Assembly (NCBI RefSeq): GCF_027270735.1
Contig: NZ_JAPWIJ010000017.1
Coordinates: forward strand, 1-64,000
DNA: 64,000 bases
Reading direction: 5' to 3'
Source of the DNA: Rhodococcus ruber
GTDB lineage: Bacteria; Actinomycetota; Actinomycetes; Mycobacteriales; Mycobacteriaceae
Shown here in pieces: positions 1-64,000 of this stretch (position 1 is the first letter of the stretch; the number at the start of each line of letters is the position of its first letter). Both the position numbers and the translations under genes were made by a program. The notes under the pieces were generated by a model. It did no database searches. It was not told where the DNA came from and worked only from the letters and a program-made list of their open reading frames with translations.

Positions 1-1
1 C

Positions 2-37
2 CAGTATGCCCCCGACCATCCGGTCGGGGGCATACTG
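2..37. terminator. Long perfect hairpin, probable bidirectional terminator
   Basis: Positions 2-17 and 22-37 are perfect reverse complements (16 bp) around a 4-nt loop (ATCC), with a GC-rich core of five C and five G. There is only a weak T run after it (CATTTC). The strength of the stem and its place at the edge of a gene-poor region suggest it ends transcription of a gene left of the window. Structure is seen directly; terminator function is inferred. Confidence 0.6.
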
Positions 38-195
38 CATTTCGAAACCATCGCCTCCACAACGCATTCGAGTGCGATCTCCCATCCGATTCCCAGGGCG
101 TCGAACATCCATGTCTCACGATTGTGTGCGGTGTCCGAAGACTGCATATCGGAGCGAACAGATCGAGGCGCCGCCGGCTAACCCAGCGAAGGAGT

Positions 196-290
196 TCAGC
201 AAACGCGTTCGCGTTTGTCAGGCGCGAGCGGAATCGTCAACGAATTCGTATGCGTCTGACAAACGCGAGCGCATTCGCCAGACGCGTGCA
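196..290. repeat. Degenerate GACAAACGCGAGCG-type repeat cluster
   Basis: The words CAAACGCG, TGTCAGGCGCGAGCG and CTGACAAACGCGAGCG recur in both orientations. Positions 201-207 and 210-216 form AAACGCG/CGCGTTT around TT; 252-258 and 279-285 form GCGTCTG/CAGACGC. Weaker copies (CGCATCTGCCAGA near 340, GCACGAACGCGCGCGCAGCC near 490, CGCATCTGACACACACGCG near 553) continue for about 300 bases. Read on the minus strand it gives repeated ALAFVRR/AFAFVRR peptides. I think short predicted proteins of this sort are scattered through Rhodococcus genomes, but that is from memory and unchecked. Confidence 0.5.
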
Positions 291-759
291 GGTTCGCCAC
301 ACCGATGAACGCCAATCCCGCGAATCTGACCAATGAGCACGCATCTGCCAGAAGCCCCGCGCAGATCGACCGGTCCTCCCGAGTGTTCCGTGCACCGCTG
401 CACGCACGAAAGACACTGTCGAGTCCGGGGACATATGAGACACGCACGGCCACGGTCCACACCGCTGACGGCGTAGGGCTTCCGCACCGCACGAACGCGC
501 GCGCAGCCGCCAGTCGCCCGCAGAATCGCATCCAGTTCAATGACCGATCCCCACGCATCTGACACACACGCGCGCACATGCAGCTGCGACAACCCGCACA
601 CGTTCGATCCGACGGTTGTGCCTTCGGCCGCGTCGAAGCTCCACTGCTCAGATCGCACGCCGGCAGCATCGACGTGTGGCTGAGTGCGCACGGACCTGTA
701 TGTCCACTCGAAATCATCTATCTTGCAATGACATTCGAGACAACTGCCCGGTCCCCGCT

Positions 760-779
760 ACCGAATGAATTAATTCGGT
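760..779. promoter_or_regulatory. Perfect 7-bp-arm palindrome, operator-like
   Basis: ACCGAAT (760-766) and ATTCGGT (773-779) are exact reverse complements separated by 6 nt, the geometry of a TetR-type or other dimeric regulator operator. The nearest downstream start is the small gene at 1023, about 245 bases away. No regulator gene is adjacent. The dyad is seen; a role as operator is inferred. Confidence 0.3.
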
Positions 780-1022
780 GGAGTTCGAGACTCAGGCCGT
801 GCATGATCATTGCACAGGCACATCGTAGAGACCGTGGAGGTGGACAATGGCAGCAGAATCGAAGTACGCGAGCCGACGAGTCGTCTGCGCTCGGTTTACG
901 GTTATTGCCAATCATACTCTCTGAGTAGAGCTTCGGTCCGAAGGTGATGGTGACACCCTTCGAATTCTTCGCCGCGCAGCACATCGCTGTCTTCGGCATC
1001 CATACTTGTTGTAGGAGAACAG

Positions 1023-1247
1023 ATGTACCACTACGAACAAATCATGAACGAACATCGACAACGCGTCGAGCGTGGTGTTCGGAACTACGAACGGCTTCGC
1101 ATCTCGGCGGAAAGGGCAGCGAAACCGTCTGCTAGCGAGGGAAACTCGCGAGAAGCGGTGGCTGTCGACGATGGGGTATCCAACGACGGCGATGATCCGA
1201 CGTCCGAGTCCAACCTCCGCGTCGAAACGTCGTCGTCCGTGAGCTGA
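1023..1247 (+). CDS. Small hypothetical protein, 74 aa
   Basis: I do not recognise this protein. It begins MYHYEQIMNEHRQRVERG, has a basic, probably helical first half (residues 1-35, rich in R, E and Y) and an acidic, Ser/Thr-rich, probably disordered second half. The start is supported by AGGAG at 1013-1017, five bases before the ATG. It ends four bases before the stop of the convergent GNAT gene at 1251. The good ribosome binding site argues for a real gene; the low-complexity composition argues for caution. Confidence 0.45.
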   Translation: MYHYEQIMNEHRQRVERGVRNYERLRISAERAAKPSASEGNSREAVAVDDGVSNDGDDPTSESNLRVETSSSVS

Positions 1248-1250
1248 GGC

Positions 1251-1535
1251 TCAATGTACGACCAGATCGGAATAGCGATCGCCCGCCGCCGCGATGAAGT
1301 CGCGAACGAACCAGCACGCAGGGACCACCCGGAGTCCCTGCGTGCTGGTGTCGTCGAGTGCGTGCTCGGTGAGTGTGGCTGCGAGTCCACGGCCACGAAA
1401 TCGAGGAAGCGTGACGGTGTGATGGAACGTCCTGAGGCCGTCGGATTCGATGTATTCCGAGTAGCCGGCCAGCTGAGAGTCGACGTGGATCTCGAACCGA
1501 GTGTTCGCACTGTCATGGGTGATCGTCACCTGCAT
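1251..1535 (-). CDS. Small GNAT-family (YjdJ-type) N-acetyltransferase
   Basis: A 94-residue single-domain acetyltransferase of the minimal GNAT type (the YjdJ-like, N-acetyltransferase domain family of about 90-100 aa). The acetyl-CoA pyrophosphate-binding loop is visible as RFRGRGLA at residues 45-52, followed by the helix carrying TLTEHALDD and the usual C-terminal PACWFVRDFI segment. The substrate is unknown for this family. An AGGAGG motif stands seven bases upstream of the ATG on the minus strand. It is convergent with the small gene at 1023 and appears monocistronic. Confidence 0.88.
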   Translation of the reverse strand: MQVTITHDSANTRFEIHVDSQLAGYSEYIESDGLRTFHHTVTLPRFRGRGLAATLTEHALDDTSTQGLRVVPACWFVRDFIAAAGDRYSDLVVH

Positions 1536-1721
1536 GGTGGTACCTCCTGGCCGAGTTCGCTCACCTCACCGTAACCGGCACTCGTCCGGCGGGGTGTTCG
1601 GCGGTTACTCGAGCGTGGGTCGAAGCAGTAGGGTGAGGTAAACCGAGTCGTGCAAGCGCCACCCGTCGCAACACCGCTCTTCATAAGTACGGGGCGCTCT
1701 CGAGGCTGAAGGTGGCAATCC

Positions 1722-2492
1722 GTGGAAGACACATCCGACCGGGGAATCAAGGCATTCATTCGAACCGTGGCGCAGCGCGGTGGACGCGCGGAGCGGCTGA
1801 CCACTTCTCGCCGTAACCCCGTGCAGGTCTGGTCGATGGACGGGAAGTCTTCGTGCATCGTTCGAGTGCGATCGAAGGTGACCGGGGACTGGAAGGCTCG
1901 CAGGCAAGACGAGTCACTCGAGAGCGACGACACCGGTTCGTCGTATTGGGTGTTCGTCGACCTCGCGAACGAAGAGCCGCGCTTCTACATGGTGTCCTCG
2001 GAAGAGATGGCTACCGATATTCGCGGAGAAGTCGATCTGTGGGTTCAGGATTCGCCTCTCCGTACCAGAACCGGGCATCACGCAATCGCGGTGGACCGGG
2101 TGGCGCATGGCAGTGAGCGGTGGGACTTGTTGGGGCTGAGCTCCACGTTGGACACCACGCTCGATGTCGGACCCGAGCAGACGTGGGTTCGTACCCCGCG
2201 GGTGAAGGCACCCCGCAAATCGGCCAAGGTTGCCGTGGAGGAAGAAGTCGTCGACAACCGCGTGCGGGTCGTCGCCGATTGCGAGGGCTATCGACTGAGC
2301 GGCCGCTACGACCCCGAGACCCAGCGACTGGAGATCACCGCCGGTCCGATGGAGGGGCGACGGTTCGACAACCCGTCCGTCGCCGCCAGTGCCGTCGCCA
2401 CCCACATCAGCGGGGATGTCGAAGAACGCGACGGCTGGCAGTTCTGGCAATTGGACACCCCCGATCGCGCTCCGCTGGGATCGTTTCAGTAG
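1722..2492 (+). CDS. Hypothetical protein with DUF4357-like C-terminus
   Basis: 256 residues. The N-terminal part (about 1-125) contains a beta-rich stretch with SYWVFVDLANEEPRFYMVSS, a pattern I associate with nuclease-like (PD-(D/E)XK-type) domains in proteins of unknown function, though I cannot point to a complete catalytic triad. The C-terminal part (about 185-250: sugar-free GRYDPETQRLEITAG, then NPSVAASAVATHISG and DGWQFW) resembles DUF4357, a domain often attached to restriction or GIY-YIG-type proteins. A Lys/Arg/Glu-rich linker lies between. A possible hairpin terminator follows at 2548-2576. A defence or DNA-related role is speculation; the gene itself is secure by length and coding bias. 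Confidence 0.65.
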   Translation: MEDTSDRGIKAFIRTVAQRGGRAERLTTSRRNPVQVWSMDGKSSCIVRVRSKVTGDWKARRQDESLESDDTGSSYWVFVDLANEEPRFYMVSSEEMATDIRGEVDLWVQDSPLRTRTGHHAIAVDRVAHGSERWDLLGLSSTLDTTLDVGPEQTWVRTPRVKAPRKSAKVAVEEEVVDNRVRVVADCEGYRLSGRYDPETQRLEITAGPMEGRRFDNPSVAASAVATHISGDVEERDGWQFWQLDTPDRAPLGSFQ

Positions 2493-2547
2493 AGAACATC
2501 TGACCGAACCGGCTTCGTTGTGAGTCCTCACCAAATTGTTCTATCTC

Positions 2548-2576
2548 GGTTAAACGGGCCAAGGGCCCGATTAACC
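2548..2576 (+). terminator. Hairpin after the DUF4357-like gene
   Basis: GGTTAAACGGGCC (2548-2560) pairs with GGCCCGATTAACC (2564-2576) with one mismatch and a 3-nt loop. It lies 55 bases after the stop at 2492 and has no long T run. Probable factor-assisted terminator. Confidence 0.45.
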
Positions 2577-2673
2577 TTGCGCTCGTAGGACGAGCTCCCT
2601 GTTTTAGCCACTGGGTCGAATCGATGTTCGAGAGTTCGTTCGTACATCGAAGTTCGAGTATCAGCGAGCTCAA

Positions 2674-2704
2674 CGGTCGACAGTGCGAGGGGTGCTGTCG
2701 ACCG
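2674..2704 (+). promoter_or_regulatory. Inverted repeat abutting the ribosome binding site of the immunity-like gene
   Basis: CGGTCGACAG (2674-2683) and CTGTCGACCG (2695-2704) are perfect 10-bp reverse complements separated by 11 nt. The right arm ends one or two bases before the GGGAGAGG ribosome binding site of the gene starting at 2722. It could be a repressor operator or an mRNA hairpin that modulates translation. Structure seen, function inferred. Confidence 0.45.
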
Positions 2705-2721
2705 TGGGAGAGGTATTCACC

Positions 2722-3042
2722 ATGGAGCATTCCTACCGGTCAGGGTCAGCCCACGCGTCCCGTTTCGTGTTCCTCATCGCGCAGTTCGTCGATCGACGGA
2801 TCCCAGCCGAGTTCTTCTCGGCCCGGTTTCGCGAGCTGCAGAACACTCAATCCGTGTACCTCGACGCCGACGTGTCGTCCGTCATCGGAATGTTGTCGGT
2901 GGACGTCGGCGCGTATCTGGGTGACGTCGAGATCCGCGGAGTCGACTACATCGACTCCGAACAGTTGTGGAGGGCGGCCGGGCAGGCGTTCCGCGATCTG
3001 ATGACCGTCCAATCCGAGCACATCGAGCGTGAGGCAGGCTGA
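2722..3042 (+). CDS. Colicin D-type immunity-like protein
   Basis: 106 residues, predicted soluble and helical. The pattern FLIAQFVDRRIPAEFFSARF at residues about 15-34, then a mid-protein segment around DVDxY-like SVDVGAYLGD and a C-terminal LWRAAGQAFRDL helix, matches the outline of the bacterial self-protective colicin-like immunity family (colicin D/klebicin immunity fold), which binds and blocks a cognate nuclease toxin. The ATG at 2722 is chosen because GGGAGAGG sits just upstream; an in-frame start at 2683 would place the inverted repeat in coding sequence. No toxin gene is adjacent, so it would be an orphan immunity protein or a domesticated relative. The family assignment is by pattern only. 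Confidence 0.6.
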   Translation: MEHSYRSGSAHASRFVFLIAQFVDRRIPAEFFSARFRELQNTQSVYLDADVSSVIGMLSVDVGAYLGDVEIRGVDYIDSEQLWRAAGQAFRDLMTVQSEHIEREAG

Positions 3043-3046
3043 CGGT

Positions 3047-3409
3047 CTACCTGAAGCGATCGCGTTGCCGCAGCAGATCTTCGAGCCTGAATCGGCGATG
3101 GGTTCCGCGCATTTCGATAGGTAGATCGCCCGCATCTGCCAACCGCCTGACATAGGTGTCGGAGACCCCGAGTACTGCCGCGGCCTGCGAGGTCGTGAGT
3201 AACTCGTCCACCGTTCCGATTGCCACTGCTCGGCCGGTAGACAGCTGGGTGAGGAGTTCGAGCACAGCACTGCGTGCCGCGTCGTCGAGTGGAACTGCCG
3301 AATCTCCGATTCTGACGTCGACGTCCGTGCCGCTCCGCTTGTGCACGACGGCCGCGAGTTGAGTGGCCGCGCGCGAGCTGAGAGCGGGCATGACGAATCG
3401 GAAGTCCAT
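3047..3409 (-). CDS. Excisionase-type helix-turn-helix protein
   Basis: 120 residues from the MDFRFVMPAL start. The C-terminal 50 residues carry an excisionase/MerR-like winged HTH: a TTSQAAAVLGVSDTYVRRL helix-turn-helix, then GDLPIEMRGTHRRFR, the wing typical of DNA-binding proteins of the excisionase family, which in actinobacteria are often antitoxins paired with a PIN toxin. No PIN gene follows. The upstream TTG at 3463 would add 18 residues but run into the promoter of the divergent flavoprotein gene, so the internal ATG at 3409 is preferred; no strong ribosome binding site decides this. Converges with the immunity-like gene with 4 bases between stops. Confidence 0.72.
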   Translation of the reverse strand: MDFRFVMPALSSRAATQLAAVVHKRSGTDVDVRIGDSAVPLDDAARSAVLELLTQLSTGRAVAIGTVDELLTTSQAAAVLGVSDTYVRRLADAGDLPIEMRGTHRRFRLEDLLRQRDRFR

Positions 3410-3474
3410 TCGACCAGGATAGGAGCGGGCAGTACGCATAGGCTCGAGGCACCCGACTCGCAAGGAGTGTTTCA

Positions 3475-4131
3475 GTGCCGCAGTTGTTGCATCTCGATTC
3501 GTCCGCCGACCCGGTGCGTTCGATCAGCCGTCAGGTGACGGCCCGCTTCTCGGACGGTTGGCATTCGATCGGAACCGACCATTCCGTGATCCATCGAGAC
3601 CTACACCTGAATCCGCTGCCGCACCTCCCCACTTCGGCGTTGCACTGGGCACCCCACTTGCGTACAGCCGACGAAAATGTGGAGGCGTCCGCCGAGGCTC
3701 TGCAGATCGAACTGATCCAAGAACTGATCTCGGCAGACGTCGTGCTCATCGGCGCACCTATGTACAACTGGTCGATCCCGTCGACCTTGAAGGCATGGAT
3801 CGACTACGTGCATGTTCCGGGCATCACCGTCCCGTTCGACGGCGATACGGCACCCCTCGTCGGCAAACCTGCAGTTGTGGTGACCAGCCGCGGCAACGAC
3901 TACAGCCCCGGTACCGACGCTGCGTCGGCCGACCACACCACGGCCCAGCTGCGGCAGGTCCTCGGGGTCGCGCTCGGAATGGACGTCCACTTCGTCCCGA
4001 TCGATCTGACTCTTGCCGCACGGGTGCCGGCGCTGGCACCTCGGATTCCGCAGGCGCAGGCCAATCTCGAGGCTGCGTTTGTCGCCGTCGAGGAACTCGC
4101 TCTGCAATTGGGCGGGGCATTGCCCAGGTAG
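3475..4131 (+). CDS. azoR: FMN-dependent NADH-azoreductase-like flavoprotein
   Basis: 218 residues of the flavodoxin-2 / NAD(P)H quinone-azoreductase family: an FMN-dependent two-electron reductase of quinones and azo compounds, cytosolic and usually dimeric. The FMN phosphate loop is the N-terminal LLHLDSSADPVRSISRQ (residues 4-20), and the second FMN contact is PMYNWSIPSTLKAWID (about 94-109), the family hallmark. GTG start with AAGGAG 7 bases upstream. It is divergent from the HTH gene and 20 bases ahead of the LCP gene, but no functional link is obvious. Physiological substrate unknown; detoxification of quinones is likely. Confidence 0.85.
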   Translation: MPQLLHLDSSADPVRSISRQVTARFSDGWHSIGTDHSVIHRDLHLNPLPHLPTSALHWAPHLRTADENVEASAEALQIELIQELISADVVLIGAPMYNWSIPSTLKAWIDYVHVPGITVPFDGDTAPLVGKPAVVVTSRGNDYSPGTDAASADHTTAQLRQVLGVALGMDVHFVPIDLTLAARVPALAPRIPQAQANLEAAFVAVEELALQLGGALPR

Positions 4132-4151
4132 GACCCGAGTAGCCTGGCGAG

Positions 4152-5429
4152 GTGCTACCGAACGGCCCAGGCAACGACACCACCCGCGGCAACCGCGGAT
4201 CGGGTCGGCATCGTATCCACACGGCGTCGCGTCATCGTGGTCTCGCGCTTCGTATCGGACGGGTCGTCGTTGCCACTGCTGCGGTTGCTTCGGTTGCGGT
4301 GAGTGGCATCGGGTTCGCGGTCTACCGTGAGGCGACCACCGGACTGACCACATCCGACGCTCTCGACGGTATCGCGAACAACGATCCGAGCGGCAACGGC
4401 CAGGACACCAACATCCTGTTGATCGGCCTCGACAGTCGCAAGGACATGGACGGAAACGACCTGCCCGCCGAGTTCGTCACCGATGAACTACACGCGGGAG
4501 ACAGCGATGTCGGCGGCTACAACACCAATACGCTGCTGCTGCTTCATCTTCCGGCCGATGGCGGACGTGCGACTGCGTTGTCGATTCCTCGTGACGACTA
4601 CGTGGACGTCCCCGGGTACGGCAAGCGAAAGATCAAGGAGGCGTACGGGCTTGCCAAGGCCGACGCCGACACGGAGTTGCTCGACGAGGGCGTCACCGAT
4701 CCGGCCGAGCGTGAACGGCGAGCGAGAGAAGCGGGCCGGCGATCGACGTTGACTGCGGTTCGCGACCTGCTCGACGTGCCGATCGACCATTTCGCCGAAG
4801 TGAACCTCCTGGGTTTCTACGACGTGGCGACGGCCGTCGGCCCCATACAGGTGTGCTTGAACAATCCGGTCGACGACAGCTATTCGGGGGCGAACTTTCC
4901 AGCCGGGGCTCAAGAGCTGAGTGCCTCGCAGGCGCTGTCCTTCGTACGGCAACGTCACGGCCTCGACAACGGCGATCTCGACCGAACCAAACGGCAGCAG
5001 GCTTTTGTCGCCGGGGTGATGGCCAAGCTCAGCTCCTCCGGTGTTCTCGCGAACATCGGCGAACTACGCGCGCTGGTGGCGGGAACCAAGAACGATATCG
5101 TCATCGACGCGTCACTGGATCCGATGACGCTCGCCGGGCAAGCCGGTGCGGTCATGCAGGGCGACATCGACTTCTACACGCTGCCGATCATGGGTTACGA
5201 CACGATCAACGGTCAGGACGTCAATCTCGTCGACGTCGACTCCATCAGGGCCGAGACCGCACAGTTGATCGGCAATGCACCGCTGCCCACACCGTCGATC
5301 ACCGAGGCGCCAGCCCCGACGACGGGAGCTCAGCCACTGGCGATTGCCCCACCGAATCCGATCGAGGATCTGCCCGCGGCACCCGACGAGGGTGTGCACA
5401 GCGACGGCGGCATTCCCTGTGTCGACTGA
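4152..5429 (+). CDS. LCP-family (LytR-CpsA-Psr) cell-wall glycopolymer transferase
   Basis: 425 residues. A basic cytoplasmic tail (1-33) precedes one membrane segment (about 34-58), then an extracytoplasmic LCP domain: NILLIGLDSR (87-96), NTNTLLLLHLP (124-134), SIPRDD (144-149, Arg/Asp for polyprenyl-pyrophosphate and metal) and ALSFVRQRHGLDNGDLDRTKRQQ. The family attaches undecaprenyl- or decaprenyl-linked polymers to peptidoglycan; in mycolata the relevant substrate is arabinogalactan (Lcp1-like). The C-terminal 60 residues are Pro-rich and low complexity. GTG start (4152). The stop codon lies inside a 16-bp tandem repeat (5415-5462), which may vary the C-terminus between strains. Confidence 0.9.
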   Translation: MLPNGPGNDTTRGNRGSGRHRIHTASRHRGLALRIGRVVVATAAVASVAVSGIGFAVYREATTGLTTSDALDGIANNDPSGNGQDTNILLIGLDSRKDMDGNDLPAEFVTDELHAGDSDVGGYNTNTLLLLHLPADGGRATALSIPRDDYVDVPGYGKRKIKEAYGLAKADADTELLDEGVTDPAERERRAREAGRRSTLTAVRDLLDVPIDHFAEVNLLGFYDVATAVGPIQVCLNNPVDDSYSGANFPAGAQELSASQALSFVRQRHGLDNGDLDRTKRQQAFVAGVMAKLSSSGVLANIGELRALVAGTKNDIVIDASLDPMTLAGQAGAVMQGDIDFYTLPIMGYDTINGQDVNLVDVDSIRAETAQLIGNAPLPTPSITEAPAPTTGAQPLAIAPPNPIEDLPAAPDEGVHSDGGIPCVD

Positions 5430-5462
5430 GCCCTGTGTCGACCGAGCCCTGCGTCGACCGAA
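5415..5462. repeat. Three tandem 16-bp repeats across the LCP stop codon
   Basis: CCCTGTGTCGACTGAG (5415-5430), CCCTGTGTCGACCGAG (5431-5446) and CCCTGCGTCGACCGAA (5447-5462) are direct repeats with one or two differences. The TGA stop of the LCP gene (5427-5429) exists because unit 1 has T where units 2 and 3 have C. Sixteen is not a multiple of three, so unit gain or loss shifts frame. Confidence 0.85.
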
Positions 5463-5477
5463 CTCGCGCCGGTCAGG

Positions 5478-6218
5478 TCACGGCGCGCTCAGCAGAACAT
5501 CCATCAGCTGCTTCTCCACCGCAGCGAACTGAGGTGTCGTTACGATCTCCAGTCCGCGTGGGCGGGGCAGGGCCACCTCGACCTGCCGTCGGACATGGGC
5601 CGGCCTGGGGGAGAGGACGATGACACGATCGGAGAGGTAGACCGCCTCGCGGATGTCGTGCGTGATCATCAGCACCGTCCATCGAAACTCCGACCAGACC
5701 TGCTGCAACCAGGACTGCATGTCGCTGCGGGTCAACGAGTCCAGCGCTCCGAACGGCTCGTCGAGCAGTAGCACCGACCGCCCCTGCACAACAGTGCGCA
5801 GTAGCGCTGCTCGCTGGCGCATGCCACCGGAGAGCTCGGATGGCCTGGCCGACTCGTATCCGTCGAGGCCGAACACCGGGAACAGTTCCCGCGCCCGCGC
5901 CCGCGCTTCCTTCTTCGCGACCCCCTGCACTTCGAGTCCGAGAGTCGTGTTGTCCAGCACGGACCGCCAGGGAAACAGAAGATCCTTCTGCGGCATGTAG
6001 GCACACGGCGGCACATTAACCGTGCCGGAATCGGGTCGGTCGAGCTCGGCCAGCATGTTGAACACCGTGCTCTTGCCGGATCCACTGGGTCCGATGATCG
6101 AGACGAATTCGCCGGGTTGCGCACCGAACGACACGCCGTCGAGCACAAGCTTGTCGCCGAACGATTTGGTCAGTTCGCGAACATCGATGCTGTTGTCGGA
6201 GGTATTCGGGTCAGACAT
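5478..6218 (-). CDS. thiZ: ABC transporter ATP-binding protein, thiamine-precursor (HMP) uptake
   Basis: 246-residue nucleotide-binding subunit of an NMT1/nitrate-taurine-type importer. Walker A GPSGSGKST (43-51), Q-loop in MPQKDLLFPWR (75-85), signature LSGGMRQR (129-136), Walker B VLLLDEP (149-155) and the H-loop ITHDIREAVYLSD are all present. The ATG at 6218 is chosen over an upstream in-frame start because it overlaps the permease stop by 8 bases, as expected in this operon. It is the last gene of the riboswitch-controlled tenA-thiY-thiX-thiZ set and powers import of 4-amino-5-hydroxymethyl-2-methylpyrimidine or related pyrimidines. Confidence 0.9.
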   Translation of the reverse strand: MSDPNTSDNSIDVRELTKSFGDKLVLDGVSFGAQPGEFVSIIGPSGSGKSTVFNMLAELDRPDSGTVNVPPCAYMPQKDLLFPWRSVLDNTTLGLEVQGVAKKEARARARELFPVFGLDGYESARPSELSGGMRQRAALLRTVVQGRSVLLLDEPFGALDSLTRSDMQSWLQQVWSEFRWTVLMITHDIREAVYLSDRVIVLSPRPAHVRRQVEVALPRPRGLEIVTTPQFAAVEKQLMDVLLSAP

Positions 6219-7047
6219 GTAGTCCCGCCGAACCGTGGCGTGCCCACGGAGCAACCAATCGCTCCACCACGAAGGTGGAGACGAAGAGGACCACACTGAT
6301 CACGGCTGTGACGGCCACGGCGGCAAGGACCAGGTCGGTTCTGAACGAGTTCTTCTGTTGGCTCATGTAGATGCCGAGCCCTGCACTGGCTCCGGCGTAT
6401 TCGGCGAAGATCGCCCCGACGACGGCGTAGGTGATGCCGATACGCAGCGCTGTGAAGAACCGGGGGAGAGCCGACGGTAGTCGTACGTACCGAAACTGTT
6501 GCCAGCGTGAGGCTCCCATGCTCACGAGAAGAGATCGAGCATCGCGATCGGCCGCCGCGAAGCCCTCGATGAGCCCGATGGCCATCGGGAAGAACGTGGC
6601 CAGAGCGATCACCAGAACCTTGGGCAGCAAGCCGAAGCCGAACCAGATGATCAGCAAGGGTGCGATCGCAATGATCGGCAGTGTCTGCGACACGACGAAG
6701 AGCGGTACGAACGCGCGCCGGAGCCACGGCGAGAAATCCACCGCAACAGCCAATAGCCAGGCGAGGGCCAGGGAGACCGCGAAACCGACGAGCGTCACCT
6801 GCAGGGTCGCGGCCGCGTTCTCGGTGATCGCGTCGCGTTGCGCCCAACCCTGCACGACGACGCGACCGGGCGATGGCAGCACCTGCGGGCGGATGCCGCT
6901 GACCTGGACGTAGATCTGCCAGGCGGCTACCAGTGCGACGACGACGGTGACTGCGGGCCACGCCCAGCGGACCGAGGCTCGGATTCCGCTGAAGGAGAAC
7001 GTGTCTCGCTCAGCGGTAACCGGCTTACCGATCGCCGAGATAGTCAT
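6211..7047 (-). CDS. thiX: ABC transporter permease, thiamine-precursor (HMP) uptake
   Basis: 278-residue inner-membrane subunit with about six hydrophobic segments (the first around residues 27-47) and the BPD-type permease EAA loop near GASRWQQFRYVRLPSALP, where the ATPase docks. The segment SQTLPIIAIAPLLIIWFG is characteristic of SsuC/TauC/ThiX permeases. It overlaps the 3' end of the binding-protein gene by 23 bases and the ATPase gene by 8 bases, consistent with one transcript and coupled translation. Substrate assignment comes from the neighbouring tenA gene and the TPP riboswitch. Confidence 0.9.
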   Translation of the reverse strand: MTISAIGKPVTAERDTFSFSGIRASVRWAWPAVTVVVALVAAWQIYVQVSGIRPQVLPSPGRVVVQGWAQRDAITENAAATLQVTLVGFAVSLALAWLLAVAVDFSPWLRRAFVPLFVVSQTLPIIAIAPLLIIWFGFGLLPKVLVIALATFFPMAIGLIEGFAAADRDARSLLVSMGASRWQQFRYVRLPSALPRFFTALRIGITYAVVGAIFAEYAGASAGLGIYMSQQKNSFRTDLVLAAVAVTAVISVVLFVSTFVVERLVAPWARHGSAGLHV

Positions 7048-8038
7048 TGGTGAAGTAGGTCGACCAGTCCGGCTCCGTCGTCAGAGGGGCACCGTTCTGA
7101 TCGGCCAGTACGCCGCTCTCGTACAGGAACTTCGAGTACGCCGTCCACTTGTCGAGGCTCTGTCTTCCGACCTCGCCGGAGGCATCCTTCATGTACTTCG
7201 CCGCGAGCATTTCCTGGCTCTCGAAAACGAGCGACTCGTCGGTGAAGGTTCCGGGGTTGGCGTCGATCAGATCCTGGGCAGCTCTGTCCGGATCGTCGGC
7301 AGCGAGTTGGTACCCGCGTTGCAGGGCCTGGACGAACTTCTTCGCCTCGTCCGGGTGCGCAGCGAGCCAGGGCTCGTTGCCACTGATGGTGAGAGCATAG
7401 GCATCGGGAAATCCGTAGTCGGTGTAATCGAAGTACTTCATCGGGGTTCCGCTGTGTTCGGCTTCGATGCCTTCCCACGCGAAGTAGGAGACGGTGAAGT
7501 CCGCGGTACCGGAATACACCGCCTCGTACGCCGAGGTTCCCAGCACTACGGTCTCGTATTCGCCTGTGCCACCGTCGTTCTTGATGACCTGCTGGAGTCC
7601 GGCTTGCTCACCGGATTCGCCGAAGCCGGCATAGACCTTGCCGTCGAGTGCCTTCGGGCTGGGGATGTCGTCTCGATCTGCGCGAACTCCGATGCCTGTC
7701 GCCCAATGCTGCAGTGGTGCGAGAACGGATACGGTCTGTGCGCCCGCCGAGGTGGCGAACACCCCCGAACTCTGTGTGCTGATGCCGAACTCGGCGTTTC
7801 CGGCATCGACGAGGGTGTCCGCTGCAGTGTTGTTGTAGGGCAGAACTTCGACGTTCAAGCCGGCGTCGGCGAAATACCCTTCTTGCAGAGCAACGTAGAG
7901 ACCGGTGTGATTGGTGTTCGGGGTCCAGTCGAGGGCGAACCGAATGGTGTCGGAATCGGTCGATTCCGAGCATCCTGCCAGTCCCGTGGTCGCCACGACC
8001 GCCGCTGCAAGCGTGGCGAGAATGCGAGCGGTTCTCAT
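7025..8038 (-). CDS. thiY: NMT1/THI5-like substrate-binding lipoprotein, thiamine precursor
   Basis: 337 residues from MRTARILATLAAAV. A lipoprotein signal ends at LAGC with Cys23 as lipidation site. The mature protein starts with IRFALDWTPNTNHTGLYVAL, the classic ThiY/THI5 opening, followed by EGYFADAGLNVEVLPYN; this family binds formylaminopyrimidine or HMP. The open frame extends upstream through tenA and the riboswitch, but the internal ATG at 8038 overlaps the tenA stop by 4 bases and precedes the signal peptide, so it is the true start. Part of the tenA-led thiamine salvage operon. Confidence 0.92.
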   Translation of the reverse strand: MRTARILATLAAAVVATTGLAGCSESTDSDTIRFALDWTPNTNHTGLYVALQEGYFADAGLNVEVLPYNNTAADTLVDAGNAEFGISTQSSGVFATSAGAQTVSVLAPLQHWATGIGVRADRDDIPSPKALDGKVYAGFGESGEQAGLQQVIKNDGGTGEYETVVLGTSAYEAVYSGTADFTVSYFAWEGIEAEHSGTPMKYFDYTDYGFPDAYALTISGNEPWLAAHPDEAKKFVQALQRGYQLAADDPDRAAQDLIDANPGTFTDESLVFESQEMLAAKYMKDASGEVGRQSLDKWTAYSKFLYESGVLADQNGAPLTTEPDWSTYFTNDYLGDR

Positions 8039-8757
8039 GCGTACACCGCACTTTCGGCCAGGGGCCACGGTGTGGGATGTAAAGCGCTGTCCCAGAACAT
8101 CAGTTCGTATCTCGACGCGACGACGAAGGCGTCGATCATCTGCTCGCGCTGATCGAGTGTCGCGGCCGCGGCGGCGTCGTCCACGAAAGTCTTCGCAGCG
8201 TCGACGATGGCATGGAATTCGGGTGCGTCGTAGGCAGCGACCCACCGCGCGTAGGGGTGATCGGGATCGCGATCGAGAACCGTCTTCGCTGCTTCGGCGA
8301 GTGAGCGGCCGACATCGGCGTAGATCCAGAAACACGGCAGCACCGCCGCGGCCGCCACGGGATACGGCTCGGTTGCCGACGTGGCGGTCAGATACGACGT
8401 GTAGCCCAGGCACGCAGGTGAAGGCTCCGGCGTAGCCGTCGACGAGGGGAGTGAACCTCCGGTCAGCATGGCCTCGTGCGACGACGCCTCGTCCATGGCG
8501 CTCGCGGCGGCGCTCGCCCAGAATGCCCCGGCGAGCGGGTTCGGAGCGTGTGCTGCCAGCAAGGACAAAGACTTCACGTACCCGCTCAGATAGAGCGAAT
8601 CCTGCTCGAGGTACCGACGGAACGCGTCGAGCGGAAGCGTCCCGGCACCGAGCAGTCGGAGAAATTCCAGGTTGTCGATCGCGTGTCGAATGTCCGCAGA
8701 GGCATCCCACAGGAGATCGGTGAAGCGGACCGGGTCCGCAGATACAACAGGCGTCAT
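8035..8757 (-). CDS. tenA: TenA-family aminopyrimidine aminohydrolase / thiaminase II
   Basis: 240 residues of the all-helical TenA/THI-4 family. TenA hydrolyses aminopyrimidines such as 4-amino-5-aminomethyl-2-methylpyrimidine to HMP, recycling degraded thiamine. Cys142 in AAAVLPCFWIY and Glu218 in ASRYELMFWD correspond to the conserved active-site Cys and Glu; SLYLSGYVKSLSLLA near 54-68 is also typical. First gene of the operon; the TPP aptamer ends three bases before the ATG, so its ribosome binding site (GAAGGGA) lies in the aptamer's 3' strand. Followed by thiY with a 4-base overlap. Confidence 0.93.
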   Translation of the reverse strand: MTPVVSADPVRFTDLLWDASADIRHAIDNLEFLRLLGAGTLPLDAFRRYLEQDSLYLSGYVKSLSLLAAHAPNPLAGAFWASAAASAMDEASSHEAMLTGGSLPSSTATPEPSPACLGYTSYLTATSATEPYPVAAAAVLPCFWIYADVGRSLAEAAKTVLDRDPDHPYARWVAAYDAPEFHAIVDAAKTFVDDAAAAATLDQREQMIDAFVVASRYELMFWDSALHPTPWPLAESAVYA

Positions 8758-8760
8758 CGC

Positions 8761-8848
8761 CTTGACATCCCTTCGTCAGTATTACCTGCATCAGGTTCGG
8801 CGGGTTTGATCTCAGCATCCGCATCGGCGGACACACCCCGTGTCAGAA
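8761..8848 (-). promoter_or_regulatory. TPP (THI-box) riboswitch
   Basis: On the minus strand the 5' part reads ACGGGGTGTGTCC, followed by GCTGAGATCAAACCC (the J3-2/P3 box), GAACCTGATGCAGGTAATACTG (the pyrophosphate-sensor helix P4/P5, given here in two overlapping words) and closing GAAGGGATGTC. These are the hallmark words of the thiamine pyrophosphate aptamer in the right order and spacing. The closing strand contains the likely Shine-Dalgarno for tenA, so ligand binding should block translation directly. Controls tenA-thiY-thiX-thiZ. Confidence 0.96.
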
Positions 8849-8913
8849 CGAAAGCGACAGTAACACCGGTCACCTGGTGTGGGTGCCGTCGCCCCTGTAT
8901 CTGCGGTCCGGAC

Positions 8914-10311
8914 TCACCCCAGCATGTCCTCGAGTTCCATGCCCTTGGTCTCCGTGATCTTGGCCTTGACGAAGAAGAACGACAAGGCGGCGAACAGTGC
9001 GAAGCCGGCGTAGATGACCCACAGTCCCACCGTCGACGTCAAGGGCGGGAAGGCAAGGGTGACAGCGAAGTTGGCGACCCAATTGGCTGCGGTGCCTATT
9101 CCGAGTGCCATGGCTCGCATGCGGTTGGGGAACATCTCGCCGAGCATGACCCACATGATCGGACCCCAGGTGGATGCGAAGAAGATGACGAAGAGATTGG
9201 CACCGACCAGAGCGATAGCACCCCACGGAGCGGGGAGCGTGACGTCGTCGCCGCTGCCGATCGACTGCGAGAAGGCGACGGACGCCATGACGAGACCGAC
9301 GAACATGCCGAGTGAACCCGCCAACAGCAACTTGCGCCTGCCGATGCGGTCGACGAACAGGATGGCCACGAACGTCATGACCACGTTGATCACCGCGGTG
9401 ATGACGGAGGTGGTGAACGACTGATCCTCGCTGAAGCCGACCGAGCGCCACAGCGTCGTCGAGTAGTAGAAAATCGCGTTGATGCCGACCAACTGCTGCA
9501 GCACGGCCATCGTGATGCCGACCCACACGATCGGTTGCAGGCCGAACTTGGGCCCGCGGATGTCGGCGAACGACGAACGCGACTCCTTGCGCAGAGTCAG
9601 CCTGATCTCGTGCACGCGCTCGTCGGGATGCAGTTCGCCGGTGATCTCGGCGAGCACTCGCGCTGCTTCCTCATCGAGATGCTGACCCACCAGATAGCGC
9701 GGGGATTCCGGAATCAGTGTTGCCAGCAGCCCGTACACCAGTGCGGGAACGACGCCGACGAGAAACATCCAGCGCCATGCTTCGACGCCGAACCACAGGT
9801 CGTTGGACGCCCCGTCTGCAGCGCCTGCGAGAAGCGCGTCGGACAGCAGGGCGGCGAAGATGCCGATGGTGATGGCCAGTTGCTGGAGCGAGGCCAGGGA
9901 GCCGCGCCATTTGGCCGGTGCGATTTCGGCTATGTAGGCCGGTGCGATCACCGAGGCGATGCCGATGCCGAGTCCGCCGAGCACTCGCCACAGCATGAGA
10001 TCGGGAACGCTGAACGCGAATGCCGAACCGACCGAGGAGATGGTGAACAGGGCCGAGCCCAGCAGCATCACTCTCTTGCGTCCCCAACGGTCCGCAAGGC
10101 TGCCGGCGAACCATGCACCCACTGCGCATCCGATCAGGGCGATCGCCACCACGAAGCCGGTGGTGAACGAGCCGAGGGAAAAGTGATCTTCGATCGAGTC
10201 GACGGCTCCGTTGATGACCGAGCTGTCGAAGCCGAACAGGAAGCCGCCCACAGCTGCGGCGACACTGACGCCGATGACCTTCGCTGTGTGGTGGTCCGAG
10301 GTCTGATTCAT
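8914..10311 (-). CDS. Sugar porter family MFS transporter
   Basis: 465 residues with about 12 membrane segments. The sugar-porter signatures are present: GGFLFGFDSSVINGA at 22-36, DRWGRKR (74-80), RVLGGLGIGIASVIAPAYIAEIAP (split here as RVLGGLGIGIAS and PAYIAEIAP, 108-131), PESPRYL (200-206), QQLVGINAIFYYS and DRIGRRKLLL. It imports a hexose or pentose by proton symport (XylE/GlcP/IolT relatives); the exact sugar cannot be told. AGAAGG lies 8-9 bases before the ATG. Same strand as the thiamine operon but separated from its riboswitch by 65 bases, so independent. Confidence 0.92.
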   Translation of the reverse strand: MNQTSDHHTAKVIGVSVAAAVGGFLFGFDSSVINGAVDSIEDHFSLGSFTTGFVVAIALIGCAVGAWFAGSLADRWGRKRVMLLGSALFTISSVGSAFAFSVPDLMLWRVLGGLGIGIASVIAPAYIAEIAPAKWRGSLASLQQLAITIGIFAALLSDALLAGAADGASNDLWFGVEAWRWMFLVGVVPALVYGLLATLIPESPRYLVGQHLDEEAARVLAEITGELHPDERVHEIRLTLRKESRSSFADIRGPKFGLQPIVWVGITMAVLQQLVGINAIFYYSTTLWRSVGFSEDQSFTTSVITAVINVVMTFVAILFVDRIGRRKLLLAGSLGMFVGLVMASVAFSQSIGSGDDVTLPAPWGAIALVGANLFVIFFASTWGPIMWVMLGEMFPNRMRAMALGIGTAANWVANFAVTLAFPPLTSTVGLWVIYAGFALFAALSFFFVKAKITETKGMELEDMLG

Positions 10312-10429
10312 GAGTGACGCACCTTCTGGCCGCGCGCATGGGCGTCGGCCGCTGGGGAGACCGTACGGCAGAGATTGTCGTACCGTCCCCGGACATTACG
10401 CCTGGTCCTTCGCCGCGCGAACGACGCCG

Positions 10430-11071
10430 TCAGCGGAGGTCGAAATCCTCGGCCGAGACGGTGAAGCCATGGCCGACCTGATCGGTGCAGGTCACCCCGG
10501 ACTCCTCGTCGACGCTGCACTGCAGGCCGTTGGTGGATCCGCTGCCGGGGACGGTGAGCACCTCGCCGTACGGTAGCGCCGCCGCGGGGCCGTCGAAACG
10601 ATGGAACTTGGGATCGCCGAGACTCTCGAACTTCGCCGGAGATCCAGCGATCAACTGCACGGCATTGGGTTTGACGGCTGCTTCCGAAGCGCCGCTTCCG
10701 GGAACCTTCGGTGCCGAATCGGGGAGCGAACCGTGGCAACCGGCGATCGAGGTGTTCAGGACGGCGATACCGCACTCGAATTTTCCGCTGGGGCTCGAAA
10801 AGTAGTACCAGCCCGGTGCTTTGCCTGCGTAGTCCTTCGAATTGGCCTGCGCCGCTGCCGAACTCGTCGGCGTTGCCGTGGTGGACGTCGTCGGCGTCGT
10901 GGACGTAGGTGGGGATGCCGGCGTACTGCGGGGCGTCGTCGGAAGAGCGGTGATCGGGGTGGGACGGTCGGTGACGATCGTCGCCATCGGCCCGTCGCCT
11001 CCACCGGAACCACAGGCGGCCAGTAGGCCGACTGCCACGACTGCCGCTGCCGCACATACGATTCTTTTCAA
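10430..11071 (-). CDS. Secreted lipoprotein of unknown function
   Basis: 213 residues from a TTG start. A signal peptide ends in LLAAC with Cys20 as lipidation site; then a Pro/Thr/Ser linker (about 33-75) and a C-terminal domain of about 135 residues containing FSSPSGKFECGIAVLN, AGCHGSL, NGLQCSVDEESGVTCTD and GHGFTVSAEDFDL. Four cysteines in that domain suggest two disulfides. This architecture is common in mycolata (hypothetical lipoproteins with a SPSGNIxC-type domain), function unknown. TTG is chosen because GAAGGAA stands 6 bases upstream and the predicted signal peptide begins there. Confidence 0.8.
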   Translation of the reverse strand: MKRIVCAAAAVVAVGLLAACGSGGGDGPMATIVTDRPTPITALPTTPRSTPASPPTSTTPTTSTTATPTSSAAAQANSKDYAGKAPGWYYFSSPSGKFECGIAVLNTSIAGCHGSLPDSAPKVPGSGASEAAVKPNAVQLIAGSPAKFESLGDPKFHRFDGPAAALPYGEVLTVPGSGSTNGLQCSVDEESGVTCTDQVGHGFTVSAEDFDLR

Positions 11072-11169
11072 CGTCGATTCCTTCGCTCGGGGGCGTCGAC
11101 GCCGAACGTAGCGCCGCCGAGCCCAGGGATGATGTTGGTACGTTGGGCAGCGACCGAACAGGAGGCTCG

Positions 11170-12732
11170 ATGGGCAACGCGTCCGACTCCACCGTGCGTG
11201 TGAGCACGCCGTACGGCGACGTCCTCGGCTATCCGGTTGCCGCCGACGCATCGCCTGTCGTGGCGTGGAGAGGTATTCCCTACGCGACACCGCCGGTGGG
11301 GAAGCTTCGGTTCGGATCGCCGCGACCGTTGCAGCCGTGGTCCGGAGTACTCGACGGTCTCGAGTTCGGCGCGATGGCACCACAGGGTCGCGACAGTCCG
11401 GTGCCGATCGATCCGTCGCTGTCGATCTCCGAGGACTGCCTCACGCTCAACGTGTGGGCCCCCCGGCCCGATGGAGAGCAACGTCCGGTGCTCGTGTGGA
11501 TCCACGGCGGTGCGTACTCGCTCGGATCGTCCGCTCAGCGGGTGTACGACGGGCGGAACCTGAGTGAGAACGGCGACGTGGTGGTGGTGACCGTCAACTT
11601 TCGCCTCGGTGCCTTCGGGTTCCTCGACCTGTCGTCGTTCTCCACCGACGAGCACACCTTCGAGACCAATCTCGGACTGCGAGACCAGATCGCAGCACTC
11701 GAATGGGTGCGTGAATGCATCGCCGCGTTCGGTGGCGATCCCGATCGAGTCACTCTGTTCGGTGAATCCTCCGGGGGCGCATCGGTCACCACATTGATGA
11801 CGTCTCCGAAGGCCGAAGGCCTGTTCCAGCAAGCGATCGTGCAGAGTGCTCCTGCGACGTCCGTGTACGGCCCCGATCGAGGTGCCGCAGTGGCGTCGAG
11901 ATTCCTGGAATTGGTGGGTGTCGACCGGGAAGACATCGGCGAATTGTTCGATATGCATTTCAGCAGGCTGGTCACTGCAGGAGACACGCTCTGCTACGAA
12001 ATTCCCACGAGAGTTCCTGGAACACTCGGTCTTTCGCCGGTCGTCGATGGAGACATCGTTCCGCGCTACCCGGTGGCGGCGTTCCAGAAGGGTCTCTCGC
12101 ACAAGATCCCACTGATCATCGGCACCAATCACGACGAGCCGTCGATCTTCCGATTCATGAAGTCCCCGCTGATGCCGATCACCTCCGACACCGTCTCGGA
12201 GATGTTCCGGGCCATTGCGCACGATCACGCCGATCTGCCGGCCTATCGCGTCGCCGAGATCATGGCGGCATACCCGGACAGGGACAAACCGGCCGGCGCA
12301 CAAGCTATGTCGCGTGATGCGGGATTCGTCATGCCGAGCATGTGGATCGCCGACGCGCACAGCAGGCACTCGCCGACATGGATGTACCGGTTCGATCACG
12401 CGACGCCGATGCTCAAGGCGGCTCGCGTCGGGGCCGGACACGCAACCGAACTGCCGTACGTCTTCGGCAACTTCGGGACGCTGAACCGAGACCCCACGTT
12501 CTGGCTCGGCGGACGAAAACCGGCGATGGCGGTGGCGGCGCGAATGCAGAGACGGTGGCTCGCTTTCGCACGGTACGGCGTGCCCGCTGCGCTGGACGCG
12601 TCCAAGCATTGGGCTCCCTACACCGAAAAGACGCGTTGGACGCTGGTCATCGATACGTCCGACGCACTTGTCGAGGACCCCGACGGCGACATGCGCGCTG
12701 CATGGGGCGACCGTGTGCTGGGATTCAGCTGA
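11170..12732 (+). CDS. Type-B carboxylesterase / para-nitrobenzyl esterase-like
   Basis: 520-residue alpha/beta hydrolase of the carboxylesterase type B family. Oxyanion hole HGG at 112-114, EDCLTLNV at 88-95 (the second family signature) and nucleophile elbow GESSGG at 198-203 with Ser200. The catalytic acid and His are expected in NHDEPSIF and GAGHATELPYVF. No signal peptide, so probably cytosolic; acts on xenobiotic or lipid esters. The ATG at 11170 follows AGGAGG by 5 bases; an in-frame upstream ATG at 11143 lacks a site. Divergent from the lipoprotein gene. Confidence 0.92.
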   Translation: MGNASDSTVRVSTPYGDVLGYPVAADASPVVAWRGIPYATPPVGKLRFGSPRPLQPWSGVLDGLEFGAMAPQGRDSPVPIDPSLSISEDCLTLNVWAPRPDGEQRPVLVWIHGGAYSLGSSAQRVYDGRNLSENGDVVVVTVNFRLGAFGFLDLSSFSTDEHTFETNLGLRDQIAALEWVRECIAAFGGDPDRVTLFGESSGGASVTTLMTSPKAEGLFQQAIVQSAPATSVYGPDRGAAVASRFLELVGVDREDIGELFDMHFSRLVTAGDTLCYEIPTRVPGTLGLSPVVDGDIVPRYPVAAFQKGLSHKIPLIIGTNHDEPSIFRFMKSPLMPITSDTVSEMFRAIAHDHADLPAYRVAEIMAAYPDRDKPAGAQAMSRDAGFVMPSMWIADAHSRHSPTWMYRFDHATPMLKAARVGAGHATELPYVFGNFGTLNRDPTFWLGGRKPAMAVAARMQRRWLAFARYGVPAALDASKHWAPYTEKTRWTLVIDTSDALVEDPDGDMRAAWGDRVLGFS

Positions 12733-12862
12733 CACGTCGTCCTGCCTTTGGTCGTTCCACAGGCATGAAACGAACGTAACAGCAAGAACATCAGCCGCAG
12801 GAGTCTCACCGGTAACAATTGGATGTCAGCAGCCTGTCGGTAGGTGCCGTTATGTTCGGTGA

Positions 12863-14383
12863 GTGTTGATGTCCAGGATCGTCGAAGCCTCCCGTGCCGT
12901 AGCCGCGACGCGCTCGCGCAAGGTCAAGATCGAGCAGCTGAGCGCGCTGCTCGCCGAGGCGGAGATCGGTGACATCGAACCCGCTGTTTCGTGGTTGTCG
13001 GGGGAGTTGCGGCAGGGTCGAATAGGAGTCGGGTGGCGCACTCTTGCCGATCTCGAGGTCACCTCCGCCGAGGCTTCGACGCTGACGGTGACCGCGGTCG
13101 ACGATGCGATCTCCGCGGTCGCATCGACCTCGGGGGCGGGATCGGCTGCGCGGCGAGTAGCGCTGTTGACGGACTTGTTCTCACGCTGCACCGCGGAGGA
13201 ACGGCAGTTCCTGATCAGGCTCGTCACCGGTGAACTTCGTCAGGGGGCGCTCGAGGGAATCATGGTCGACGCAGTCGCTGCCGCCACGAACCTTCCGCAG
13301 GCTCCGGTGCGTCGCGCATTCATGCTCTCGGGTCGCCTGTCTGCCACCGCGGTTGCCGCCATCACCGGTGGCGTCGAGGCGCTGGATGCGTTCCGGCTCG
13401 AGGTGGGACGCCCGGTCCGCCCGATGCTGGCCTCGCCCGCAGAATCTCTTCGCGCGGCATGGGAGCAACTGGACGGCGACGTCACCGTCGAATACAAGCT
13501 CGACGGCGCTCGTATTCAAGTGCACCGTTCCGGAACCGACGTGAGCATCTACACGCGGACCTTGCGAGACATCACTGCGAGCGTGCCCGAGTTGGTGGAA
13601 CTCGTACTCGCCCTGCCGTGCGACTCGGTAGTACTCGACGGAGAGACCCTCGCGCTCGACGACAGTGGGCGGCCGCGGCCGTTCCAGGAAACGATGAGCC
13701 GTTTCGGCGCAGAGAGTGCTCACGAGCTTCTGCTGCAGCCCTACTTCTTCGACTGTCTGCACCTGGACGGAACGGATCTGCTCGATGTGCCCCTCGAAGA
13801 GCGACTGGCCGCACTCGAACGAGTGGCACCGGGGCATCGAATCCCCAGCGCCGTTCGCCCCGATGCGGACGGAGCGGCGGCCCAGTTCGACGCTGCGCTC
13901 GACGCCGGACACGAGGGCGTCATGCTCAAAGCTCTCGGTGCGCCGTACGCCGCCGGGCGACGCGGAAAGAGCTGGCAGAAGGTCAAACCCGAGCACACGC
14001 TCGATCTCGTCGTACTCGGTGCCGAGTGGGGATACGGTCGCCGCACCGGTTTCCTGTCCAACCTTCACCTCGGAGCTCGCGATCCCTACGGCGGCGACCC
14101 CATCATGGTCGGGAAGACGTTCAAAGGATTGACCGACGTTCTGTTGCAGTGGCAGACGGACGAATTCCCCAAACACGAGCGAGAGCGCGACGAGCACACC
14201 GTGTACCTGCGCCCGGAACTGATCGTCGAAATCGAACTCGACGGCGTGCAGGTGAGCTCGCGCTACCCGGGCGGAGTGGCCCTACGATTCGCGCGCGTGC
14301 TGCGATACAGACCCGACAAGAACCTCGGCACCGCAGACACCATCGACGCCGTACGCGCATTGCTCCCGAACTCGAGCTCCTGA
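12863..14383 (+). CDS. lig: ATP-dependent DNA ligase (LigB-like)
   Basis: 506 residues. N-terminal helical DNA-binding domain (about 1-185), adenylation domain with the nucleotidyltransferase motif YKLDGARIQVHR and catalytic Lys212, then motifs LDGETLALD, FFDCLHLDG and EGVMLKA, and the OB-fold with SWQKVKPEHTLDLVV. It closely matches mycobacterial LigB, an ATP-dependent ligase accessory to the essential NAD-dependent LigA, presumably acting in repair. No Shine-Dalgarno is visible before the GTG; TATGTT at 12851-12856 lies 7 bases upstream, so the mRNA may be leaderless. An ATG two codons later (12869) is an alternative start. Confidence 0.93.
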   Translation: MLMSRIVEASRAVAATRSRKVKIEQLSALLAEAEIGDIEPAVSWLSGELRQGRIGVGWRTLADLEVTSAEASTLTVTAVDDAISAVASTSGAGSAARRVALLTDLFSRCTAEERQFLIRLVTGELRQGALEGIMVDAVAAATNLPQAPVRRAFMLSGRLSATAVAAITGGVEALDAFRLEVGRPVRPMLASPAESLRAAWEQLDGDVTVEYKLDGARIQVHRSGTDVSIYTRTLRDITASVPELVELVLALPCDSVVLDGETLALDDSGRPRPFQETMSRFGAESAHELLLQPYFFDCLHLDGTDLLDVPLEERLAALERVAPGHRIPSAVRPDADGAAAQFDAALDAGHEGVMLKALGAPYAAGRRGKSWQKVKPEHTLDLVVLGAEWGYGRRTGFLSNLHLGARDPYGGDPIMVGKTFKGLTDVLLQWQTDEFPKHERERDEHTVYLRPELIVEIELDGVQVSSRYPGGVALRFARVLRYRPDKNLGTADTIDAVRALLPNSSS

Positions 14384-14491
14384 CCCGGTGGGCACCCCTC
14401 TGACGATTAATACATACGAAACCGGGCGAACGATCCCGTAACACGGCGCAAAATATCTTGAGGGTGCAAGCCAGCGAGAGATGGAGTGCCA

Positions 14492-15334
14492 ATGATGTCC
14501 ACAGTTCGAGCTGCTCTGGTCCAAAGCAAGTGGACCGGTGACAAAGAATCGATGATCGCGGCACACGAGGGGTTTGCTCGGTCCGCCGCCGAGCAAGGCG
14601 CGAAAGTCGTCTGTTTCCAAGAACTTTTCTACGGACCGTACTTCTGCCAGTTGCAGGACGCGAAATTCTACGAGTACGCCGAATCGGTACCTGGGCCCAC
14701 GGTGGACCGCTTTGCCGCACTGGCGAAAGAACTCGGCATCGTGATGATCCTGCCCGTCTACGAGCAGGAGCAGCCAGGTCTTCTCTACAACACTGCGGCC
14801 GTGGTCGACGCGGACGGCACTTATCTCGGTAAATACCGCAAGCACCACCTTCCTCACGTCAACGGATTTTGGGAGAAGTTCTATTTCCGTCCGGGAAACC
14901 TGGGGTGGCCGGTGTTCGACACCGCCGTCGGCCGCATCGGTGTCTACATCTGTTACGACCGGCATTTTCCCGAAGGATGGCGCGCTCTCGGACTTGCCGG
15001 TGCCGAGATCGTGTTCAATCCCTCGGCCACCTCGCGGGGTCTGTCGAATTACCTGTGGAAACTCGAGCAACCGGCCTCGGCCGTCGCGAACGAGTACTAC
15101 GTCGGTGCGATCAACCGCGTCGGAATCGAATCCGAGTACGGCGACGACGACTTCTACGGCACCAGCTACTTCGTCGATCCCGAGGGCAAATTCGTCGGCG
15201 AGGTGGCGTCGGATTCCGAGCCCGAGATCGTCGTTCGAGACCTGGACATGGACTTGATCAAGGTGGTCCGCGACCGGTGGGCCTTCTATCGTGACCGCAG
15301 ACCCGACGCCTACGGCCCACTGGTGCAACCCTGA
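14492..15334 (+). CDS. Beta-ureidopropionase-like nitrilase-family amidohydrolase
   Basis: 280 residues of the carbon-nitrogen hydrolase superfamily. The catalytic triad is visible: Glu44 (CFQELF), Lys117 (GKYRKHHLP) and Cys154 (YICYDRHFPEG). The CYDRHFPEG block and GLSNYLWKLEQPASAVAN match N-carbamoyl-beta-alanine amidohydrolase and N-carbamoyl-D-amino acid hydrolases, which release CO2, ammonia and beta-alanine (or an amino acid). First gene of an eight-gene operon with the dihydropyrimidinase starting inside its stop (TGATG). GGAG precedes the ATG by 5 bases; the next ATG (14495) is equally possible. Third and last hydrolytic step of reductive pyrimidine breakdown is the most likely role. 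Confidence 0.9.
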   Translation: MMSTVRAALVQSKWTGDKESMIAAHEGFARSAAEQGAKVVCFQELFYGPYFCQLQDAKFYEYAESVPGPTVDRFAALAKELGIVMILPVYEQEQPGLLYNTAAVVDADGTYLGKYRKHHLPHVNGFWEKFYFRPGNLGWPVFDTAVGRIGVYICYDRHFPEGWRALGLAGAEIVFNPSATSRGLSNYLWKLEQPASAVANEYYVGAINRVGIESEYGDDDFYGTSYFVDPEGKFVGEVASDSEPEIVVRDLDMDLIKVVRDRWAFYRDRRPDAYGPLVQP

Positions 15335-16755
15335 TGGCCACCACCTTCGTGCACGGTGGAACCGTGGTATCCACCACCGGCGCACAGGAATTGGATGTGT
15401 TCATCGACGGTGAGACCATTGTCGCGGTGCTGGCGCCGGGCTCGGTGTCACTGGCCGCGGACCTGAAGACATCTGCAGACGTCGTCATCGACGCCACCGG
15501 AAAGTACGTGATTCCGGGTGGCGTCGACGGGCACACCCACATGGAGATGCCGTTCGGCGGCACGTTTGCATCCGACACCTTCGAAACCGGAACGCGCGCA
15601 GCGGCCTGGGGTGGTACGACGACCATCGTGGACTTCGCGATTCAAACTCCCGGCCAGCGCGTACAGGACACTCTGGCGCAGTGGCACGAGAAAGCGGCGG
15701 GGAAGTGCGCCGTCGACTACGGGTTTCATCAGATCATCGGTGATGTCACCGACGATTCCTTGAAAGCCATGAGCGAGTTGGTTTCCGAGGGTGTCACCAG
15801 CTTCAAGCTCTTCATGGCGTACCCGGGCGTGTTCTACTCCGACGACGGTAAGATATTGCGCGCCATGCAATCTGCGGCCGAAACGGGTGCGTTGCTGATG
15901 ATGCACGCGGAGAACGGCATCGCCATCGACGTGCTCGTGGCGCAGTCGATCGCGCGTGGAGACACCGCTCCGTACTTCCATGGCACGTCGCGGCCGTGGC
16001 AACTGGAGGAAGAGGCGACGCACCGAGCCATCATGCTGGCCCACGTCACCGGTGCACCGCTCTACGTCGTACACGTCTCTGCCAAGCAGGCTCTGGAACA
16101 GATCGCCCAGGCTCGGGGCAACGGACAGAACGTGTTTGCCGAGACCTGTCCGCAGTACCTCTATCTGTCGCTCGAGGAGCAACTCGGTGCACCGGGCTTC
16201 GAGGGGGCCAAGTGGGTCTGCTCGACGCCACTGCGGTCGCGAGCCGAGGGGCATCAGGACGAGTTGTGGCGGTACCTGCGCACAGGAGATGTGGCGACCG
16301 TCAGTACCGACCATTGCCCGTTCTGTATGAAGGACCAGAAAGAGATGGGTATCGGCGATTTCTCCAAGATTCCCAACGGAATCGGGTCGGTGGAACATCG
16401 GATCGATTTGATGTTCCAGGGTGTGAAGAGCGGAAAGATCACCCTCGAGAAGTGGGTGGACGTCTGTTGCACCACCCCGGCCCGGATGTTCGGCATGTAC
16501 CCGAAGAAGGGCGTCATCAGCCCCGGAGCAGATGCCGACATCGTGATCTACGACCCGAACGGGCATACCAGTATCGGAGCCGAGAAGACCCACCACATGA
16601 ACATGGACTATTCGGCGTACGAGGGTTTCGAGATCGACGGCCACGTCGACACCGTGCTCTCCCGCGGGCGCGTCATCGTCGACAGTGGGTCCTATTCCGG
16701 CACTGCGGGACACGGCCGCTTCGTTCGCCGCGACCTGTCACAGAATCTGATCTGA
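15334..16755 (+). CDS. hydA: Dihydropyrimidinase / D-hydantoinase
   Basis: 473-residue cyclic amidohydrolase with a binuclear zinc site: GGVDGHTHM (His67 and His69), Lys158 in VTSFKLFMAY (the carboxylated bridging lysine), then HAENG, YVVHVSAKQAL and STDHCPF carrying the remaining ligands. It opens 5,6-dihydrouracil or dihydrothymine (or 5-substituted hydantoins) to the N-carbamoyl acid used by the upstream amidase. Length equals the family norm. Starts in the stop codon of the amidase gene (1-base overlap) and is followed after 3 bases by the LLM oxidoreductase gene. Confidence 0.95.
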   Translation: MATTFVHGGTVVSTTGAQELDVFIDGETIVAVLAPGSVSLAADLKTSADVVIDATGKYVIPGGVDGHTHMEMPFGGTFASDTFETGTRAAAWGGTTTIVDFAIQTPGQRVQDTLAQWHEKAAGKCAVDYGFHQIIGDVTDDSLKAMSELVSEGVTSFKLFMAYPGVFYSDDGKILRAMQSAAETGALLMMHAENGIAIDVLVAQSIARGDTAPYFHGTSRPWQLEEEATHRAIMLAHVTGAPLYVVHVSAKQALEQIAQARGNGQNVFAETCPQYLYLSLEEQLGAPGFEGAKWVCSTPLRSRAEGHQDELWRYLRTGDVATVSTDHCPFCMKDQKEMGIGDFSKIPNGIGSVEHRIDLMFQGVKSGKITLEKWVDVCCTTPARMFGMYPKKGVISPGADADIVIYDPNGHTSIGAEKTHHMNMDYSAYEGFEIDGHVDTVLSRGRVIVDSGSYSGTAGHGRFVRRDLSQNLI

Positions 16756-16758
16756 GCC

Positions 16759-17790
16759 ATGGACATCGGGGTGGTGCTGCAGTGCAATCCGCCGGCGTCG
16801 CGGGTGATCGATCTGGCCAGACAGGCCGAGACGCATGGGTTTTCGCACGTATGGACGTTCGATTCGCATCTGCTGTGGCAGGAACCGTACGTCATCTACA
16901 GTCAGATTCTGGCCGCGACGAGGCGCGTGACCGTGGGCCCGATGGTCACCAATCCGGCGACGCGCGATTGGACGGTGACGGCATCGACGTTCGCGACGCT
17001 CAACGACATGTTCGGCAATCGAACCGTCTGCGGCATCGGTCGGGGTGATTCCGCGGTCCGCGCCCTCGGAGGGAAGCCGACAACACTTGCCTCGCTTCGA
17101 GACTCGATCGAGGTGATACGAAGTTTGGCCAACGGGCGTAGCGCCCGGGTGGGTGAGACGACAGTGCAGTTTCCGTGGGCGGAGCACTCGAAGCTGGAGG
17201 TGTGGGTCGCGGCGTACGGACCCAAAGCCCTCGAGCTCACCGGGCAGGTGGCGGACGGCTTCATCCTGCAGTTGGCAGATCCGGATATTGCTGCCTGGAC
17301 GATCGGCCGAGTGCGTGCTGCGGCAGAGCAGGCGGGCCGCGATCCGGATTCGATCTCGATCTGTGTGGCAGCTCCCGCCTATGTCACCGACGGTACCGAG
17401 GCCGGCCTCGAACATGCCCGCGACCAATGTCGGTGGTTCGGCGGGATGGTCGGTAACCACGTCGCCGATATCGTCTCGCGCTACGGCGGCGATGGCGGCG
17501 GTGTTCCACAGGCGCTCACCGACTACATCGCGGCGCGTACCGGGTACGACTACAACGAGCACGGACGGGCCGGAAACTCGCACGCCGAGTTCGTTCCGGA
17601 CGAGGTGATCGACAGATTCTGTCTGCTCGGATCTCCGGCCGATCACATCGCCAAACTGAAGGACCTCGAGACTCTCGGGGTCGATCAGTTCTCGGTGTAC
17701 CTTCAGCACGACGCCAAAGCCGCGACGCTGGAAGCGTACGGAGAGAGCATCATTCCGCAGATCCGTCCGAGTGTGACGGCGACGTCGTGA
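16759..17790 (+). CDS. LLM-class F420-dependent oxidoreductase (hydantoinase-associated, TIGR03842-like)
   Basis: 343-residue TIM-barrel of the luciferase-like monooxygenase superfamily. The opening MDIGVVLQCNPPASRVIDLA and the GFSHVWTFDSHLLWQEPY segment match the subfamily that is repeatedly found beside dihydropyrimidinase genes and is predicted to use coenzyme F420. The segments VGPMVTNPATRDWTVTAS and GIGRGDSAVRALG are typical cofactor-binding regions. It lies between the hydantoinase and the ABC transporter, with a 4-base GTGA overlap downstream. Its reaction is not established; since no dihydropyrimidine dehydrogenase is present here, reduction of uracil/thymine by F420H2, or oxidation of a ring intermediate, are the testable options. 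Confidence 0.88.
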   Translation: MDIGVVLQCNPPASRVIDLARQAETHGFSHVWTFDSHLLWQEPYVIYSQILAATRRVTVGPMVTNPATRDWTVTASTFATLNDMFGNRTVCGIGRGDSAVRALGGKPTTLASLRDSIEVIRSLANGRSARVGETTVQFPWAEHSKLEVWVAAYGPKALELTGQVADGFILQLADPDIAAWTIGRVRAAAEQAGRDPDSISICVAAPAYVTDGTEAGLEHARDQCRWFGGMVGNHVADIVSRYGGDGGGVPQALTDYIAARTGYDYNEHGRAGNSHAEFVPDEVIDRFCLLGSPADHIAKLKDLETLGVDQFSVYLQHDAKAATLEAYGESIIPQIRPSVTATS

Positions 17791-18722
17791 CGAGTGTTCT
17801 CGATCAGGCGGCGGTGATAGCTCCTACTCCCGCCCGCTCGGCGCAAGGACTTCGCCGTCCGGTCATGGCCATGGCCGCAATCGTGGTTTTGCTGGTGTTG
17901 TGGGAGCTGGTGAAAGTACTCGTCCCCGAGAACGGGGTGAGTATTGCCGGTGTACGGGTGTTGCCGCGCACCGATGATGGTGCGCTTCCGCATGTGTGGT
18001 CGGTGTTGGCGGCGCTGACCGAGCCGGAGGTGAACGTCGCCGGGGCACGCAGTGTCGGTGCCGCAATCGTCTCCAGCGGCCTGTTCACGTTCGGGCTTGC
18101 GGTGCTGGGGTTCGCCCTGGGTGCGGTGGTCGGTCTCGTTCTGGCTGTGGTCATGCAACGTTTCGCCTGGGTGGAGCGCTCCGTGTTGCCGTACGTGATC
18201 GTCTCGCAGACGGTTCCGCTCATTGCGTTGGCACCGCTCGTCGCGGGCTGGGGCGGGAAGATCGCCATCGGTGGGTACGCCTGGCAGCCGTGGATGAGCA
18301 TCACCGTCATCGCGTCGTACCTCGCGTTCTTCCCGGTGGCGGTGGGGATGTTGCGCGGGCTACGTGCACCCGACCGGGCGTCCCTGGATCTGATGCACAG
18401 TTACGCGGCCGGATGGTGGACCACGCTTCTGCGGCTACGGCTCCCAGCCTCGGTGCCGCACCTGATCCCGTCTCTGCGGCTGGCGGCTGCTGCCGCTGTG
18501 ATCGGTGCAGTCGTTGCCGAGATCTCGACCGGAACCACCGGCGGTATCGGCAGGCAGATCATCGTGTTTTCGCAACAGGCGACGGGCGACGCGTCTCGTC
18601 TGTACGCAGCCGTTCTGGGTGCGGCGGTGCTCGGACTCGTGGTCACCGGATTGGTGGCCCTGCTCGATATCGCTCTTGGCCGATACGCAGGCCGGACTCC
18701 TGCACGAAGGGCGGATCGATGA
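17787..18722 (+). CDS. ABC transporter permease 1, pyrimidine-cluster importer
   Basis: 311-residue permease of the SsuC/TauC/ThiX type with about six to seven membrane segments; the first hydrophobic run is at about 29-48 (VMAMAAIVVLLVLWELVKVL). The conserved SQTVPLIALAPLVAGWGGK and the EAA-like loop AAGWWTTLLRLRLPASVPHL, where the ATPase contacts, are evident. GTG start overlapping the LLM stop by 4 bases; it overlaps the ATPase start by 4 bases. Paired with the second permease at 19495, implying a heterodimeric channel. Confidence 0.9.
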   Translation: MTSVLDQAAVIAPTPARSAQGLRRPVMAMAAIVVLLVLWELVKVLVPENGVSIAGVRVLPRTDDGALPHVWSVLAALTEPEVNVAGARSVGAAIVSSGLFTFGLAVLGFALGAVVGLVLAVVMQRFAWVERSVLPYVIVSQTVPLIALAPLVAGWGGKIAIGGYAWQPWMSITVIASYLAFFPVAVGMLRGLRAPDRASLDLMHSYAAGWWTTLLRLRLPASVPHLIPSLRLAAAAAVIGAVVAEISTGTTGGIGRQIIVFSQQATGDASRLYAAVLGAAVLGLVVTGLVALLDIALGRYAGRTPARRADR

Positions 18723-19498
18723 CCGTGCATGCCGTTCACGTCGAGAGCGTCGGTAAGACGTTCGATGGGGGAGTGACAGCGCTGGACAGTGTGTCGCTGT
18801 CGATCGCTCCCGGCGAATTCGTATCCCTGATCGGACCTTCGGGCTGCGGCAAGTCGACGCTGCTTCGCGTCATCGCAGATCTCGAGCAACCCACCTCCGG
18901 TGCGGTGTCGGTGTTCGGTCTGACGGCACGGCAAGCTCGCGTCGAACAGAAGTACGGCATCGCATTTCAACAGGCAGGACTGCTCGATTGGCGAACAGTG
19001 CAGTCGAACGTTGCGTTGCCGCTCGAGCTGCACAAGGTGGCCAAACGGGAACGCGCGGATCGGGTACGCGAACTGCTCGAACTCGTGGGACTCACCGATT
19101 TTGCGGAGAGCTTCCCCAGCCAGCTGTCCGGCGGCATGCAGCAACGCGTGGCGATTGCTCGTGCATTGGCCCGAACGCCGGGACTGTTGCTGATGGACGA
19201 ACCGTTCGGCGCACTCGACGAGATGACACGCGAGAAGATGCAGAACGACCTGTTGCGCATAGCCGAGGAGTCGAGCGCAGCAGTGGTGTTCGTGACCCAC
19301 TCCATTCCCGAAGCCGTGTATCTGTCCGATCGAGTGGTCGTGATGTCTCCGCGGCCGGGGCGGATCGTGGACACGCTCACGATCGACACCTTCGGCTCCG
19401 ACGGGGACCCACGCGAATCGACGGAATTCTTCGCCGCCATCACCTCGGTTCGGGATGCACTGCACGGGCGCATGATCCGCGGTGCGGACCTCCGATGA
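18719..19498 (+). CDS. ABC transporter ATP-binding protein, pyrimidine-cluster importer
   Basis: 259 residues. Walker A GPSGCGKST (39-47), Q-loop in IAFQQAGLLDWRT, signature LSGGMQQR (136-143), Walker B LLLMDEP (156-162), D-loop FGALDEMT and H-loop VTHSIPEAVYLSD. It belongs to the nitrate/sulfonate/taurine ATPase family. The ATG at 18719 overlaps the upstream permease stop (ATGA), and the stop overlaps the start of the second permease the same way. An open frame extends upstream in the same register but lies over the first permease. Confidence 0.92.
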   Translation: MTVHAVHVESVGKTFDGGVTALDSVSLSIAPGEFVSLIGPSGCGKSTLLRVIADLEQPTSGAVSVFGLTARQARVEQKYGIAFQQAGLLDWRTVQSNVALPLELHKVAKRERADRVRELLELVGLTDFAESFPSQLSGGMQQRVAIARALARTPGLLLMDEPFGALDEMTREKMQNDLLRIAEESSAAVVFVTHSIPEAVYLSDRVVVMSPRPGRIVDTLTIDTFGSDGDPRESTEFFAAITSVRDALHGRMIRGADLR

Positions 19499-20238
19499 AA
19501 GTCTGGCTGCCGCCGGTGGTGTTCGGCGTCGTCCTGCTCGGATTGTGGCAGCTGCTGACCGTCGTCGCCGGGGTACCGTCCTTTCTGCTGCCGTCACCGA
19601 GTGCGATTGCCGAACAGTTCGCTCGTAACGCCGGCAACATCGGATCGGCAAGTGTGGCAACCGGAACCAACGCGCTGGTGGGATTGATCGCAGGGTCGGT
19701 CCTCGGTCTTCTCGCAGCGATGACGGCCGTTCGCCTTCGGATCGTCGACGAACTTCTCACTCCGCTGGCGGCGGGTGCCGCAGCCGTTCCCATCGTCGCC
19801 CTCGCCCCGGTGTTCAACTCGATGTTCTCCTCGACCACCGATCTATCGCGCCGCCTCGTCGTGACCATTGTCGTGTTCTTCCCGGTATTCGTCAGTGCGG
19901 CAAAAGGACTCCGTCAGGTATCACCGGTGCATCAGGACCTGATGACGTCGTATGCGGTCGGCGGCTGGCAGTTCACACGCATCGTTCGCCTCCCGTCCGC
20001 GGTGCCACACATCTTCACCGGGTTGCGGGTTGCTGCTCCGAATGCTGTCATTGCTGCCATCATCTGCGAGTACTTCGGTGGACTGCAGAACGGTTTGGGG
20101 TCGCGGATCACCTCCGCCGCGTCGAACACCGCTTACCCCCGGGCATGGGCCTACGTCGTAGGTGCCATCGCAGTCGGGTTGCTCTTCTTTCTGGTCGTTC
20201 TCTTGCTCGAGAAGCTCGTGTCCCGCCGTCGTACCTAG
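19495..20238 (+). CDS. ABC transporter permease 2, pyrimidine-cluster importer
   Basis: 247 residues beginning MKVWLPPVVFGVVLLGLWQL, with about six hydrophobic segments. The hallmark PSFLLPSPSAIAEQF and the docking loop VGGWQFTRIVRLPSAVPHI are those of the same permease family as the gene at 17787, from which it has diverged. ATGA overlap with the ATPase. A stop 12 bases before the binding-protein gene leaves room for its AGGAGA ribosome binding site. Confidence 0.9.
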   Translation: MKVWLPPVVFGVVLLGLWQLLTVVAGVPSFLLPSPSAIAEQFARNAGNIGSASVATGTNALVGLIAGSVLGLLAAMTAVRLRIVDELLTPLAAGAAAVPIVALAPVFNSMFSSTTDLSRRLVVTIVVFFPVFVSAAKGLRQVSPVHQDLMTSYAVGGWQFTRIVRLPSAVPHIFTGLRVAAPNAVIAAIICEYFGGLQNGLGSRITSAASNTAYPRAWAYVVGAIAVGLLFFLVVLLLEKLVSRRRT

Positions 20239-20250
20239 GAGAAGTCGAAC

Positions 20251-21387
20251 GTGAAGATCACTCGAACCCCCCGACGCCTGCTGGCCGTCGTCATGGCACT
20301 TGCGGTAGTCGCCTCGGCCTGCAGCACCACCACGACCGAAACCGATACCGGTGACGACGGGAACACCACGATCAAGCTGCAATTGCAGTGGTTCAAACAG
20401 GGCCAGTTCGCGGGCTATCTGGCGGCCGTCGATCAGGGCTTCTACGCCGAGCAGGGACTGAACGTCGAAATATTGGACGGCGGAACGGATATCGTTCCGC
20501 AGACCGTGCTGGCGCAGGGACAGGCCGATTATGCGGTTGCCTGGGTCCCGAAAGCGCTCGCTTCCCGCGAGGCCGGGGCGGGCATCACCGACGTCGCTCA
20601 GATTTACCAGAAATCCGGCACATTGCAGGTCTCGTTCGAGGATCAGAACATTGCCTCACCCGCCGACCTTCGCGGCAAGACTGTCGGAAACTGGGGCTAC
20701 GGCAACGAATTCGAATTGTTCGCCGGCATGACGAAGGCCGGAGTCAGTCCATCCGACGTGACGTTGGTGCAGCAGCAGTTCGACATGAACGGCCTGCTGT
20801 CCGGCGATATCGCTGCTGCACAGGCCATGTCGTACAACGAGTACGCACAGCTGCTGGAGACTGTGAACCCGGCGACCGGTGCGCTGTTCACCGCAGACGA
20901 TTTCAGTTCGCTGAACTGGAACGACGACGGGGTTGCCATGTTGCAGGACGCGATCTGGGCCAATACCGACAAGCTCTCCGACGAGGCGTACCAGGATCAG
21001 ACCGTCAAATTCCTGGCGGCATCGTTGAAGGGCTGGATCTTCTGCCGAGACAACGTCGAGAAGTGCCGCGACATCACCGTCGCTGCGGGGTCCACACTGG
21101 GCGCGAGCCATCAGCTCTGGCAGGTCAACGAAGTCAACAAACTGATCTGGCCGTCGGGTGACGGCATCGGGATGATCGACGAAGCCGCCTGGCAGCAAAC
21201 CGTCGACATCGCGAAGACCACGAAGAACGCCGAGGGCTCGACGGTGCTCACCGCTGATCCCGATGCCGAGGCCTACACCAACGAGTACGTGGGCAAGGCA
21301 TTGGATTTGTTGAAGGCCGACGGTGTGGACGTCACCGGAGAGTCGTACGCTCCGATGGAGGTCACACTGGAGGAAGGCGGCAAGTAG
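20251..21387 (+). CDS. NMT1/THI5-like substrate-binding lipoprotein of the pyrimidine cluster
   Basis: 378 residues, GTG start with AGGAGA 8-10 bases upstream. A lipoprotein signal ends at ASAC (Cys24). The mature domain has LQLQWFKQGQFAGYLAAVDQ and GFYAEQGLNVEILDGGTD, the periplasmic-type fold seen in binding proteins for pyrimidines, thiamine precursors, riboflavin and nitrate. Compared with ThiY at 7025 it is longer and has a different pocket region (SREAGAGITDVAQIYQKSG), so the ligand should differ; the genomic context points to uracil, dihydropyrimidine, hydantoin or carbamoyl compounds. Confidence 0.9.
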   Translation: MKITRTPRRLLAVVMALAVVASACSTTTTETDTGDDGNTTIKLQLQWFKQGQFAGYLAAVDQGFYAEQGLNVEILDGGTDIVPQTVLAQGQADYAVAWVPKALASREAGAGITDVAQIYQKSGTLQVSFEDQNIASPADLRGKTVGNWGYGNEFELFAGMTKAGVSPSDVTLVQQQFDMNGLLSGDIAAAQAMSYNEYAQLLETVNPATGALFTADDFSSLNWNDDGVAMLQDAIWANTDKLSDEAYQDQTVKFLAASLKGWIFCRDNVEKCRDITVAAGSTLGASHQLWQVNEVNKLIWPSGDGIGMIDEAAWQQTVDIAKTTKNAEGSTVLTADPDAEAYTNEYVGKALDLLKADGVDVTGESYAPMEVTLEEGGK

Positions 21388-22692
21388 ATGGATCACGTGT
21401 TCTATTCCTGGTCGGCGCAGGCCGAACTGAACCCGATCACCGTCGAGGGTGCCGAGGGGTCGTGGTTCTGGGACGACAAGGGCAACCGATACCTGGACTT
21501 CTCTTCCCAATTGGTCAACGTCAATCTCGGGCATCAACACCCCGACGTGGTGGCCGCCATCGTCGAACAGGCCCAGGTTCTGACGACCATTTCTCCGACC
21601 GTGGCCAACAACAAGCGCAGTGAACTCGCCGCGTTGATCGCCGAGCGGGCACCGGGTGATCTGAACCGCGTGTTCTTCACGACGGGTGGTGCCGAAGCCG
21701 TCGAGCATGCGGTACGGCTGGCGCGACAGCACACCGGGCGTACGAAGATGCTTGCCGCGTATCGCTCGTACCACGGTGGAACCGGCGTTGCGATCGGTCT
21801 CACCGGCGAGCCGCGGCGATGGGGCACCGAGCCGACCAATGTCGACGTCGTACGCTTCTTCGGACCGTACCCCTACCGGTCGCCCTGGGGCACAACGACT
21901 CCCGAGGACGAAACGGCTGCAGCGCTGGCACACCTCGAACAGGTCATCGTGCTCGAAGGTGCGCAGAACATCGCCGGACTGATCCTCGAATCGGTCATCG
22001 GCACCAACGGTGTACTGATCCCGCCGCCCGGATATCTGGCCGGCGTCCGAGCGCTGTGCGACAAGTACGGGATCGTGTACATCGCCGACGAAGTGATGGT
22101 CGGGTTCGGGCGAATCGGCGAATGGTTCGCGTGCCAGGCCTGGGATGTGACACCGGATCTGATCACGTTCGCCAAGGGCGTCAACTCCGGATACGTGCCC
22201 CTCGGCGGGGTAGTGATCTCGGAGAAGATCGCCTCGCAGTTCGACCACAAGCCCTATCCCGGCGGGCTGACGTACTCCGGCCACGTACTCGGATGTGCGG
22301 CCGGAGTTGCGTCGATCGGCGTGTTCGAGCGCGACAAGATCCTTCCGCACGTGCGTCACGTCGGCGAGGACGTACTCGGTGCGGGCCTGTCGAAGCTAGC
22401 CGAATCTCACCCGAGCGTGGGCGAGGTGCGCGGAAAGGGGTTCTTCTGGGCCGTCGAACTGGTCAAGGACGGTGAGACGAGGGAACCGCTGGTGCCTTTC
22501 GCCGCGTCGGGCAAGGACGCGGCGGCCATGGGCACGGTAACCGCAGCGGCGAAGTCCCGCGGTCTGTGGCCGTTCGTCGCCGGAAATCGACTCCAGATCG
22601 CCCCGCCGCTGACGACGTCCGAGGACGAGATTCGTCAGGGACTGGAAATCCTCGACGAGGTACTGACCGTGGCGGACGGGTTCACCGTTTGA
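21388..22692 (+). CDS. Class III omega-aminotransferase (beta-alanine/aspartate aminotransferase family)
   Basis: 434-residue PLP enzyme. Cofactor Lys263 lies in LITFAKGVNSGYVPLGG; IADEVMVGFGRIGEWF carries the Asp that contacts the pyridine nitrogen, and FTTGGAEAVEHAVRLAR binds the phosphate. The start ATG directly follows the stop of the binding-protein gene, with GGAGG upstream. Last gene of the pyrimidine operon: transamination of beta-alanine or 3-aminoisobutyrate to malonate or methylmalonate semialdehyde is the expected step, which would feed MmsA (45100). Taurine or other omega-amines cannot be excluded. Confidence 0.88.
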   Translation: MDHVFYSWSAQAELNPITVEGAEGSWFWDDKGNRYLDFSSQLVNVNLGHQHPDVVAAIVEQAQVLTTISPTVANNKRSELAALIAERAPGDLNRVFFTTGGAEAVEHAVRLARQHTGRTKMLAAYRSYHGGTGVAIGLTGEPRRWGTEPTNVDVVRFFGPYPYRSPWGTTTPEDETAAALAHLEQVIVLEGAQNIAGLILESVIGTNGVLIPPPGYLAGVRALCDKYGIVYIADEVMVGFGRIGEWFACQAWDVTPDLITFAKGVNSGYVPLGGVVISEKIASQFDHKPYPGGLTYSGHVLGCAAGVASIGVFERDKILPHVRHVGEDVLGAGLSKLAESHPSVGEVRGKGFFWAVELVKDGETREPLVPFAASGKDAAAMGTVTAAAKSRGLWPFVAGNRLQIAPPLTTSEDEIRQGLEILDEVLTVADGFTV

Positions 22693-22695
22693 CTC

Positions 22696-22721
22696 GGGGT
22701 CGTGCGCGGAAACTCGACCCC
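22696..22721. terminator. Hairpin between convergent operon end and glcD-like gene
   Basis: GGGGTCG (22696-22702) and CGACCCC (22715-22721) form a 7-bp stem with a 12-nt loop just after the stop of the aminotransferase gene, in the 103-base gap before the convergent oxidase gene's stop. No T run. Confidence 0.4.
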
Positions 22722-22795
22722 TGCTACGAGGCAGGAGTGGAGCCTGCGGAACGACCCGAAAACACTGCGCGCACGTGCGGCGCCAGCCGCTCTGC

Positions 22796-24178
22796 TCAGA
22801 GCACAGCACCCGGGTTGAGGATGCCCGCCGGGTCGAGAGCGGTCTTGATGCGGCGGGTGAGTTCCATGACGTCTTCTCCGACTTGATCAGGCAGCCAAGC
22901 CTTTTTGAGGCGACCTACGCCGTGTTCTCCGGTGATGGTGCCGCCCAACGAAATTGCCAGATCCATGATCGCTCCGAAGGCGACGTTGGCTCGGCGGGTC
23001 ATGTCGGGGTCCTCAGGGTCGAACACGATCAGTGGATGCGTGTTGCCATCGCCGGCGTGAGCGATGACGGCGACCAGGACGTCGTACTTCACGGACAGTT
23101 CGGCTATTCCGTCGACCAGGGCGGGGAGGGCAGGCAGCGGAACACCGACGTCCTCGAGCAGCAGGCTGCCGAGTCGTTCGACCGCGGGAATGGCGAATCG
23201 CCGTGCGGCAGCGAAGGCCTCACCCTCGTCGGGGTCGTCGGTGGTGAAGACATCCGAGGCACCGGCCTCGGTGCACGCGGCCGCCATGATCTCGATTTCG
23301 CGCCCCCGATCGGCACCTGGTGAGTCGGACCGAGCGATGAGCATCGCTGCTGCCTCGCGGTCGAGTCCCATGTTCATGGCGTCCTCGACGGCACCGATGG
23401 ACGCGCGGTCCATGAATTCGAGCATCGACGGCCGCAAGGTACGGGTGATGGCCAGAATCGCAGTCGTCGCATCGTGCACCGACGCGAACGAGGCAACCAC
23501 GGTGCTGGCCGGAGGTTGTGCCGGGATCAGTCGCAGGGTGATCTCGGTGATGATGCCCAGGGTGCCCTCGGATCCGACGAAGAGCTTCGCAAGTGACAGT
23601 CCGGCAACATCTTTCAAGCGTGGTCCGCCGAGCCGAACAGCAGTTCCGTCGGCGAGGACGACCTCGAGTCCGAGAACGTAATCGGTGGTGACGCCGTACT
23701 TCACGCAGCACAGCCCGCCGGCGTTGGTGGCCGCATTGCCGCCGATGGAACACATCTCGAACGACGACGGATCCGGCGGGTACCACAGGCCGTGTTCGGC
23801 GACTGCCTTCTTGACTTCGGCGTTGAGCAGCCCGGGTTGTACGACGGCGATGCGGGTCACCGGATCGACGGTGATCTCGCGCATCAACTCCGTGGTGAGC
23901 ACGATTCCGCCGTCGACAGCAGTGGCGCCGCCGGACAATCCCGAACCGGCACCGCGAGGAACGACCGCCACGTTGTGCTCGGTGGCCCAGCGCATGACGG
24001 CGCGAACGTCCTCGGTGGACTGCGCGCGGACCACGGCCAGCGGGGTACCTGCGTCGGGGTCCTTGGCCCAATCGCGTCGGTATCCCTCGGTGATGTCCGG
24101 GTCGGTGACCACGGCACCGGCAGGAAGCAGGGATTCGAGTTCGCTCAGGCGGGCATCCGCATCTGTCGTCACCGACAT
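22796..24178 (-). CDS. FAD-binding oxidase, GlcD / D-lactate-glycolate dehydrogenase family
   Basis: 460 residues of the vanillyl-alcohol-oxidase-type FAD family. FAD-binding loop VVPRGAGSGLSGGA (72-85), CSIGGNAATNAGG and KLFVGSEGTLGIIT contact the cofactor; the C-terminal half contains HAGDGNTHP and GGTITGEHGVGRLK, the FAD-oxidase C domain with the conserved GEHG. It oxidises a 2-hydroxyacid such as glycolate or D-lactate. It stands alone without GlcE/GlcF-type partners, as is common in actinobacteria. Its stop lies 103 bases from the end of the pyrimidine operon on the opposite strand. Confidence 0.9.
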   Translation of the reverse strand: MSVTTDADARLSELESLLPAGAVVTDPDITEGYRRDWAKDPDAGTPLAVVRAQSTEDVRAVMRWATEHNVAVVPRGAGSGLSGGATAVDGGIVLTTELMREITVDPVTRIAVVQPGLLNAEVKKAVAEHGLWYPPDPSSFEMCSIGGNAATNAGGLCCVKYGVTTDYVLGLEVVLADGTAVRLGGPRLKDVAGLSLAKLFVGSEGTLGIITEITLRLIPAQPPASTVVASFASVHDATTAILAITRTLRPSMLEFMDRASIGAVEDAMNMGLDREAAAMLIARSDSPGADRGREIEIMAAACTEAGASDVFTTDDPDEGEAFAAARRFAIPAVERLGSLLLEDVGVPLPALPALVDGIAELSVKYDVLVAVIAHAGDGNTHPLIVFDPEDPDMTRRANVAFGAIMDLAISLGGTITGEHGVGRLKKAWLPDQVGEDVMELTRRIKTALDPAGILNPGAVL

Positions 24179-24410
24179 CCGGTTCTCCTCACGTCGAAAA
24201 TATGACCGTCGCCACTCGAGTCTGTCACGGGCGGAAATGATGCGCGGATGGGGGATGTCGTCGAGAAATTGGAGTCACATCAGTAACACCAGCCTCAGGC
24301 GTTACCAGATCGATGCGTCGTCGACACGCAATCTTGTAGTTCGCCACGCTAGCGTCCAGCGCAGCGAACCTCGCGCCCCATGTGACGCGAGTCGACAAGG
24401 AGGCTGCACC

Positions 24411-24722
24411 ATGATCGATCCCGGAAGTGACTCCTGGAACTACGTGGCGGCGATGTTCTCGTACGAATTTCTCGGTGGGGGAGTCGAATACGACACCATC
24501 GAGCGAATCCATCGAGGTGAAATCGACGAGTGGGTTCAGGCCTTGGCGCACTCCGGGCTGTTCGAGAAAGCCACCGTGTCGCATATCGCGGACTCGTGGC
24601 GAGCGGCACCGCGCCAGCTGTTCGACATGCTCGTCCTCGATGCGGACGAGATGACGGCACGACGATGCTCCCTGGCGTGGTCGTCACTCGATCGGCTGGC
24701 TCCACTGGCCCGCCTGGGTTGA
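24411..24722 (+). CDS. Small protein of unknown family, paralogue of the one at 30274
   Basis: 103 residues; I know no family for it. The ATG at 24411 is preceded by AAGGAGG, 7 bases upstream, a strong ribosome binding site. It aligns without a gap with the protein at 30274-30600 over residues 1-85; in 40-85 there are 22 identities in 46 positions, with the shared pattern EWxxALAxSGLFxxAxV, a Trp at residue 63, and DE...RR at 79-85. Residues V12, A14, F16, E19, F20 are also shared. Predicted soluble and helical, no signal peptide, no cysteine-metal pattern. It is convergent with the peptidase gene (7 bases apart). Role unknown. Confidence 0.75.
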   Translation: MIDPGSDSWNYVAAMFSYEFLGGGVEYDTIERIHRGEIDEWVQALAHSGLFEKATVSHIADSWRAAPRQLFDMLVLDADEMTARRCSLAWSSLDRLAPLARLG

Positions 24723-24729
24723 TCGGCGT

Positions 24730-25374
24730 TCAGCCACCCAGAATCCGAGTCCCCGAGTCGTCGACGACGATCGCCTGTTCGTCGGTCAAACCGTGGCAGC
24801 GAACACCATCGCGGCGTAAGCGCTGCAGGGTAGCCCAACCCGAATCGTTCTCGTCCAGAACGGAATTCAGGTGGGGGACAATCGAGAAGTCCACCAGATT
24901 CAGGCCGTCCCATACCGTGTCTGTGCCGGTGGCGGGTCGAACCTCGCCGGGATCGTCCGCGTCCTCGACTCCGATCAATGACGGAGCCGCCACACACGCA
25001 CCCGCGCTGTAACCGCCGTAGGCGATGGAGCCCCCTCGAACACGCTCGCTCAGAATTCTGTCTGCGCCCGAGCGGGCGAGCTGGGCGCGCAGGACGAACG
25101 TGTTGCCGCCGCGCACCCACACCGCACCGAATCCGTCGAGGGCACGCTCGAAGGCTGCCGGTCGACCCACGTATTCGCGTAGGTCCACCTCTGTCGGTCG
25201 ATACCCGAGAGCGCGCAACGGGGCGAACTCGCTGAGGAGCGATGAGTCGCGCGCTGCGGTGGGCCACGCGTCCGACGCGTTCGCAATGACGGCGAGATCT
25301 GAGGGCGGCCCGGTGAGTTGGACGAAGGCGTCGGAGTGGCCGCCGAATCGGTACGACGACAGGAACAGTTTCAC
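24730..25374 (-). CDS. Peptidase S51 / dipeptidase E-like protein
   Basis: 214 residues with the class-I glutamine-amidotransferase-like fold of peptidase family S51 (PepE, cyanophycinase). The nucleophile Ser123 sits in GYSAGA (121-126), and WVRGGNTFVLRAQLARSG (86-103) is the typical glycine-rich segment; His in FSIVPHLNS and Glu/Asp nearby complete the expected site. PepE cleaves Asp-X dipeptides. The start overlaps the stop of the HIT gene by 4 bases, so the two are co-transcribed. Confidence 0.87.
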   Translation of the reverse strand: MKLFLSSYRFGGHSDAFVQLTGPPSDLAVIANASDAWPTAARDSSLLSEFAPLRALGYRPTEVDLREYVGRPAAFERALDGFGAVWVRGGNTFVLRAQLARSGADRILSERVRGGSIAYGGYSAGACVAAPSLIGVEDADDPGEVRPATGTDTVWDGLNLVDFSIVPHLNSVLDENDSGWATLQRLRRDGVRCHGLTDEQAIVVDDSGTRILGG

Positions 25375-25820
25375 GCCGTCGGTTCTTCGTTCAGCCGAGT
25401 CAGCCCGACGCGGACGGCCTCCGCGACTCGATCGGGCTCGCGCAGGCGACGCGTCACGAATCCGGCCGCGAACCGCAGCCGATCACTGTGCCATCGCGGA
25501 ACCACGTGGAGATGAAGGTGAAAAACCGTCTGAAAGGCGGCCTTGCCGTCGTTGATGACGAGGTTGGCTCCGTCGGCGCGCAGGTCCGAGTGCCGCACTG
25601 CGCGCGACAGGGTGTGCCCGACGCGAAACACCTCGGCCGCCGCGTCCGGATGGCTCGAGTTCAGGTCGGTGGCGTGCTCGCGCGGAACGACGAGGAGGTG
25701 CCCGCGACTGATCGGCCGAATGTCGAGGAAGGCGACGGTGTGGTCGTTCTCGAACACTCGATGGGCGGGGGCGTCGCCGGCGACGATCGCACAGAAGATG
25801 CAAGATTCCACGGGTATCAC
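25371..25820 (-). CDS. HIT-family nucleotide hydrolase
   Basis: 149 residues with the histidine triad HLHLHVVP at 101-108, Zn ligands CxxC at Cys7 and Cys10, DIRPISRGHLLVVPREH (33-49), and NLVINDGKAAFQTVFH. HIT proteins hydrolyse adenylated substrates such as AMP-amidates (Hint) or Ap4A. GTG start at 25820 (a second GTG lies 9 bases further in). First gene of a two-gene operon with the S51 peptidase. Divergent from pntAA, sharing the 244-base upstream region that holds a CRP-like site (25851-25866). Confidence 0.9.
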   Translation of the reverse strand: MIPVESCIFCAIVAGDAPAHRVFENDHTVAFLDIRPISRGHLLVVPREHATDLNSSHPDAAAEVFRVGHTLSRAVRHSDLRADGANLVINDGKAAFQTVFHLHLHVVPRWHSDRLRFAAGFVTRRLREPDRVAEAVRVGLTRLNEEPTA

Positions 25821-25850
25821 TGTAGGGTCCGATCATCAGCGATAGGCCTG

Positions 25851-25866
25851 TGTGACGTGCACCACA
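25851..25866. promoter_or_regulatory. CRP/GlxR-like site upstream of pntAA and the HIT gene
   Basis: TGTGACGTGCACCACA matches the CRP/GlxR consensus TGTGA-N6-TCACA in nine of ten defined positions (CCACA instead of TCACA). It lies 31 bases before the HIT gene start and about 200 bases before pntAA. Binding is inferred. Confidence 0.4.
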
Positions 25867-26064
25867 AATGCGCGTCCCGTAGTCGGGGAATGCCGAACGG
25901 ACTCGATTCAGAACGAATCGGACAGAGTTCCGGGTTACCCGCGGTCTGTTTCCTCTGGCTACTATCAGGGACCTTGTGCCTTGTCGCATGGGTTCGTCCA
26001 CTCGTCGCAAGTTCGGGGCCGTTGGCCGACACGTGGACACCATTCAACGCAGGAAGACGGAGAT

Positions 26065-27183
26065 TTGGATACATCGCAGAGCACTGAGAAGGGTTCGGGA
26101 TCCACGACGGTCGTCGGTGTGGTCCGGGAATCGGGGGAGGGCGAGCGTCGTGTCGCTCTGGTGCCCAAGATCGTTGCCTCCCTGACGGGCAAGGGCGTCG
26201 AGATCGTAGTGGAATCGGGTGCCGGACTCGGCGCTCTGATTCCGGACGAGCTGTACGTTGCAGCCGGAGCGACGATAGGTGATCCATGGTCGGCGGATGT
26301 CGTGGTCAAGGTCGCGCCCCCGTCCGATGCCGAGATCGCCAAGCTGACATCGGGTTCGACGCTCATCGGATTCTTGGCACCGCGCAACGCAGACAACAGC
26401 ATCGGCGCATTGAAGGCCGCAGGAGTGCAGGCCTTCGCTGTGGAAGCGATTCCCCGTATCTCCCGCGCCCAGGTGATGGACGCGCTGTCTTCGCAGGCAA
26501 ACGTTGCCGGCTACAAGGCCGTGCTGTTGGCTGCCTCGGAATCGACCAGATTCTTCCCGATGTTGACCACCGCCGCAGGCACCGTCAAGCCCGCTACCGT
26601 GCTGGTACTCGGAGTCGGGGTGGCGGGTCTGCAAGCGTTGGCCACCGCCAAGCGTCTCGGCGGCCGACCCACCGGGTACGACGTGCGGCCGGAGGTGGCA
26701 GATCAGGTTCGATCCGTCGGCGCACAGTGGCTCGATCTGGGAATCGACGCAGCCGGTGAGGGTGGATACGCGCGTGAGCTGACCGAAGGCGAGCGTGTCC
26801 AACAGCAGAAGGCGCTCGAAGAAGCCATCAAGGGCTTCGACGTGGTCATCACCACGGCGCTGGTACCCGGCCGACCCGCGCCCCGGTTGGTCACCGCCGC
26901 AGCTGTCGAAGGCATGAAGCCCGGCAGTGTCGTCGTCGACCTTGCCGGCGAGACGGGCGGAAACTGTGAACTCACAGAGCCCGGTCAGACCGTCGTCAAG
27001 CATGACGTCACCATCTGCTCCCCGTTGAACCTCCCGGCCTCGATGCCCGAGCACGCCAGCGAGCTGTACTCGAAGAACATCTCGGCATTGCTCGAACTCA
27101 TGTTGGTCGACGGCACGCTCGCCCCCGATTTCTCGGACGAGGTCCTTGCCGGCGCCTGCGTGACACGTGAGAAGGAGAACTGA
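26065..27183 (+). CDS. pntAA: NAD(P) transhydrogenase subunit alpha part 1
   Basis: 372 residues, domain I of the proton-translocating transhydrogenase, cytoplasmic, binding NAD(H). It has VGVVRESGEGERRVALVP at the N-terminus, the Rossmann loop LVLGVGVAGLQA (about 181-191), RPEVADQVRSVGAQW and VVVDLAGETGGNCE. A TTG start at 26065 is chosen because AGGAAG lies 8 bases upstream and the product then begins where homologues do; the open frame upstream is not protein-like. It transfers hydride between NADH and NADP using the proton gradient, supplying NADPH. The stop overlaps the pntAB start (TGATG). Confidence 0.95.
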   Translation: MDTSQSTEKGSGSTTVVGVVRESGEGERRVALVPKIVASLTGKGVEIVVESGAGLGALIPDELYVAAGATIGDPWSADVVVKVAPPSDAEIAKLTSGSTLIGFLAPRNADNSIGALKAAGVQAFAVEAIPRISRAQVMDALSSQANVAGYKAVLLAASESTRFFPMLTTAAGTVKPATVLVLGVGVAGLQALATAKRLGGRPTGYDVRPEVADQVRSVGAQWLDLGIDAAGEGGYARELTEGERVQQQKALEEAIKGFDVVITTALVPGRPAPRLVTAAAVEGMKPGSVVVDLAGETGGNCELTEPGQTVVKHDVTICSPLNLPASMPEHASELYSKNISALLELMLVDGTLAPDFSDEVLAGACVTREKEN

Positions 27184-27506
27184 TGTACACCCCGCTGCTC
27201 GCGAACATCGCGATCCTGGTGCTCTCCGGGTTCGTCGGCTTCGCGGTGATCTCCAAGGTGCCCAACACCTTGCACACCCCTTTGATGTCGGGAACCAACG
27301 CCATCCACGGCATCGTCGTGCTCGGTGCCCTCGTCGTACTCGGCAAGGTCGAGGACCCCTCGATCGGCTTGCAGGTCATTCTGTTCGTCGCGCTGGTGTT
27401 CGGAACGGTCAACGTCATCGGTGGATTCGTGGTCACCGACCGCATGTTGTCGATGTTCAAGTCCAAGCCCGTCCCCGCCAAGATCGAGAAGGGGGCTGAC
27501 TCCTGA
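27183..27506 (+). CDS. pntAB: NAD(P) transhydrogenase subunit alpha part 2
   Basis: 107 residues, the small membrane half of domain II, with about three hydrophobic segments (7-26, 47-60, 66-88). FVGFAVISKVPNTLHTPLMSG (residues about 16-36) is the near-invariant family segment. Separate alpha-1 and alpha-2 chains, rather than one PntA, are the usual actinobacterial arrangement. It overlaps both neighbours by one base, giving tight translational coupling for the complex stoichiometry. Confidence 0.96.
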   Translation: MYTPLLANIAILVLSGFVGFAVISKVPNTLHTPLMSGTNAIHGIVVLGALVVLGKVEDPSIGLQVILFVALVFGTVNVIGGFVVTDRMLSMFKSKPVPAKIEKGADS

Positions 27507-28927
27507 TGGACAATCTCGTCAACATTCTCTACATCGTCGCCTTCGGCATGTTCATCTACGGGCTGATGGGGTTGACCGGCCCGAAAACCGCCGTACGGGG
27601 CAACCAGATCGCTGCGGTCGGTATGTTCATCGCCGTCGCGGCAACATTGATCTCGATCCGCGACACCGGAAACTGGATCCTGATCGTCGTCGGACTCGTC
27701 GTCGGCGTCGCGCTCGGAATCCCGCCTGCACGCCGGGTGAAGATGACCGCGATGCCGCAACTGGTGGCGCTGTTCAACGGCGTCGGCGGTGGCACGGTCG
27801 CATTGATCGCGTGGGCCGAGTTCCTGGACACGTCCGGGTTCTCGAGCTTCAACCACGGTGAGTCGCCGACGGTACACATCGTCATCGGCTCGCTGTTCGC
27901 GGCGATCATCGGTTCGATCTCGTTCTGGGGATCGCTCATCGCATTCCTGAAGCTGCAGGAAACGCTGCCCGGCTCGCCCATCACCATCGGCAAGTTGCAG
28001 CAGCCGCTCAATGCCCTGCTGCTCATCGGCGCCGTCGCCGCTGCGGTCGTCATCGGCATCAACGCCACTCCTGGTGGCGGAGTATCGCAGTGGTGGATCG
28101 TCGCGGTTCTGGTGCTCGCGGGCATCCTCGGTCTGACGGTGGTGCTGCCGATCGGCGGCGCGGACATGCCGGTGGTGATCTCGCTGCTCAACGCTTTGAC
28201 GGGCTTGTCGGCAGCGGCCGCCGGTCTGGCGCTGAACAACACGGCCATGATCGTCGCGGGCATGATCGTCGGTGCGTCCGGCACGATCTTGACCAACCTC
28301 ATGGCCAAGGCGATGAACCGTTCCATTCCGGCGATCGTCGCCGGTGGATTCGGCGGCGGCGATGCTGCTGCCGGTCCGGCCGGTGCAAGCGGCGGAACGG
28401 TCAAGGCGACGTCCGCAGCCGACGCGGCGATCCAGATGGCCTACGCCAACCAGGTCATCGTCGTGCCCGGATACGGACTCGCCGTCGCGCAGGCGCAGCA
28501 CGCGGTCAAGGACATGGCCAAGTTGCTCGAGTCGAAGGGCGTCGAGGTCAAGTACGCCATTCACCCCGTCGCCGGTCGTATGCCCGGGCATATGAACGTG
28601 TTGCTCGCCGAGGCCGACGTCGCGTACGACGCGATGAAGGAAATGGACGACATCAACGACGAGTTCTCCCGCACCGACGTCACGTTGGTCATCGGCGCGA
28701 ACGACGTCACCAATCCGGCTGCGCGCAACGACCCGTCCAGCCCGATTCACGGAATGCCGATTCTGAACGTCGATCAGTCGAAGTCAGTCATCGTCCTCAA
28801 GCGGTCGATGTCGTCGGGATTCGCGGGCATCGAGAACCCTCTGTTCTTCGCCGAGGGCACGTCGATGTTGTTCGGTGACGCGAAGAAGTCGGTCTCCGAG
28901 GTGACCGAGGAGCTCAAGGCTCTCTAG
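27506..28927 (+). CDS. pntB: NAD(P) transhydrogenase subunit beta
   Basis: 473 residues. The first 270 residues are hydrophobic (eight to nine membrane segments of domain II, with NGVGGGTVALIAWAEF), followed by the cytoplasmic NADP-binding domain III: VPGYGLAVAQAQHAV, HPVAGRMPGHMNVLLAEA, VIGANDVTNPAAR, GMPILNVDQSKSVIVLKRSM, and FFAEGTSMLFGDAKKSV. All expected motifs are intact. Last gene of pntAA-pntAB-pntB and followed by a strong hairpin. Confidence 0.97.
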   Translation: MDNLVNILYIVAFGMFIYGLMGLTGPKTAVRGNQIAAVGMFIAVAATLISIRDTGNWILIVVGLVVGVALGIPPARRVKMTAMPQLVALFNGVGGGTVALIAWAEFLDTSGFSSFNHGESPTVHIVIGSLFAAIIGSISFWGSLIAFLKLQETLPGSPITIGKLQQPLNALLLIGAVAAAVVIGINATPGGGVSQWWIVAVLVLAGILGLTVVLPIGGADMPVVISLLNALTGLSAAAAGLALNNTAMIVAGMIVGASGTILTNLMAKAMNRSIPAIVAGGFGGGDAAAGPAGASGGTVKATSAADAAIQMAYANQVIVVPGYGLAVAQAQHAVKDMAKLLESKGVEVKYAIHPVAGRMPGHMNVLLAEADVAYDAMKEMDDINDEFSRTDVTLVIGANDVTNPAARNDPSSPIHGMPILNVDQSKSVIVLKRSMSSGFAGIENPLFFAEGTSMLFGDAKKSVSEVTEELKAL

Positions 28928-28949
28928 TTACGACGTCCGCTCCGACCGG

Positions 28950-28996
28950 GTGGGACGCTTCCGGCATCGATCTCGATGTCAACGGAAGCGTCCCAC
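28950..28996. terminator. Strong two-stage hairpin, bidirectional terminator
   Basis: GTGGGACGCTTCCG (28950-28963) pairs perfectly with CGGAAGCGTCCCAC (28983-28996), and inside the loop CATCGA/TCGATG forms a second 6-bp stem around TC. TTTG follows on the plus strand. It stands between the convergent pntB and membrane-protein genes, and the stop codon of the latter (28979-28981) lies inside the loop. Confidence 0.8.
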
Positions 28997-29692
28997 TTTG
29001 CGTTGGACGGCCATGGCCGCCGTATCCAAAGGGTTGCGCGCTTCGCGGGCAGCGGCATCCGGGGAGTAGAGCATGACGATCGAGCATGCGGGCCACCAGA
29101 CGAAGACGACCAGCAATGCGGTCGCGATCCCGACGATCGATGCGGCACCGGTGATGAGGGCCGCCGCCGCCACCGCAAGTGTCGCCGCGGTACCCAGACC
29201 GAGGACCACGGGTCGCCACGCTGAGGAGGCCACCATGGATGCGGCACCGAGCAATGCTGCCGTCGCGACCAGCTGGCCGTAGGGAAGCCCGGTGGACGAG
29301 ACGGACGATTCAGCGAATTCACGAGCGAGCTCGCCGGTCACCACCGATCCGATGGTGCAGGCGATCACCACCCCGATTCCGTACGGCAGTTTTCGTAGCA
29401 GTGCGACCGCGGCGAGGACGGCGACGGCAATCAACACCGTGGTCACGTCGATCGCACCTATCGCGGCGATGGCCAGTGCGGCGACGGGTGTGGCCTCCGC
29501 AGACGCAGGCGATGCCATCTGCGGGGTAGAGATCAGCAGTACCAGTAGCGTGCTTGCGGACAAGCCCGACACTGCGGCTCGCGTGACGATTGCTCGTCGA
29601 CGCGGATGTGCCGAGATACCACCCAGTCCTGCCGTGCTTCCGGTTCGATGGGATCTGCGGATCGGTCCGCTCTCGAGGCTCGACGGTGACAT
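28979..29692 (-). CDS. Multi-pass membrane protein of unknown function
   Basis: 237 residues. A basic N-terminus with Arg-rich AHPRRRAIVTR precedes about six hydrophobic segments (first about 40-58 ending in a SPASAEA stretch, then 69-95, 102-118, 135-150, 157-178, 180-205). The arrangement LPYGQLVATAALLG and RPVVLGLGTAATLAVAAAALITGA recalls PAP2-like phosphatase relatives in actinobacteria, but I see no complete phosphatase signature, so function is open. ATG at 29692 is chosen over a GTG nine bases upstream; no clear ribosome binding site. Its stop lies in the loop of the pntB terminator. Confidence 0.72.
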   Translation of the reverse strand: MSPSSLESGPIRRSHRTGSTAGLGGISAHPRRRAIVTRAAVSGLSASTLLVLLISTPQMASPASAEATPVAALAIAAIGAIDVTTVLIAVAVLAAVALLRKLPYGIGVVIACTIGSVVTGELAREFAESSVSSTGLPYGQLVATAALLGAASMVASSAWRPVVLGLGTAATLAVAAAALITGAASIVGIATALLVVFVWWPACSIVMLYSPDAAAREARNPLDTAAMAVQRKVGRFR

Positions 29693-30273
29693 GAGAGCCA
29701 CAGTGCCCGATCACCCTGAACGCCGCGTGTGAGGAACTCGAGAACGCCCTGATGGTTTCTCGGTAACGTTTCGATCACAGCATCTTTCCACGGCCCGATA
29801 GCTGACCTCCTTTGCGAGGATGGTCTCTCGAGGAGCCGGTGCAGGTAGGTAAAGCGGGCTCAATGCGGGCGAGAGGAATGTTTTCGTGCGCAGTAACGGT
29901 CTTAGATCCTGAAATCGGTTCGAGCCTCGCCGGGGGCGGATGTCCGTTTCTCGACGGTCGATGTCGGTGCTCGGTGCGGCGTCAGGCCGTCTACCTGGAC
30001 ATAGTTCCGTCCTTGTCCCCGGTCACAGTAATTCGTAACGCGAACTATGACTTCGTTGCAAGGCGTTGATTGGATGGGTCCGACTGTGTGACGATAGTCA
30101 CATAGTCCAGCTCACCCAGGGCGAGACCGACCGAAAGGGCGTAGTTTCAGCCGCATCGGAAAACCGTATTCCGCCGTTACAGGCAAGTTGGTAACGATCT
30201 GAACACGGTCTTCGGACCCGTCGCAGGCGGGTATCGCCACGTATCGGACGCCGAAAACTCGAAGGAGAAGAAC
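29693..30273. other. 581-base intergenic region with one CRP-type site
   Basis: No gene here has a credible start. An open frame at 29812-30069 lacks a ribosome binding site and any recognisable sequence. The region may hold promoters for the divergent membrane protein and the small protein at 30274, plus the palindromic site at 30087-30102. The stretch around 29790-29900 is rich in short complementary words and might form a structured leader, but I cannot match it to a known riboswitch. Confidence 0.5.
30087..30102. promoter_or_regulatory. Perfect CRP/GlxR-type binding site
   Basis: TGTGACGATAGTCACA matches TGTGA-N6-TCACA exactly, the consensus of E. coli CRP and of the actinobacterial CRP/GlxR regulators. 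It is 171 bases before the start of the small protein gene at 30274. The match is seen; binding by a cAMP-responsive regulator is inferred. Confidence 0.6.
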
Positions 30274-30600
30274 ATGACCGCAATGTCTCAGGGACAGCTC
30301 GATATGGTCCGCGCGTTCTTTTGCAACGAGTTCCAAGCGGACTCGCTCGATCGGTCCGTCATGCCCGAACCTACCGCCGACGCCGTGAGCGAGTGGATCC
30401 ATGCGTTGGCCACCAGCGGACTCTTCGCCCCGGCCGAGGTGCACAATATTTCGTCGGTCTGGAACGCGGAACCGGACGCACTGGTTGCTTTGCTTGTCGG
30501 TGAAGTGGACGAGATTGCCGTCAGGCGTCACGGTGCGTCGGTGCCTGCAGCCGCGATCGCTACTCCGGCGCTGATCTCGGCCTTCGAACGCGCCAGCTGA
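30274..30600 (+). CDS. Small protein of unknown family, paralogue of the one at 24411
   Basis: 108 residues; no family recognised. AAGGAGAAG lies 5-6 bases before the ATG. Over its first 85 residues it aligns without gaps to the 103-residue protein at 24411: EWIHALATSGLF at 40-51, V56, I59, W63, A65, P67, LV at 74-75, DE at 79-80 and RR at 84-85 are shared. A single Cys (17) and no signal peptide. A perfect CRP-type site stands upstream (30087-30102), suggesting carbon- or cAMP-linked control of this copy only. A small regulatory or stress protein is possible but unproven. Confidence 0.75.
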   Translation: MTAMSQGQLDMVRAFFCNEFQADSLDRSVMPEPTADAVSEWIHALATSGLFAPAEVHNISSVWNAEPDALVALLVGEVDEIAVRRHGASVPAAAIATPALISAFERAS

Positions 30601-30655
30601 CTCCCGGTGTCTCGGCCCTCGACAGGGCTGCGCTTGGCTACGATCATCCGATTGG

Positions 30656-31729
30656 ATGACGGGAGTCGACGATTTTTTGTCGCGCAGCGAAACGAGGGCA
30701 CGGATGGGCGTAGTGGGTTTGGACGAAGATGCGGTGTCGACCTGGATCGCAGGATTGGGAATCGGCGCGACGTCCCCGCTGACCTATCGTCGAATCGGAA
30801 ACGGGCAGTCGAATCTCACGTACGAGGTGCGTGACGCGGGAGGATCCGCCTGGGTTCTTCGCCGGCCACCGCTCGGACACCTGCTGGCCTCGGCGCACGA
30901 TGTGGTGCGCGAACATCGAATTCTGTCGGGGTTGCAGAACACTGCGGTGCCGGTTCCGAAAATGATTGCGCTCACCGAGGATTCGTCGATCTCCGACGTT
31001 CCGCTGGTGCTGATGAGTTTTGTGGATGGTGTCGTGGTCGATTCGGTCGCGGTGGCCGAGCGACTCGACACCGACCACCGTCGCCGAGTCGGGCTCGGTC
31101 TGACCGTAGCGCTCGCCGACATTCACCGCGTCGATCTCGAGTCGTCCGGTCTGGCCGACCTGGCAAGCCGCAAGCCCTACGCCGCTCGTCAACTCGCCCG
31201 ATGGACCAAGCAGTGGGAGTCCTCACGCACCAGGGACGTGCCTGGCATCGATTCTCTCGCAGCCCGACTCGCAGCGGGCATCCCGCAGCAGCACGAAGTG
31301 ACGTTGGTGCACGGAGATTTTCACCCCAGCAACGTCATCACCGCTCGCGACGACGGTCGAGTCGCTGCGGTCGTCGATTGGGAGCTGTGCACACTCGGGG
31401 ATCCGCTGGCAGACCTCGGAGGGCTGCTGGCCTACTGGCCACAAGCCGACGATGGGGTGGCGGGCCCGTTCATGGCGTCGACATTGCCGGGATTCCCCAC
31501 CAGGGCCGAGCTCGTCGAGTCGTACGCTCAGCACACGGGACGCGATGTCTCCGACGTCGGATTCTGGCAGGTGTTGGCGCTGTGGAAGCTTGCAATCATC
31601 GCCGAAGGTGTCATGCGCCGAATGGAAGCGGACTCACGGAACAGAGCGATCGCGGGCGGGCCCACCACGACTCTCATCGACGACATCGTCACCCGTGCGG
31701 TGAACACCGCTGACGACATCGGCCTGTAG
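30656..31729 (+). CDS. Phosphotransferase-family (APH/choline-kinase-like) protein
   Basis: 357 residues of the aminoglycoside-phosphotransferase-like kinase fold, of the subgroup often encoded near acyl-CoA dehydrogenases (ACAD10/11-like kinase domain, proposed to phosphorylate 4-hydroxyacyl-CoAs). Nucleotide loop near RRIGNGQSNLTYEV (45-58), catalytic loop VHGDFHPSNVI (218-228, Asp221) and the metal-binding DWELCTLGDP (241-250). An alternative start is the ATG at 30704. It ends 5 bases from the convergent thioesterase stop. True substrate is unknown. Confidence 0.87.
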   Translation: MTGVDDFLSRSETRARMGVVGLDEDAVSTWIAGLGIGATSPLTYRRIGNGQSNLTYEVRDAGGSAWVLRRPPLGHLLASAHDVVREHRILSGLQNTAVPVPKMIALTEDSSISDVPLVLMSFVDGVVVDSVAVAERLDTDHRRRVGLGLTVALADIHRVDLESSGLADLASRKPYAARQLARWTKQWESSRTRDVPGIDSLAARLAAGIPQQHEVTLVHGDFHPSNVITARDDGRVAAVVDWELCTLGDPLADLGGLLAYWPQADDGVAGPFMASTLPGFPTRAELVESYAQHTGRDVSDVGFWQVLALWKLAIIAEGVMRRMEADSRNRAIAGGPTTTLIDDIVTRAVNTADDIGL

Positions 31730-31734
31730 AACCG

Positions 31735-32208
<474 letters not shown>

Positions 32209-32218
32209 GAACGAGACA

Positions 32219-33436
32219 CTAGCCAGTCTCCTCGGGCGCGGTAGCGATCGGGGACTGCCGTCGCAGGATCACCCGCACCGCGAGTCCGACCACCAACGCC
32301 CAGAATGCGGATCCGATTCCTGCGAACGTCAGGCCGGACGCGGCAACGAGGAACGTCAGAACGGTCGCTTCGCGGTCCGCCGCATGTTCGAGCGCCCCGA
32401 ACAGGGACGCCGCGAGGGTCCCCAGCAGCGCAAGTCCGGCAACGGTTTCCACCACTCCGGCAGGTGCTGCGGCCACCAGAGTAGCCAGAGCCGTGGCCAG
32501 CAGCGCGAGCACCAGATACGAGCAACCGGCGGAGAACGCCGCGATCCATCGCCGCTTCGGATCCGGATGTGCAGCGGGATCGGCCGACAGCGCCGCACTG
32601 ATCGCGGCGAGATTGATCGTGTGACCGCCGGCGAATGCACCCAGAACGGTCCCGGTTCCGGTGACCGTCATCGACGCACGCCACGGGATTCGGAATCCGA
32701 ACGACGCCATGACCGTGGTGCCAGGAATGTTCTGCGACGCCATCGTGACGATGTACAGCGGCACCGCGATCCCTATCGTGGCCTGCCAGGTCCAGTGCGG
32801 AACCGTCCAGTCGATTCCGGGAACGAGATCCGACGTCGCGATCGAGGTGCCGCTGCCGATCAAGTCTGCGGCGATGACAGCGGCCGCTGCAACGAACGCT
32901 GCGGGTACTGCCCAGCGGGTGCTGAAACGGAGAACGACGAGCCAGACGACCGCTACCGGCGCTATCAGTGCGGGGGAGTCGGCGAAGGCAGCCACCGGTG
33001 CCGAGCACAGGGGTAGAAGAACCCCGGCCAACATCGCCTGGGCAAGAGGTACCGGAATTTTCGAGACCAGCGCGCCCAGTCTGGGCCACAGGCCCGTCAG
33101 GACGATCAGAACGCCGACCGTGACGAACGCACCCACGGCGGCGGGCCACCCTCCCGCCACGACGCCGGTCCCGGCCAGCAGCGCCGCGCCGGGCGTCGAC
33201 CACGCCAAGGTGATGGGCTGTCGGTATCGGCGGGCCAGCCACATCATGCCGACGGCCTGCGTCACGCACAGCGCCGACAATCCCGAGGCCGCCTCTGTCG
33301 GGCTGGCACCCACGGCCCGCAGGCCGGTCAACACGACGGCGAAGGAGCTCGTGAAGCCCACCAGCGAGGCCACGATTCCGGCACTGATGGGGGTCGAAAG
33401 TGGCGTCGGCCTCTCGGCGGAATCGGCGGTGGTCAC
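32219..33436 (-). CDS. benE: BenE-family benzoate/H+ symporter
   Basis: 405-residue membrane protein with 11-12 hydrophobic segments. FTSSFAVVLTGLRAVGAS near 28-45, ITLAWSTPGAALLAG (about 75-89) and SQNIPGTTVMASFGFRIPW are the BenE family markers; the family imports benzoate with protons and has the fold of the nucleobase-ascorbate carriers. GTG start. Divergent from the GntR gene, co-directional with the downstream thioesterase. No benzoate dioxygenase genes are nearby, so the substrate could be a different aromatic acid. Confidence 0.88.
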   Translation of the reverse strand: MTTADSAERPTPLSTPISAGIVASLVGFTSSFAVVLTGLRAVGASPTEAASGLSALCVTQAVGMMWLARRYRQPITLAWSTPGAALLAGTGVVAGGWPAAVGAFVTVGVLIVLTGLWPRLGALVSKIPVPLAQAMLAGVLLPLCSAPVAAFADSPALIAPVAVVWLVVLRFSTRWAVPAAFVAAAAVIAADLIGSGTSIATSDLVPGIDWTVPHWTWQATIGIAVPLYIVTMASQNIPGTTVMASFGFRIPWRASMTVTGTGTVLGAFAGGHTINLAAISAALSADPAAHPDPKRRWIAAFSAGCSYLVLALLATALATLVAAAPAGVVETVAGLALLGTLAASLFGALEHAADREATVLTFLVAASGLTFAGIGSAFWALVVGLAVRVILRRQSPIATAPEETG

Positions 33437-33618
33437 GAGTGTCGATCATGCACGGTGGGGCGCGGTCTGTCGCATCTTTTCCCAGTGGACCGAGGCCGCT
33501 GGGTTCCTCGGGTAGCGGAATGCTGTCGAGGTGGTGCCGCCGTCGCGTAGTCTTCGGTTGGACCGGACCAGTCCGTACCGCTGGCTCGGCGATTGACCGA
33601 AAGGCCGGCGCAGTGGTG

Positions 33619-34362
33619 ATGCCCGTACATCTGAGGGACAGTCAGGTCCCGAAACATGAACAGTTGCGCGCAATTCTGTTGCACCGCTGCACCAAGGAGC
33701 TTCAGCCCGGCGATCTGATGCCGAGCGAGCGGAAGCTGATGGAGGACTACGGAGTCAGCCGCATCACCGTCAGGGAAGCGATCGGTCAACTCGTCAACGA
33801 CGGACACCTGGTGCGCGTGCGAGGTAAAGGCACGTTCGTGGCCAGTCGTACCGTGCAATCTCGTCTGCACCTGGCTTCGTTCTCGGAGGAGATGCGCGCA
33901 CAGGGTCTGACACCGACGACCGTGGTGCTCTTTGCCCGGCTCGAAAACCCCTCGGCGGCAACAGTTCGTGCCCTCGGCCTGGCCGACGGGGAGCAGACCT
34001 ACCACGTCAAGCGCCTACGATTGGCCGACGCGGAGCCGGTGAGCGTCGATGACGGGTGGTTTCGTGCGGCGCTGCTTCCCGGTTTGATCGAACACGATCT
34101 GAGCAGATCCGTCTACGAGGCCGTGCACACCCACTACGGCTTGACCATCGACCGGGCCGAACAGACCGTCAAAGCGACCGCGGCCGACAGTGATACGGCG
34201 ACCCTGCTGGGAACCAAGCGTGGTGCGCCGGTGCTGTACTTCGACCGAGTCTCCTTCAGCGGTGACGAGCCGCTCGAACACACGGAGAGCTGGTACCGAT
34301 GCGATCGATACCAGCTGTCGATGGAGGTGGAAGGGCGGCGACGCACCACGCCGCGTCGGTGA
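33619..34362 (+). CDS. GntR-family regulator, HutC/DasR (NagR)-like
   Basis: 247 residues. N-terminal winged HTH (about 13-75: LMPSERKLMEDYGVSRIT, VREAIGQLVNDGHLVRVRG, KGTFVA) and C-terminal UTRA ligand domain (about 90-240: SFSEEMRAQGLTPTTVV, VKRLRLADAEPVSVDDGWF, YFDRVSFSGDEPLEHTESWYR). DasR/NagR proteins bind dre operators and are released by glucosamine-6-phosphate. The ATG at 33619 begins the product where homologues start; GTGs 3-6 bases upstream are alternatives. It is adjacent to the GlcNAc PTS and nagAB genes and a dre-like site lies at 35146-35161, so it very probably controls them. Confidence 0.9.
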   Translation: MPVHLRDSQVPKHEQLRAILLHRCTKELQPGDLMPSERKLMEDYGVSRITVREAIGQLVNDGHLVRVRGKGTFVASRTVQSRLHLASFSEEMRAQGLTPTTVVLFARLENPSAATVRALGLADGEQTYHVKRLRLADAEPVSVDDGWFRAALLPGLIEHDLSRSVYEAVHTHYGLTIDRAEQTVKATAADSDTATLLGTKRGAPVLYFDRVSFSGDEPLEHTESWYRCDRYQLSMEVEGRRRTTPRR

Positions 34363-34364
34363 GA

Positions 34365-34829
34365 TCAGGGCAGCTCGAACAGGGGATCACCGGTCGCCAC
34401 GTCTGTGCCGATGTGCGCGCTCGTGATCGAATCCGGTTTCGAGTCCATCAGGACGACCGGCACGACATCGGAGTAACCCGCTGCTGCGATCGCGGCAGGG
34501 TCGTAGGTGACGACGAGATCGCCTGCCTGCACTCGATCTCCCTCGGCTGCAACGAGATCGAAGCCTTCACCTTTCATCTTCACGGTGTCGATACCGATGT
34601 GTACAAGTACGCCCGCCTTGTCGTCGGTGAAGACGACGAACGCGTGCGGATGAAGCTTGAGTATCTTGCCTGCGACCGGAGAACGAACCTCGACGCGACC
34701 GTCGCTCGCGGCCGGCCGCAGTGCAACACCGGAACCCACCATCTGCGCGGAGAACACCGGATCGGGCACCTCACCAAGCGAGATCACTTGGCCGGCAACG
34801 GGGCTGAGGATCAGCTGGGCGTCGTTCAC
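34365..34829 (-). CDS. PTS glucose-type EIIA component (Crr-like)
   Basis: 154 residues of the glucose EIIA family, the soluble domain that passes phosphate from HPr to EIIB. LVHIGIDTVKMKGEGF contains the phosphorylated His77; His62 in KLHPHAFVVF is its partner. GTG start overlapping the EIIB stop by 4 bases (GTGA). It forms a minus-strand pair with EIIB, divergent from the EIIC gene, so the three PTS parts are separate polypeptides here rather than a fused NagE. Ends 2 bases from the GntR gene stop. Confidence 0.93.
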   Translation of the reverse strand: MNDAQLILSPVAGQVISLGEVPDPVFSAQMVGSGVALRPAASDGRVEVRSPVAGKILKLHPHAFVVFTDDKAGVLVHIGIDTVKMKGEGFDLVAAEGDRVQAGDLVVTYDPAAIAAAGYSDVVPVVLMDSKPDSITSAHIGTDVATGDPLFELP

Positions 34830-35056
34830 AGAATGTCTGCGATATCTTCTGCGAGCGTATCCGCTTCGGGGCCGACGATGACCTGAACGGCAGTGCCCTT
34901 GTGGAACACCCCATGGGCGCCCGCCGCTTTGAGTGCAGCCTCGTCCACCAGCGAGCCGTCCTTCACTTCGGTGCGAAGCCGAGTGATGCACGCTTCGATC
35001 TCGACGATGTTGTCGGCACCGCCGAGGCCCTTCACGATCGCGTCCGCCTTGGACAT
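34826..35056 (-). CDS. PTS glucose/GlcNAc EIIB component
   Basis: 76 residues, a single EIIB domain. The phosphorylated Cys23 is in VEIEACITRLR, the family hallmark, followed by VKDGSLVDEAALKAAGAHGVF and the C-terminal VIVGPEADTLAEDI. Streptomyces NagF/NagE2 is organised in the same split way. ATG at 35056, divergent from EIIC across a 179-base region with the dre-like operator. Confidence 0.94.
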   Translation of the reverse strand: MSKADAIVKGLGGADNIVEIEACITRLRTEVKDGSLVDEAALKAAGAHGVFHKGTAVQVIVGPEADTLAEDIADIL

Positions 35057-35113
35057 GTTCTGTTCCTACTCTCTTCTCGGCTGCGATCCTGTCGGCTGGA
35101 TCACAAGTCTGGG

Positions 35114-35161
35114 TTGACACGAGCTTGCCACCTGGTCAAACTACAACTGGTAATGACCGGA
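35114..35161. promoter_or_regulatory. Promoter region and dre-like operator for the GlcNAc PTS
   Basis: On the plus strand a perfect TTGACA is at 35114-35119, and a second -35-like TTGCCA (35125-35130) is 18 bases before GGTAAT (35149-35154). ACTGGTAATGACCGGA (35146-35161) matches 11 of 16 bases of the DasR/NagR dre consensus ACTGGTCTAGACCAGT as I remember it, and overlaps that -10, the position expected for a repressor. Binding by the GntR protein at 33619 is inferred. Confidence 0.5.
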
Positions 35162-35235
35162 CAGTACCCCTGATGGCACTCGGTCACAACAGCGAAATCC
35201 GCCCTCGAAGGATCAGCCTCGAAGAGAAGGTCGCC

Positions 35236-36483
35236 ATGACCCCGAAGAACACGGACTCGGTCGATACCGAGCCGAAGAAGGACTCCCGTTCATTGGCCGG
35301 GCTGCAACGGTTCGGTCGCAGTCTCATGCTTCCCATTGCCGTTCTGCCTGCTGCAGGAATCTTGCTGCGGCTCGGCCAAGACGACTTGTTGGGCAGATTC
35401 AGCGCGCTGGAGACCGCCGCCGCCGTCATCTCGGCCGCCGGTCAGGCTGTGTTCACCTGGCTTCCCCTGATCTTCGCCGTCGGTATAGCGATCGGCTGGG
35501 CCAAGAAGTCGGACGGCTCGACAGCGTTGGCTGCGGTCGTGGGATACATGGTGATGAACGGTGTCTTCACGGCGATGTCGCCGGTGGTGCTCGACGGCAA
35601 GGTCGATGCCAACGGTGACCCGGCGGTGATCGATTACGGCGTTCTCGCGGGCATCGTCATCGGTCTGCTCTCGGCTATCCTCTGGCAGCGGTTCTACCGT
35701 CAGAAGTTGCCCGATTATCTCGGGTTCTTCAGCGGCCGTCGGCTTGTGCCGATTCTGACAGCGATCACCGGTCTCGTTGTTGCCGTTGTCATGTCGTTCG
35801 TCTACCCGCTCTTCTACAGTGCGCTCAACTGGGTCGGCAACACCGTGGCCGACCACAGCGTGGTGGGCAGCGGCATATACGGATTCGCCAACCGCATGCT
35901 GATTCCGACCGGACTGCACCACATTCTGAATTCCGTGGTCTGGTTCCTCGTCGGCGACTACCAGGATGCGAGCGGCCAGCTGGTGCGCGGCGACCTCAAC
36001 CGGTTCTTCGCCGGCGACCCCTCCGCTGGAGTGTTCATGACCGGGTTCTTCCCGATCATGATGTTCGCACTTCCCGCTGCGGCATTCGCGATCTACCGCA
36101 ATGCCAAGCCGTCGCAGAAGAAGATCGTCGGTGGAATCATGTTGTCCACCGGCCTGACTGCCTTCGTCACCGGAATCACCGAGCCGCTCGAGTACTCGTT
36201 CATGTTCGTCGCCTGGCCGCTCTACATCATTCACGCAGTCCTGACCGGAACCTCGATGGCGCTGACCAATGCCCTCGGAATACACGACGGATTCTTCTTC
36301 TCCGCCGGTGGCATCGACTATCTGCTGAACTACGGAATCGCTACCAAGGCATGGCTGCTGATCCCCATCGGCCTCGTGTACGCGGTGATCTACTACTTCC
36401 TGTTCAGCTTCGTCATCAAGAAGTGGAACTTGCGTACCCCAGGCCGTGAGGACGATGTGGTTGCGGAACCGACCCAGGCATGA
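35236..36483 (+). CDS. PTS N-acetylglucosamine EIIC permease
   Basis: 415 residues, the membrane channel of a glucose-superfamily PTS. A charged N-terminal tail (1-24) precedes LQRFGRSLMLPIAVLPAAGI, the conserved family opening, and about ten membrane segments; GLHHILNSVVWF (GLHH motif), FPIMMFALPAAAFAIY and TGITEPLEYSFMF (the substrate-binding ITEPLE) are present, and the SAGGIDYLLNYG block favours GlcNAc over glucose. ATG at 35236 has GAGAAGG 5 bases upstream; an in-frame ATG at 35173 is less likely. ATGA overlap with nagA. Confidence 0.92.
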   Translation: MTPKNTDSVDTEPKKDSRSLAGLQRFGRSLMLPIAVLPAAGILLRLGQDDLLGRFSALETAAAVISAAGQAVFTWLPLIFAVGIAIGWAKKSDGSTALAAVVGYMVMNGVFTAMSPVVLDGKVDANGDPAVIDYGVLAGIVIGLLSAILWQRFYRQKLPDYLGFFSGRRLVPILTAITGLVVAVVMSFVYPLFYSALNWVGNTVADHSVVGSGIYGFANRMLIPTGLHHILNSVVWFLVGDYQDASGQLVRGDLNRFFAGDPSAGVFMTGFFPIMMFALPAAAFAIYRNAKPSQKKIVGGIMLSTGLTAFVTGITEPLEYSFMFVAWPLYIIHAVLTGTSMALTNALGIHDGFFFSAGGIDYLLNYGIATKAWLLIPIGLVYAVIYYFLFSFVIKKWNLRTPGREDDVVAEPTQA

Positions 36484-37673
36484 CCGATCCGACCGATCCG
36501 ACCGAGACGACGCTGCGAGGTCGGGTCGTCACAAGTGAGGAGGTCATCGAGGACGGCGTGGTTGCACTGACGGGAGATCGGATCTCGTGGGTCGGGCCGA
36601 CTCGGCTCTGGGCGGGAGATGCAGTGTCGCAATCCGATTCGACCATCCTGCCGGGTCTGGTCGATGTACACTGCCACGGCGGCGCGGGGGCGTCGTTCCC
36701 CGATTCCGCACCCGCCGATCTCCTGACAGCGGTGCGTCACCACCGATCCCGCGGCACCACGACGATGCTTGCCTCGCTGGTGTCGGCACCGCCCGAACGG
36801 CTGATCGACCAGACGTCGCTGCTGGCCGAGCTGTACGAGTCCGGTGACATCGCCGGGGTACACGTCGAGGGTCCGTTTCTGTCGTACGCCCGTTGCGGCG
36901 CGCAGGATCCGGGTTCGCTCCGCCGCGGTGATACGGGTCTGCTGGCGGACATCATCGGAGCGGGCAGGGGAGCGGTCCGGTCGATGACTCTCGCACCCGA
37001 GGTCGACGGGTTCGCGTCCGTTGCGGAGATGCTGAGAGAGAACGGCATCGTGCCGAGCATCGGGCACACGGACGCCGACGCTCTCACCACCCGGAGGGGT
37101 ATCGACACGCTCGGGAGCGGACCTATCACGGCCACGCACCTGTTCAACGGAATGCCGACCTGGCACCACCGAGCACCGGGGCCGGTGAGCGAATGCTTGG
37201 CATCCGCTGCGCGCGGAGGCATGGTGCTCGAATTGATCGGGGACGGAGTGCATCTCGCCGACGAGACGGTGCGCGCGGTGTTCGATCTCGTCGGTGGTGC
37301 GCAGATCGCGCTGGTGTCCGACGCGATGGCCGCCGCCGGTATGGCCGATGGCCGCTATCGACTAGGGCCACTGGACGTGACTGTCCATCACTCGGTCGCA
37401 CGATTGTCTCGTGACACCGATCCCGATACAGCACCGATCGCGGGTGGCACCGCGACGGTGTTGGACCTGGTGCGCCGGGCCGTGCAGGACGCCGGTGTGT
37501 CGTTGGTCGAGGCAGTGCGGGCGGGGTCGTCGACACCGGCGGCGTTGATCGGTCTGGGTTCGGATATCGGCCGTCTACAGCAGGGAATGCGAGCCGACGT
37601 GTTGGTGGTCGACGCGACATTCGAGCCGGTGCAGGTCATCAGGGGCGGAATCGCGACAGAGGAGGAAAGCTAG
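36480..37673 (+). CDS. nagA: N-acetylglucosamine-6-phosphate deacetylase
   Basis: 397 residues, amidohydrolase fold. LPGLVDVHCHGGAGASF (58-73), metal ligand Glu130 in GVHVEGPFL, SIGHTDADALT, ATHLFNGMPTWHHR, and VSDAMAAAGM with the catalytic Asp. It deacetylates GlcNAc-6-P delivered by the PTS to glucosamine-6-P. After the GPFL block the sequence is RCGAQ where E. coli has a His at the Gln position; I believe other actinobacterial NagA proteins share this but have not checked. Overlaps EIIC by 4 bases; nagB starts directly after its stop. Confidence 0.95.
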   Translation: MTDPTDPTETTLRGRVVTSEEVIEDGVVALTGDRISWVGPTRLWAGDAVSQSDSTILPGLVDVHCHGGAGASFPDSAPADLLTAVRHHRSRGTTTMLASLVSAPPERLIDQTSLLAELYESGDIAGVHVEGPFLSYARCGAQDPGSLRRGDTGLLADIIGAGRGAVRSMTLAPEVDGFASVAEMLRENGIVPSIGHTDADALTTRRGIDTLGSGPITATHLFNGMPTWHHRAPGPVSECLASAARGGMVLELIGDGVHLADETVRAVFDLVGGAQIALVSDAMAAAGMADGRYRLGPLDVTVHHSVARLSRDTDPDTAPIAGGTATVLDLVRRAVQDAGVSLVEAVRAGSSTPAALIGLGSDIGRLQQGMRADVLVVDATFEPVQVIRGGIATEEES

Positions 37674-38462
37674 ATGGAGATCGTGATCCTCGACGGGGTG
37701 GACGCGGTGGATCGAACGGCCGCCGACATCGTCGAGCGCACAGTTCGATCAACCCACGTATCGATCCCCGTTCTGGGTTTGGCGACCGGATCCACTCCGG
37801 TGGGTACCTATCGCGAATTGGCGAGACGTCATCGCGAGGAGGGCTTGTCCTTCTCGCACTGTCGAGCGTTTCTGCTCGACGAGTACATCGGTCTCGCGAG
37901 AAGTGCGGAGCAGTCGTACTTTTCGTTCATTCGCGAGAACTTCGTCGACCACGTCGATCTGGACGACGCCGCGGTGTTCTCGCCCGACGGCGAAGCGCAC
38001 GACATCGCGGCGGAGGCGCAGCGGTACGACGCGGCGATCGCTGCCGCCGGTGGCATCGATGTTCAGATCCTGGGAATCGGGACGGACGGGCACATCGGCT
38101 TCAACGAGCCCGGGTCCTCGTTGCGGTCCAGGACCCGGGTGAAGACGCTGACCGAACAGACCCGTACCGACAATGCTCGATTCTTCGACTCGCCCGAGGC
38201 TGTGCCGCATCACGTACTGACGCAAGGTCTCGGCACCATCGACGAAGCGCGTCACCTCGTCTTGATCGCGACGGGCGAGTCGAAGGCAGAAGCGGTGGCT
38301 GCGGCTGTCGAGGGACCGTTGTCGGCGCACTGCCCGGCGTCGGTGATTCAGTGGCACCCCCACGTCAGCGTGCTGTTGGACGACGCTGCGGCGTCGTCGC
38401 TGGCTCTCGCGGAGTACTACCGCTACGCCTACGCGAACAAGCCCCGGTGGCAACACTTGTGA
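37674..38462 (+). CDS. nagB: Glucosamine-6-phosphate deaminase
   Basis: 262 residues, NagB/RpiA fold. Residues equivalent to the E. coli catalytic set are all visible: Asp69 (LLDEYIGL), Asp138, His140 and Glu145 in [12 protein letters not shown] (136-147). [14 protein letters not shown] is the phosphate loop. It isomerises and deaminates glucosamine-6-P to fructose-6-P and ammonia, ending the EIIC-nagA-nagB operon. GAGGAAAG upstream overlaps the nagA stop. The E. coli allosteric C-terminal extension is not obvious. The stop is 1 base from the convergent shikimate-dehydrogenase-like gene. Confidence 0.96.
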
Positions 38463-38463
38463 A

Positions 38464-39291
38464 TCAGCTGCGGGCGAACTCCGATGCGCGGGCGATCTGC
38501 TCGTCCGACGGCCGAACCCCGGTGTAGAGAACGAATTGCTCTGCCGCTTGCAGGGCGATGACCTCGGCACCGGTGATCACGGGCTTGTTCGCCGCTCGGG
38601 CTGCCACGATCAGCGGCGTCTCGGACGGCATGGCGACGACGTCGAACACGGACTGCGCCGCACCGATCTGTTCGTCGGTGAACGGAGTGGACTCGGCATC
38701 GGGACCCCCGGCCATCCCGACCGGGGTGACGTTCACCAACAGGTCCGCCGCCACTGCCTCGGCAGACCACTCGTAGCCGTAGGTCTCGGCAAGGGCCGGG
38801 CCGGTGCCCGCGTTACGGGCGACGACGGTACCGCGGGTGAAACCCGAATCCCGCAGTGCTGCAACGACAGCCTTCGCCATACCGCCGCTGCCGGCGACGG
38901 CCACCGAGAAATCGGGCGACACGGAATGGGTCGCCAGCAGGTTGGCTACGGCCTGATAGTCCGTGTTGTAGGCGTGCAGAACGCCGCCCTCGTTGACGAT
39001 GGTGTTGACGGATTCGATTGCGCTCGCCGACCCGTGCATCACGTCGACCAGCTCGATGACGTCTTCCTTGAACGGCATGGAGACGGCGCAGCCTCGAATA
39101 CCCAGAGCGCGAACGCCACCCACGGCGGCGGCAAGGTCGGTGGTGGTGAAAGCCTTGTACACGAAGTCGAGGCCCAACTCGTCGTACAGATAGTTGTGGA
39201 AGCGTGTTCCGAAGTTGCTCGGTCGGCCGGACAGAGACATACAGAGCTGGGTCTCACGGTTGAGAAAGCTGCGCGACGGTGCCGTTGACAT
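38464..39291 (-). CDS. Shikimate/quinate dehydrogenase-like oxidoreductase
   Basis: 275 residues of the AroE family: substrate domain with SMPFKED (Lys75, the catalytic lysine) and NTDYQAV (Asp111), then the NADP Rossmann loop VAVAGSGGMAKAV (130-142) and VNVTPVGMAGG. The usual N-terminal SHSL substrate motif is replaced by CMSLSGRPSNFGTRFHN, which marks this as one of the divergent AroE-like (Ael/RifI-type or shikimate-5-dehydrogenase-annotated) proteins rather than the biosynthetic AroE. It lies 10 bases after the HNH nuclease gene. Substrate uncertain. Confidence 0.85.
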   Translation of the reverse strand: MSTAPSRSFLNRETQLCMSLSGRPSNFGTRFHNYLYDELGLDFVYKAFTTTDLAAAVGGVRALGIRGCAVSMPFKEDVIELVDVMHGSASAIESVNTIVNEGGVLHAYNTDYQAVANLLATHSVSPDFSVAVAGSGGMAKAVVAALRDSGFTRGTVVARNAGTGPALAETYGYEWSAEAVAADLLVNVTPVGMAGGPDAESTPFTDEQIGAAQSVFDVVAMPSETPLIVAARAANKPVITGAEVIALQAAEQFVLYTGVRPSDEQIARASEFARS

Positions 39292-39301
39292 TGGCTCGAC
39301 A

Positions 39302-40024
39302 CTACTCTTGGCACGTCGACGCGACCGAGACGAGAGCGCCCCGATCGGCCTCGGTGATCGGTAGCTCGTACTGCGCGGCCACCGAGAGGTACTTGCCGGC
39401 GTAGAAGCAGTGGTACGCCGGATTCGGCGGCATCCACTGCGACGGTGTCTTGTCACTCTTGGTCTGGTTGTCGGCTCCGTTGACCGCCAGCAGATTGAAA
39501 TCGATGTCGTTGGCGAACCGAATGCGCTTGTCGGGCAACCACATGTTCGCGCCCATGTCCCAGGCGGCCGACAAAGGGTAGACGTGGTCGATCTGAATTT
39601 TCCCGGCATCGGATTTGGTGAACTGCAGCCGTTCACCGGAGTACGGGTCTGCGAGGGAACCCGACAGGACCACGCAGTCGCGGGTGCCTGCGCGGAACTC
39701 GATCTCCGTCATCGACAGCGCCAGTACGTTGTCGCGAGTTCCGCAACCGTCGTGGCCGCCCGGCCCGTCGTAGTCGTCCGTCCAGGCGGGGCCGAACACG
39801 CAGCCTTCGCCGCTTTTGCATCCGCGCTCGTACCCCAGGGCGTCGGGGCGGGCGGCGACCACGCGAACCTGGTCCAGTAGTTGCTCGATCTGAATCCGGG
39901 TGGGGCTGCCAGGTGCAGGTGCGGCGGGGGAGAAACCGGGGATGACGGATCGGTCGCACGACCCGAACGCGGCCATCACCGTGGCGGCGACCACCAGCGC
40001 CGCCGCTACCCACAATTTTTTCAC
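39302..40024 (-). CDS. Exported HNH nuclease of the DUF1524 family
   Basis: 240 residues. A hydrophobic export signal (about 4-22) ends near FGSC (Cys23, a weak lipobox). The nuclease core is QIDHVYPLSAAWDMG (144-158, the DHxxPL motif), IDFNLLAVNGADNQTKSDK (174-192, conserved Asn and Lys) and MPPNPAYHCFYA, as in the DUF1524/GmrSD C-terminal HNH family found secreted in actinobacteria. Cys69/75 and 94/117 could form disulfides. Role probably nutritional or competitive DNA degradation; GTG start. Confidence 0.88.
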   Translation of the reverse strand: MKKLWVAAALVVAATVMAAFGSCDRSVIPGFSPAAPAPGSPTRIQIEQLLDQVRVVAARPDALGYERGCKSGEGCVFGPAWTDDYDGPGGHDGCGTRDNVLALSMTEIEFRAGTRDCVVLSGSLADPYSGERLQFTKSDAGKIQIDHVYPLSAAWDMGANMWLPDKRIRFANDIDFNLLAVNGADNQTKSDKTPSQWMPPNPAYHCFYAGKYLSVAAQYELPITEADRGALVSVASTCQE

Positions 40025-40118
40025 TCGTGCCCCATCATCGATCGTCCGCGGTCGTCCCTCGGAGGAGCAGTGTGCCGGACGCTACCGACAGTGATGGTGG
40101 ACGTTGCGTCGTGGAAGC

Positions 40119-40346
40119 TCACCCGCCGTCGTGAGCCTTGGCGGAGTTCACCTCGTCGGGTGTGCGTCGAACTGCCGAAAAGGTTGCCACGCCTGTGTTC
40201 AGGTCGACGACCAGATGGTTGCTCTGATCCGAATCTTGCTTGTGATGTTCCACGTGGTGGCTCTGTTCGGCACCGGTCGGCTGGTCGGGAACGTCGAATC
40301 CTCCGATGCCGGTTCCCAGGCTGCCGTCTCCACCCGAATCGCTCAT
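40119..40346 (-). CDS. Small hydrophilic hypothetical protein, 75 aa
   Basis: Unrecognised. It begins MSDSGGDGSLGTGIGGFDVP, is rich in Gly, Asp, His and Gln (SHHVEHHKQ in the middle) and ends in KAHDGG; probably disordered, possibly metal-binding through its histidines. AGAGGAG 6 bases before the ATG at 40346 is the main support. It lies alone between the nuclease and quinone-reductase genes on the minus strand. Confidence 0.5.
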   Translation of the reverse strand: MSDSGGDGSLGTGIGGFDVPDQPTGAEQSHHVEHHKQDSDQSNHLVVDLNTGVATFSAVRRTPDEVNSAKAHDGG

Positions 40347-40416
40347 GGCGCGCTCCTCTCGTCGAGATGCCTGTTTCCGAATGCGCAGTCGATCGTATTC
40401 CTGGTGGATTCTCGGA

Positions 40417-41337
40417 TCAGCCGACCGGCCCGGCGCGGACTTCGAGGACAACCTTGCCGGCCACGTGCCCGTTCTCGACCAGGGCGAGAGCCTCACCTGC
40501 GCGTTCGAGCGGAAACACATGGTCGACACGCGGGTTCAGCACGCCCGACGCGGTCAGGTCTGCCAACCGTGCGAACGCAGCGGTCGTGCGATCGCGATCG
40601 ACTCCCGAACCACCCCATTCGGACGCCAGCACCGGGTCTGCAACACTCACGATCGGTGTCCCAGACCCGGCGGCAGTCGCCGCCGCACGCAACGTCTCTC
40701 CGCCGACGAGATCGACGATGGCGTCCACCGGCCGGGTGGCCGCGGCGGAGATATCACCGCCGGATTCGACGAATCGGGCACCGAGGCTCTCGATCCACTC
40801 CCGTTTGCCCGCGCTCGCCACTGCGACGACGGCGATTCCGTCCGCCCGAGCAAGTTGCAGTACGGCCGAACCCACACCGCCACCCGCGCCCAGCACGAGA
40901 ACGGTATCGCCGGCACTCGTAGCCAACTGGCGCAGCGCGTCGTACGCGGTGCCCGCCGCGACCGGCAGAGTGGCCGCCGCGGCCCAGGAGACCGTCTCGG
41001 GCTTGTGAGCGGTGCTCGACGCGTTGAACACTGTGTACTGCGCGTAGCCGCCGTGTCCCGACGCGGTTGCCCCGAATACGTGGTCGCCCACCGAAAAGTC
41101 GGTCACACCGGTGCCGACATCCGCAACGGTGCCCGACGCTTCCCGCCCGAGCACTGCCGGCAGAGTGATCTGCACCGTGTCTTTGCGGGTGCCCTTCCGC
41201 ACTTTCCAATCTGCGGGATTCACCCCGGCCGCGCGCACGGCGACGAGAATCTGGCCCGGTCCGGGCTCGGCAACGGGTAACTCGAGGAGAGACTCGGTTT
41301 CGGGTCCGCCGTATTCGCTGAAGCCGTACGCGATCAT
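40417..41337 (-). CDS. NADP-dependent zinc-less alcohol dehydrogenase / quinone oxidoreductase
   Basis: 306 residues of the MDR superfamily, QOR branch. GroES-like domain with VRAAGVNPADWKVRKG (35-50) and LGREASGTVADVGTGV, then the NADP-binding VLVLGAGGGVGSAVLQLAR (147-165). No structural zinc cysteine cluster, so a quinone or enal reductase rather than a true alcohol dehydrogenase. ATG at 41337 fits the family start MIAYGFSEYGGPE. Divergent from the SNF2 helicase gene by about 100 bases. Confidence 0.9.
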   Translation of the reverse strand: MIAYGFSEYGGPETESLLELPVAEPGPGQILVAVRAAGVNPADWKVRKGTRKDTVQITLPAVLGREASGTVADVGTGVTDFSVGDHVFGATASGHGGYAQYTVFNASSTAHKPETVSWAAAATLPVAAGTAYDALRQLATSAGDTVLVLGAGGGVGSAVLQLARADGIAVVAVASAGKREWIESLGARFVESGGDISAAATRPVDAIVDLVGGETLRAAATAAGSGTPIVSVADPVLASEWGGSGVDRDRTTAAFARLADLTASGVLNPRVDHVFPLERAGEALALVENGHVAGKVVLEVRAGPVG

Positions 41338-41440
41338 GTGACCACTGTGCCCTATTCTCGAACCGATCGGCACCGCGTCGAGCAGCCTCGTCGGCCTGCC
41401 TCACCGAGGTGATGTCGGTGTGTCCTGGTTGGATGGACCG

Positions 41441-44269
41441 ATGTTGCACGGTCTGTGGTCTCCCGGTGCCGGGCTGATGCTGTGGGACGACGAGATCACC
41501 ACCGGCGACGAACCCGATCTGCCCTCGGCTCATGCGCAGGTGCTCACCAGAACGTTTCGGCACCGCGCTGCGGTGTCGTTTCCGCCAGCCGGACCCGGTG
41601 CGACCGCCCGGGCCCCGGTGCAGATTCCGGCCGTCGCGCTCGCGCCGCACGATGCGGCAGACCTGCTGCTGCGAACGCCATCCGACCACGCGCTGATCTC
41701 CGGAGACCTACGTTTTCTGGCGCACGTCACCCGTGGAATCGAACGTTGGGTCCGCGGCGGGCGGGTCGTTCCTGCGCTCACATTGATCGACGGGCAGTGG
41801 TGGCCACGGTGGCGTCTGGTCGGCGGTGAGCGTCAGCGAGCCTGGCTCAGCGAACTCGCCGTGTCGATGCCCTCGGTGCAGCGAGCGAACGAGCGGCCCA
41901 GGAAGATCCTCGACGACATGGTCGACGAGCTCACCGATCCGATCGTCAGATCGCTTCTGGGCAGACCCGACTCGGAACATCCGCTGCTGTCCGCGCTGAT
42001 TCGAGACGACCCGTACGGCGATGGTACGCAACAGATCTCGACCCTGTTCGAGAAGTGGCGGGCAAGCCTCACCGTGGACGAACCGTCCCTGGTGTTGCGT
42101 CTGCTCGAACCCGATGACGACGAGGCCGACGCCGGCACCGACGAGTCGGCGGAGTCGTTCTGGACCTTGCAGGTGTGTCTGCGGGCAGACGGCGAAGCGC
42201 CGCGTCCGGTGCCGATGAGCCGCAAGGTCGATGCCACGTTGCTGTCGATCGCCGTGCGCAAACTCGGCGATGCAGTTGCCGCGTACCCGAGGCTGCGTGA
42301 TCTGCCCTCGCAGGAAGGCACCCTGGATCTGCTGCTCCCCACCTCGGTCGTCATCGATCTGGTCGAACACGGTGCGACGGCGTTGCAGGCCACCGGCACG
42401 ACGGTGTTGCTCCCGCGTGCATGGACCCGGCTGGACCCATCGATGAGGTTGCGCGTCGAGTCACCTGCAGTGACCAAAGCTGCTGCCGATCGCGCGGTCG
42501 GCATGGACGAGTTGGTGTCCTACGACTGGCAACTCCAACTGGGCGACATGGTGCTCACCGAGGCGGAGATGAACAGGCTCGCCGTCTCGAAGGGTGATCT
42601 CGTTCGGCTTCGTGGTCAGTGGGTGTTGGCCGACGGCGGTCAGCTGGCGCGGGCCGCCAAATACGTCGCAGAGCATCACGGCGACGGAACCGCGTTGGGC
42701 ACGCTGATGCGCGAAATGACGCTGGCCGATCCACCGCCGGCTCCGGTCCAGGACATCCGTGCCACCGGGTGGGCGGCCACGCTGCTCGAGCCCGGCGCGG
42801 TGCCGGAGAAAATCCCCGTGCCCGACGGCGTGAACGCAGTGCTCCGGCCCTACCAGCAGCGGGGACTCGACTGGCTCGCGTTCATGAGTCGGCTCGGGCT
42901 AGGTGCGGTGCTTGCCGACGACATGGGCCTGGGCAAAACACTCCAGGTGCTCACGCTCCTTGCCCACGAACAACATCCGAAGCCGACGCTGCTGGTGGCT
43001 CCGATGTCGGTGGTCGGCAACTGGCAGCGTGAGGCCGCGAAGTTCACCCCCGCACTTCGGGTCCTCGTGCACCACGGCCCGGCTCGGTCGAAGGGCGACG
43101 AGCTCGATCGGGAGATCGCCGAGCACGATCTGATCGTCACGACATACGCGCTGATGGCCAAGGACCGTGCGCAACTTTCGGAGCAGACGTGGCGGCGCGT
43201 CGTACTCGACGAGGCTCAACACATCAAGAACGCCGGCACCGTTCAAGCGAAAGCGGCGCTCGCCATCCCGGCGGAACACAAGTTGGCTCTGACCGGCACG
43301 CCCGTGGAGAACCGTCTCGACGAGCTCAGATCCATTCTCGATTTCGCCAATCCGGGAATGCTGGGAAGGCCGTCCGATTTTCGGAAGCGGTTCTCGGTGC
43401 CCATCGAGCGGGAGAACGACGAGAACGCCGTCTCACGTCTGCGGGCCATCACGTCGCCGTTCATTCTGCGACGCGTCAAGACCGATCCGACGGTCATCTC
43501 CGATCTGCCCGAGAAGAACGAGATGACAGTGCGCGCCAACCTCACCGCCGAGCAGGCTGCGCTGTACAAGGCGGTCGTCGACGAGATGATGGCGCAGATC
43601 GCCGATGCGAAGGGTATGAAACGCAAGGGCGCGGTGCTGTCCGCACTCACTCGACTCAAGCAGGTGTGCAACCACCCGGCCCATTTTCTGTCCGACGGCT
43701 CGGCGGTGCTCAAGAAGAGTCAGCATCGGTCCGGCAAGATCGGGTTGGTCGAGGACATGCTCGATTCGATTCTGGGCGACAACGAAAAGGTGTTGTTGTT
43801 CACGCAGTTCAGAGAGTTCGGCGAGCTCGTTGCACCGTATTTCGCTGATCGTTTCGGAGCCGAAGTGCCGTTTCTGCACGGCGGAGTGAGCAAGACCAAG
43901 CGCGATGCGATGGTGGAGAAGTTCCAGAGCGACGACGGTCCACCGATCATGATGCTCTCGCTCAAGGCGGGTGGCACCGGACTGAATCTCACGGCCGCCA
44001 ATCACGTTGTGCACCTGGACCGTTGGTGGAACCCGGCGGTCGAGAACCAGGCGACGGACCGGGCCTTCCGCATCGGGCAGCGTAAGAACGTCGAGGTGCG
44101 AAAACTGTTGTGTGTCGGCACCGTGGAGGAGCGAATCGACTCGATGCTCGTCTCGAAGCAGGGCCTGGCAGATCTGGCGGTGGGCACCGGGGAGAGCTGG
44201 GTGACCGAAATGGACACCGAGGAACTGCAGGAGTTGTTCCGGCTCAGCGAGGATGCGGTGGGTGAGTGA
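41441..44269 (+). CDS. SNF2-family DEAD/DEAH helicase-translocase
   Basis: 942 residues. N-terminal half is the bacterial SNF2 helicase-associated region (about 1-460); then Walker A in DDMGLGKTLQ (about 493-502), DEAQHIKN (589-596), LTGTPVENRLDELRSILDF, and the helicase C lobe with LFTQFREF, LSLKAGGTGLNLTAANHVVHLDRWWNP (split around residue 845) and QATDRAFRIGQRK. It resembles mycobacterial HelZ/Rv2101-type proteins and likely remodels nucleoprotein or acts in repair. A GTG at 41420 with GAGGTG upstream would add seven residues. It overlaps the SWIM gene by one base. Confidence 0.93.
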   Translation: MLHGLWSPGAGLMLWDDEITTGDEPDLPSAHAQVLTRTFRHRAAVSFPPAGPGATARAPVQIPAVALAPHDAADLLLRTPSDHALISGDLRFLAHVTRGIERWVRGGRVVPALTLIDGQWWPRWRLVGGERQRAWLSELAVSMPSVQRANERPRKILDDMVDELTDPIVRSLLGRPDSEHPLLSALIRDDPYGDGTQQISTLFEKWRASLTVDEPSLVLRLLEPDDDEADAGTDESAESFWTLQVCLRADGEAPRPVPMSRKVDATLLSIAVRKLGDAVAAYPRLRDLPSQEGTLDLLLPTSVVIDLVEHGATALQATGTTVLLPRAWTRLDPSMRLRVESPAVTKAAADRAVGMDELVSYDWQLQLGDMVLTEAEMNRLAVSKGDLVRLRGQWVLADGGQLARAAKYVAEHHGDGTALGTLMREMTLADPPPAPVQDIRATGWAATLLEPGAVPEKIPVPDGVNAVLRPYQQRGLDWLAFMSRLGLGAVLADDMGLGKTLQVLTLLAHEQHPKPTLLVAPMSVVGNWQREAAKFTPALRVLVHHGPARSKGDELDREIAEHDLIVTTYALMAKDRAQLSEQTWRRVVLDEAQHIKNAGTVQAKAALAIPAEHKLALTGTPVENRLDELRSILDFANPGMLGRPSDFRKRFSVPIERENDENAVSRLRAITSPFILRRVKTDPTVISDLPEKNEMTVRANLTAEQAALYKAVVDEMMAQIADAKGMKRKGAVLSALTRLKQVCNHPAHFLSDGSAVLKKSQHRSGKIGLVEDMLDSILGDNEKVLLFTQFREFGELVAPYFADRFGAEVPFLHGGVSKTKRDAMVEKFQSDDGPPIMMLSLKAGGTGLNLTAANHVVHLDRWWNPAVENQATDRAFRIGQRKNVEVRKLLCVGTVEERIDSMLVSKQGLADLAVGTGESWVTEMDTEELQELFRLSEDAVGE

Positions 44270-45021
44270 TGGTCGACTTCTCGCAGTACGGCAAGCGTCG
44301 ACAAGCCAAGGGCGGCATCGAGTCCCGGAACAAGCGCGGGGCCTTCGGGCAGACGTGGTGGGGTAGGCACTTCGTCGCTGCGATGGAGGACCTGGCCGAT
44401 CCGGGTCGTATCGCGCGGGGGAGAACGTATGCACGTCAAGGTCAGGTTCTCACTCTCGGTGTCGAACGCGGGCAGATCTACGGCGAGGTGCAGGGTAGTC
44501 AACTCGAGCCGTTCTCGGCCTCGGTCACCGTCGAACCGCTGACCTCCGGTGAGGTGGCCGCGCTCGTCGATCGGGTGCGATCGAATCCCGGGATGCTTGC
44601 CGAATTGGCATCGAATGCCATTCCGCAGGCATTGGCCTCGATGTTGTTGCCGCACGACAAGGGTCAGCTCGATTTCGATTGCACGTGCCCCGACGACGGG
44701 TGGCCGTGCAAGCACGCGGCGGCGCTGATGTACATCGCAGCCGAACACATCGACGCGTCCGCGGCCACCATCCTGACGCTGCGCGGAGTGGACCTCGACC
44801 AACTGATCGAGGGCGTCGGCGACGGAGGTGACGAGTTCGATGCCGACGATTGGTTCGCCGATCGTGCGATTTTCCCCGACCTACCCAAGGTGACGTTCGC
44901 GCCCGCGATGGACGACCTCGACCCGCTGATCCTGCGTCGAATTTTCCGCGCAGACGGATCCACCGAGGCGGAGGTCAGCCGAACCTGCGCCGATCTGAGG
45001 CAGTTCTACGACCGGATGTGA
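44269..45021 (+). CDS. SWIM zinc-finger protein, SNF2 partner
   Basis: 250 residues. The SWIM motif CxC-x6-CxH is exact: Cys138, Cys140, Cys147, His149 in FDCTCPDDGWPCKHAAAL. The N-terminal QTWWGRHFVAAMEDLADPGRI is the usual opening of this family, which is almost always encoded next to a bacterial SNF2 helicase; the finger is thought to bind DNA or protein. The ATG at 44269 sits in the helicase stop codon (TGATG), so the pair is translationally coupled. Confidence 0.94.
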   Translation: MVDFSQYGKRRQAKGGIESRNKRGAFGQTWWGRHFVAAMEDLADPGRIARGRTYARQGQVLTLGVERGQIYGEVQGSQLEPFSASVTVEPLTSGEVAALVDRVRSNPGMLAELASNAIPQALASMLLPHDKGQLDFDCTCPDDGWPCKHAAALMYIAAEHIDASAATILTLRGVDLDQLIEGVGDGGDEFDADDWFADRAIFPDLPKVTFAPAMDDLDPLILRRIFRADGSTEAEVSRTCADLRQFYDRM

Positions 45022-45028
45022 CGAAACC

Positions 45029-45058
45029 TGGACTTACGTGGACATCCAACTATAGGAT
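45029..45058 (+). promoter_or_regulatory. Putative promoter of the valine-degradation operon
   Basis: TGGACT (45029-45034) and TAGGAT (45053-45058) are 18 bases apart and resemble sigma-A -35 and -10 hexamers; the -10 is 41 bases before the mmsA ATG. TGGAC is repeated at 45039-45043 and forms TGGACATCCA, a possible operator dyad between the hexamers. Inferred from pattern only. Confidence 0.4.
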
Positions 45059-45099
45059 GGGCGTACTTCAATTTCCAGGCTCGAGGACGGACTGATTCC

Positions 45100-46608
45100 A
45101 TGGCTCGCGAACTCACACACTTCATCGGCGGCAAGCACGTCGCCGGCACCTCCGGAAAATTCGGGGACGTGTTCGATCCGAATACCGGCGAGGTGCAGGC
45201 TCGTGTCCCCCTCGCCGATGTGTCCGAGGTCGAGGCTGCGATCGCCGACGCCGAACAGGCTCAACGTGAGTGGGCGAAATGGAACCCGCAGCGTCGCGCA
45301 CGCGTGCTCATGAAGTTCCTCGCTTTGGTCACTCGCGATATGGACGAGCTCGCGCGTCTGTTGTCCTCCGAGCACGGCAAGACCATCGCTGATGCCAAGG
45401 GTGACATTCAGCGTGGCGTCGAGGTCGTCGAATTCGCTGTCGGCGTCCCGCATCTGCTCAAGGGCGAGTACACCGAGGGGGCCGGTGGCGGCATCGACGT
45501 CTACTCGATGCGTCAGCCGCTCGGCGTCGTCGCAGGCATCACCCCGTTCAACTTCCCCGCGATGATTCCGCTGTGGAAGGCAGGCCCGGCCATTGCCTGC
45601 GGTAACGCGTTCATCCTCAAGCCCTCCGAGCGCGACCCGTCCGTCCCCCTCAAGCTCGCCGAGCTGTTCCTCGAGGCAGGACTCCCTCCGGGCGTGTTCA
45701 ACGTCGTCAACGGCGGCAAGGACGCTGTCGACGTGCTGCTCACCGACGATCGCGTCAAGGCGATCGGTTTCGTCGGCTCGACGCCTATCGCCCAGTACAT
45801 CTACGAGACGGCGGCCCAGCACGGTAAGCGCGCACAGTGCTTCGGTGGAGCCAAGAACCACGCTCTGGTGATGCCCGACGCCGATCTCGACGAGGTTGCC
45901 GATGCACTGCTCGGGGCCGCGTACGGCTCGGCCGGTGAGCGGTGCATGGCGATCTCTGTCGCGGTTCCGGTAGGTGAGGAGACCGCAGATGCGCTGGTCG
46001 CCAAGCTGACCGAGCGCGTCGCGAAGCTGAAGATCGGCCGCAGCGACGACGAGGACGCGGACTTCGGCCCGCTCGTGGGCAGCGATGCATTGAAGCGAGT
46101 CAACGACTACACCCAGATCGGCGTGGACGAGGGTGCCGAGTTGGTCGTCGACGGGCGCGGATTCAGCCTGGCCGGCCACGAGAACGGATTCTTCGCGGGC
46201 GCAACACTGTTCGACAAGGTGACCACCGACATGCGGATCTACAAGGAAGAGATCTTCGGACCCGTTCTGATCGTCGTCCGCGCGAAGGACTACGAGGACG
46301 CGCTACGCCTGCCCACCGAGCACGAGTACGGCAACGGCGTTTCGATCTTCACCCGCGACGGCGACACCGCCCGTGACTTCTGCTCCCGTGTCCAGGTCGG
46401 CATGGTCGGTGTCAACGTTCCCATTCCGGTCCCGATCGCGTACCACACGTTCGGTGGTTGGAAGCGTTCGGGATTCGGCGATCTGAATCAGCACGGTCCC
46501 GACTCGATCCGGTTCTACACCAAGACCAAGACCGTCACGCAGCGTTGGCCGTCGGGCACGAAGGAAGCAGCTGCGCAGAATCACTTCGTCATCCCGAACA
46601 TGGACTGA
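45100..46608 (+). CDS. mmsA: CoA-acylating methylmalonate-semialdehyde dehydrogenase
   Basis: 502-residue aldehyde dehydrogenase. FIGGKHVAGTSGKFGDVFDP is the typical MmsA opening; GITPFNFPAMIPLWKAGPA binds NAD and catalytic Cys282 lies in GSAGERCMAIS, the MmsA variant of the motif. The general base Glu of other ALDHs is absent in this family, as seen in FGGAKNHALVMPDAD. It converts methylmalonate semialdehyde to propionyl-CoA and malonate semialdehyde to acetyl-CoA. First gene of the valine operon; also a plausible sink for the pyrimidine-operon aminotransferase product. Confidence 0.96.
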   Translation: MARELTHFIGGKHVAGTSGKFGDVFDPNTGEVQARVPLADVSEVEAAIADAEQAQREWAKWNPQRRARVLMKFLALVTRDMDELARLLSSEHGKTIADAKGDIQRGVEVVEFAVGVPHLLKGEYTEGAGGGIDVYSMRQPLGVVAGITPFNFPAMIPLWKAGPAIACGNAFILKPSERDPSVPLKLAELFLEAGLPPGVFNVVNGGKDAVDVLLTDDRVKAIGFVGSTPIAQYIYETAAQHGKRAQCFGGAKNHALVMPDADLDEVADALLGAAYGSAGERCMAISVAVPVGEETADALVAKLTERVAKLKIGRSDDEDADFGPLVGSDALKRVNDYTQIGVDEGAELVVDGRGFSLAGHENGFFAGATLFDKVTTDMRIYKEEIFGPVLIVVRAKDYEDALRLPTEHEYGNGVSIFTRDGDTARDFCSRVQVGMVGVNVPIPVPIAYHTFGGWKRSGFGDLNQHGPDSIRFYTKTKTVTQRWPSGTKEAAAQNHFVIPNMD

Positions 46609-46614
46609 TCGGCC

Positions 46615-47754
46615 ATGTTCACGTTGAACGAGGACGAGCGTGCCATCAACGACACAGCTCGCGACTTCGCGGACGAGTTCCTCGCACCGAACGCTGTCGA
46701 ATGGGATCAGCAGAAGCATTTCCCGGTGGACGTTCTACGCAAGGCTGCCGGGCTCGGGATGGGCGGCATCTACATTCGTGAGGACGTCGGTGGATCGGGC
46801 TTGACCCGCGTCGACGCCGTGCGAATTTTCGAGCAACTCGCGACCGGGGACCCGTCCATCGCGGCGTACATCTCCATCCACAACATGGTTGCGTGGATGA
46901 TCGACACCTACGGAAACGACGAGCAGCGGCAGCGCTGGCTCCCGGGACTGTGCTCGATGGACCAATTGGGTAGCTACTGCCTCACCGAACCCGGCGCTGG
47001 ATCCGATGCGGCAAAGCTCGGCACCAAGGCCGTCCGTGACGGTGACGAGTACGTGCTGGACGGCGTCAAGCAGTTCATTTCCGGCGCAGGTACTTCCGAG
47101 GTGTACGTCGTCATGGCCCGCACCGGAGAGCCGGGTCCCCGCGGCATCTCGGCGTTCATCGTGCCGAAGGACACTGCAGGACTGTCGTTCGGAGCGAACG
47201 AGAAGAAGATGGGGTGGAACGCTCAACCCACCCGCCAGGTGGTCTTCGAAGGTGCCCGCGTTCCGGCTGCGAATCTGCTCGGCGGGGAGGGTGACGGATT
47301 TCGTATCGCGATGAACGGGCTCAACGGCGGACGCATCAACATCGCCGCGTGCTCGATCGGGGGCGCACAGTCCGCCCTCGACAAGGCCGTGTCCTACCTC
47401 GCCGACCGCAACGCATTCGGTGCCAGGTTGCTCGACTCGCAGGCCTTGCAGTTTCGGTTGGCGGATTTCAAGACCGAGCTCGAAGCTGCCCGAACCTTGC
47501 TGTGGCGAGCAGCGGACGGCTTGCAGAACGACGCAGCCGACAAGGTCGAAATGTGCGCGATGGCAAAGCGTTTCGGAACCGACACCGGATTCGAGGTCGC
47601 CAACGGTGCGCTGCAGCTGCTCGGCGGATACGGTTACCTCGCAGAGTACGGTGTCGAGAAAATCGTCCGTGACCTACGGGTCCACCAGATTCTGGAAGGT
47701 ACCAACGAGATCATGCGCGTCGTCGTCGCTCGTTCGATCGTGGGTGCCGCATGA
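46615..47754 (+). CDS. Isobutyryl-CoA dehydrogenase-like acyl-CoA dehydrogenase
   Basis: 379 residues. CLTEPGAGSDA (FAD/substrate signature), QFISGAGTSEVYVV, KKMGWNAQPTRQVVFE, RNAFGARLLDSQALQF, LLGGYGYLAEYGVEKIVRDLRVHQILEGTNEIMR (split around the second catalytic signature) are present. The catalytic Glu is the E in ILEGTNEIMR as in ACAD8-type enzymes. It oxidises isobutyryl-CoA to methacrylyl-CoA. It follows mmsA by 6 bases and overlaps the HIBYL-CoA hydrolase gene by 4. Confidence 0.93.
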   Translation: MFTLNEDERAINDTARDFADEFLAPNAVEWDQQKHFPVDVLRKAAGLGMGGIYIREDVGGSGLTRVDAVRIFEQLATGDPSIAAYISIHNMVAWMIDTYGNDEQRQRWLPGLCSMDQLGSYCLTEPGAGSDAAKLGTKAVRDGDEYVLDGVKQFISGAGTSEVYVVMARTGEPGPRGISAFIVPKDTAGLSFGANEKKMGWNAQPTRQVVFEGARVPAANLLGGEGDGFRIAMNGLNGGRINIAACSIGGAQSALDKAVSYLADRNAFGARLLDSQALQFRLADFKTELEAARTLLWRAADGLQNDAADKVEMCAMAKRFGTDTGFEVANGALQLLGGYGYLAEYGVEKIVRDLRVHQILEGTNEIMRVVVARSIVGAA

Positions 47755-48809
47755 GTGACGTTCTCCTCGAGGTTTCCGGCGGGCTCGGTCGCATCACCCT
47801 CAATCGCCCGAAAGCCATCAACGCGCTTTCGCACGCGATGGTGCAACAGATCGCCCCGACGTTGGCGCAGTGGGCAACCGACGACACCGTCGACGCCGTC
47901 TTGCTGACCGGTGCCGGTGAACGGGGGCTGTGTGCCGGTGGCGACATCGTCTCGATCTACCACGATGCGAAAGACGGCGGTAGCGGCAGCAAGGACTTCT
48001 GGCGCGACGAGTACGTGCTCAATGCCGCGATCGCCCGATTCCCGAAGCCCTTCGTCGCGATCATGGACGGCATCGTCATGGGCGGAGGAGTAGGGCTGTC
48101 CGCACACGCGAACACTCGCATCGTGACCGAACGTTCCAAGATCGCGATGCCCGAGGTCGGCATCGGCTTCGTCCCCGATGTCGGTGGCACGTACCTACTC
48201 TCGCGTGCTCCCGGCGAGATCGGCACCCACTTCGCGCTCACCACCGCGCGAATGAACGCGGCCGACGCGATCGCGGTCGGATTCGCCGACCATTACGTTC
48301 CGTCGGACAAGCTCGAAGAGTTCTACGCGGCTCTCGAAACCGTGAGCGTCGGCGAGGCCGTTGCGACGTTCAGCGAGCCTGCGCCGGAGTCCGCAATCGC
48401 CGGTCAGCAGGGCTGGATCGACGAATGCTATGCGGGCGACGATGTGCAAGGCATCGTCGACGCCCTGGCCGCCAGCCCGGTACCGGAGGCGCAGCAGGCA
48501 GCCAAAGACATCGCGTCCAAATCACCGGTGTCGCTCGCGGTGACATTGCGGTCTCTGCGCCGGGCTGCGACGCTGCCCTCGCTCGAGGCCGTGCTGGACG
48601 AGGAGTACCGCGTGTCGGTCGCCTCGCTGAGCAGTCACGATCTGGTCGAGGGAATTCGGGCGCAGGTCGTGGACAAGGATCGCAATCCCCAGTGGCAGCC
48701 GGCCACGTCGGCGGACGTCACTGCCGAGGATGTCGACCGATACTTCGCGCCCCTGGGCGACGCCGAACTCGGTCTGTCGAAAGCACATACAGAAGGTGAG
48801 CAGTCATGA
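47751..48809 (+). CDS. 3-hydroxyisobutyryl-CoA hydrolase
   Basis: 352 residues, crotonase fold with the HIBCH extension. [22 protein letters not shown] at 10-30 is the family opening, followed by GERGLCAGGDIVSIYHDAK, MDGIVMGGGVGLSAHANTRIVTER and MPEVGIGFVPDVGGTYLLSR (substrate Glu/Asp residues). The C-terminal LRSLRRAATLPSLEAVLDEEYRVS distinguishes HIBCH from hydratases. It releases 3-hydroxyisobutyrate from its CoA ester, between the hydratase and MmsB steps. 4-base overlaps on both sides. Confidence 0.94.
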   Translation: MSDVLLEVSGGLGRITLNRPKAINALSHAMVQQIAPTLAQWATDDTVDAVLLTGAGERGLCAGGDIVSIYHDAKDGGSGSKDFWRDEYVLNAAIARFPKPFVAIMDGIVMGGGVGLSAHANTRIVTERSKIAMPEVGIGFVPDVGGTYLLSRAPGEIGTHFALTTARMNAADAIAVGFADHYVPSDKLEEFYAALETVSVGEAVATFSEPAPESAIAGQQGWIDECYAGDDVQGIVDALAASPVPEAQQAAKDIASKSPVSLAVTLRSLRRAATLPSLEAVLDEEYRVSVASLSSHDLVEGIRAQVVDKDRNPQWQPATSADVTAEDVDRYFAPLGDAELGLSKAHTEGEQS

Positions 48810-49714
48810 GCGAGAAAACGATCGGCTTCATCGGTCTCGGCCACATGGGTGGACCGATGGCCGCCAATCTGGCTGCGGCCGGCTACACCGTGCAAGGCTT
48901 CGATCTGGTGCCTGCGGCGCTCGAACAAGCAGCGAAAGACGGCGTCACTGTGGTGGAGTCGGCAGTCGCTGCCGTCGCAGATGCCGACATCGTCATCACG
49001 ATGCTGCCCAACGGCAGGCTCGTCCTCGGGCTCTATGCAGACCTGCTGCCCGCGGCCGCACCTGGAACGTTGTTCATCGACTCCTCGACCATCGACGTCG
49101 CCGACGCCCACGCCGCGCACACGCTGGTTCGCGAGGCCGGTCATCGCAGTCTCGACGCGCCGGTCTCGGGTGGAGTCGGGGGAGCCGCAGCAGGAACGCT
49201 CACCTTCATGGTGGGCGGTTCGGAGGAAGACTTCTCCTCTGCCGCAGCAGTTCTCGACGTCATGGGCCGTAAAGTGGTGCACTGCGGCGCAGCGGGCAAC
49301 GGCCAGGCCGCGAAGATCTGCAACAACATGATCCTCGGAGTATCGATGATCGCCATCAGCGAGGCTTTCGTCTTGGGCGAAAAGCTCGGCCTGAGCAACC
49401 AGGCACTGTTCGACGTGGCGTCGACTGCGTCCGGTCAATGCTGGGCGCTCACCACCAACTGTCCGGTGCCCGGACCTGTTCCGACGAGCCCGGCAAACAA
49501 CGAGTACAAGCCCGGATTCGCGGCGGCGCTCATGGACAAGGACCTGGGCCTGGCTGCGAATGCACTGCGCGACAACGGGGTCGAGGGAGTGCTCGGTCTG
49601 CGCGCAGCCGAACTGTACGCGCGGTTCAAGGAAACGTCCGGCGGGGGAACCGACGTGGACTTCTCCGGCATCATCAACGACATCCGCGAACGCTCGAACG
49701 GAGCCGGCCAGTGA
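48806..49714 (+). CDS. mmsB: 3-hydroxyisobutyrate dehydrogenase
   Basis: 302 residues of the beta-hydroxyacid dehydrogenase family. NAD loop [21 protein letters not shown] (6-26), the substrate signature [22 protein letters not shown] (118-138, given in outline) and catalytic Lys170 in [11 protein letters not shown] are intact. [20 protein letters not shown]-like segment and MDKDLGLA close the active site. It oxidises 3-hydroxyisobutyrate to methylmalonate semialdehyde, the MmsA substrate. GTGA overlap with the next gene. Confidence 0.95.
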
Positions 49715-50487
49715 CCGAGTACGAGACCATCCTGCTCGAGCGTCGGGGCCGCGTCGGCATCATCACGCTCAACCGCCCGAAGGCGTTGAACGCGCTCAAC
49801 TCCCAGTTGATGCGTGAGGTCGTCTCGGTGGTCGAGGAACTCGATGCAGATTCCGAGATCGGTGCCATCCTGATCACCGGATCCGAGCGGGCTTTCGCGG
49901 CCGGGGCCGACATCAAGGAGATGCAGCCGAAGTCGTACATGGACGTCTACCTCGACGACTTCTTCGCGGCGTGGGACCGATTGGCGTCGGCTCGGACGCC
50001 GTTGATCGCGGCGGTGTCGGGATACGCGCTCGGCGGTGGATGCGAGCTCGCAATGCTCTGTGATGTGCTGATTGCCTCGGACACAGCGGTATTCGGGCAG
50101 CCAGAGATCAAGCTGGGCGTCATTCCGGGAATCGGCGGGTCACAGCGTTTGACGCGTGCGGTGGGCAAGGCCAAGGCCATGGAGATGTGCCTGACCGGTC
50201 GCAACATGAAGGTCGAGGAAGCCGAGCGAGCAGGATTGGTCTCGCGCATCGTGCCGGCCGCGGACCTGCTCGACGACGCCATCGCGACCGCGACGACCAT
50301 CGCCGAAATGTCGCTCCCGATCACCATGATGGCAAAGGAAGCAGTGAACCGATCGTTCGAGTCGAGTTTGAGCGAGGGTGTTCTGTTCGAGCGCCGCGTG
50401 TTTCATTCGACGTTTGCCACGGAGGATCAGAAGGAAGGCATGTCGGCGTTCATCGAGAAGCGGACACCCAACTTCCGGCACCGCTAG
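49711..50487 (+). CDS. Enoyl-CoA hydratase
   Basis: 258 residues, classic crotonase. Both catalytic glutamates are visible: Glu112 in GGGCELAML and Glu132 in [27 protein letters not shown] forms the oxyanion hole. In this operon it should hydrate methacrylyl-CoA to 3-hydroxyisobutyryl-CoA, though it could also serve general beta-oxidation. GTG start in the mmsB stop (GTGA). Last gene of the operon; a hairpin follows at 50529-50555. Confidence 0.95.
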
Positions 50488-50528
50488 CTGATCTTCCGGG
50501 TCGTTCCGCAGGCTGCACTCCCGGGGTT

Positions 50529-50555
50529 GCCCTACCTGTCGGGAGACAGTAGGGC
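50529..50555. terminator. Hairpin at convergent operon end
   Basis: GCCCTA-C-CTGTC (50529-50540, one bulged C at 50535) pairs with GACAGTAGGGC (50545-50555) around a GGGA loop: 11 bp. It lies 41 bases after the hydratase stop and overlaps the last codons of the convergent gene at 50532. Confidence 0.5.
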
Positions 50556-51404
50556 GGCACCGCGGGCCGACACCAACTCGGGCATCGACGGCACCAGAGT
50601 GGGCAGACCGGTCCGCAGTTCCAGTGACCGCGCAATCGAGGTGACGTTCGCACCGCCGCCGAGTACGACGATCGACTGCGGTCTGGCCCCGGACAATTGG
50701 ATCGTCTGCTCGACGAGCATGCCTGCATACCGTACGGGGCCGGCAATCAGATCGTCGAAGTCGCGCCGTGTGAGTACGTGGCGGGCGGTCCCGGACGGAT
50801 CCGCTGTGCTGACGACAGAGTCGGCGCTCAGTTGTTCCTTGATGGACCGGCTGGCGTCGATTCCGACGCGAACCCCGTTGGCGGAGAGCAGTCGACGGAC
50901 CGAGTGATCGAGATCGTCGCCGCAGAACGTGGCGGTACGCCGCGTCATCAGCGTCCGAGACGACGCGAGATCGACGACGGTGACGGTGGTTCCGGTGCTA
51001 CCGATATCGCACAGGGCGGTGACCCCGTGGTTCGGTACCAGCCCGATGAAACGCAGATAGCGCACTTGCGCAGCGGTTTCCGGTACGAGTGACGCCGTGC
51101 GGGCGGTGCCGCGGGTAGCGACCGAGCCGGGATCGGTGGCTACCCGGTACGCGATGGCCGAGAACTGCACCGGCAGCGACATTGTCGCCGCGATGGAATG
51201 TATGGCATCGACACCGGTAGCGATGGTGGTGGCCAACGACTGCCCGGGCGCGCGGAGCACCGTCCGCGAGACGATGGGTGTTCGGTGCGGGCTGTCCAGA
51301 TACGTCAGAATTGCGCGTGCACCGTGCGCACCCGCCCCGACCCCCAACACCAGCACCCCGCCCCGCCCTTCAGCAGATCGACTCTGCACTCTCCGCACGG
51401 TCAT
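50532..51404 (-). CDS. Hsp70/actin-fold protein without substrate domain
   Basis: 290 residues. The second half has the actin-ATPase motifs: ALCDIGSTGTTVTVVDL (phosphate-binding loop), a connect region around DLDHSVRRLLSANG, and SIVVLGGGANVTSIARSLE (adenosine motif), as in Hsp70-like proteins, but the chain is about half the length of DnaK, lacks the peptide-binding domain, and the first phosphate loop is unusual (VLVLGVGAGAHGARAIL at 18-34). Similar Hsp70-family fragments are found in mycolata with unknown role. Convergent with the valine operon. Confidence 0.7.
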   Translation of the reverse strand: MTVRRVQSRSAEGRGGVLVLGVGAGAHGARAILTYLDSPHRTPIVSRTVLRAPGQSLATTIATGVDAIHSIAATMSLPVQFSAIAYRVATDPGSVATRGTARTASLVPETAAQVRYLRFIGLVPNHGVTALCDIGSTGTTVTVVDLASSRTLMTRRTATFCGDDLDHSVRRLLSANGVRVGIDASRSIKEQLSADSVVSTADPSGTARHVLTRRDFDDLIAGPVRYAGMLVEQTIQLSGARPQSIVVLGGGANVTSIARSLELRTGLPTLVPSMPELVSARGAALLSPDR

Positions 51405-51458
51405 TCCACCATGAACGGTACGGGTGTGCCATTGCGTTGTGACGAGTCACGACAGAAC

Positions 51459-51992
51459 TCAGAACGATGTGGTTATGTCATCACTATCGAAATCGCCTGC
51501 ATCCGAACGCAGTTCCGCCAAGATGCGGATGAGTGCGATCAGCTTGTCGCGAGCGAGCCCCGGACGGGCGAACACGAGCGAGTTCAGACGCTCGGTGGCT
51601 TCCACCGCCAACGTCCGTCCAGCGTCGGTGATTTCGACGAGAGTGGTGCGCCGATCGCTCGGATGCGGAATGCGGCGAACGTATCCGACGGATTCGAGCC
51701 GGTCGACAGCATTCGTCACGCTCGTGGGGTGTACCTGTAGTCGTGCGCTCGCCTTGGCCATCGGTAAAGCGCCGTTCTTGGTGAACGTCAACAACGTCAG
51801 CAGTTCGTACCGCGAGAAGGTCAGTCCGGTCGGCTTCAAGGCCTCCTCGACCCGGGCCAGCATGATCTGCTGCGCCCGCATCAACGACGTCACGGCCGCC
51901 ATGCCGTCGGCGGCGTCGGACCACCCGTGCTCGGTCCATTGGCGATGGGCCTCGGCAATGGGATCGAGTGGAAGCGGCGAAGGGGCTGGCAT
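51459..51992 (-). CDS. MarR-family transcriptional regulator
   Basis: 177 residues. Winged HTH between about 60 and 140: LTFSRYELLTLLTF, ALPMAKASARLQVHPTSVTNAVDRLESVGYVRR with the wing PHPSDRRTTLVEITDAGR, the MarR signature DxRxxxxxxT. The ATG at 51992 has GGGAGG 8 bases upstream; a second ATG nine bases further upstream would overlap that site. The neighbouring genes (actin-fold protein, DUF2254) do not reveal the ligand. Confidence 0.9.
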   Translation of the reverse strand: MPAPSPLPLDPIAEAHRQWTEHGWSDAADGMAAVTSLMRAQQIMLARVEEALKPTGLTFSRYELLTLLTFTKNGALPMAKASARLQVHPTSVTNAVDRLESVGYVRRIPHPSDRRTTLVEITDAGRTLAVEATERLNSLVFARPGLARDKLIALIRILAELRSDAGDFDSDDITTSF

Positions 51993-52027
51993 ACACACCA
52001 TCCTCCCACGGTGTCCGGTTCGTGCGT

Positions 52028-53371
52028 CTACCGAATGACGGTGCGAAGTACGGCGAGTGGCACTCGATCGGTGATCGCTGCTCGGGTCCGCGAAATCTGC
52101 TCGCGGGCATCGGCTGTCCGCGCGTTGTCGGTCTCGTCGACGGTCAGGGCTGCGTCCAGCAGACTCAGTTGCGCCAGCACGGAGTCGACATCATCGGTGG
52201 AGCGCGCAGCACGGCCGACTCTCTCGGCGAGGCGGATTCCGGCCTGGACCACCATGGGACTGCCGGTCCCGTAGATGCGCACGGCATCGAGCGCGTGGTC
52301 GATCAGCGACGAGACGGCCACGCGGCGAATGATCAGTCGCACGGTGCCGTCGGAGTCGCACCGTGCTCGGCAGGGCAGTGGGCGCTGGACGACCGCAACG
52401 AGTCCGACCGAGAGATCGTCGATGGCGTTGCGTGCGGTATACGGGTCGTTGACTCCGGTCGACAGCGCGCGTACCGCCATTTCCGTCATCTGTTCGACGG
52501 CGAAGGCGATGTCGTGCCGGGGTGTTCGGCTGGTGCCGATGTCGAACGATCCTCGTACTCGTCCGATCGCGTCCTCGGATATATCGGCCGATCGATCGGC
52601 GAGAATGTCTACGAGTGGCTCGCCGGAGACGACGTGGTCGCCCGGCACCCGATGAATCTCGATCAGAGTGCCGTTGTCGGCAGCGATGCTCAGCAGGGCG
52701 TCCTCGTCGATGTCGATGATCACCCCGGAGTCCTCGGCGAGAACCGTTGTGTAGACCGGCGGCTTGTGGATGCCTTCCGCCGATGCTGCGTCCTCGGGTT
52801 GCTCGAGCGGATACAGCGCGTCGACGGACTCGGAAAGCTCGTCGCGGACCCGGGCGGAGAGCGTCGCCACCTGGATCGACTGGGCGATGTGATGAATGAA
52901 GTAGACGAGTACACCGACGTCGACAACCGCGAGCGCGACGGCCACGTTGACGGCGATGTCGGGGACGAACACCGAACCGTCGGATTCGATCGATCGGATC
53001 GAGCGCAGGACCATCAGTGAGTACAGGAACGTTGCCCCGAAGATGCCGAGCACTATCTGGTTGCCGCGGTCGGCCATGAAGTTGCGCACCAGGCGAGGGC
53101 CGTACGACGAACTGGCAGTGGCGAGTACGGAAATGGTGATGGAGAACGACGTCGCGGCCACACCCAACATCGAGCCGCCGATCGCGCCGAGAATATCCCG
53201 GCTGCCACTGGCCCCGACGTGATAGAGCAGCGAACCCGTCAGATCCACTCGGGTGTCGAGCAGATAGCGATCTAGGCTGACGAGTGCTTGCGCGAGCAGG
53301 AGTGCAAAGACTCCCAGGACTGCGGGAATGAACCAGAACGACTCCCGCAACTTGGCAATGTGTTCCTTCAT
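52028..53371 (-). CDS. DUF2254 membrane protein
   Basis: 447 residues. Four hydrophobic segments in the first 170 residues (about 13-32, 55-80, 100-120, 140-160), then a large soluble part. The family-typical VAATSFSITISVLATASSSYGPR (split near residue 75) and the C-terminal AVEQMTEMAVRALSTGVNDPYTARNAID are clear DUF2254 markers. Function unknown. The ATG at 53371 begins MKEHIAKLRESFW; the open frame extends further upstream across the tRNA-Cys locus and is not coding there. Confidence 0.9.
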   Translation of the reverse strand: MKEHIAKLRESFWFIPAVLGVFALLLAQALVSLDRYLLDTRVDLTGSLLYHVGASGSRDILGAIGGSMLGVAATSFSITISVLATASSSYGPRLVRNFMADRGNQIVLGIFGATFLYSLMVLRSIRSIESDGSVFVPDIAVNVAVALAVVDVGVLVYFIHHIAQSIQVATLSARVRDELSESVDALYPLEQPEDAASAEGIHKPPVYTTVLAEDSGVIIDIDEDALLSIAADNGTLIEIHRVPGDHVVSGEPLVDILADRSADISEDAIGRVRGSFDIGTSRTPRHDIAFAVEQMTEMAVRALSTGVNDPYTARNAIDDLSVGLVAVVQRPLPCRARCDSDGTVRLIIRRVAVSSLIDHALDAVRIYGTGSPMVVQAGIRLAERVGRAARSTDDVDSVLAQLSLLDAALTVDETDNARTADAREQISRTRAAITDRVPLAVLRTVIR

Positions 53372-53477
53372 GAGCGACAGTCTTCCCCGGCGTGTCCGAA
53401 TCAATCCTTCGGCGTTCGAATCACGATGATCGCAACCGTCGGCTTCGCCCGGCCGATGCGGCATCGTCATCGGTGAT

Positions 53478-53548
53478 GCGGGTGTGGCCGAGTGGCTAGG
53501 CACCGGCCTGCAAAGCCGTTCACACGGGTTCGAATCCCGTCGCTCGCT
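53478..53548 (+). tRNA. tRNA-Cys (GCA)
   Basis: 71 nt. Acceptor GCGGGTG/CGCTCGC (two wobble pairs), D-stem GCC/GGC, anticodon loop CTGCAAA with anticodon GCA, T-arm ACGGG-TTCGAAT-CCCGT, discriminator T; CCA not encoded. Stands alone between the DUF2254 and methyltransferase genes. Confidence 0.95.
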
Positions 53549-53595
53549 CGAAGATCGGGACCGGCCGGCAACGGTCGGTCCCGATCGATCCCGTC

Positions 53596-54183
53596 TCAGG
53601 CCAGCAGCGTGGGCTTTCGAGCCACGGTCACAGCCCAGTCCGCGTCGTCGCGCCAGGGCCGTAGGTCCCAGGTCGCGAAACGATGTTCGACGACGAAGCC
53701 GACCGCGGCCAAATCCTCGTCGAGCATGTCGACGGTGTACTCGCGATCGGTGGCGAAACCGGTGACGAACACTCCGCCGCCGGACAGGTGGGCCCAGATG
53801 CGTTCCAGCGCAGCCCGTTCGGTGCCCGGCCTCATGTAGACGAGTACGTTGCCTGCCGCGACGGCCGCGTCGAACGTCCGTCCCAGGTCCAGCATCGCCA
53901 GATCGGCGACATGAACATCGAGTTCGGTGTGTGCTCGCGCGGCCTCGGCCAGAACCGGATCGAGATCCACTGCGGTCACCCGGTGTCCGCGGCGGGCCAG
54001 TTCGGCACCGAGTCGGCCGGTACCGCATCCGGCATCGAGAATGCTCGACGCGGGGGAGACCAACGCGTCGACCATGCGGGCCTCACCGTGCAGATCCACG
54101 CCGCGTTCGGCCAGGCGGTCGAATCGCTCGATGTACCGCTTGGAATCGTCGGCTGAGTTCTCGGCTTGCCAGCGTGTGGTCAC
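53596..54183 (-). CDS. Class I SAM-dependent methyltransferase
   Basis: 195 residues. SAM-binding motif I LDAGCGTGRLGAELARRG (49-66), motif II VTAVDLDPVLAEAAR, and the motif near FDAAVAAGNVLVY. Single Rossmann-like domain; the substrate cannot be told, and the pattern fits the small Methyltransf_25-type enzymes. Located 15 bases downstream of the coiled-coil gene on the same strand, so the two may be co-transcribed. Confidence 0.9.
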   Translation of the reverse strand: MTTRWQAENSADDSKRYIERFDRLAERGVDLHGEARMVDALVSPASSILDAGCGTGRLGAELARRGHRVTAVDLDPVLAEAARAHTELDVHVADLAMLDLGRTFDAAVAAGNVLVYMRPGTERAALERIWAHLSGGGVFVTGFATDREYTVDMLDEDLAAVGFVVEHRFATWDLRPWRDDADWAVTVARKPTLLA

Positions 54184-54197
54184 CCCGCCAGGGTAGG

Positions 54198-55115
54198 TCA
54201 GCTCGGTTCTTCGAGGGCGGCCCGGGCTTCGGCCACGCGTGCCTTGGCCGCCTCGAGTGCCTCCGCTGTCGACTGGGCATGTTCGACGCTTGTTCTCTCC
54301 GCTGCCCGCGCGGATTTCGCTTTGGCTCTGGCGGCGTCCAGCTCGGCTTCGAGCCTCTCGACTTCCTTTGTGGCGCTGCGCCGTTCGGATACGACACGTT
54401 CTGTGTCGGAGTCGGCAGCTTCGGCGGCATCGCGTGCGGCATCGAACGCGGTTTCGGCAGCGTCGAATTCGGCGACCAGTCGATCGTGTTCGGCCTCGCG
54501 TAGCTGCTCGGCTTCGGAGGAGTTCTCGGGATCGGACTCGGGTACGTCATCGGCAGCCGGTACACCGTCGGGCTCGGGCTCGGTCTCGGTCTCGTCCTCG
54601 GGTGGGTCGGGAACGAGCGAGAGCAGCGCAGGCCCGAAGCCGCTGTAGGTTTCGGCCGTGACGGTTCGGCCCGCCCGCACGCGGTCGCGAATCTCGGGAT
54701 CGGCCATCGCCGCGTTCAGGGTGTTGGCGATCTCGCGCGCAGCACTGTCGCCGACGGTCGCTCCGAGGTCGCGTCCCAATGCGATTGCTTTTTCTGTCAG
54801 TGCGCGTATCGAAGTGCTTCGAGCAGTGGACAATTCGCGCAGGCGGGCGCCGTCGCCCCGCTGCTGAGCTCGTTCGAGCTGCTCGCCGAGCTCGAACAGT
54901 TCCGCGAGTGCCGATTCGTCTCGCCGGGCGAGGCTGTTGACCAACCACGCAACGACCGTCGGCTTACGCAGTGCACCGACGCTGGCGGCACCGGACTTGT
55001 CGCCGGACTTCTTGAACCGGGCGACATATGCGGAGCGATGCGACACGAAATCGGCGGGAGCCAACGAGTACAGGTCGTCGACGACCGCGGCGATGTGGGG
55101 GAGATCCTCGGACAT
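54198..55115 (-). CDS. Coiled-coil protein of unknown function
   Basis: 305 residues from MSEDLPHIAAVVDDLYSL. An N-terminal conserved part (about 1-150) includes FVSHRSAYVARFKKSGDKSGAA and LRKPTVVAWLVNSLARR; then an acidic Pro/Glu linker (about 170-200) and a long charged coiled coil (about 205-300) rich in Ala, Glu and Arg. Mycolata encode such proteins widely without assigned function. The ATG at 55115 is preferred to one 10 codons upstream because homologous proteins start with an MSExLP-like sequence; this is a judgement. Confidence 0.8.
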   Translation of the reverse strand: MSEDLPHIAAVVDDLYSLAPADFVSHRSAYVARFKKSGDKSGAASVGALRKPTVVAWLVNSLARRDESALAELFELGEQLERAQQRGDGARLRELSTARSTSIRALTEKAIALGRDLGATVGDSAAREIANTLNAAMADPEIRDRVRAGRTVTAETYSGFGPALLSLVPDPPEDETETEPEPDGVPAADDVPESDPENSSEAEQLREAEHDRLVAEFDAAETAFDAARDAAEAADSDTERVVSERRSATKEVERLEAELDAARAKAKSARAAERTSVEHAQSTAEALEAAKARVAEARAALEEPS

Positions 55116-55175
55116 CGAAGTCCACCGTCTCGTTCGAGCAGTCACAGGGTTGCGGTGACATGCGTGAAAGATGTG

Positions 55176-55248
55176 TGCCCCCGGCAGGATTCGAACCTGC
55201 GGCCTTTCGCTCCGGAGGCGAACGCTCTATCCCCTGAGCTACGGGGGC
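55176..55248 (-). tRNA. tRNA-Arg (CCG)
   Basis: 73 nt on the minus strand. Acceptor GCCCCCG/CGGGGGC, D-arm GCTC/GAGC, anticodon stem TTCGC/GCGAA with loop CTCCGGA (anticodon CCG), T-arm GCAGG-TTCGAAT-CCTGC, discriminator A. CCA not encoded. Confidence 0.96.
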
Positions 55249-55317
55249 GCACCGGCTCGAGCCGGCGTGCCTGTTGGGCTGTACGAAAGACTAGCGCATA
55301 CGTGACCGGAGCCGAAA

Positions 55318-56034
55318 TCACCCCTCGGGCAGCGGCTGCGCACCCTTCGCGGCAAGCATCTGCTTCATCAGCGTCGACTCGCTGGTCTGCGTGGCCACCA
55401 TGGAGTTCGCCAAGTTGATCACCGCAGGAGACTGAGCATGAGTCTGGGCGTACTCCATCATCGCCAGGCCGCCCTCGTGGTGGCGCAGCATGAGCTGCAG
55501 GAACATCACGTCGACGTCCGTGCCGGTCGCCTGCCGAAGCGCAGTGAGCTCCGCGGAACTGGCCATGCCGGGCATTGCCCTGGTGGGATCGGAGGACCCC
55601 GGTTCCATCGACATCCCACCCATCGAGTGGCCATGAGAGTCGTCGGCTGTCATCCAGGTCATGTAGCCGTCGGTCGAAATCGATGCGCGGTCCCACAGAG
55701 CCAGCCAGCCCTGCATCTGGCCCACCTGATTCTGCTGCGAGGTGAGCATGTCGAACGCCAGATTCTTGACGGCCTGATCGGGAGCATTGGTCAACGCCAC
55801 CGCGGCCATCTCGATGGCCTGGTTGTGGTGCACGGTCATATCCTGTGCGAAACCGACGTCGACCGAGCCCGCTGCAGGCGAGTTGTCACCGTCACGGAAC
55901 GGATTCCCCACCAGAAAGCCCAGCGCGAAACCGATCGCCAGGACGGCGATCAGCGCCAAGACGACCAGCGCAGTGCGCTGGCTCGGCTTGACCTCGGACG
56001 GGCCGGTAGTCGAGTCGACTGTCGATTCGGTCAT
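55318..56034 (-). CDS. DUF305 (ferritin-like) exported protein, probable copper handling
   Basis: 238 residues. One N-terminal membrane anchor (about 22-43), then an extracytoplasmic four-helix domain with two His motifs typical of DUF305: MTVHHNQAIEMA (67-78) and LMLRHHEGGLAMM (181-193). Between them is a Met/His-rich stretch (about 126-160: MTWMTADDSHGHSMGGMSM) suited to Cu(I) binding. It overlaps the DUF3105 stop by one base, so the two form an operon, as in many actinobacteria. Confidence 0.92.
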   Translation of the reverse strand: MTESTVDSTTGPSEVKPSQRTALVVLALIAVLAIGFALGFLVGNPFRDGDNSPAAGSVDVGFAQDMTVHHNQAIEMAAVALTNAPDQAVKNLAFDMLTSQQNQVGQMQGWLALWDRASISTDGYMTWMTADDSHGHSMGGMSMEPGSSDPTRAMPGMASSAELTALRQATGTDVDVMFLQLMLRHHEGGLAMMEYAQTHAQSPAVINLANSMVATQTSESTLMKQMLAAKGAQPLPEG

Positions 56035-56948
56035 CAGCTCGCGGGAACCTGAAGGTCGCTGGGTAGTTGGGCTCCACCGGGCAGGCCGCCCGGCAGTCCG
56101 CCGCCCCCGCTGGTCTCACTGGTGTCGGGGGTGATGCCGGCACCGTCCATCGGAACGGCGTCCGCGCCGGGTGCGGAGGCGTCGAACAGCGGTGGGTTGT
56201 CCGGATCGAAGCCGTCGCTGCCGTCGCCCGAGGTGGTGGGGACCGATGCGCAACTGGCACCGACCTCCGGGTAGGCGAAGCGGTTCAGGCGCAGCGCAGA
56301 GATGAACTGGCCGATGCGCTCGTCGTCGACGCTGTCCAGCTTGAGTTGATGGCCCCAGGACTGCAGCGAAACGGGGGTGTCGAGACCGGGGTAAGGCGAC
56401 ATCATCATCTGGGTTTCACCGTCGACGCGATCGGCCAGCGTTTGGACCTGGTCCTCGTTCAGGTCGTCGGGGTTGTAGGTGATCCAGACGGCTCCGTGCT
56501 CGAGTGAGTGCACAGCGTTCTCGGTGCGGATGGCCTCGGGGTAGACGATTCCGGTGCAGGTGGCCCACACGGCATCGTGCGGTCCGCCGAAGGGCGGCGA
56601 CTGGTCGTAGGCGACCCGCTGGTTACGAGCGACGTGCAAGGCCGCCGGGTAATCCTGTTTGGCGACGCCGTCGATTCCCGTCGACGGATCCTGGTTGCTC
56701 TCGCTGGGTGCGAACTTCTGCGCTTCGGCGCGGTCCTGATACTTGGGGTACAAGTTGATCCCGAGACCGGCGATCAAGCCGACGACCACTACGACTCCGG
56801 CCACCGTCAGCCAGGGAATCTGCCTGCCCTTGGCGGCAGGCACGCCGCCCTTCTTCTTGCGAGCTGACTTCTTGTTGGCTGCGTTGATGGCTTTGTCTGC
56901 CTTCGCAGCCGACTTGTTCTGACTGCCTTTGTCGGGACCCGTTGGCAT
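56034..56948 (-). CDS. DUF3105 membrane-anchored protein
   Basis: 304 residues. A Lys-rich cytoplasmic tail (1-40, AAKADKAINAANKKSARKKK) and one membrane segment (about 47-68) precede the DUF3105 domain: YDQSPPFGGPHDAVWATC, GIVYPEAI, NAVHSLEHGAVWITYNP and MMSPYPGLDTPVSLQSWGHQLKL. The C-terminus is a Gly/Pro-rich tail (about 240-304). Function unknown; its consistent pairing with DUF305 suggests a shared envelope or metal role. Likely promoter in the 231 bases shared with divergent argS. Confidence 0.9.
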   Translation of the reverse strand: MPTGPDKGSQNKSAAKADKAINAANKKSARKKKGGVPAAKGRQIPWLTVAGVVVVVGLIAGLGINLYPKYQDRAEAQKFAPSESNQDPSTGIDGVAKQDYPAALHVARNQRVAYDQSPPFGGPHDAVWATCTGIVYPEAIRTENAVHSLEHGAVWITYNPDDLNEDQVQTLADRVDGETQMMMSPYPGLDTPVSLQSWGHQLKLDSVDDERIGQFISALRLNRFAYPEVGASCASVPTTSGDGSDGFDPDNPPLFDASAPGADAVPMDGAGITPDTSETSGGGGLPGGLPGGAQLPSDLQVPAS

Positions 56949-57179
56949 CGCTGTAGTTGCTCTCTCAGTCGAGGAAAGTTGGTGGTCGGTGTCGCTGGTC
57001 GTGCGTATCTGCTGGTGACGGCGGTGACCAAGGTCCGTCCGCGCAGAGCGCCCTTACTGTACGTTCTCTGCCTGAGAGCGTGCTCAGGGCCTGCAACGAG
57101 CGCTTGGTGGGGTGGTGCCTGCGATCGGACGGGCAGTGGATGCGAGCACGCCGCACACCAGCCAATAGGATAGCTACCT

Positions 57180-58832
57180 GTGACTCCTGCCGATCTTGCC
57201 GAACTGCTCCACGCGACCGCCGCGAAGGTGCTCGCCGACCGCGGCCTGGACGCATCCGTTCTACCTGCGAAGCTGACCGTCGAGCGTCCCCGCAACCCAG
57301 AGCACGGTGACTACGCGACCAACGTGGCGCTGCAGGTCGCGAAGAAGGCCGGTGCCAATCCACGCGACTTCGCAGGCTGGCTCGCCGAAGCTCTCGCGGC
57401 CGAGGCCGCGATCGACAGCGCCGACGTTGCAGGCCCCGGATTCCTGAACATCAGGCTGGCCGCTGCCGCCCAGGGCGAGATCGTCGCCCGAGTACTCGCT
57501 GCAGGCGCGGCATTCGGCAACGGATCGTCGATGGCAGGCAAGAAGGTCAACCTGGAGTTCGTCTCGGCCAACCCGACAGGTCCGGTGCACCTCGGCGGTA
57601 CCAGGTGGGCCGCCGTCGGCGACGCGCTCGGTCGGATCCTGACCGCGCACGGCGCAGACGTCACTCGCGAGTACTACTTCAACGATCACGGCGCACAGAT
57701 CGACCGCTTCAGTCGCTCGCTCATCGCCGCAGCGAAGGGTGAGCCGGCACCGGAGAACGGATACGCGGGCGAGTACATCGCCGAGATCGCAGAGCAAGTT
57801 CTGGCGAAAGAACCGGACGCACTCGGGCTGGCCCCCGAAGCCCAGGAAGAGACGTTCCGATCGATCGGAACGCAGCTGATGTTCGACCGGATCAAGGCCA
57901 ATCTGCACGAGTTCGGAGTCGACTTCGATGTCTACTTCCACGAGAACTCGCTGTTCGACTCGGGCGCCGTCGAGAAGTCGGTCGAGTACCTCAAGACTTC
58001 GGGAAGCTTGTACGAGGAGGACGGGGCCTGGTGGCTCCGGTCGACCGAATACGGGGACGACAAGGATCGCGTCGTCATCAAGAGCGATGGCAACGCCGCC
58101 TACATCGCCGGCGATATCGCCTACTTCCAGAACAAGCGTCAGCGCGGCTTCGACCTGTGCATCTACATGCTCGGTGCCGACCACCACGGATACATCGGAC
58201 GCCTCAAGGCGGCTGCGGCGGCATTCGGGGACGACCCCGAGACCGTCGAGGTGCTGATCGGCCAGATGGTCAATCTCGTTCGCGACGGCGTTGCCGTGAA
58301 GATGAGCAAGCGCGCCGGAACCGTCATCACGCTCGACGACCTGGTCGATGCCATCGGCGTCGACGCCTCCCGGTACGTCATGATCCGGTCGTCCGTCGAC
58401 TCCAGCATCGACATCGACCTGGCCCTCTGGGCGAGTGCGAGCAACGAGAACCCGGTGTACTACGTCCAGTACGCCCACGCCCGGCTGGCCTCGCTCGCGC
58501 GCAATGCTGCCGAACTGGGAATCGTTGCGGATGAACCGGATCTGAGCCTGCTGACCCACGAGCAGGAAGGCGAGCTGATCAGGACGATCGGTGAGTACCC
58601 ACGCGTCGTGGCCAGCGCCGCCGAATTGCGCGAGCCACACCGGATTGCCCGCTACCTCGAAGAGTTGGCGGGTGCTTATCACCGTTTCTACGGTGCGTGT
58701 CGAGTACTTCCACAAGGAGACGAGGAGCCCGGACCTGTGAACACCGCACGACTGGCATTGGGCAACGCAACCCGGCAGGTTCTGGCCAACGGCCTCGAAC
58801 TGCTCGGGGTCAGCGCACCGGAGCGCATGTGA
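57180..58832 (+). CDS. argS: Arginyl-tRNA synthetase
   Basis: 550 residues, class I synthetase. N-terminal Add1 domain (1-95), HIGH-equivalent HLGG (137-140) in [20 protein letters not shown] (374-378), and the C-terminal DALR anticodon-binding domain with [16 protein letters not shown] and [15 protein letters not shown]. Charges the neighbouring tRNA-Arg among others. GTG start with AGGA upstream. First gene of the argS-lysA-hom-thrC-thrB run, overlapping lysA by 4 bases (GTGA). Confidence 0.97.
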
Positions 58833-60250
58833 GCGCACATCCGGCCGGACCCAAGCATGCCGATGCCCCCGCGAAACAGTCGACATCCCATCGCCCGGCC
58901 GACGCGTCGGAGATGACGACGTTGCCCGACCAGGTGTGGCCCCGCAACGCCGAGCGCGGTGAGGACGGAACCGTCCGCCTCGCCGGGGTGTCGGTCACCG
59001 ACCTCGCGGAGAAGTACGGCACCCCGTTGTTCGTCATAGACGAGGACGACTTCCGTTCGCGCTGCCGTGAGATGGCCGCTGCATTCGGGGCACCCGAGCG
59101 GGTTCACTACGCCTCCAAGGCTTTCCTGTGCGGTGAGATCGCGCGCTGGGTGGCCGACGAAGGGCTCTCACTCGACATCTGCTCGGGAGGAGAGCTGGCC
59201 ATCGCACTCGCCGCGGGATTCCCTGCGGACCGAATTGCCATGCACGGCAACAACAAATCGGTCGCCGAGCTCGAGGCAGGTGTGCGCGCGGGAGTCGAGC
59301 ACGTGGTTCTCGACTCCAACATCGAGATCGACCGTCTCGACGCCGTTGCCGGCGCGGCCGGAGTGGTGCAGGACGTCCTCATCCGCATCACCGTCGGCGT
59401 GGAAGCTCATACGCACGAGTTCATCGCCACGGCGCACGAGGACCAGAAGTTCGGCTTCTCGCTCGCCGACGGTTCGGCACTCGACGCGGTCCGCCGCGTG
59501 TTCGCGGCCGACAACCTGCGCCTCGTCGGACTGCACAGCCACATCGGATCGCAGATCTTCGAGGTCGACGGCTTCGAGCTCGCGGCACACAAGGTCATCG
59601 GCCTACTCCGAGACATCGTCTCGGAATTCGGCGTCGAAAAAACCGCGCAGATCTCGACTCTGGATCTCGGTGGTGGCATGGGCATTTCGTACGTTGCGAG
59701 CGACGACCCGCCGCCGGTGGAGCAGCTCGCAGCGAAGTTGACCGCCATCGTCGAGACGGAGTCTGCCGCGGTGGGCTTGCCGGTTCCGACGATCGCCGTC
59801 GAACCCGGCCGTGCCATCGCCGGACCGGGCACCGTCACGCTGTACGAGGTGGGCACCATCAAGGATGTCACCGTCGACAAGGCGACGCGCAGACGCTACA
59901 TCAGCGTCGACGGTGGAATGAGTGACAACATTCGCACTTCGCTCTATCAGGCAGAGTACGACTGCCGATTGGTCTCACGAACCAGCGAGGCCCAAGCCGT
60001 TCTGGCGCGAGTGGTCGGAAAGCATTGCGAGAGCGGCGACATCGTCATCAAGAACACATGGATGCCGGCGGACGTCGGGCCGGGTGACCTGCTTGCGGTA
60101 GCAGCCACCGGGGCCTACTGCTACTCCATGTCCAGTCGCTACAACCTGCTGACGCGGCCCGCAGTGGTCGCAGTCAAGGACGGGCGAGCGCGCCTGGTCC
60201 TGCGGCGGGAAACCATCGAAGATCTGCTCAGCTTGGAGGTTCAGCCATGA
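58829..60250 (+). CDS. lysA: Diaminopimelate decarboxylase
   Basis: 473 residues, fold-type III PLP enzyme. Lys97 in VHYASKAF binds [27 protein letters not shown], and [10 protein letters not shown] are the expected blocks, and CESGDIV with [10 protein letters not shown] completes the dimer active site. It makes L-lysine from meso-DAP. The GTG at 58829 couples it to argS and gives a 28-residue N-terminal extension rich in His, Ala and Pro; the ATG at 58913 would give the standard length and cannot be excluded. Overlaps hom by 4 bases. Confidence 0.96.
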
Positions 60251-61544
60251 CATCGAAGCCGATAGGCGTCGCCGTACTCGGACTCGGAAACGTCGGCAGC
60301 GAGGTCGTCCGAATCCTCACCGAGAATGCAGAGGATTTCGAGGCGAGAATCGGTGCGCCACTGGAGATTCGAGGCATCGCGGTGCGTCGGGTCGACGGCG
60401 ATCGCGGAGTGCCGGCCGAGCTGCTCACCGACGATCCGTCGGAGCTGGTCGGCCGCGACGACGTCGACATCGTCGTCGAGGTGCTCGGCGGCATCGACAT
60501 TCCCCGCAAGCTCGTGCTCTCTGCCCTCGAGAAGGGCAAGTCCGTCATCACCGCGAACAAGGCCCTCCTGGCCGAGTACACCGGCGAACTTGCGGACGCT
60601 GCCGAGAAGTCGCGTGCCGACCTGTATTTCGAGGCGGCCGTGGCCGGAGCCATCCCGGTCGTTCGTCCCCTGATGCAGTCCCTCGCGGGCGACCGCGTGA
60701 ACAAGGTGGCCGGCATCGTCAACGGCACCACCAACTTCATTCTCTCCGCCATGGACGAGACTGGAGCGGACTACGCCGAAACCCTTGCCGAGGCAGGACG
60801 TCTGGGCTACGCCGAAGCCGACCCGACCGCCGACGTCGAAGGCTACGACGCGGCGTCCAAGGCGGCGATCCTTGCCTCGATCGCCTTCCATACCCGCGTC
60901 ACCGCAGGCGACGTCTACCGCGAGGGGATCAGCAAGATCACCTCGGACGATCTCGAAACCGCGAAGTCACTGGACTGCACCATCAAGCTGCTGGCCATCT
61001 GCGAGCGGATCGTCACGCCCAAGGGCAAGGAGCGAATCTCCGCTCGTGTCTACCCGGCACTCGTTCCGCTGAACCACCCGTTGGCATCGGTCAACGGCGC
61101 ATTCAACGCCGTGGTCGTCGAAGCCGAGGCTGCCGGCCGCCTGATGTTCTACGGGCAGGGCGCAGGCGGTGCACCGACTGCGTCCGCCGTGCTCGGCGAC
61201 CTGGTGATGGCCGCGCGCAACAAGTTCTACGGTGGCCGCGGCCCGCTGGAGTCCAAGTACGCCAAGCTCAAGGTGGCCCCGATGGGTGACATCCTCACCC
61301 GGTACTACGTCAGCATGCAGGTGGCCGACAAGCCCGGCGTTCTCGCTACCGTGGCCGCCGAATTCTCCAAGCGCGACGTCAGCATCTCCACCGTGCGCCA
61401 GCAGGGCTCGGGTGACGGAGCCAGGCTCGTCGTCGTCACCCACCTCGCGGCCGATTCCGCACTGTCCGAAACCGTTGCATCGCTCGAGCAGCTCGATGTG
61501 GTCGTCCACGTCGCCAGCGTTCTCCGATTGGAAGGCACCACCGT

Positions 61545-61548
<4 letters not shown>
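60247..61548 (+). CDS. hom: Homoserine dehydrogenase
   Basis: 433 residues: NAD(P) Rossmann loop [17 protein letters not shown] (8-24), catalytic domain with [38 protein letters not shown], and [25 protein letters not shown] (outline), and a C-terminal ACT domain (about 345-425) with [23 protein letters not shown], which in this enzyme mediates threonine feedback. It reduces aspartate semialdehyde to homoserine. ATGA overlaps on both sides. Confidence 0.97.
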
Positions 61549-63564
<2,016 letters not shown>

Positions 63565-63583
63565 CAAACGCCGAGTAGGGTTC

Positions 63584-63612
63584 TTGCCGAGTGGGGACAA
63601 CGGCGCTATGGT
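63584..63612 (+). promoter_or_regulatory. rho: Probable sigma-A promoter of rho
   Basis: TTGCCG (63584-63589) and TATGGT (63607-63612) are separated by exactly 17 bases. Transcription from about 63619 would give a leader of about 250 nt before the rho GTG, containing the upstream ORF at 63781-63876 and several complementary words (for example CTCGGAT near 63744 and ATCCGAG near 63792). Long rho leaders subject to Rho-dependent attenuation are known in other bacteria; its use here is inference. Confidence 0.5.
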
Positions 63613-63780
63613 GAACCCTGTCCGTACATCGTGCGCTTCAGACGCCGGTTTCGTCAGGGCATTCAGGTCGCTGTATTCGGGGGATTCAAACGTCCGAGTG
63701 ATGTGACGCTCCTGACTCGATCCTTCCCGTAGTTCTCTGCGGTCTCGGATCGATGGTGTCGTCGACGGAGTGCGTCGAAC

Positions 63781-63876
63781 ATGAACGGCAATATCCGAGT
63801 TCGGCAGAACGTCGAACTGCGGAACGAACCCTCGGCTGCGCATCGAGCGAGCGAGGGAAGGAAAGGACCTCCGTGA
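63781..63876 (+). CDS. Leader ORF of rho, 31 aa
   Basis: A short open frame, MNGNIRVRQNVELRNEPSAA then HRASEGRKGPP, whose TGA (63874-63876) overlaps the rho GTG (63873-63875) by the same GTGA arrangement used in the operons of this window. GGAG (63767-63770) lies 10 bases before the ATG. Its own final codons cover the rho ribosome binding site (GAAAGGA). It may couple or gate rho translation. It may also be fortuitous; no homology information is available. Confidence 0.4.
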   Translation: MNGNIRVRQNVELRNEPSAAHRASEGRKGPP

Positions 63877-64000
63877 CCGATACGGAACTTATCTCTGCGC
63901 CCGAAACGTCACGCCGACGTGCAGGCCTGTCCGGAATGGTTCTCACCGAGCTACGCAGCCTCGCTGGTGAACTCGGAATAAAGAGCATCTCCGGCATGCG
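63873..64000 (+). CDS. rho: Transcription termination factor Rho, 5' end only
   Basis: 42 complete codons before the window ends. GTG start with AAAGGA about 6 bases upstream; the product starts MTDTELISAPETSRRRAGL and continues SGMVLTELRSLAGELGIKSI, the N-terminal Rho SAP-like helix-extended region (LxxLRxLAxxLGIxxxSGMRK) that precedes the primary RNA-binding domain. Rho downstream of thrB is the standard order in mycolata, which supports the call. The ATPase core lies outside the window. Confidence 0.95.
   Translation, partial: MTDTELISAPETSRRRAGLSGMVLTELRSLAGELGIKSISGM

Follow-up and report, generated by a model that had tools for sequence, protein, structure and literature searches.

The described systems closest to the genes considered here are the MtrA regulon of mycobacteria, the ClpX C-motif-1 substrates, and the DUF5997 (PF19460) family. 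Proteins carrying an ssrA tag are ClpX C-motif-1 substrates and end in LAA, and DUF5997 is a small actinobacterial protein of unknown function. For MtrA, PMC6265350 names ripA, rpf, ftsI, dacB1, and wag31 among the mycobacterial regulon genes and gives the MtrA box as a degenerate direct repeat, cG(T/A)nA(C/T)c, with a separation of four bases.

In the 64,000-nucleotide stretch of Rhodococcus ruber DNA analyzed here (the window), a small gene, P1, resembles the MtrA regulon in having upstream GTnAC direct repeats spaced by 4 nt, and some of the genes that share the box or neighbor other copies of the family encode wall enzymes. It differs in that it is no known member of that regulon, and no mycobacterial homolog of P1 was identified in this analysis. 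Like the ClpX substrates, P1 and its relatives have a short nonpolar C-terminal end after a variable linker, but these ends are YA, RAS, LG, FG, or IA rather than LAA. The resemblance to DUF5997 consists of a weak in-register match and of DUF5997 genes lying near relatives of P2, the paralog of P1; the match falls below all significance cutoffs, and the range of DUF5997 extends to further families of the class (37 of 197 genomes), in which the P1/P2 family was not found.

Two paralogous genes under purifying selection

The two genes and their ribosome binding sites (RBS) are as follows.

24411 to 24722, forward strand: P1, stop codon included; 103 residues, acidic, predicted all-helical, founding member of the family (open reading frame, RBS, paralogy, dN/dS, 37 of 37 genomes)
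24397 to 24403, forward strand: RBS of P1, AAGGAGG (sequence; conserved in orthologs)
30274 to 30600, forward strand: P2, paralog of P1, stop codon included; 108 residues (open reading frame, paralogy, dN/dS)
30262 to 30267, forward strand: RBS of P2, AAGGAG (sequence; conserved in the upstream alignment)

An earlier note on this DNA had proposed P1 as a 103-residue gene with a strong RBS, and the open reading frame bears this out: AAGGAGG lies 7 nt before the ATG at 24411, and the start codon and a GGAGG-type RBS are kept in the 30 P1 orthologs read. The 22 identities in 46 residues that it reported between P1 and P2 (residues 40 to 85, ungapped) are exact, and 28 of 85 positions are identical over residues 1 to 85. 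The ungapped BLOSUM62 score was 120 versus a maximum of 50 among 2,000 shuffles, none of which was as good, and BLASTP gave an E value of 8e-15. When the 5.86-Mb genome holding the window was searched, P1 found P2 at an E value of 3e-9 (next match, 0.03) and P2 found P1 at 5e-9, with no credible family member beyond these two. The label of a two-member family therefore fits this genome but not the family as a whole, which has many members in other genomes.

Selection on both copies, also claimed earlier, was evident from Nei-Gojobori dN/dS ratios of 0.066 to 0.093 for six close P1 pairs and 0.11 to 0.20 for five P2 pairs. Three more-distant P1 pairs gave 0.19 to 0.25, and a fourth was saturated. 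Purifying selection on P1 is strong, and P1 and P2 are both real, constrained genes. P1 is flanked by an FAD-linked oxidase gene on one side and a peptidase-E-like gene on the other, with pntAB and a HIT-type gene near (all named by eye).

Distribution and copy number

Relatives of both P1 and P2 are present in all 37 genomes of the window's genus. They lie about 6 to 7 kb apart in 30 of these and on other contigs or at a distance in the remaining 7 (G001, G002, G005, G011, G012, G016, and G035). Of 301 sampled genomes from the window's GTDB family, 107 had members, spread over 13 of 31 genera. The order sample yielded 14 of 397 genomes, all of the same GTDB family, and the phylum sample yielded strong matches in 3 of 296 genomes, again only from that family; one further phylum-sample match (E value, 0.0099) was taken as chance. 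The family thus appears to be lineage restricted and was not convincingly found outside its GTDB family. The named matches are from Rhodococcus, Rhodococcoides, and Prescottella (22 loci).

The highest copy number, eight, belongs to G248, a large genome from a related genus. Family copies are found on 11 plasmid records, all from Rhodococcus, of which 8 are typed as mobilizable; the copy on pRHL2 carries the annotation "hypothetical protein." The pRHL1 record has three family places, two of them nearly identical (L119 and L120) with similar flanks, and G248:C2 and G248:C3 are listed together with the plasmid-borne copies. At about 102027 to 102688 of G056:C2 (L166), members of 108 and 83 residues lie in tandem, the only such pair in the loci read. 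A phage origin of P1 was set aside, as P1 matched none of 50,697 phage records.

A tree of 67 members resolved into P1 proteins, mostly syntenic; P2 proteins, confined as a group to the window's genus; and dispersed copies (P3) that are expanded in genus g23. The window's P2 groups with the P2-type genes of G001, G011, G016, and G035 (97/88), which are weakly joined among themselves (85/57). Many forks are unresolved because the alignment has only 105 columns. Locus L136, missed by the gene picker, is absent from the tail, tree, and upstream sets, and L103, L104, L112, L120, and L129 were dropped as near copies from the alignment and hence from the tree and tail sets.

Family status and predicted structure

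Neither P1 nor P2 matched anything above cutoff in Pfam, NCBIfam, PHROGs, or PADLOC. Both gave zero rows with Pfam and PADLOC, and P1 gave chance-level rows with NCBIfam (E value, 0.12) and PHROGs (E value, 0.3). Among 47 diverse members, the best E values were 0.01 (Pfam) and 0.021 (NCBIfam), each in one or two members. None of the searched libraries contains the family, which, as far as these comparisons reach, is undescribed; the earlier note had placed it in no named family, in agreement with this result and with the lack of a credible sequence or fold match in the PDB. Literature queries by word and by one locus tag found nothing on the family, so its absence in print is weakly tested.

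Members have an acidic, predicted all-helical core, then a variable linker, and then a conserved C-terminal end. Residues W41, G49, W63, P67, D79, and R85 (P1 numbering) are invariant in the 47 diverse members. The pI is 4.7 for P1 and 4.4 for P2 and ranges from 4.05 to 6.06 (median, 4.56) in 67 members. The AlphaFold model of P1 has six helices and helices only (mean pLDDT, 81; pTM, 0.72); that of P2 is likewise helices only, with a core of four main helices, block means of 79 to 95 over residues 1 to 70, and a low-scoring tail. No Foldseek match to either model had an E value under 1.9. In a second fold comparison, 8 of 97 chains reached a Z score of 2 or more with the P1 model (best, 2.7), and none was Esx. 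A missing fold match is not evidence of a new fold.

Several leads were dropped. Designed helical repeats in the PDB (profile search; E value, 1e-7) were put down to composition, the Keap1 BTB domain from the profile search had an E value above 1 and was taken as chance, and designed SAKe proteins (phmmer with P1) matched over only 15 residues. A toxin-antitoxin pair, which would form a two-gene operon, was rejected; no conserved operon partner was noticed in the neighborhoods read (by eye). Neither protein has a transmembrane-like stretch (best 19-residue hydropathy, 0.63 for P1 and 1.23 for P2), and no RNA family scored above its gathering score between 23000 and 32000 of the window. The DNA-binding helix suggested in the earlier note finds no support in the acidic pI of the two proteins, and no helix-turn-helix family matched above cutoff.

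Regulatory sites upstream of P1

Three elements stand out upstream of P1.

24274 to 24287, forward strand: MtrA-like direct-repeat box GTCAC-ATCA-GTAAC (GTCACATCAGTAAC) (conservation; motif as in PMC6265350)
24301 to 24316, forward strand: GTTACCaGATCGATGC, conserved extension of the array (footprint in the upstream alignment)
24350 to 24355, forward strand: TAGCGT, -10-like element with a putative promoter role (footprint in 18 aligned upstream regions)

The GTnAC boxes follow a 9-bp period with 4-nt spacers, and TAGCGT lies behind the array; this arrangement is conserved. Of 30 P1 loci of the genus, 29 have an exact double box no more than 250 bases upstream of the gene; in another set of upstream regions, the exact double box was present in 16 of 18. 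For the wider family (outside the genus and at its edge), it was present in 9 of 37 regions versus 3.0% of 470 control regions, which include the family's own genes and so form a conservative control, and it was absent from the other 28 regions, including all four tested of genus g22. These motif counts, like the tail counts below, treat related rows as independent, so the probabilities are not independent. In the window itself, GTNACN4GTNAC occurs four times versus 1.24 expected, and 5 of 100 shuffles reached four; this is only mildly above chance. One of the four sites lies upstream of P1 and one upstream of P2.

Among the 30 P1 loci of the genus, 8 have a triple array before P1; no choice of genomes enters this count. 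In 14 genomes hand-picked after some arrays had been seen, the triple array was counted at 31 places and the reversed pattern at 10. Eight of those 31 triple arrays precede P1 at a distance of 250 bases or less, versus an expectation of about 0.0014. Because the selection of these genomes came after their upstream regions were read, 8 of 14 cannot be taken as an unbiased rate, and the rarity of the array elsewhere is the point. The window's own genome has no triple array, its P1 having the double box only, and it contains GTCACANNNGTAAC twice versus three times for the reversed control, i.e., no more commonly. In G110, P1 is the sole gene directly downstream of the array, so that in this genome the box can be assigned to P1 rather than to the divergent oxidase gene.

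A GTnAC direct repeat with 4-nt spacing that is kept in orthologs is the sequence mark expected of an MtrA regulon member, and P1 carries it. GlnR-type sites likewise use GTnAC. MtrA is the most likely candidate for the regulator of P1.

Genes sharing the array

Triple arrays at places other than P1 number 23. Inspection covered 21 of these, in 20 regions; the remaining two are both in G140. The array lies within genes in four regions (L242, L244, L245, and L247) and lacks a clear target in two (L246 and L248). It precedes an Amidase_2/LGFP gene in L231 (Pfam) and L238 (alike by eye), with a cobalamin-type gene divergent at a similar distance, and a MecA_N penicillin-binding-type gene in L240 (just under the Pfam cutoff) and L239 (alike by eye). 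Elsewhere, it precedes a DUF218 gene (L234), a gene for a GH5-like exported protein (L237; under cutoff), a gene for a DUF4185 exported protein with a dehydrogenase-like gene divergent (L243), and a gene for a small membrane protein (L241). Several array-bearing promoters are shared with divergent metabolic genes. A single orthologous intergenic triple-array site between two membrane-protein genes recurs in six genomes (L229, L230, L232, L233, L235, and L236); its target is not clear.

In the window's own genome, the sole second GTCACANNNGTAAC precedes a MecA_N gene (33.1 bits versus a cutoff of 22). At about 671312 to 674325 of G000:C21 (L211), two penicillin-binding-type genes are adjacent, the first recognized by eye and the second assigned to MecA_N by Pfam, and the second has a fourfold GTnAC-like array in its promoter. 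Overall, an envelope theme is visible among the array-bearing promoters; MtrA is the presumed regulator.

Regulatory sites upstream of P2

The conserved sites upstream of P2 are of another kind.

30087 to 30102, forward strand: TGTGACGATAGTCACA, CRP/GlxR-type palindrome that also reads GTGAC-N4-GTCAC (conservation)
30139 to 30148, forward strand: GCGTAGTTTC, promoter-like element with a putative role in P2 expression (footprint in the upstream alignment)
30175 to 30196, forward strand: inverted repeat CGTTAC-N10-GTAACG (footprint; single occurrence in the window's own genome)

The palindrome TGTGA-N6-TCACA, which we take to be the CRP/GlxR-type consensus, has its single window match at P2 versus 0.04 expected. 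All 30 P2 loci of the genus (30 of 30) have it upstream without a mismatch, as do 16 of 16 regions of the other set, so that P2 carries the conserved sequence mark of a CRP/GlxR regulon. The GTnAC repeat is also fitted exactly by 8 of the 16 P2 regions, and the site reads better as CRP than as MtrA. The inverted repeat, conserved as CGTTAC-N9/10-GTAACG, lies downstream of the presumed P2 promoter; a regulon built on it was dropped, its occurrence in the own genome being single.

C-terminal ends

Both genes code for a conserved C-terminal end.

24714 to 24719, forward strand: codons of the C-terminal Leu-Gly of P1 (tail statistics)
30589 to 30597, forward strand: codons of the C-terminal Arg-Ala-Ser of P2 (RAS or KAS in orthologs)

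The end is conserved though the preceding linker varies in length and sequence. Ends of the form [LIVFYMSA][AGS] are found in 54 of 65 distinct family tails versus 92 of 677 neighboring proteins, and in 34 of 201 neighboring proteins of under 160 residues. The P2 orthologs end in RAS or KAS in 30 of 30 cases read, the P1 proteins of the genus end mostly in LG, FG, or SG, and many P3 copies end in YA. The conserved nonpolar end expected of a degron-bearing substrate is thus present, and the simplest reading is that the tail may serve as a C-terminal degron or a docking peptide.

Neighbors of other copies

Two dispersed copies adjoin a gene for an Rpf-type transglycosylase (assigned by Pfam in L128; L129 alike), and in five an Amidase_3 gene is found at a distance of one to three genes (assigned by Pfam in L121; L125, L171, L173, and L175 alike by eye). 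Other copies adjoin lipase-like, dehydrogenase-like, or transposase genes. The P2-type loci of G001, G011, G016, and G035 each hold a DUF5997 gene nearby, and in the first three an Asp23 cluster and a DUF1304 gene lie on the other side (Pfam calls on the G011 genes only; G001 and G016 alike by eye).

Possible functions of P1 and P2

Because of the conserved MtrA-like box, the wall and exported proteins encoded by genes sharing the array, and the wall enzymes encoded next to other copies, we favor an envelope function. In this view, P1 and P2 would be small cytosolic proteins, acidic and all-helical, that act as short-lived regulators (adaptors) when the envelope grows or the cell divides. P1 would be coexpressed with genes of the cell envelope, with the response regulator MtrA as its most likely controller, and P2 would more likely be governed by a CRP/GlxR-type regulator. 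Each would probably act by binding part of the machinery for wall synthesis or division and adjusting it, and would be rapidly removed via the conserved degron-like end. We hold this chain as a whole only tentatively. Against an envelope role, the P1 locus is metabolic, the box is often missing outside the genus, and the own genome lacks the triple array. An extended form, in which an ancestral P1 would belong to the wall regulon of an MtrA- or CRP-controlled, proteolysis-tagged family of envelope-growth regulators, with paralogs rewired to other signals and spread on large plasmids (up to eight copies per genome), is doubtful.

Alternatively, the proteins might be accessory to the carbon or redox state under cAMP-CRP/GlxR, tuning a metabolic enzyme with no direct envelope role. 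The perfect palindrome at every P2 locus read in the genus would fit this, as would CRP sites (with up to one mismatch) in 12 of 37 wider-family regions versus 7.9% of the 470 controls, the position of P1 between the oxidase and peptidase genes near pntAB, and the several copies on large Rhodococcus plasmids. However, P1 has no CRP site, even at one mismatch, in 18 of 18 regions, the array is kept in G110, where P1 alone lies directly downstream of it, and several array-bearing promoters elsewhere serve wall or exported proteins. We consider this account rather unlikely.

An acidic binder of RNA polymerase or of a sigma factor, acting like an anti-sigma factor or a transcription adaptor, would be consistent with the low pI and predicted helical structure of the family and with single genes that have conserved control sites and number up to eight copies; yet no family or fold matches, and no linked sigma gene was noticed in the neighborhoods read by eye, so that a function of this type seems improbable.

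The family could also be remotely related to DUF5997, as a shortened version acting alongside it or in its place. A DUF5997 gene lies close to the P2-type gene in all four P2-type loci read for it (L161, L162, L164, and L165), and the profile-profile comparison gave a score of 25.6 (single-comparison P value, 0.0009; probability, 23%) over about 39 columns, in register as EF..(I/V)..(L/I)....W(L/V)..L...G.F....V, versus 21.6 for the best of 46 other neighbor families. This score is far below the Pfam cutoff, the DUF5997 alignment is of low diversity, and two narrower family alignments lowered the score to 21.3 and 22.1. Only 1 of 25 members matched DUF5997 (E value, 0.11; the gathering score of 27 bits was not reached), none of ten P2-type proteins did, and the DUF5997 gene of the own genome sits on a different contig. 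Such kinship is, in our estimate, quite improbable. A response-regulator/oxidoreductase-like gene, recognized by eye, is also among the genes that these P2-type loci have in common.

A type VII (ESX/WXG100) secreted protein, suggested by a length of about 100 residues, the predicted all-helical structure, and EsxA as the top Foldseek name, is highly improbable, as that match is weak (E value, 1.9; TM score, 0.27; RMSD, 15.9), W-x-G is absent from both proteins, and reading the neighborhoods by eye turned up neither an Esx pair nor linked secretion genes.

Significance

The earlier reading of P1 is supported overall, and the wider family, the regulatory sites, and the C-terminal tail are added here. 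Small lineage-specific families are common, and because of this the surprise is limited: the searched libraries lack this family, and small lineage-restricted regulators are already known as a kind. To our knowledge, the way in which Rhodococcus and its relatives couple wall growth and division to signals is poorly known. Although missing from those libraries, the family is present in every searched genome of the genus and tightly conserved. An MtrA-type array is common to the promoter of P1 and to those of amidase and penicillin-binding-type genes, which would make P1 a directly testable new player.
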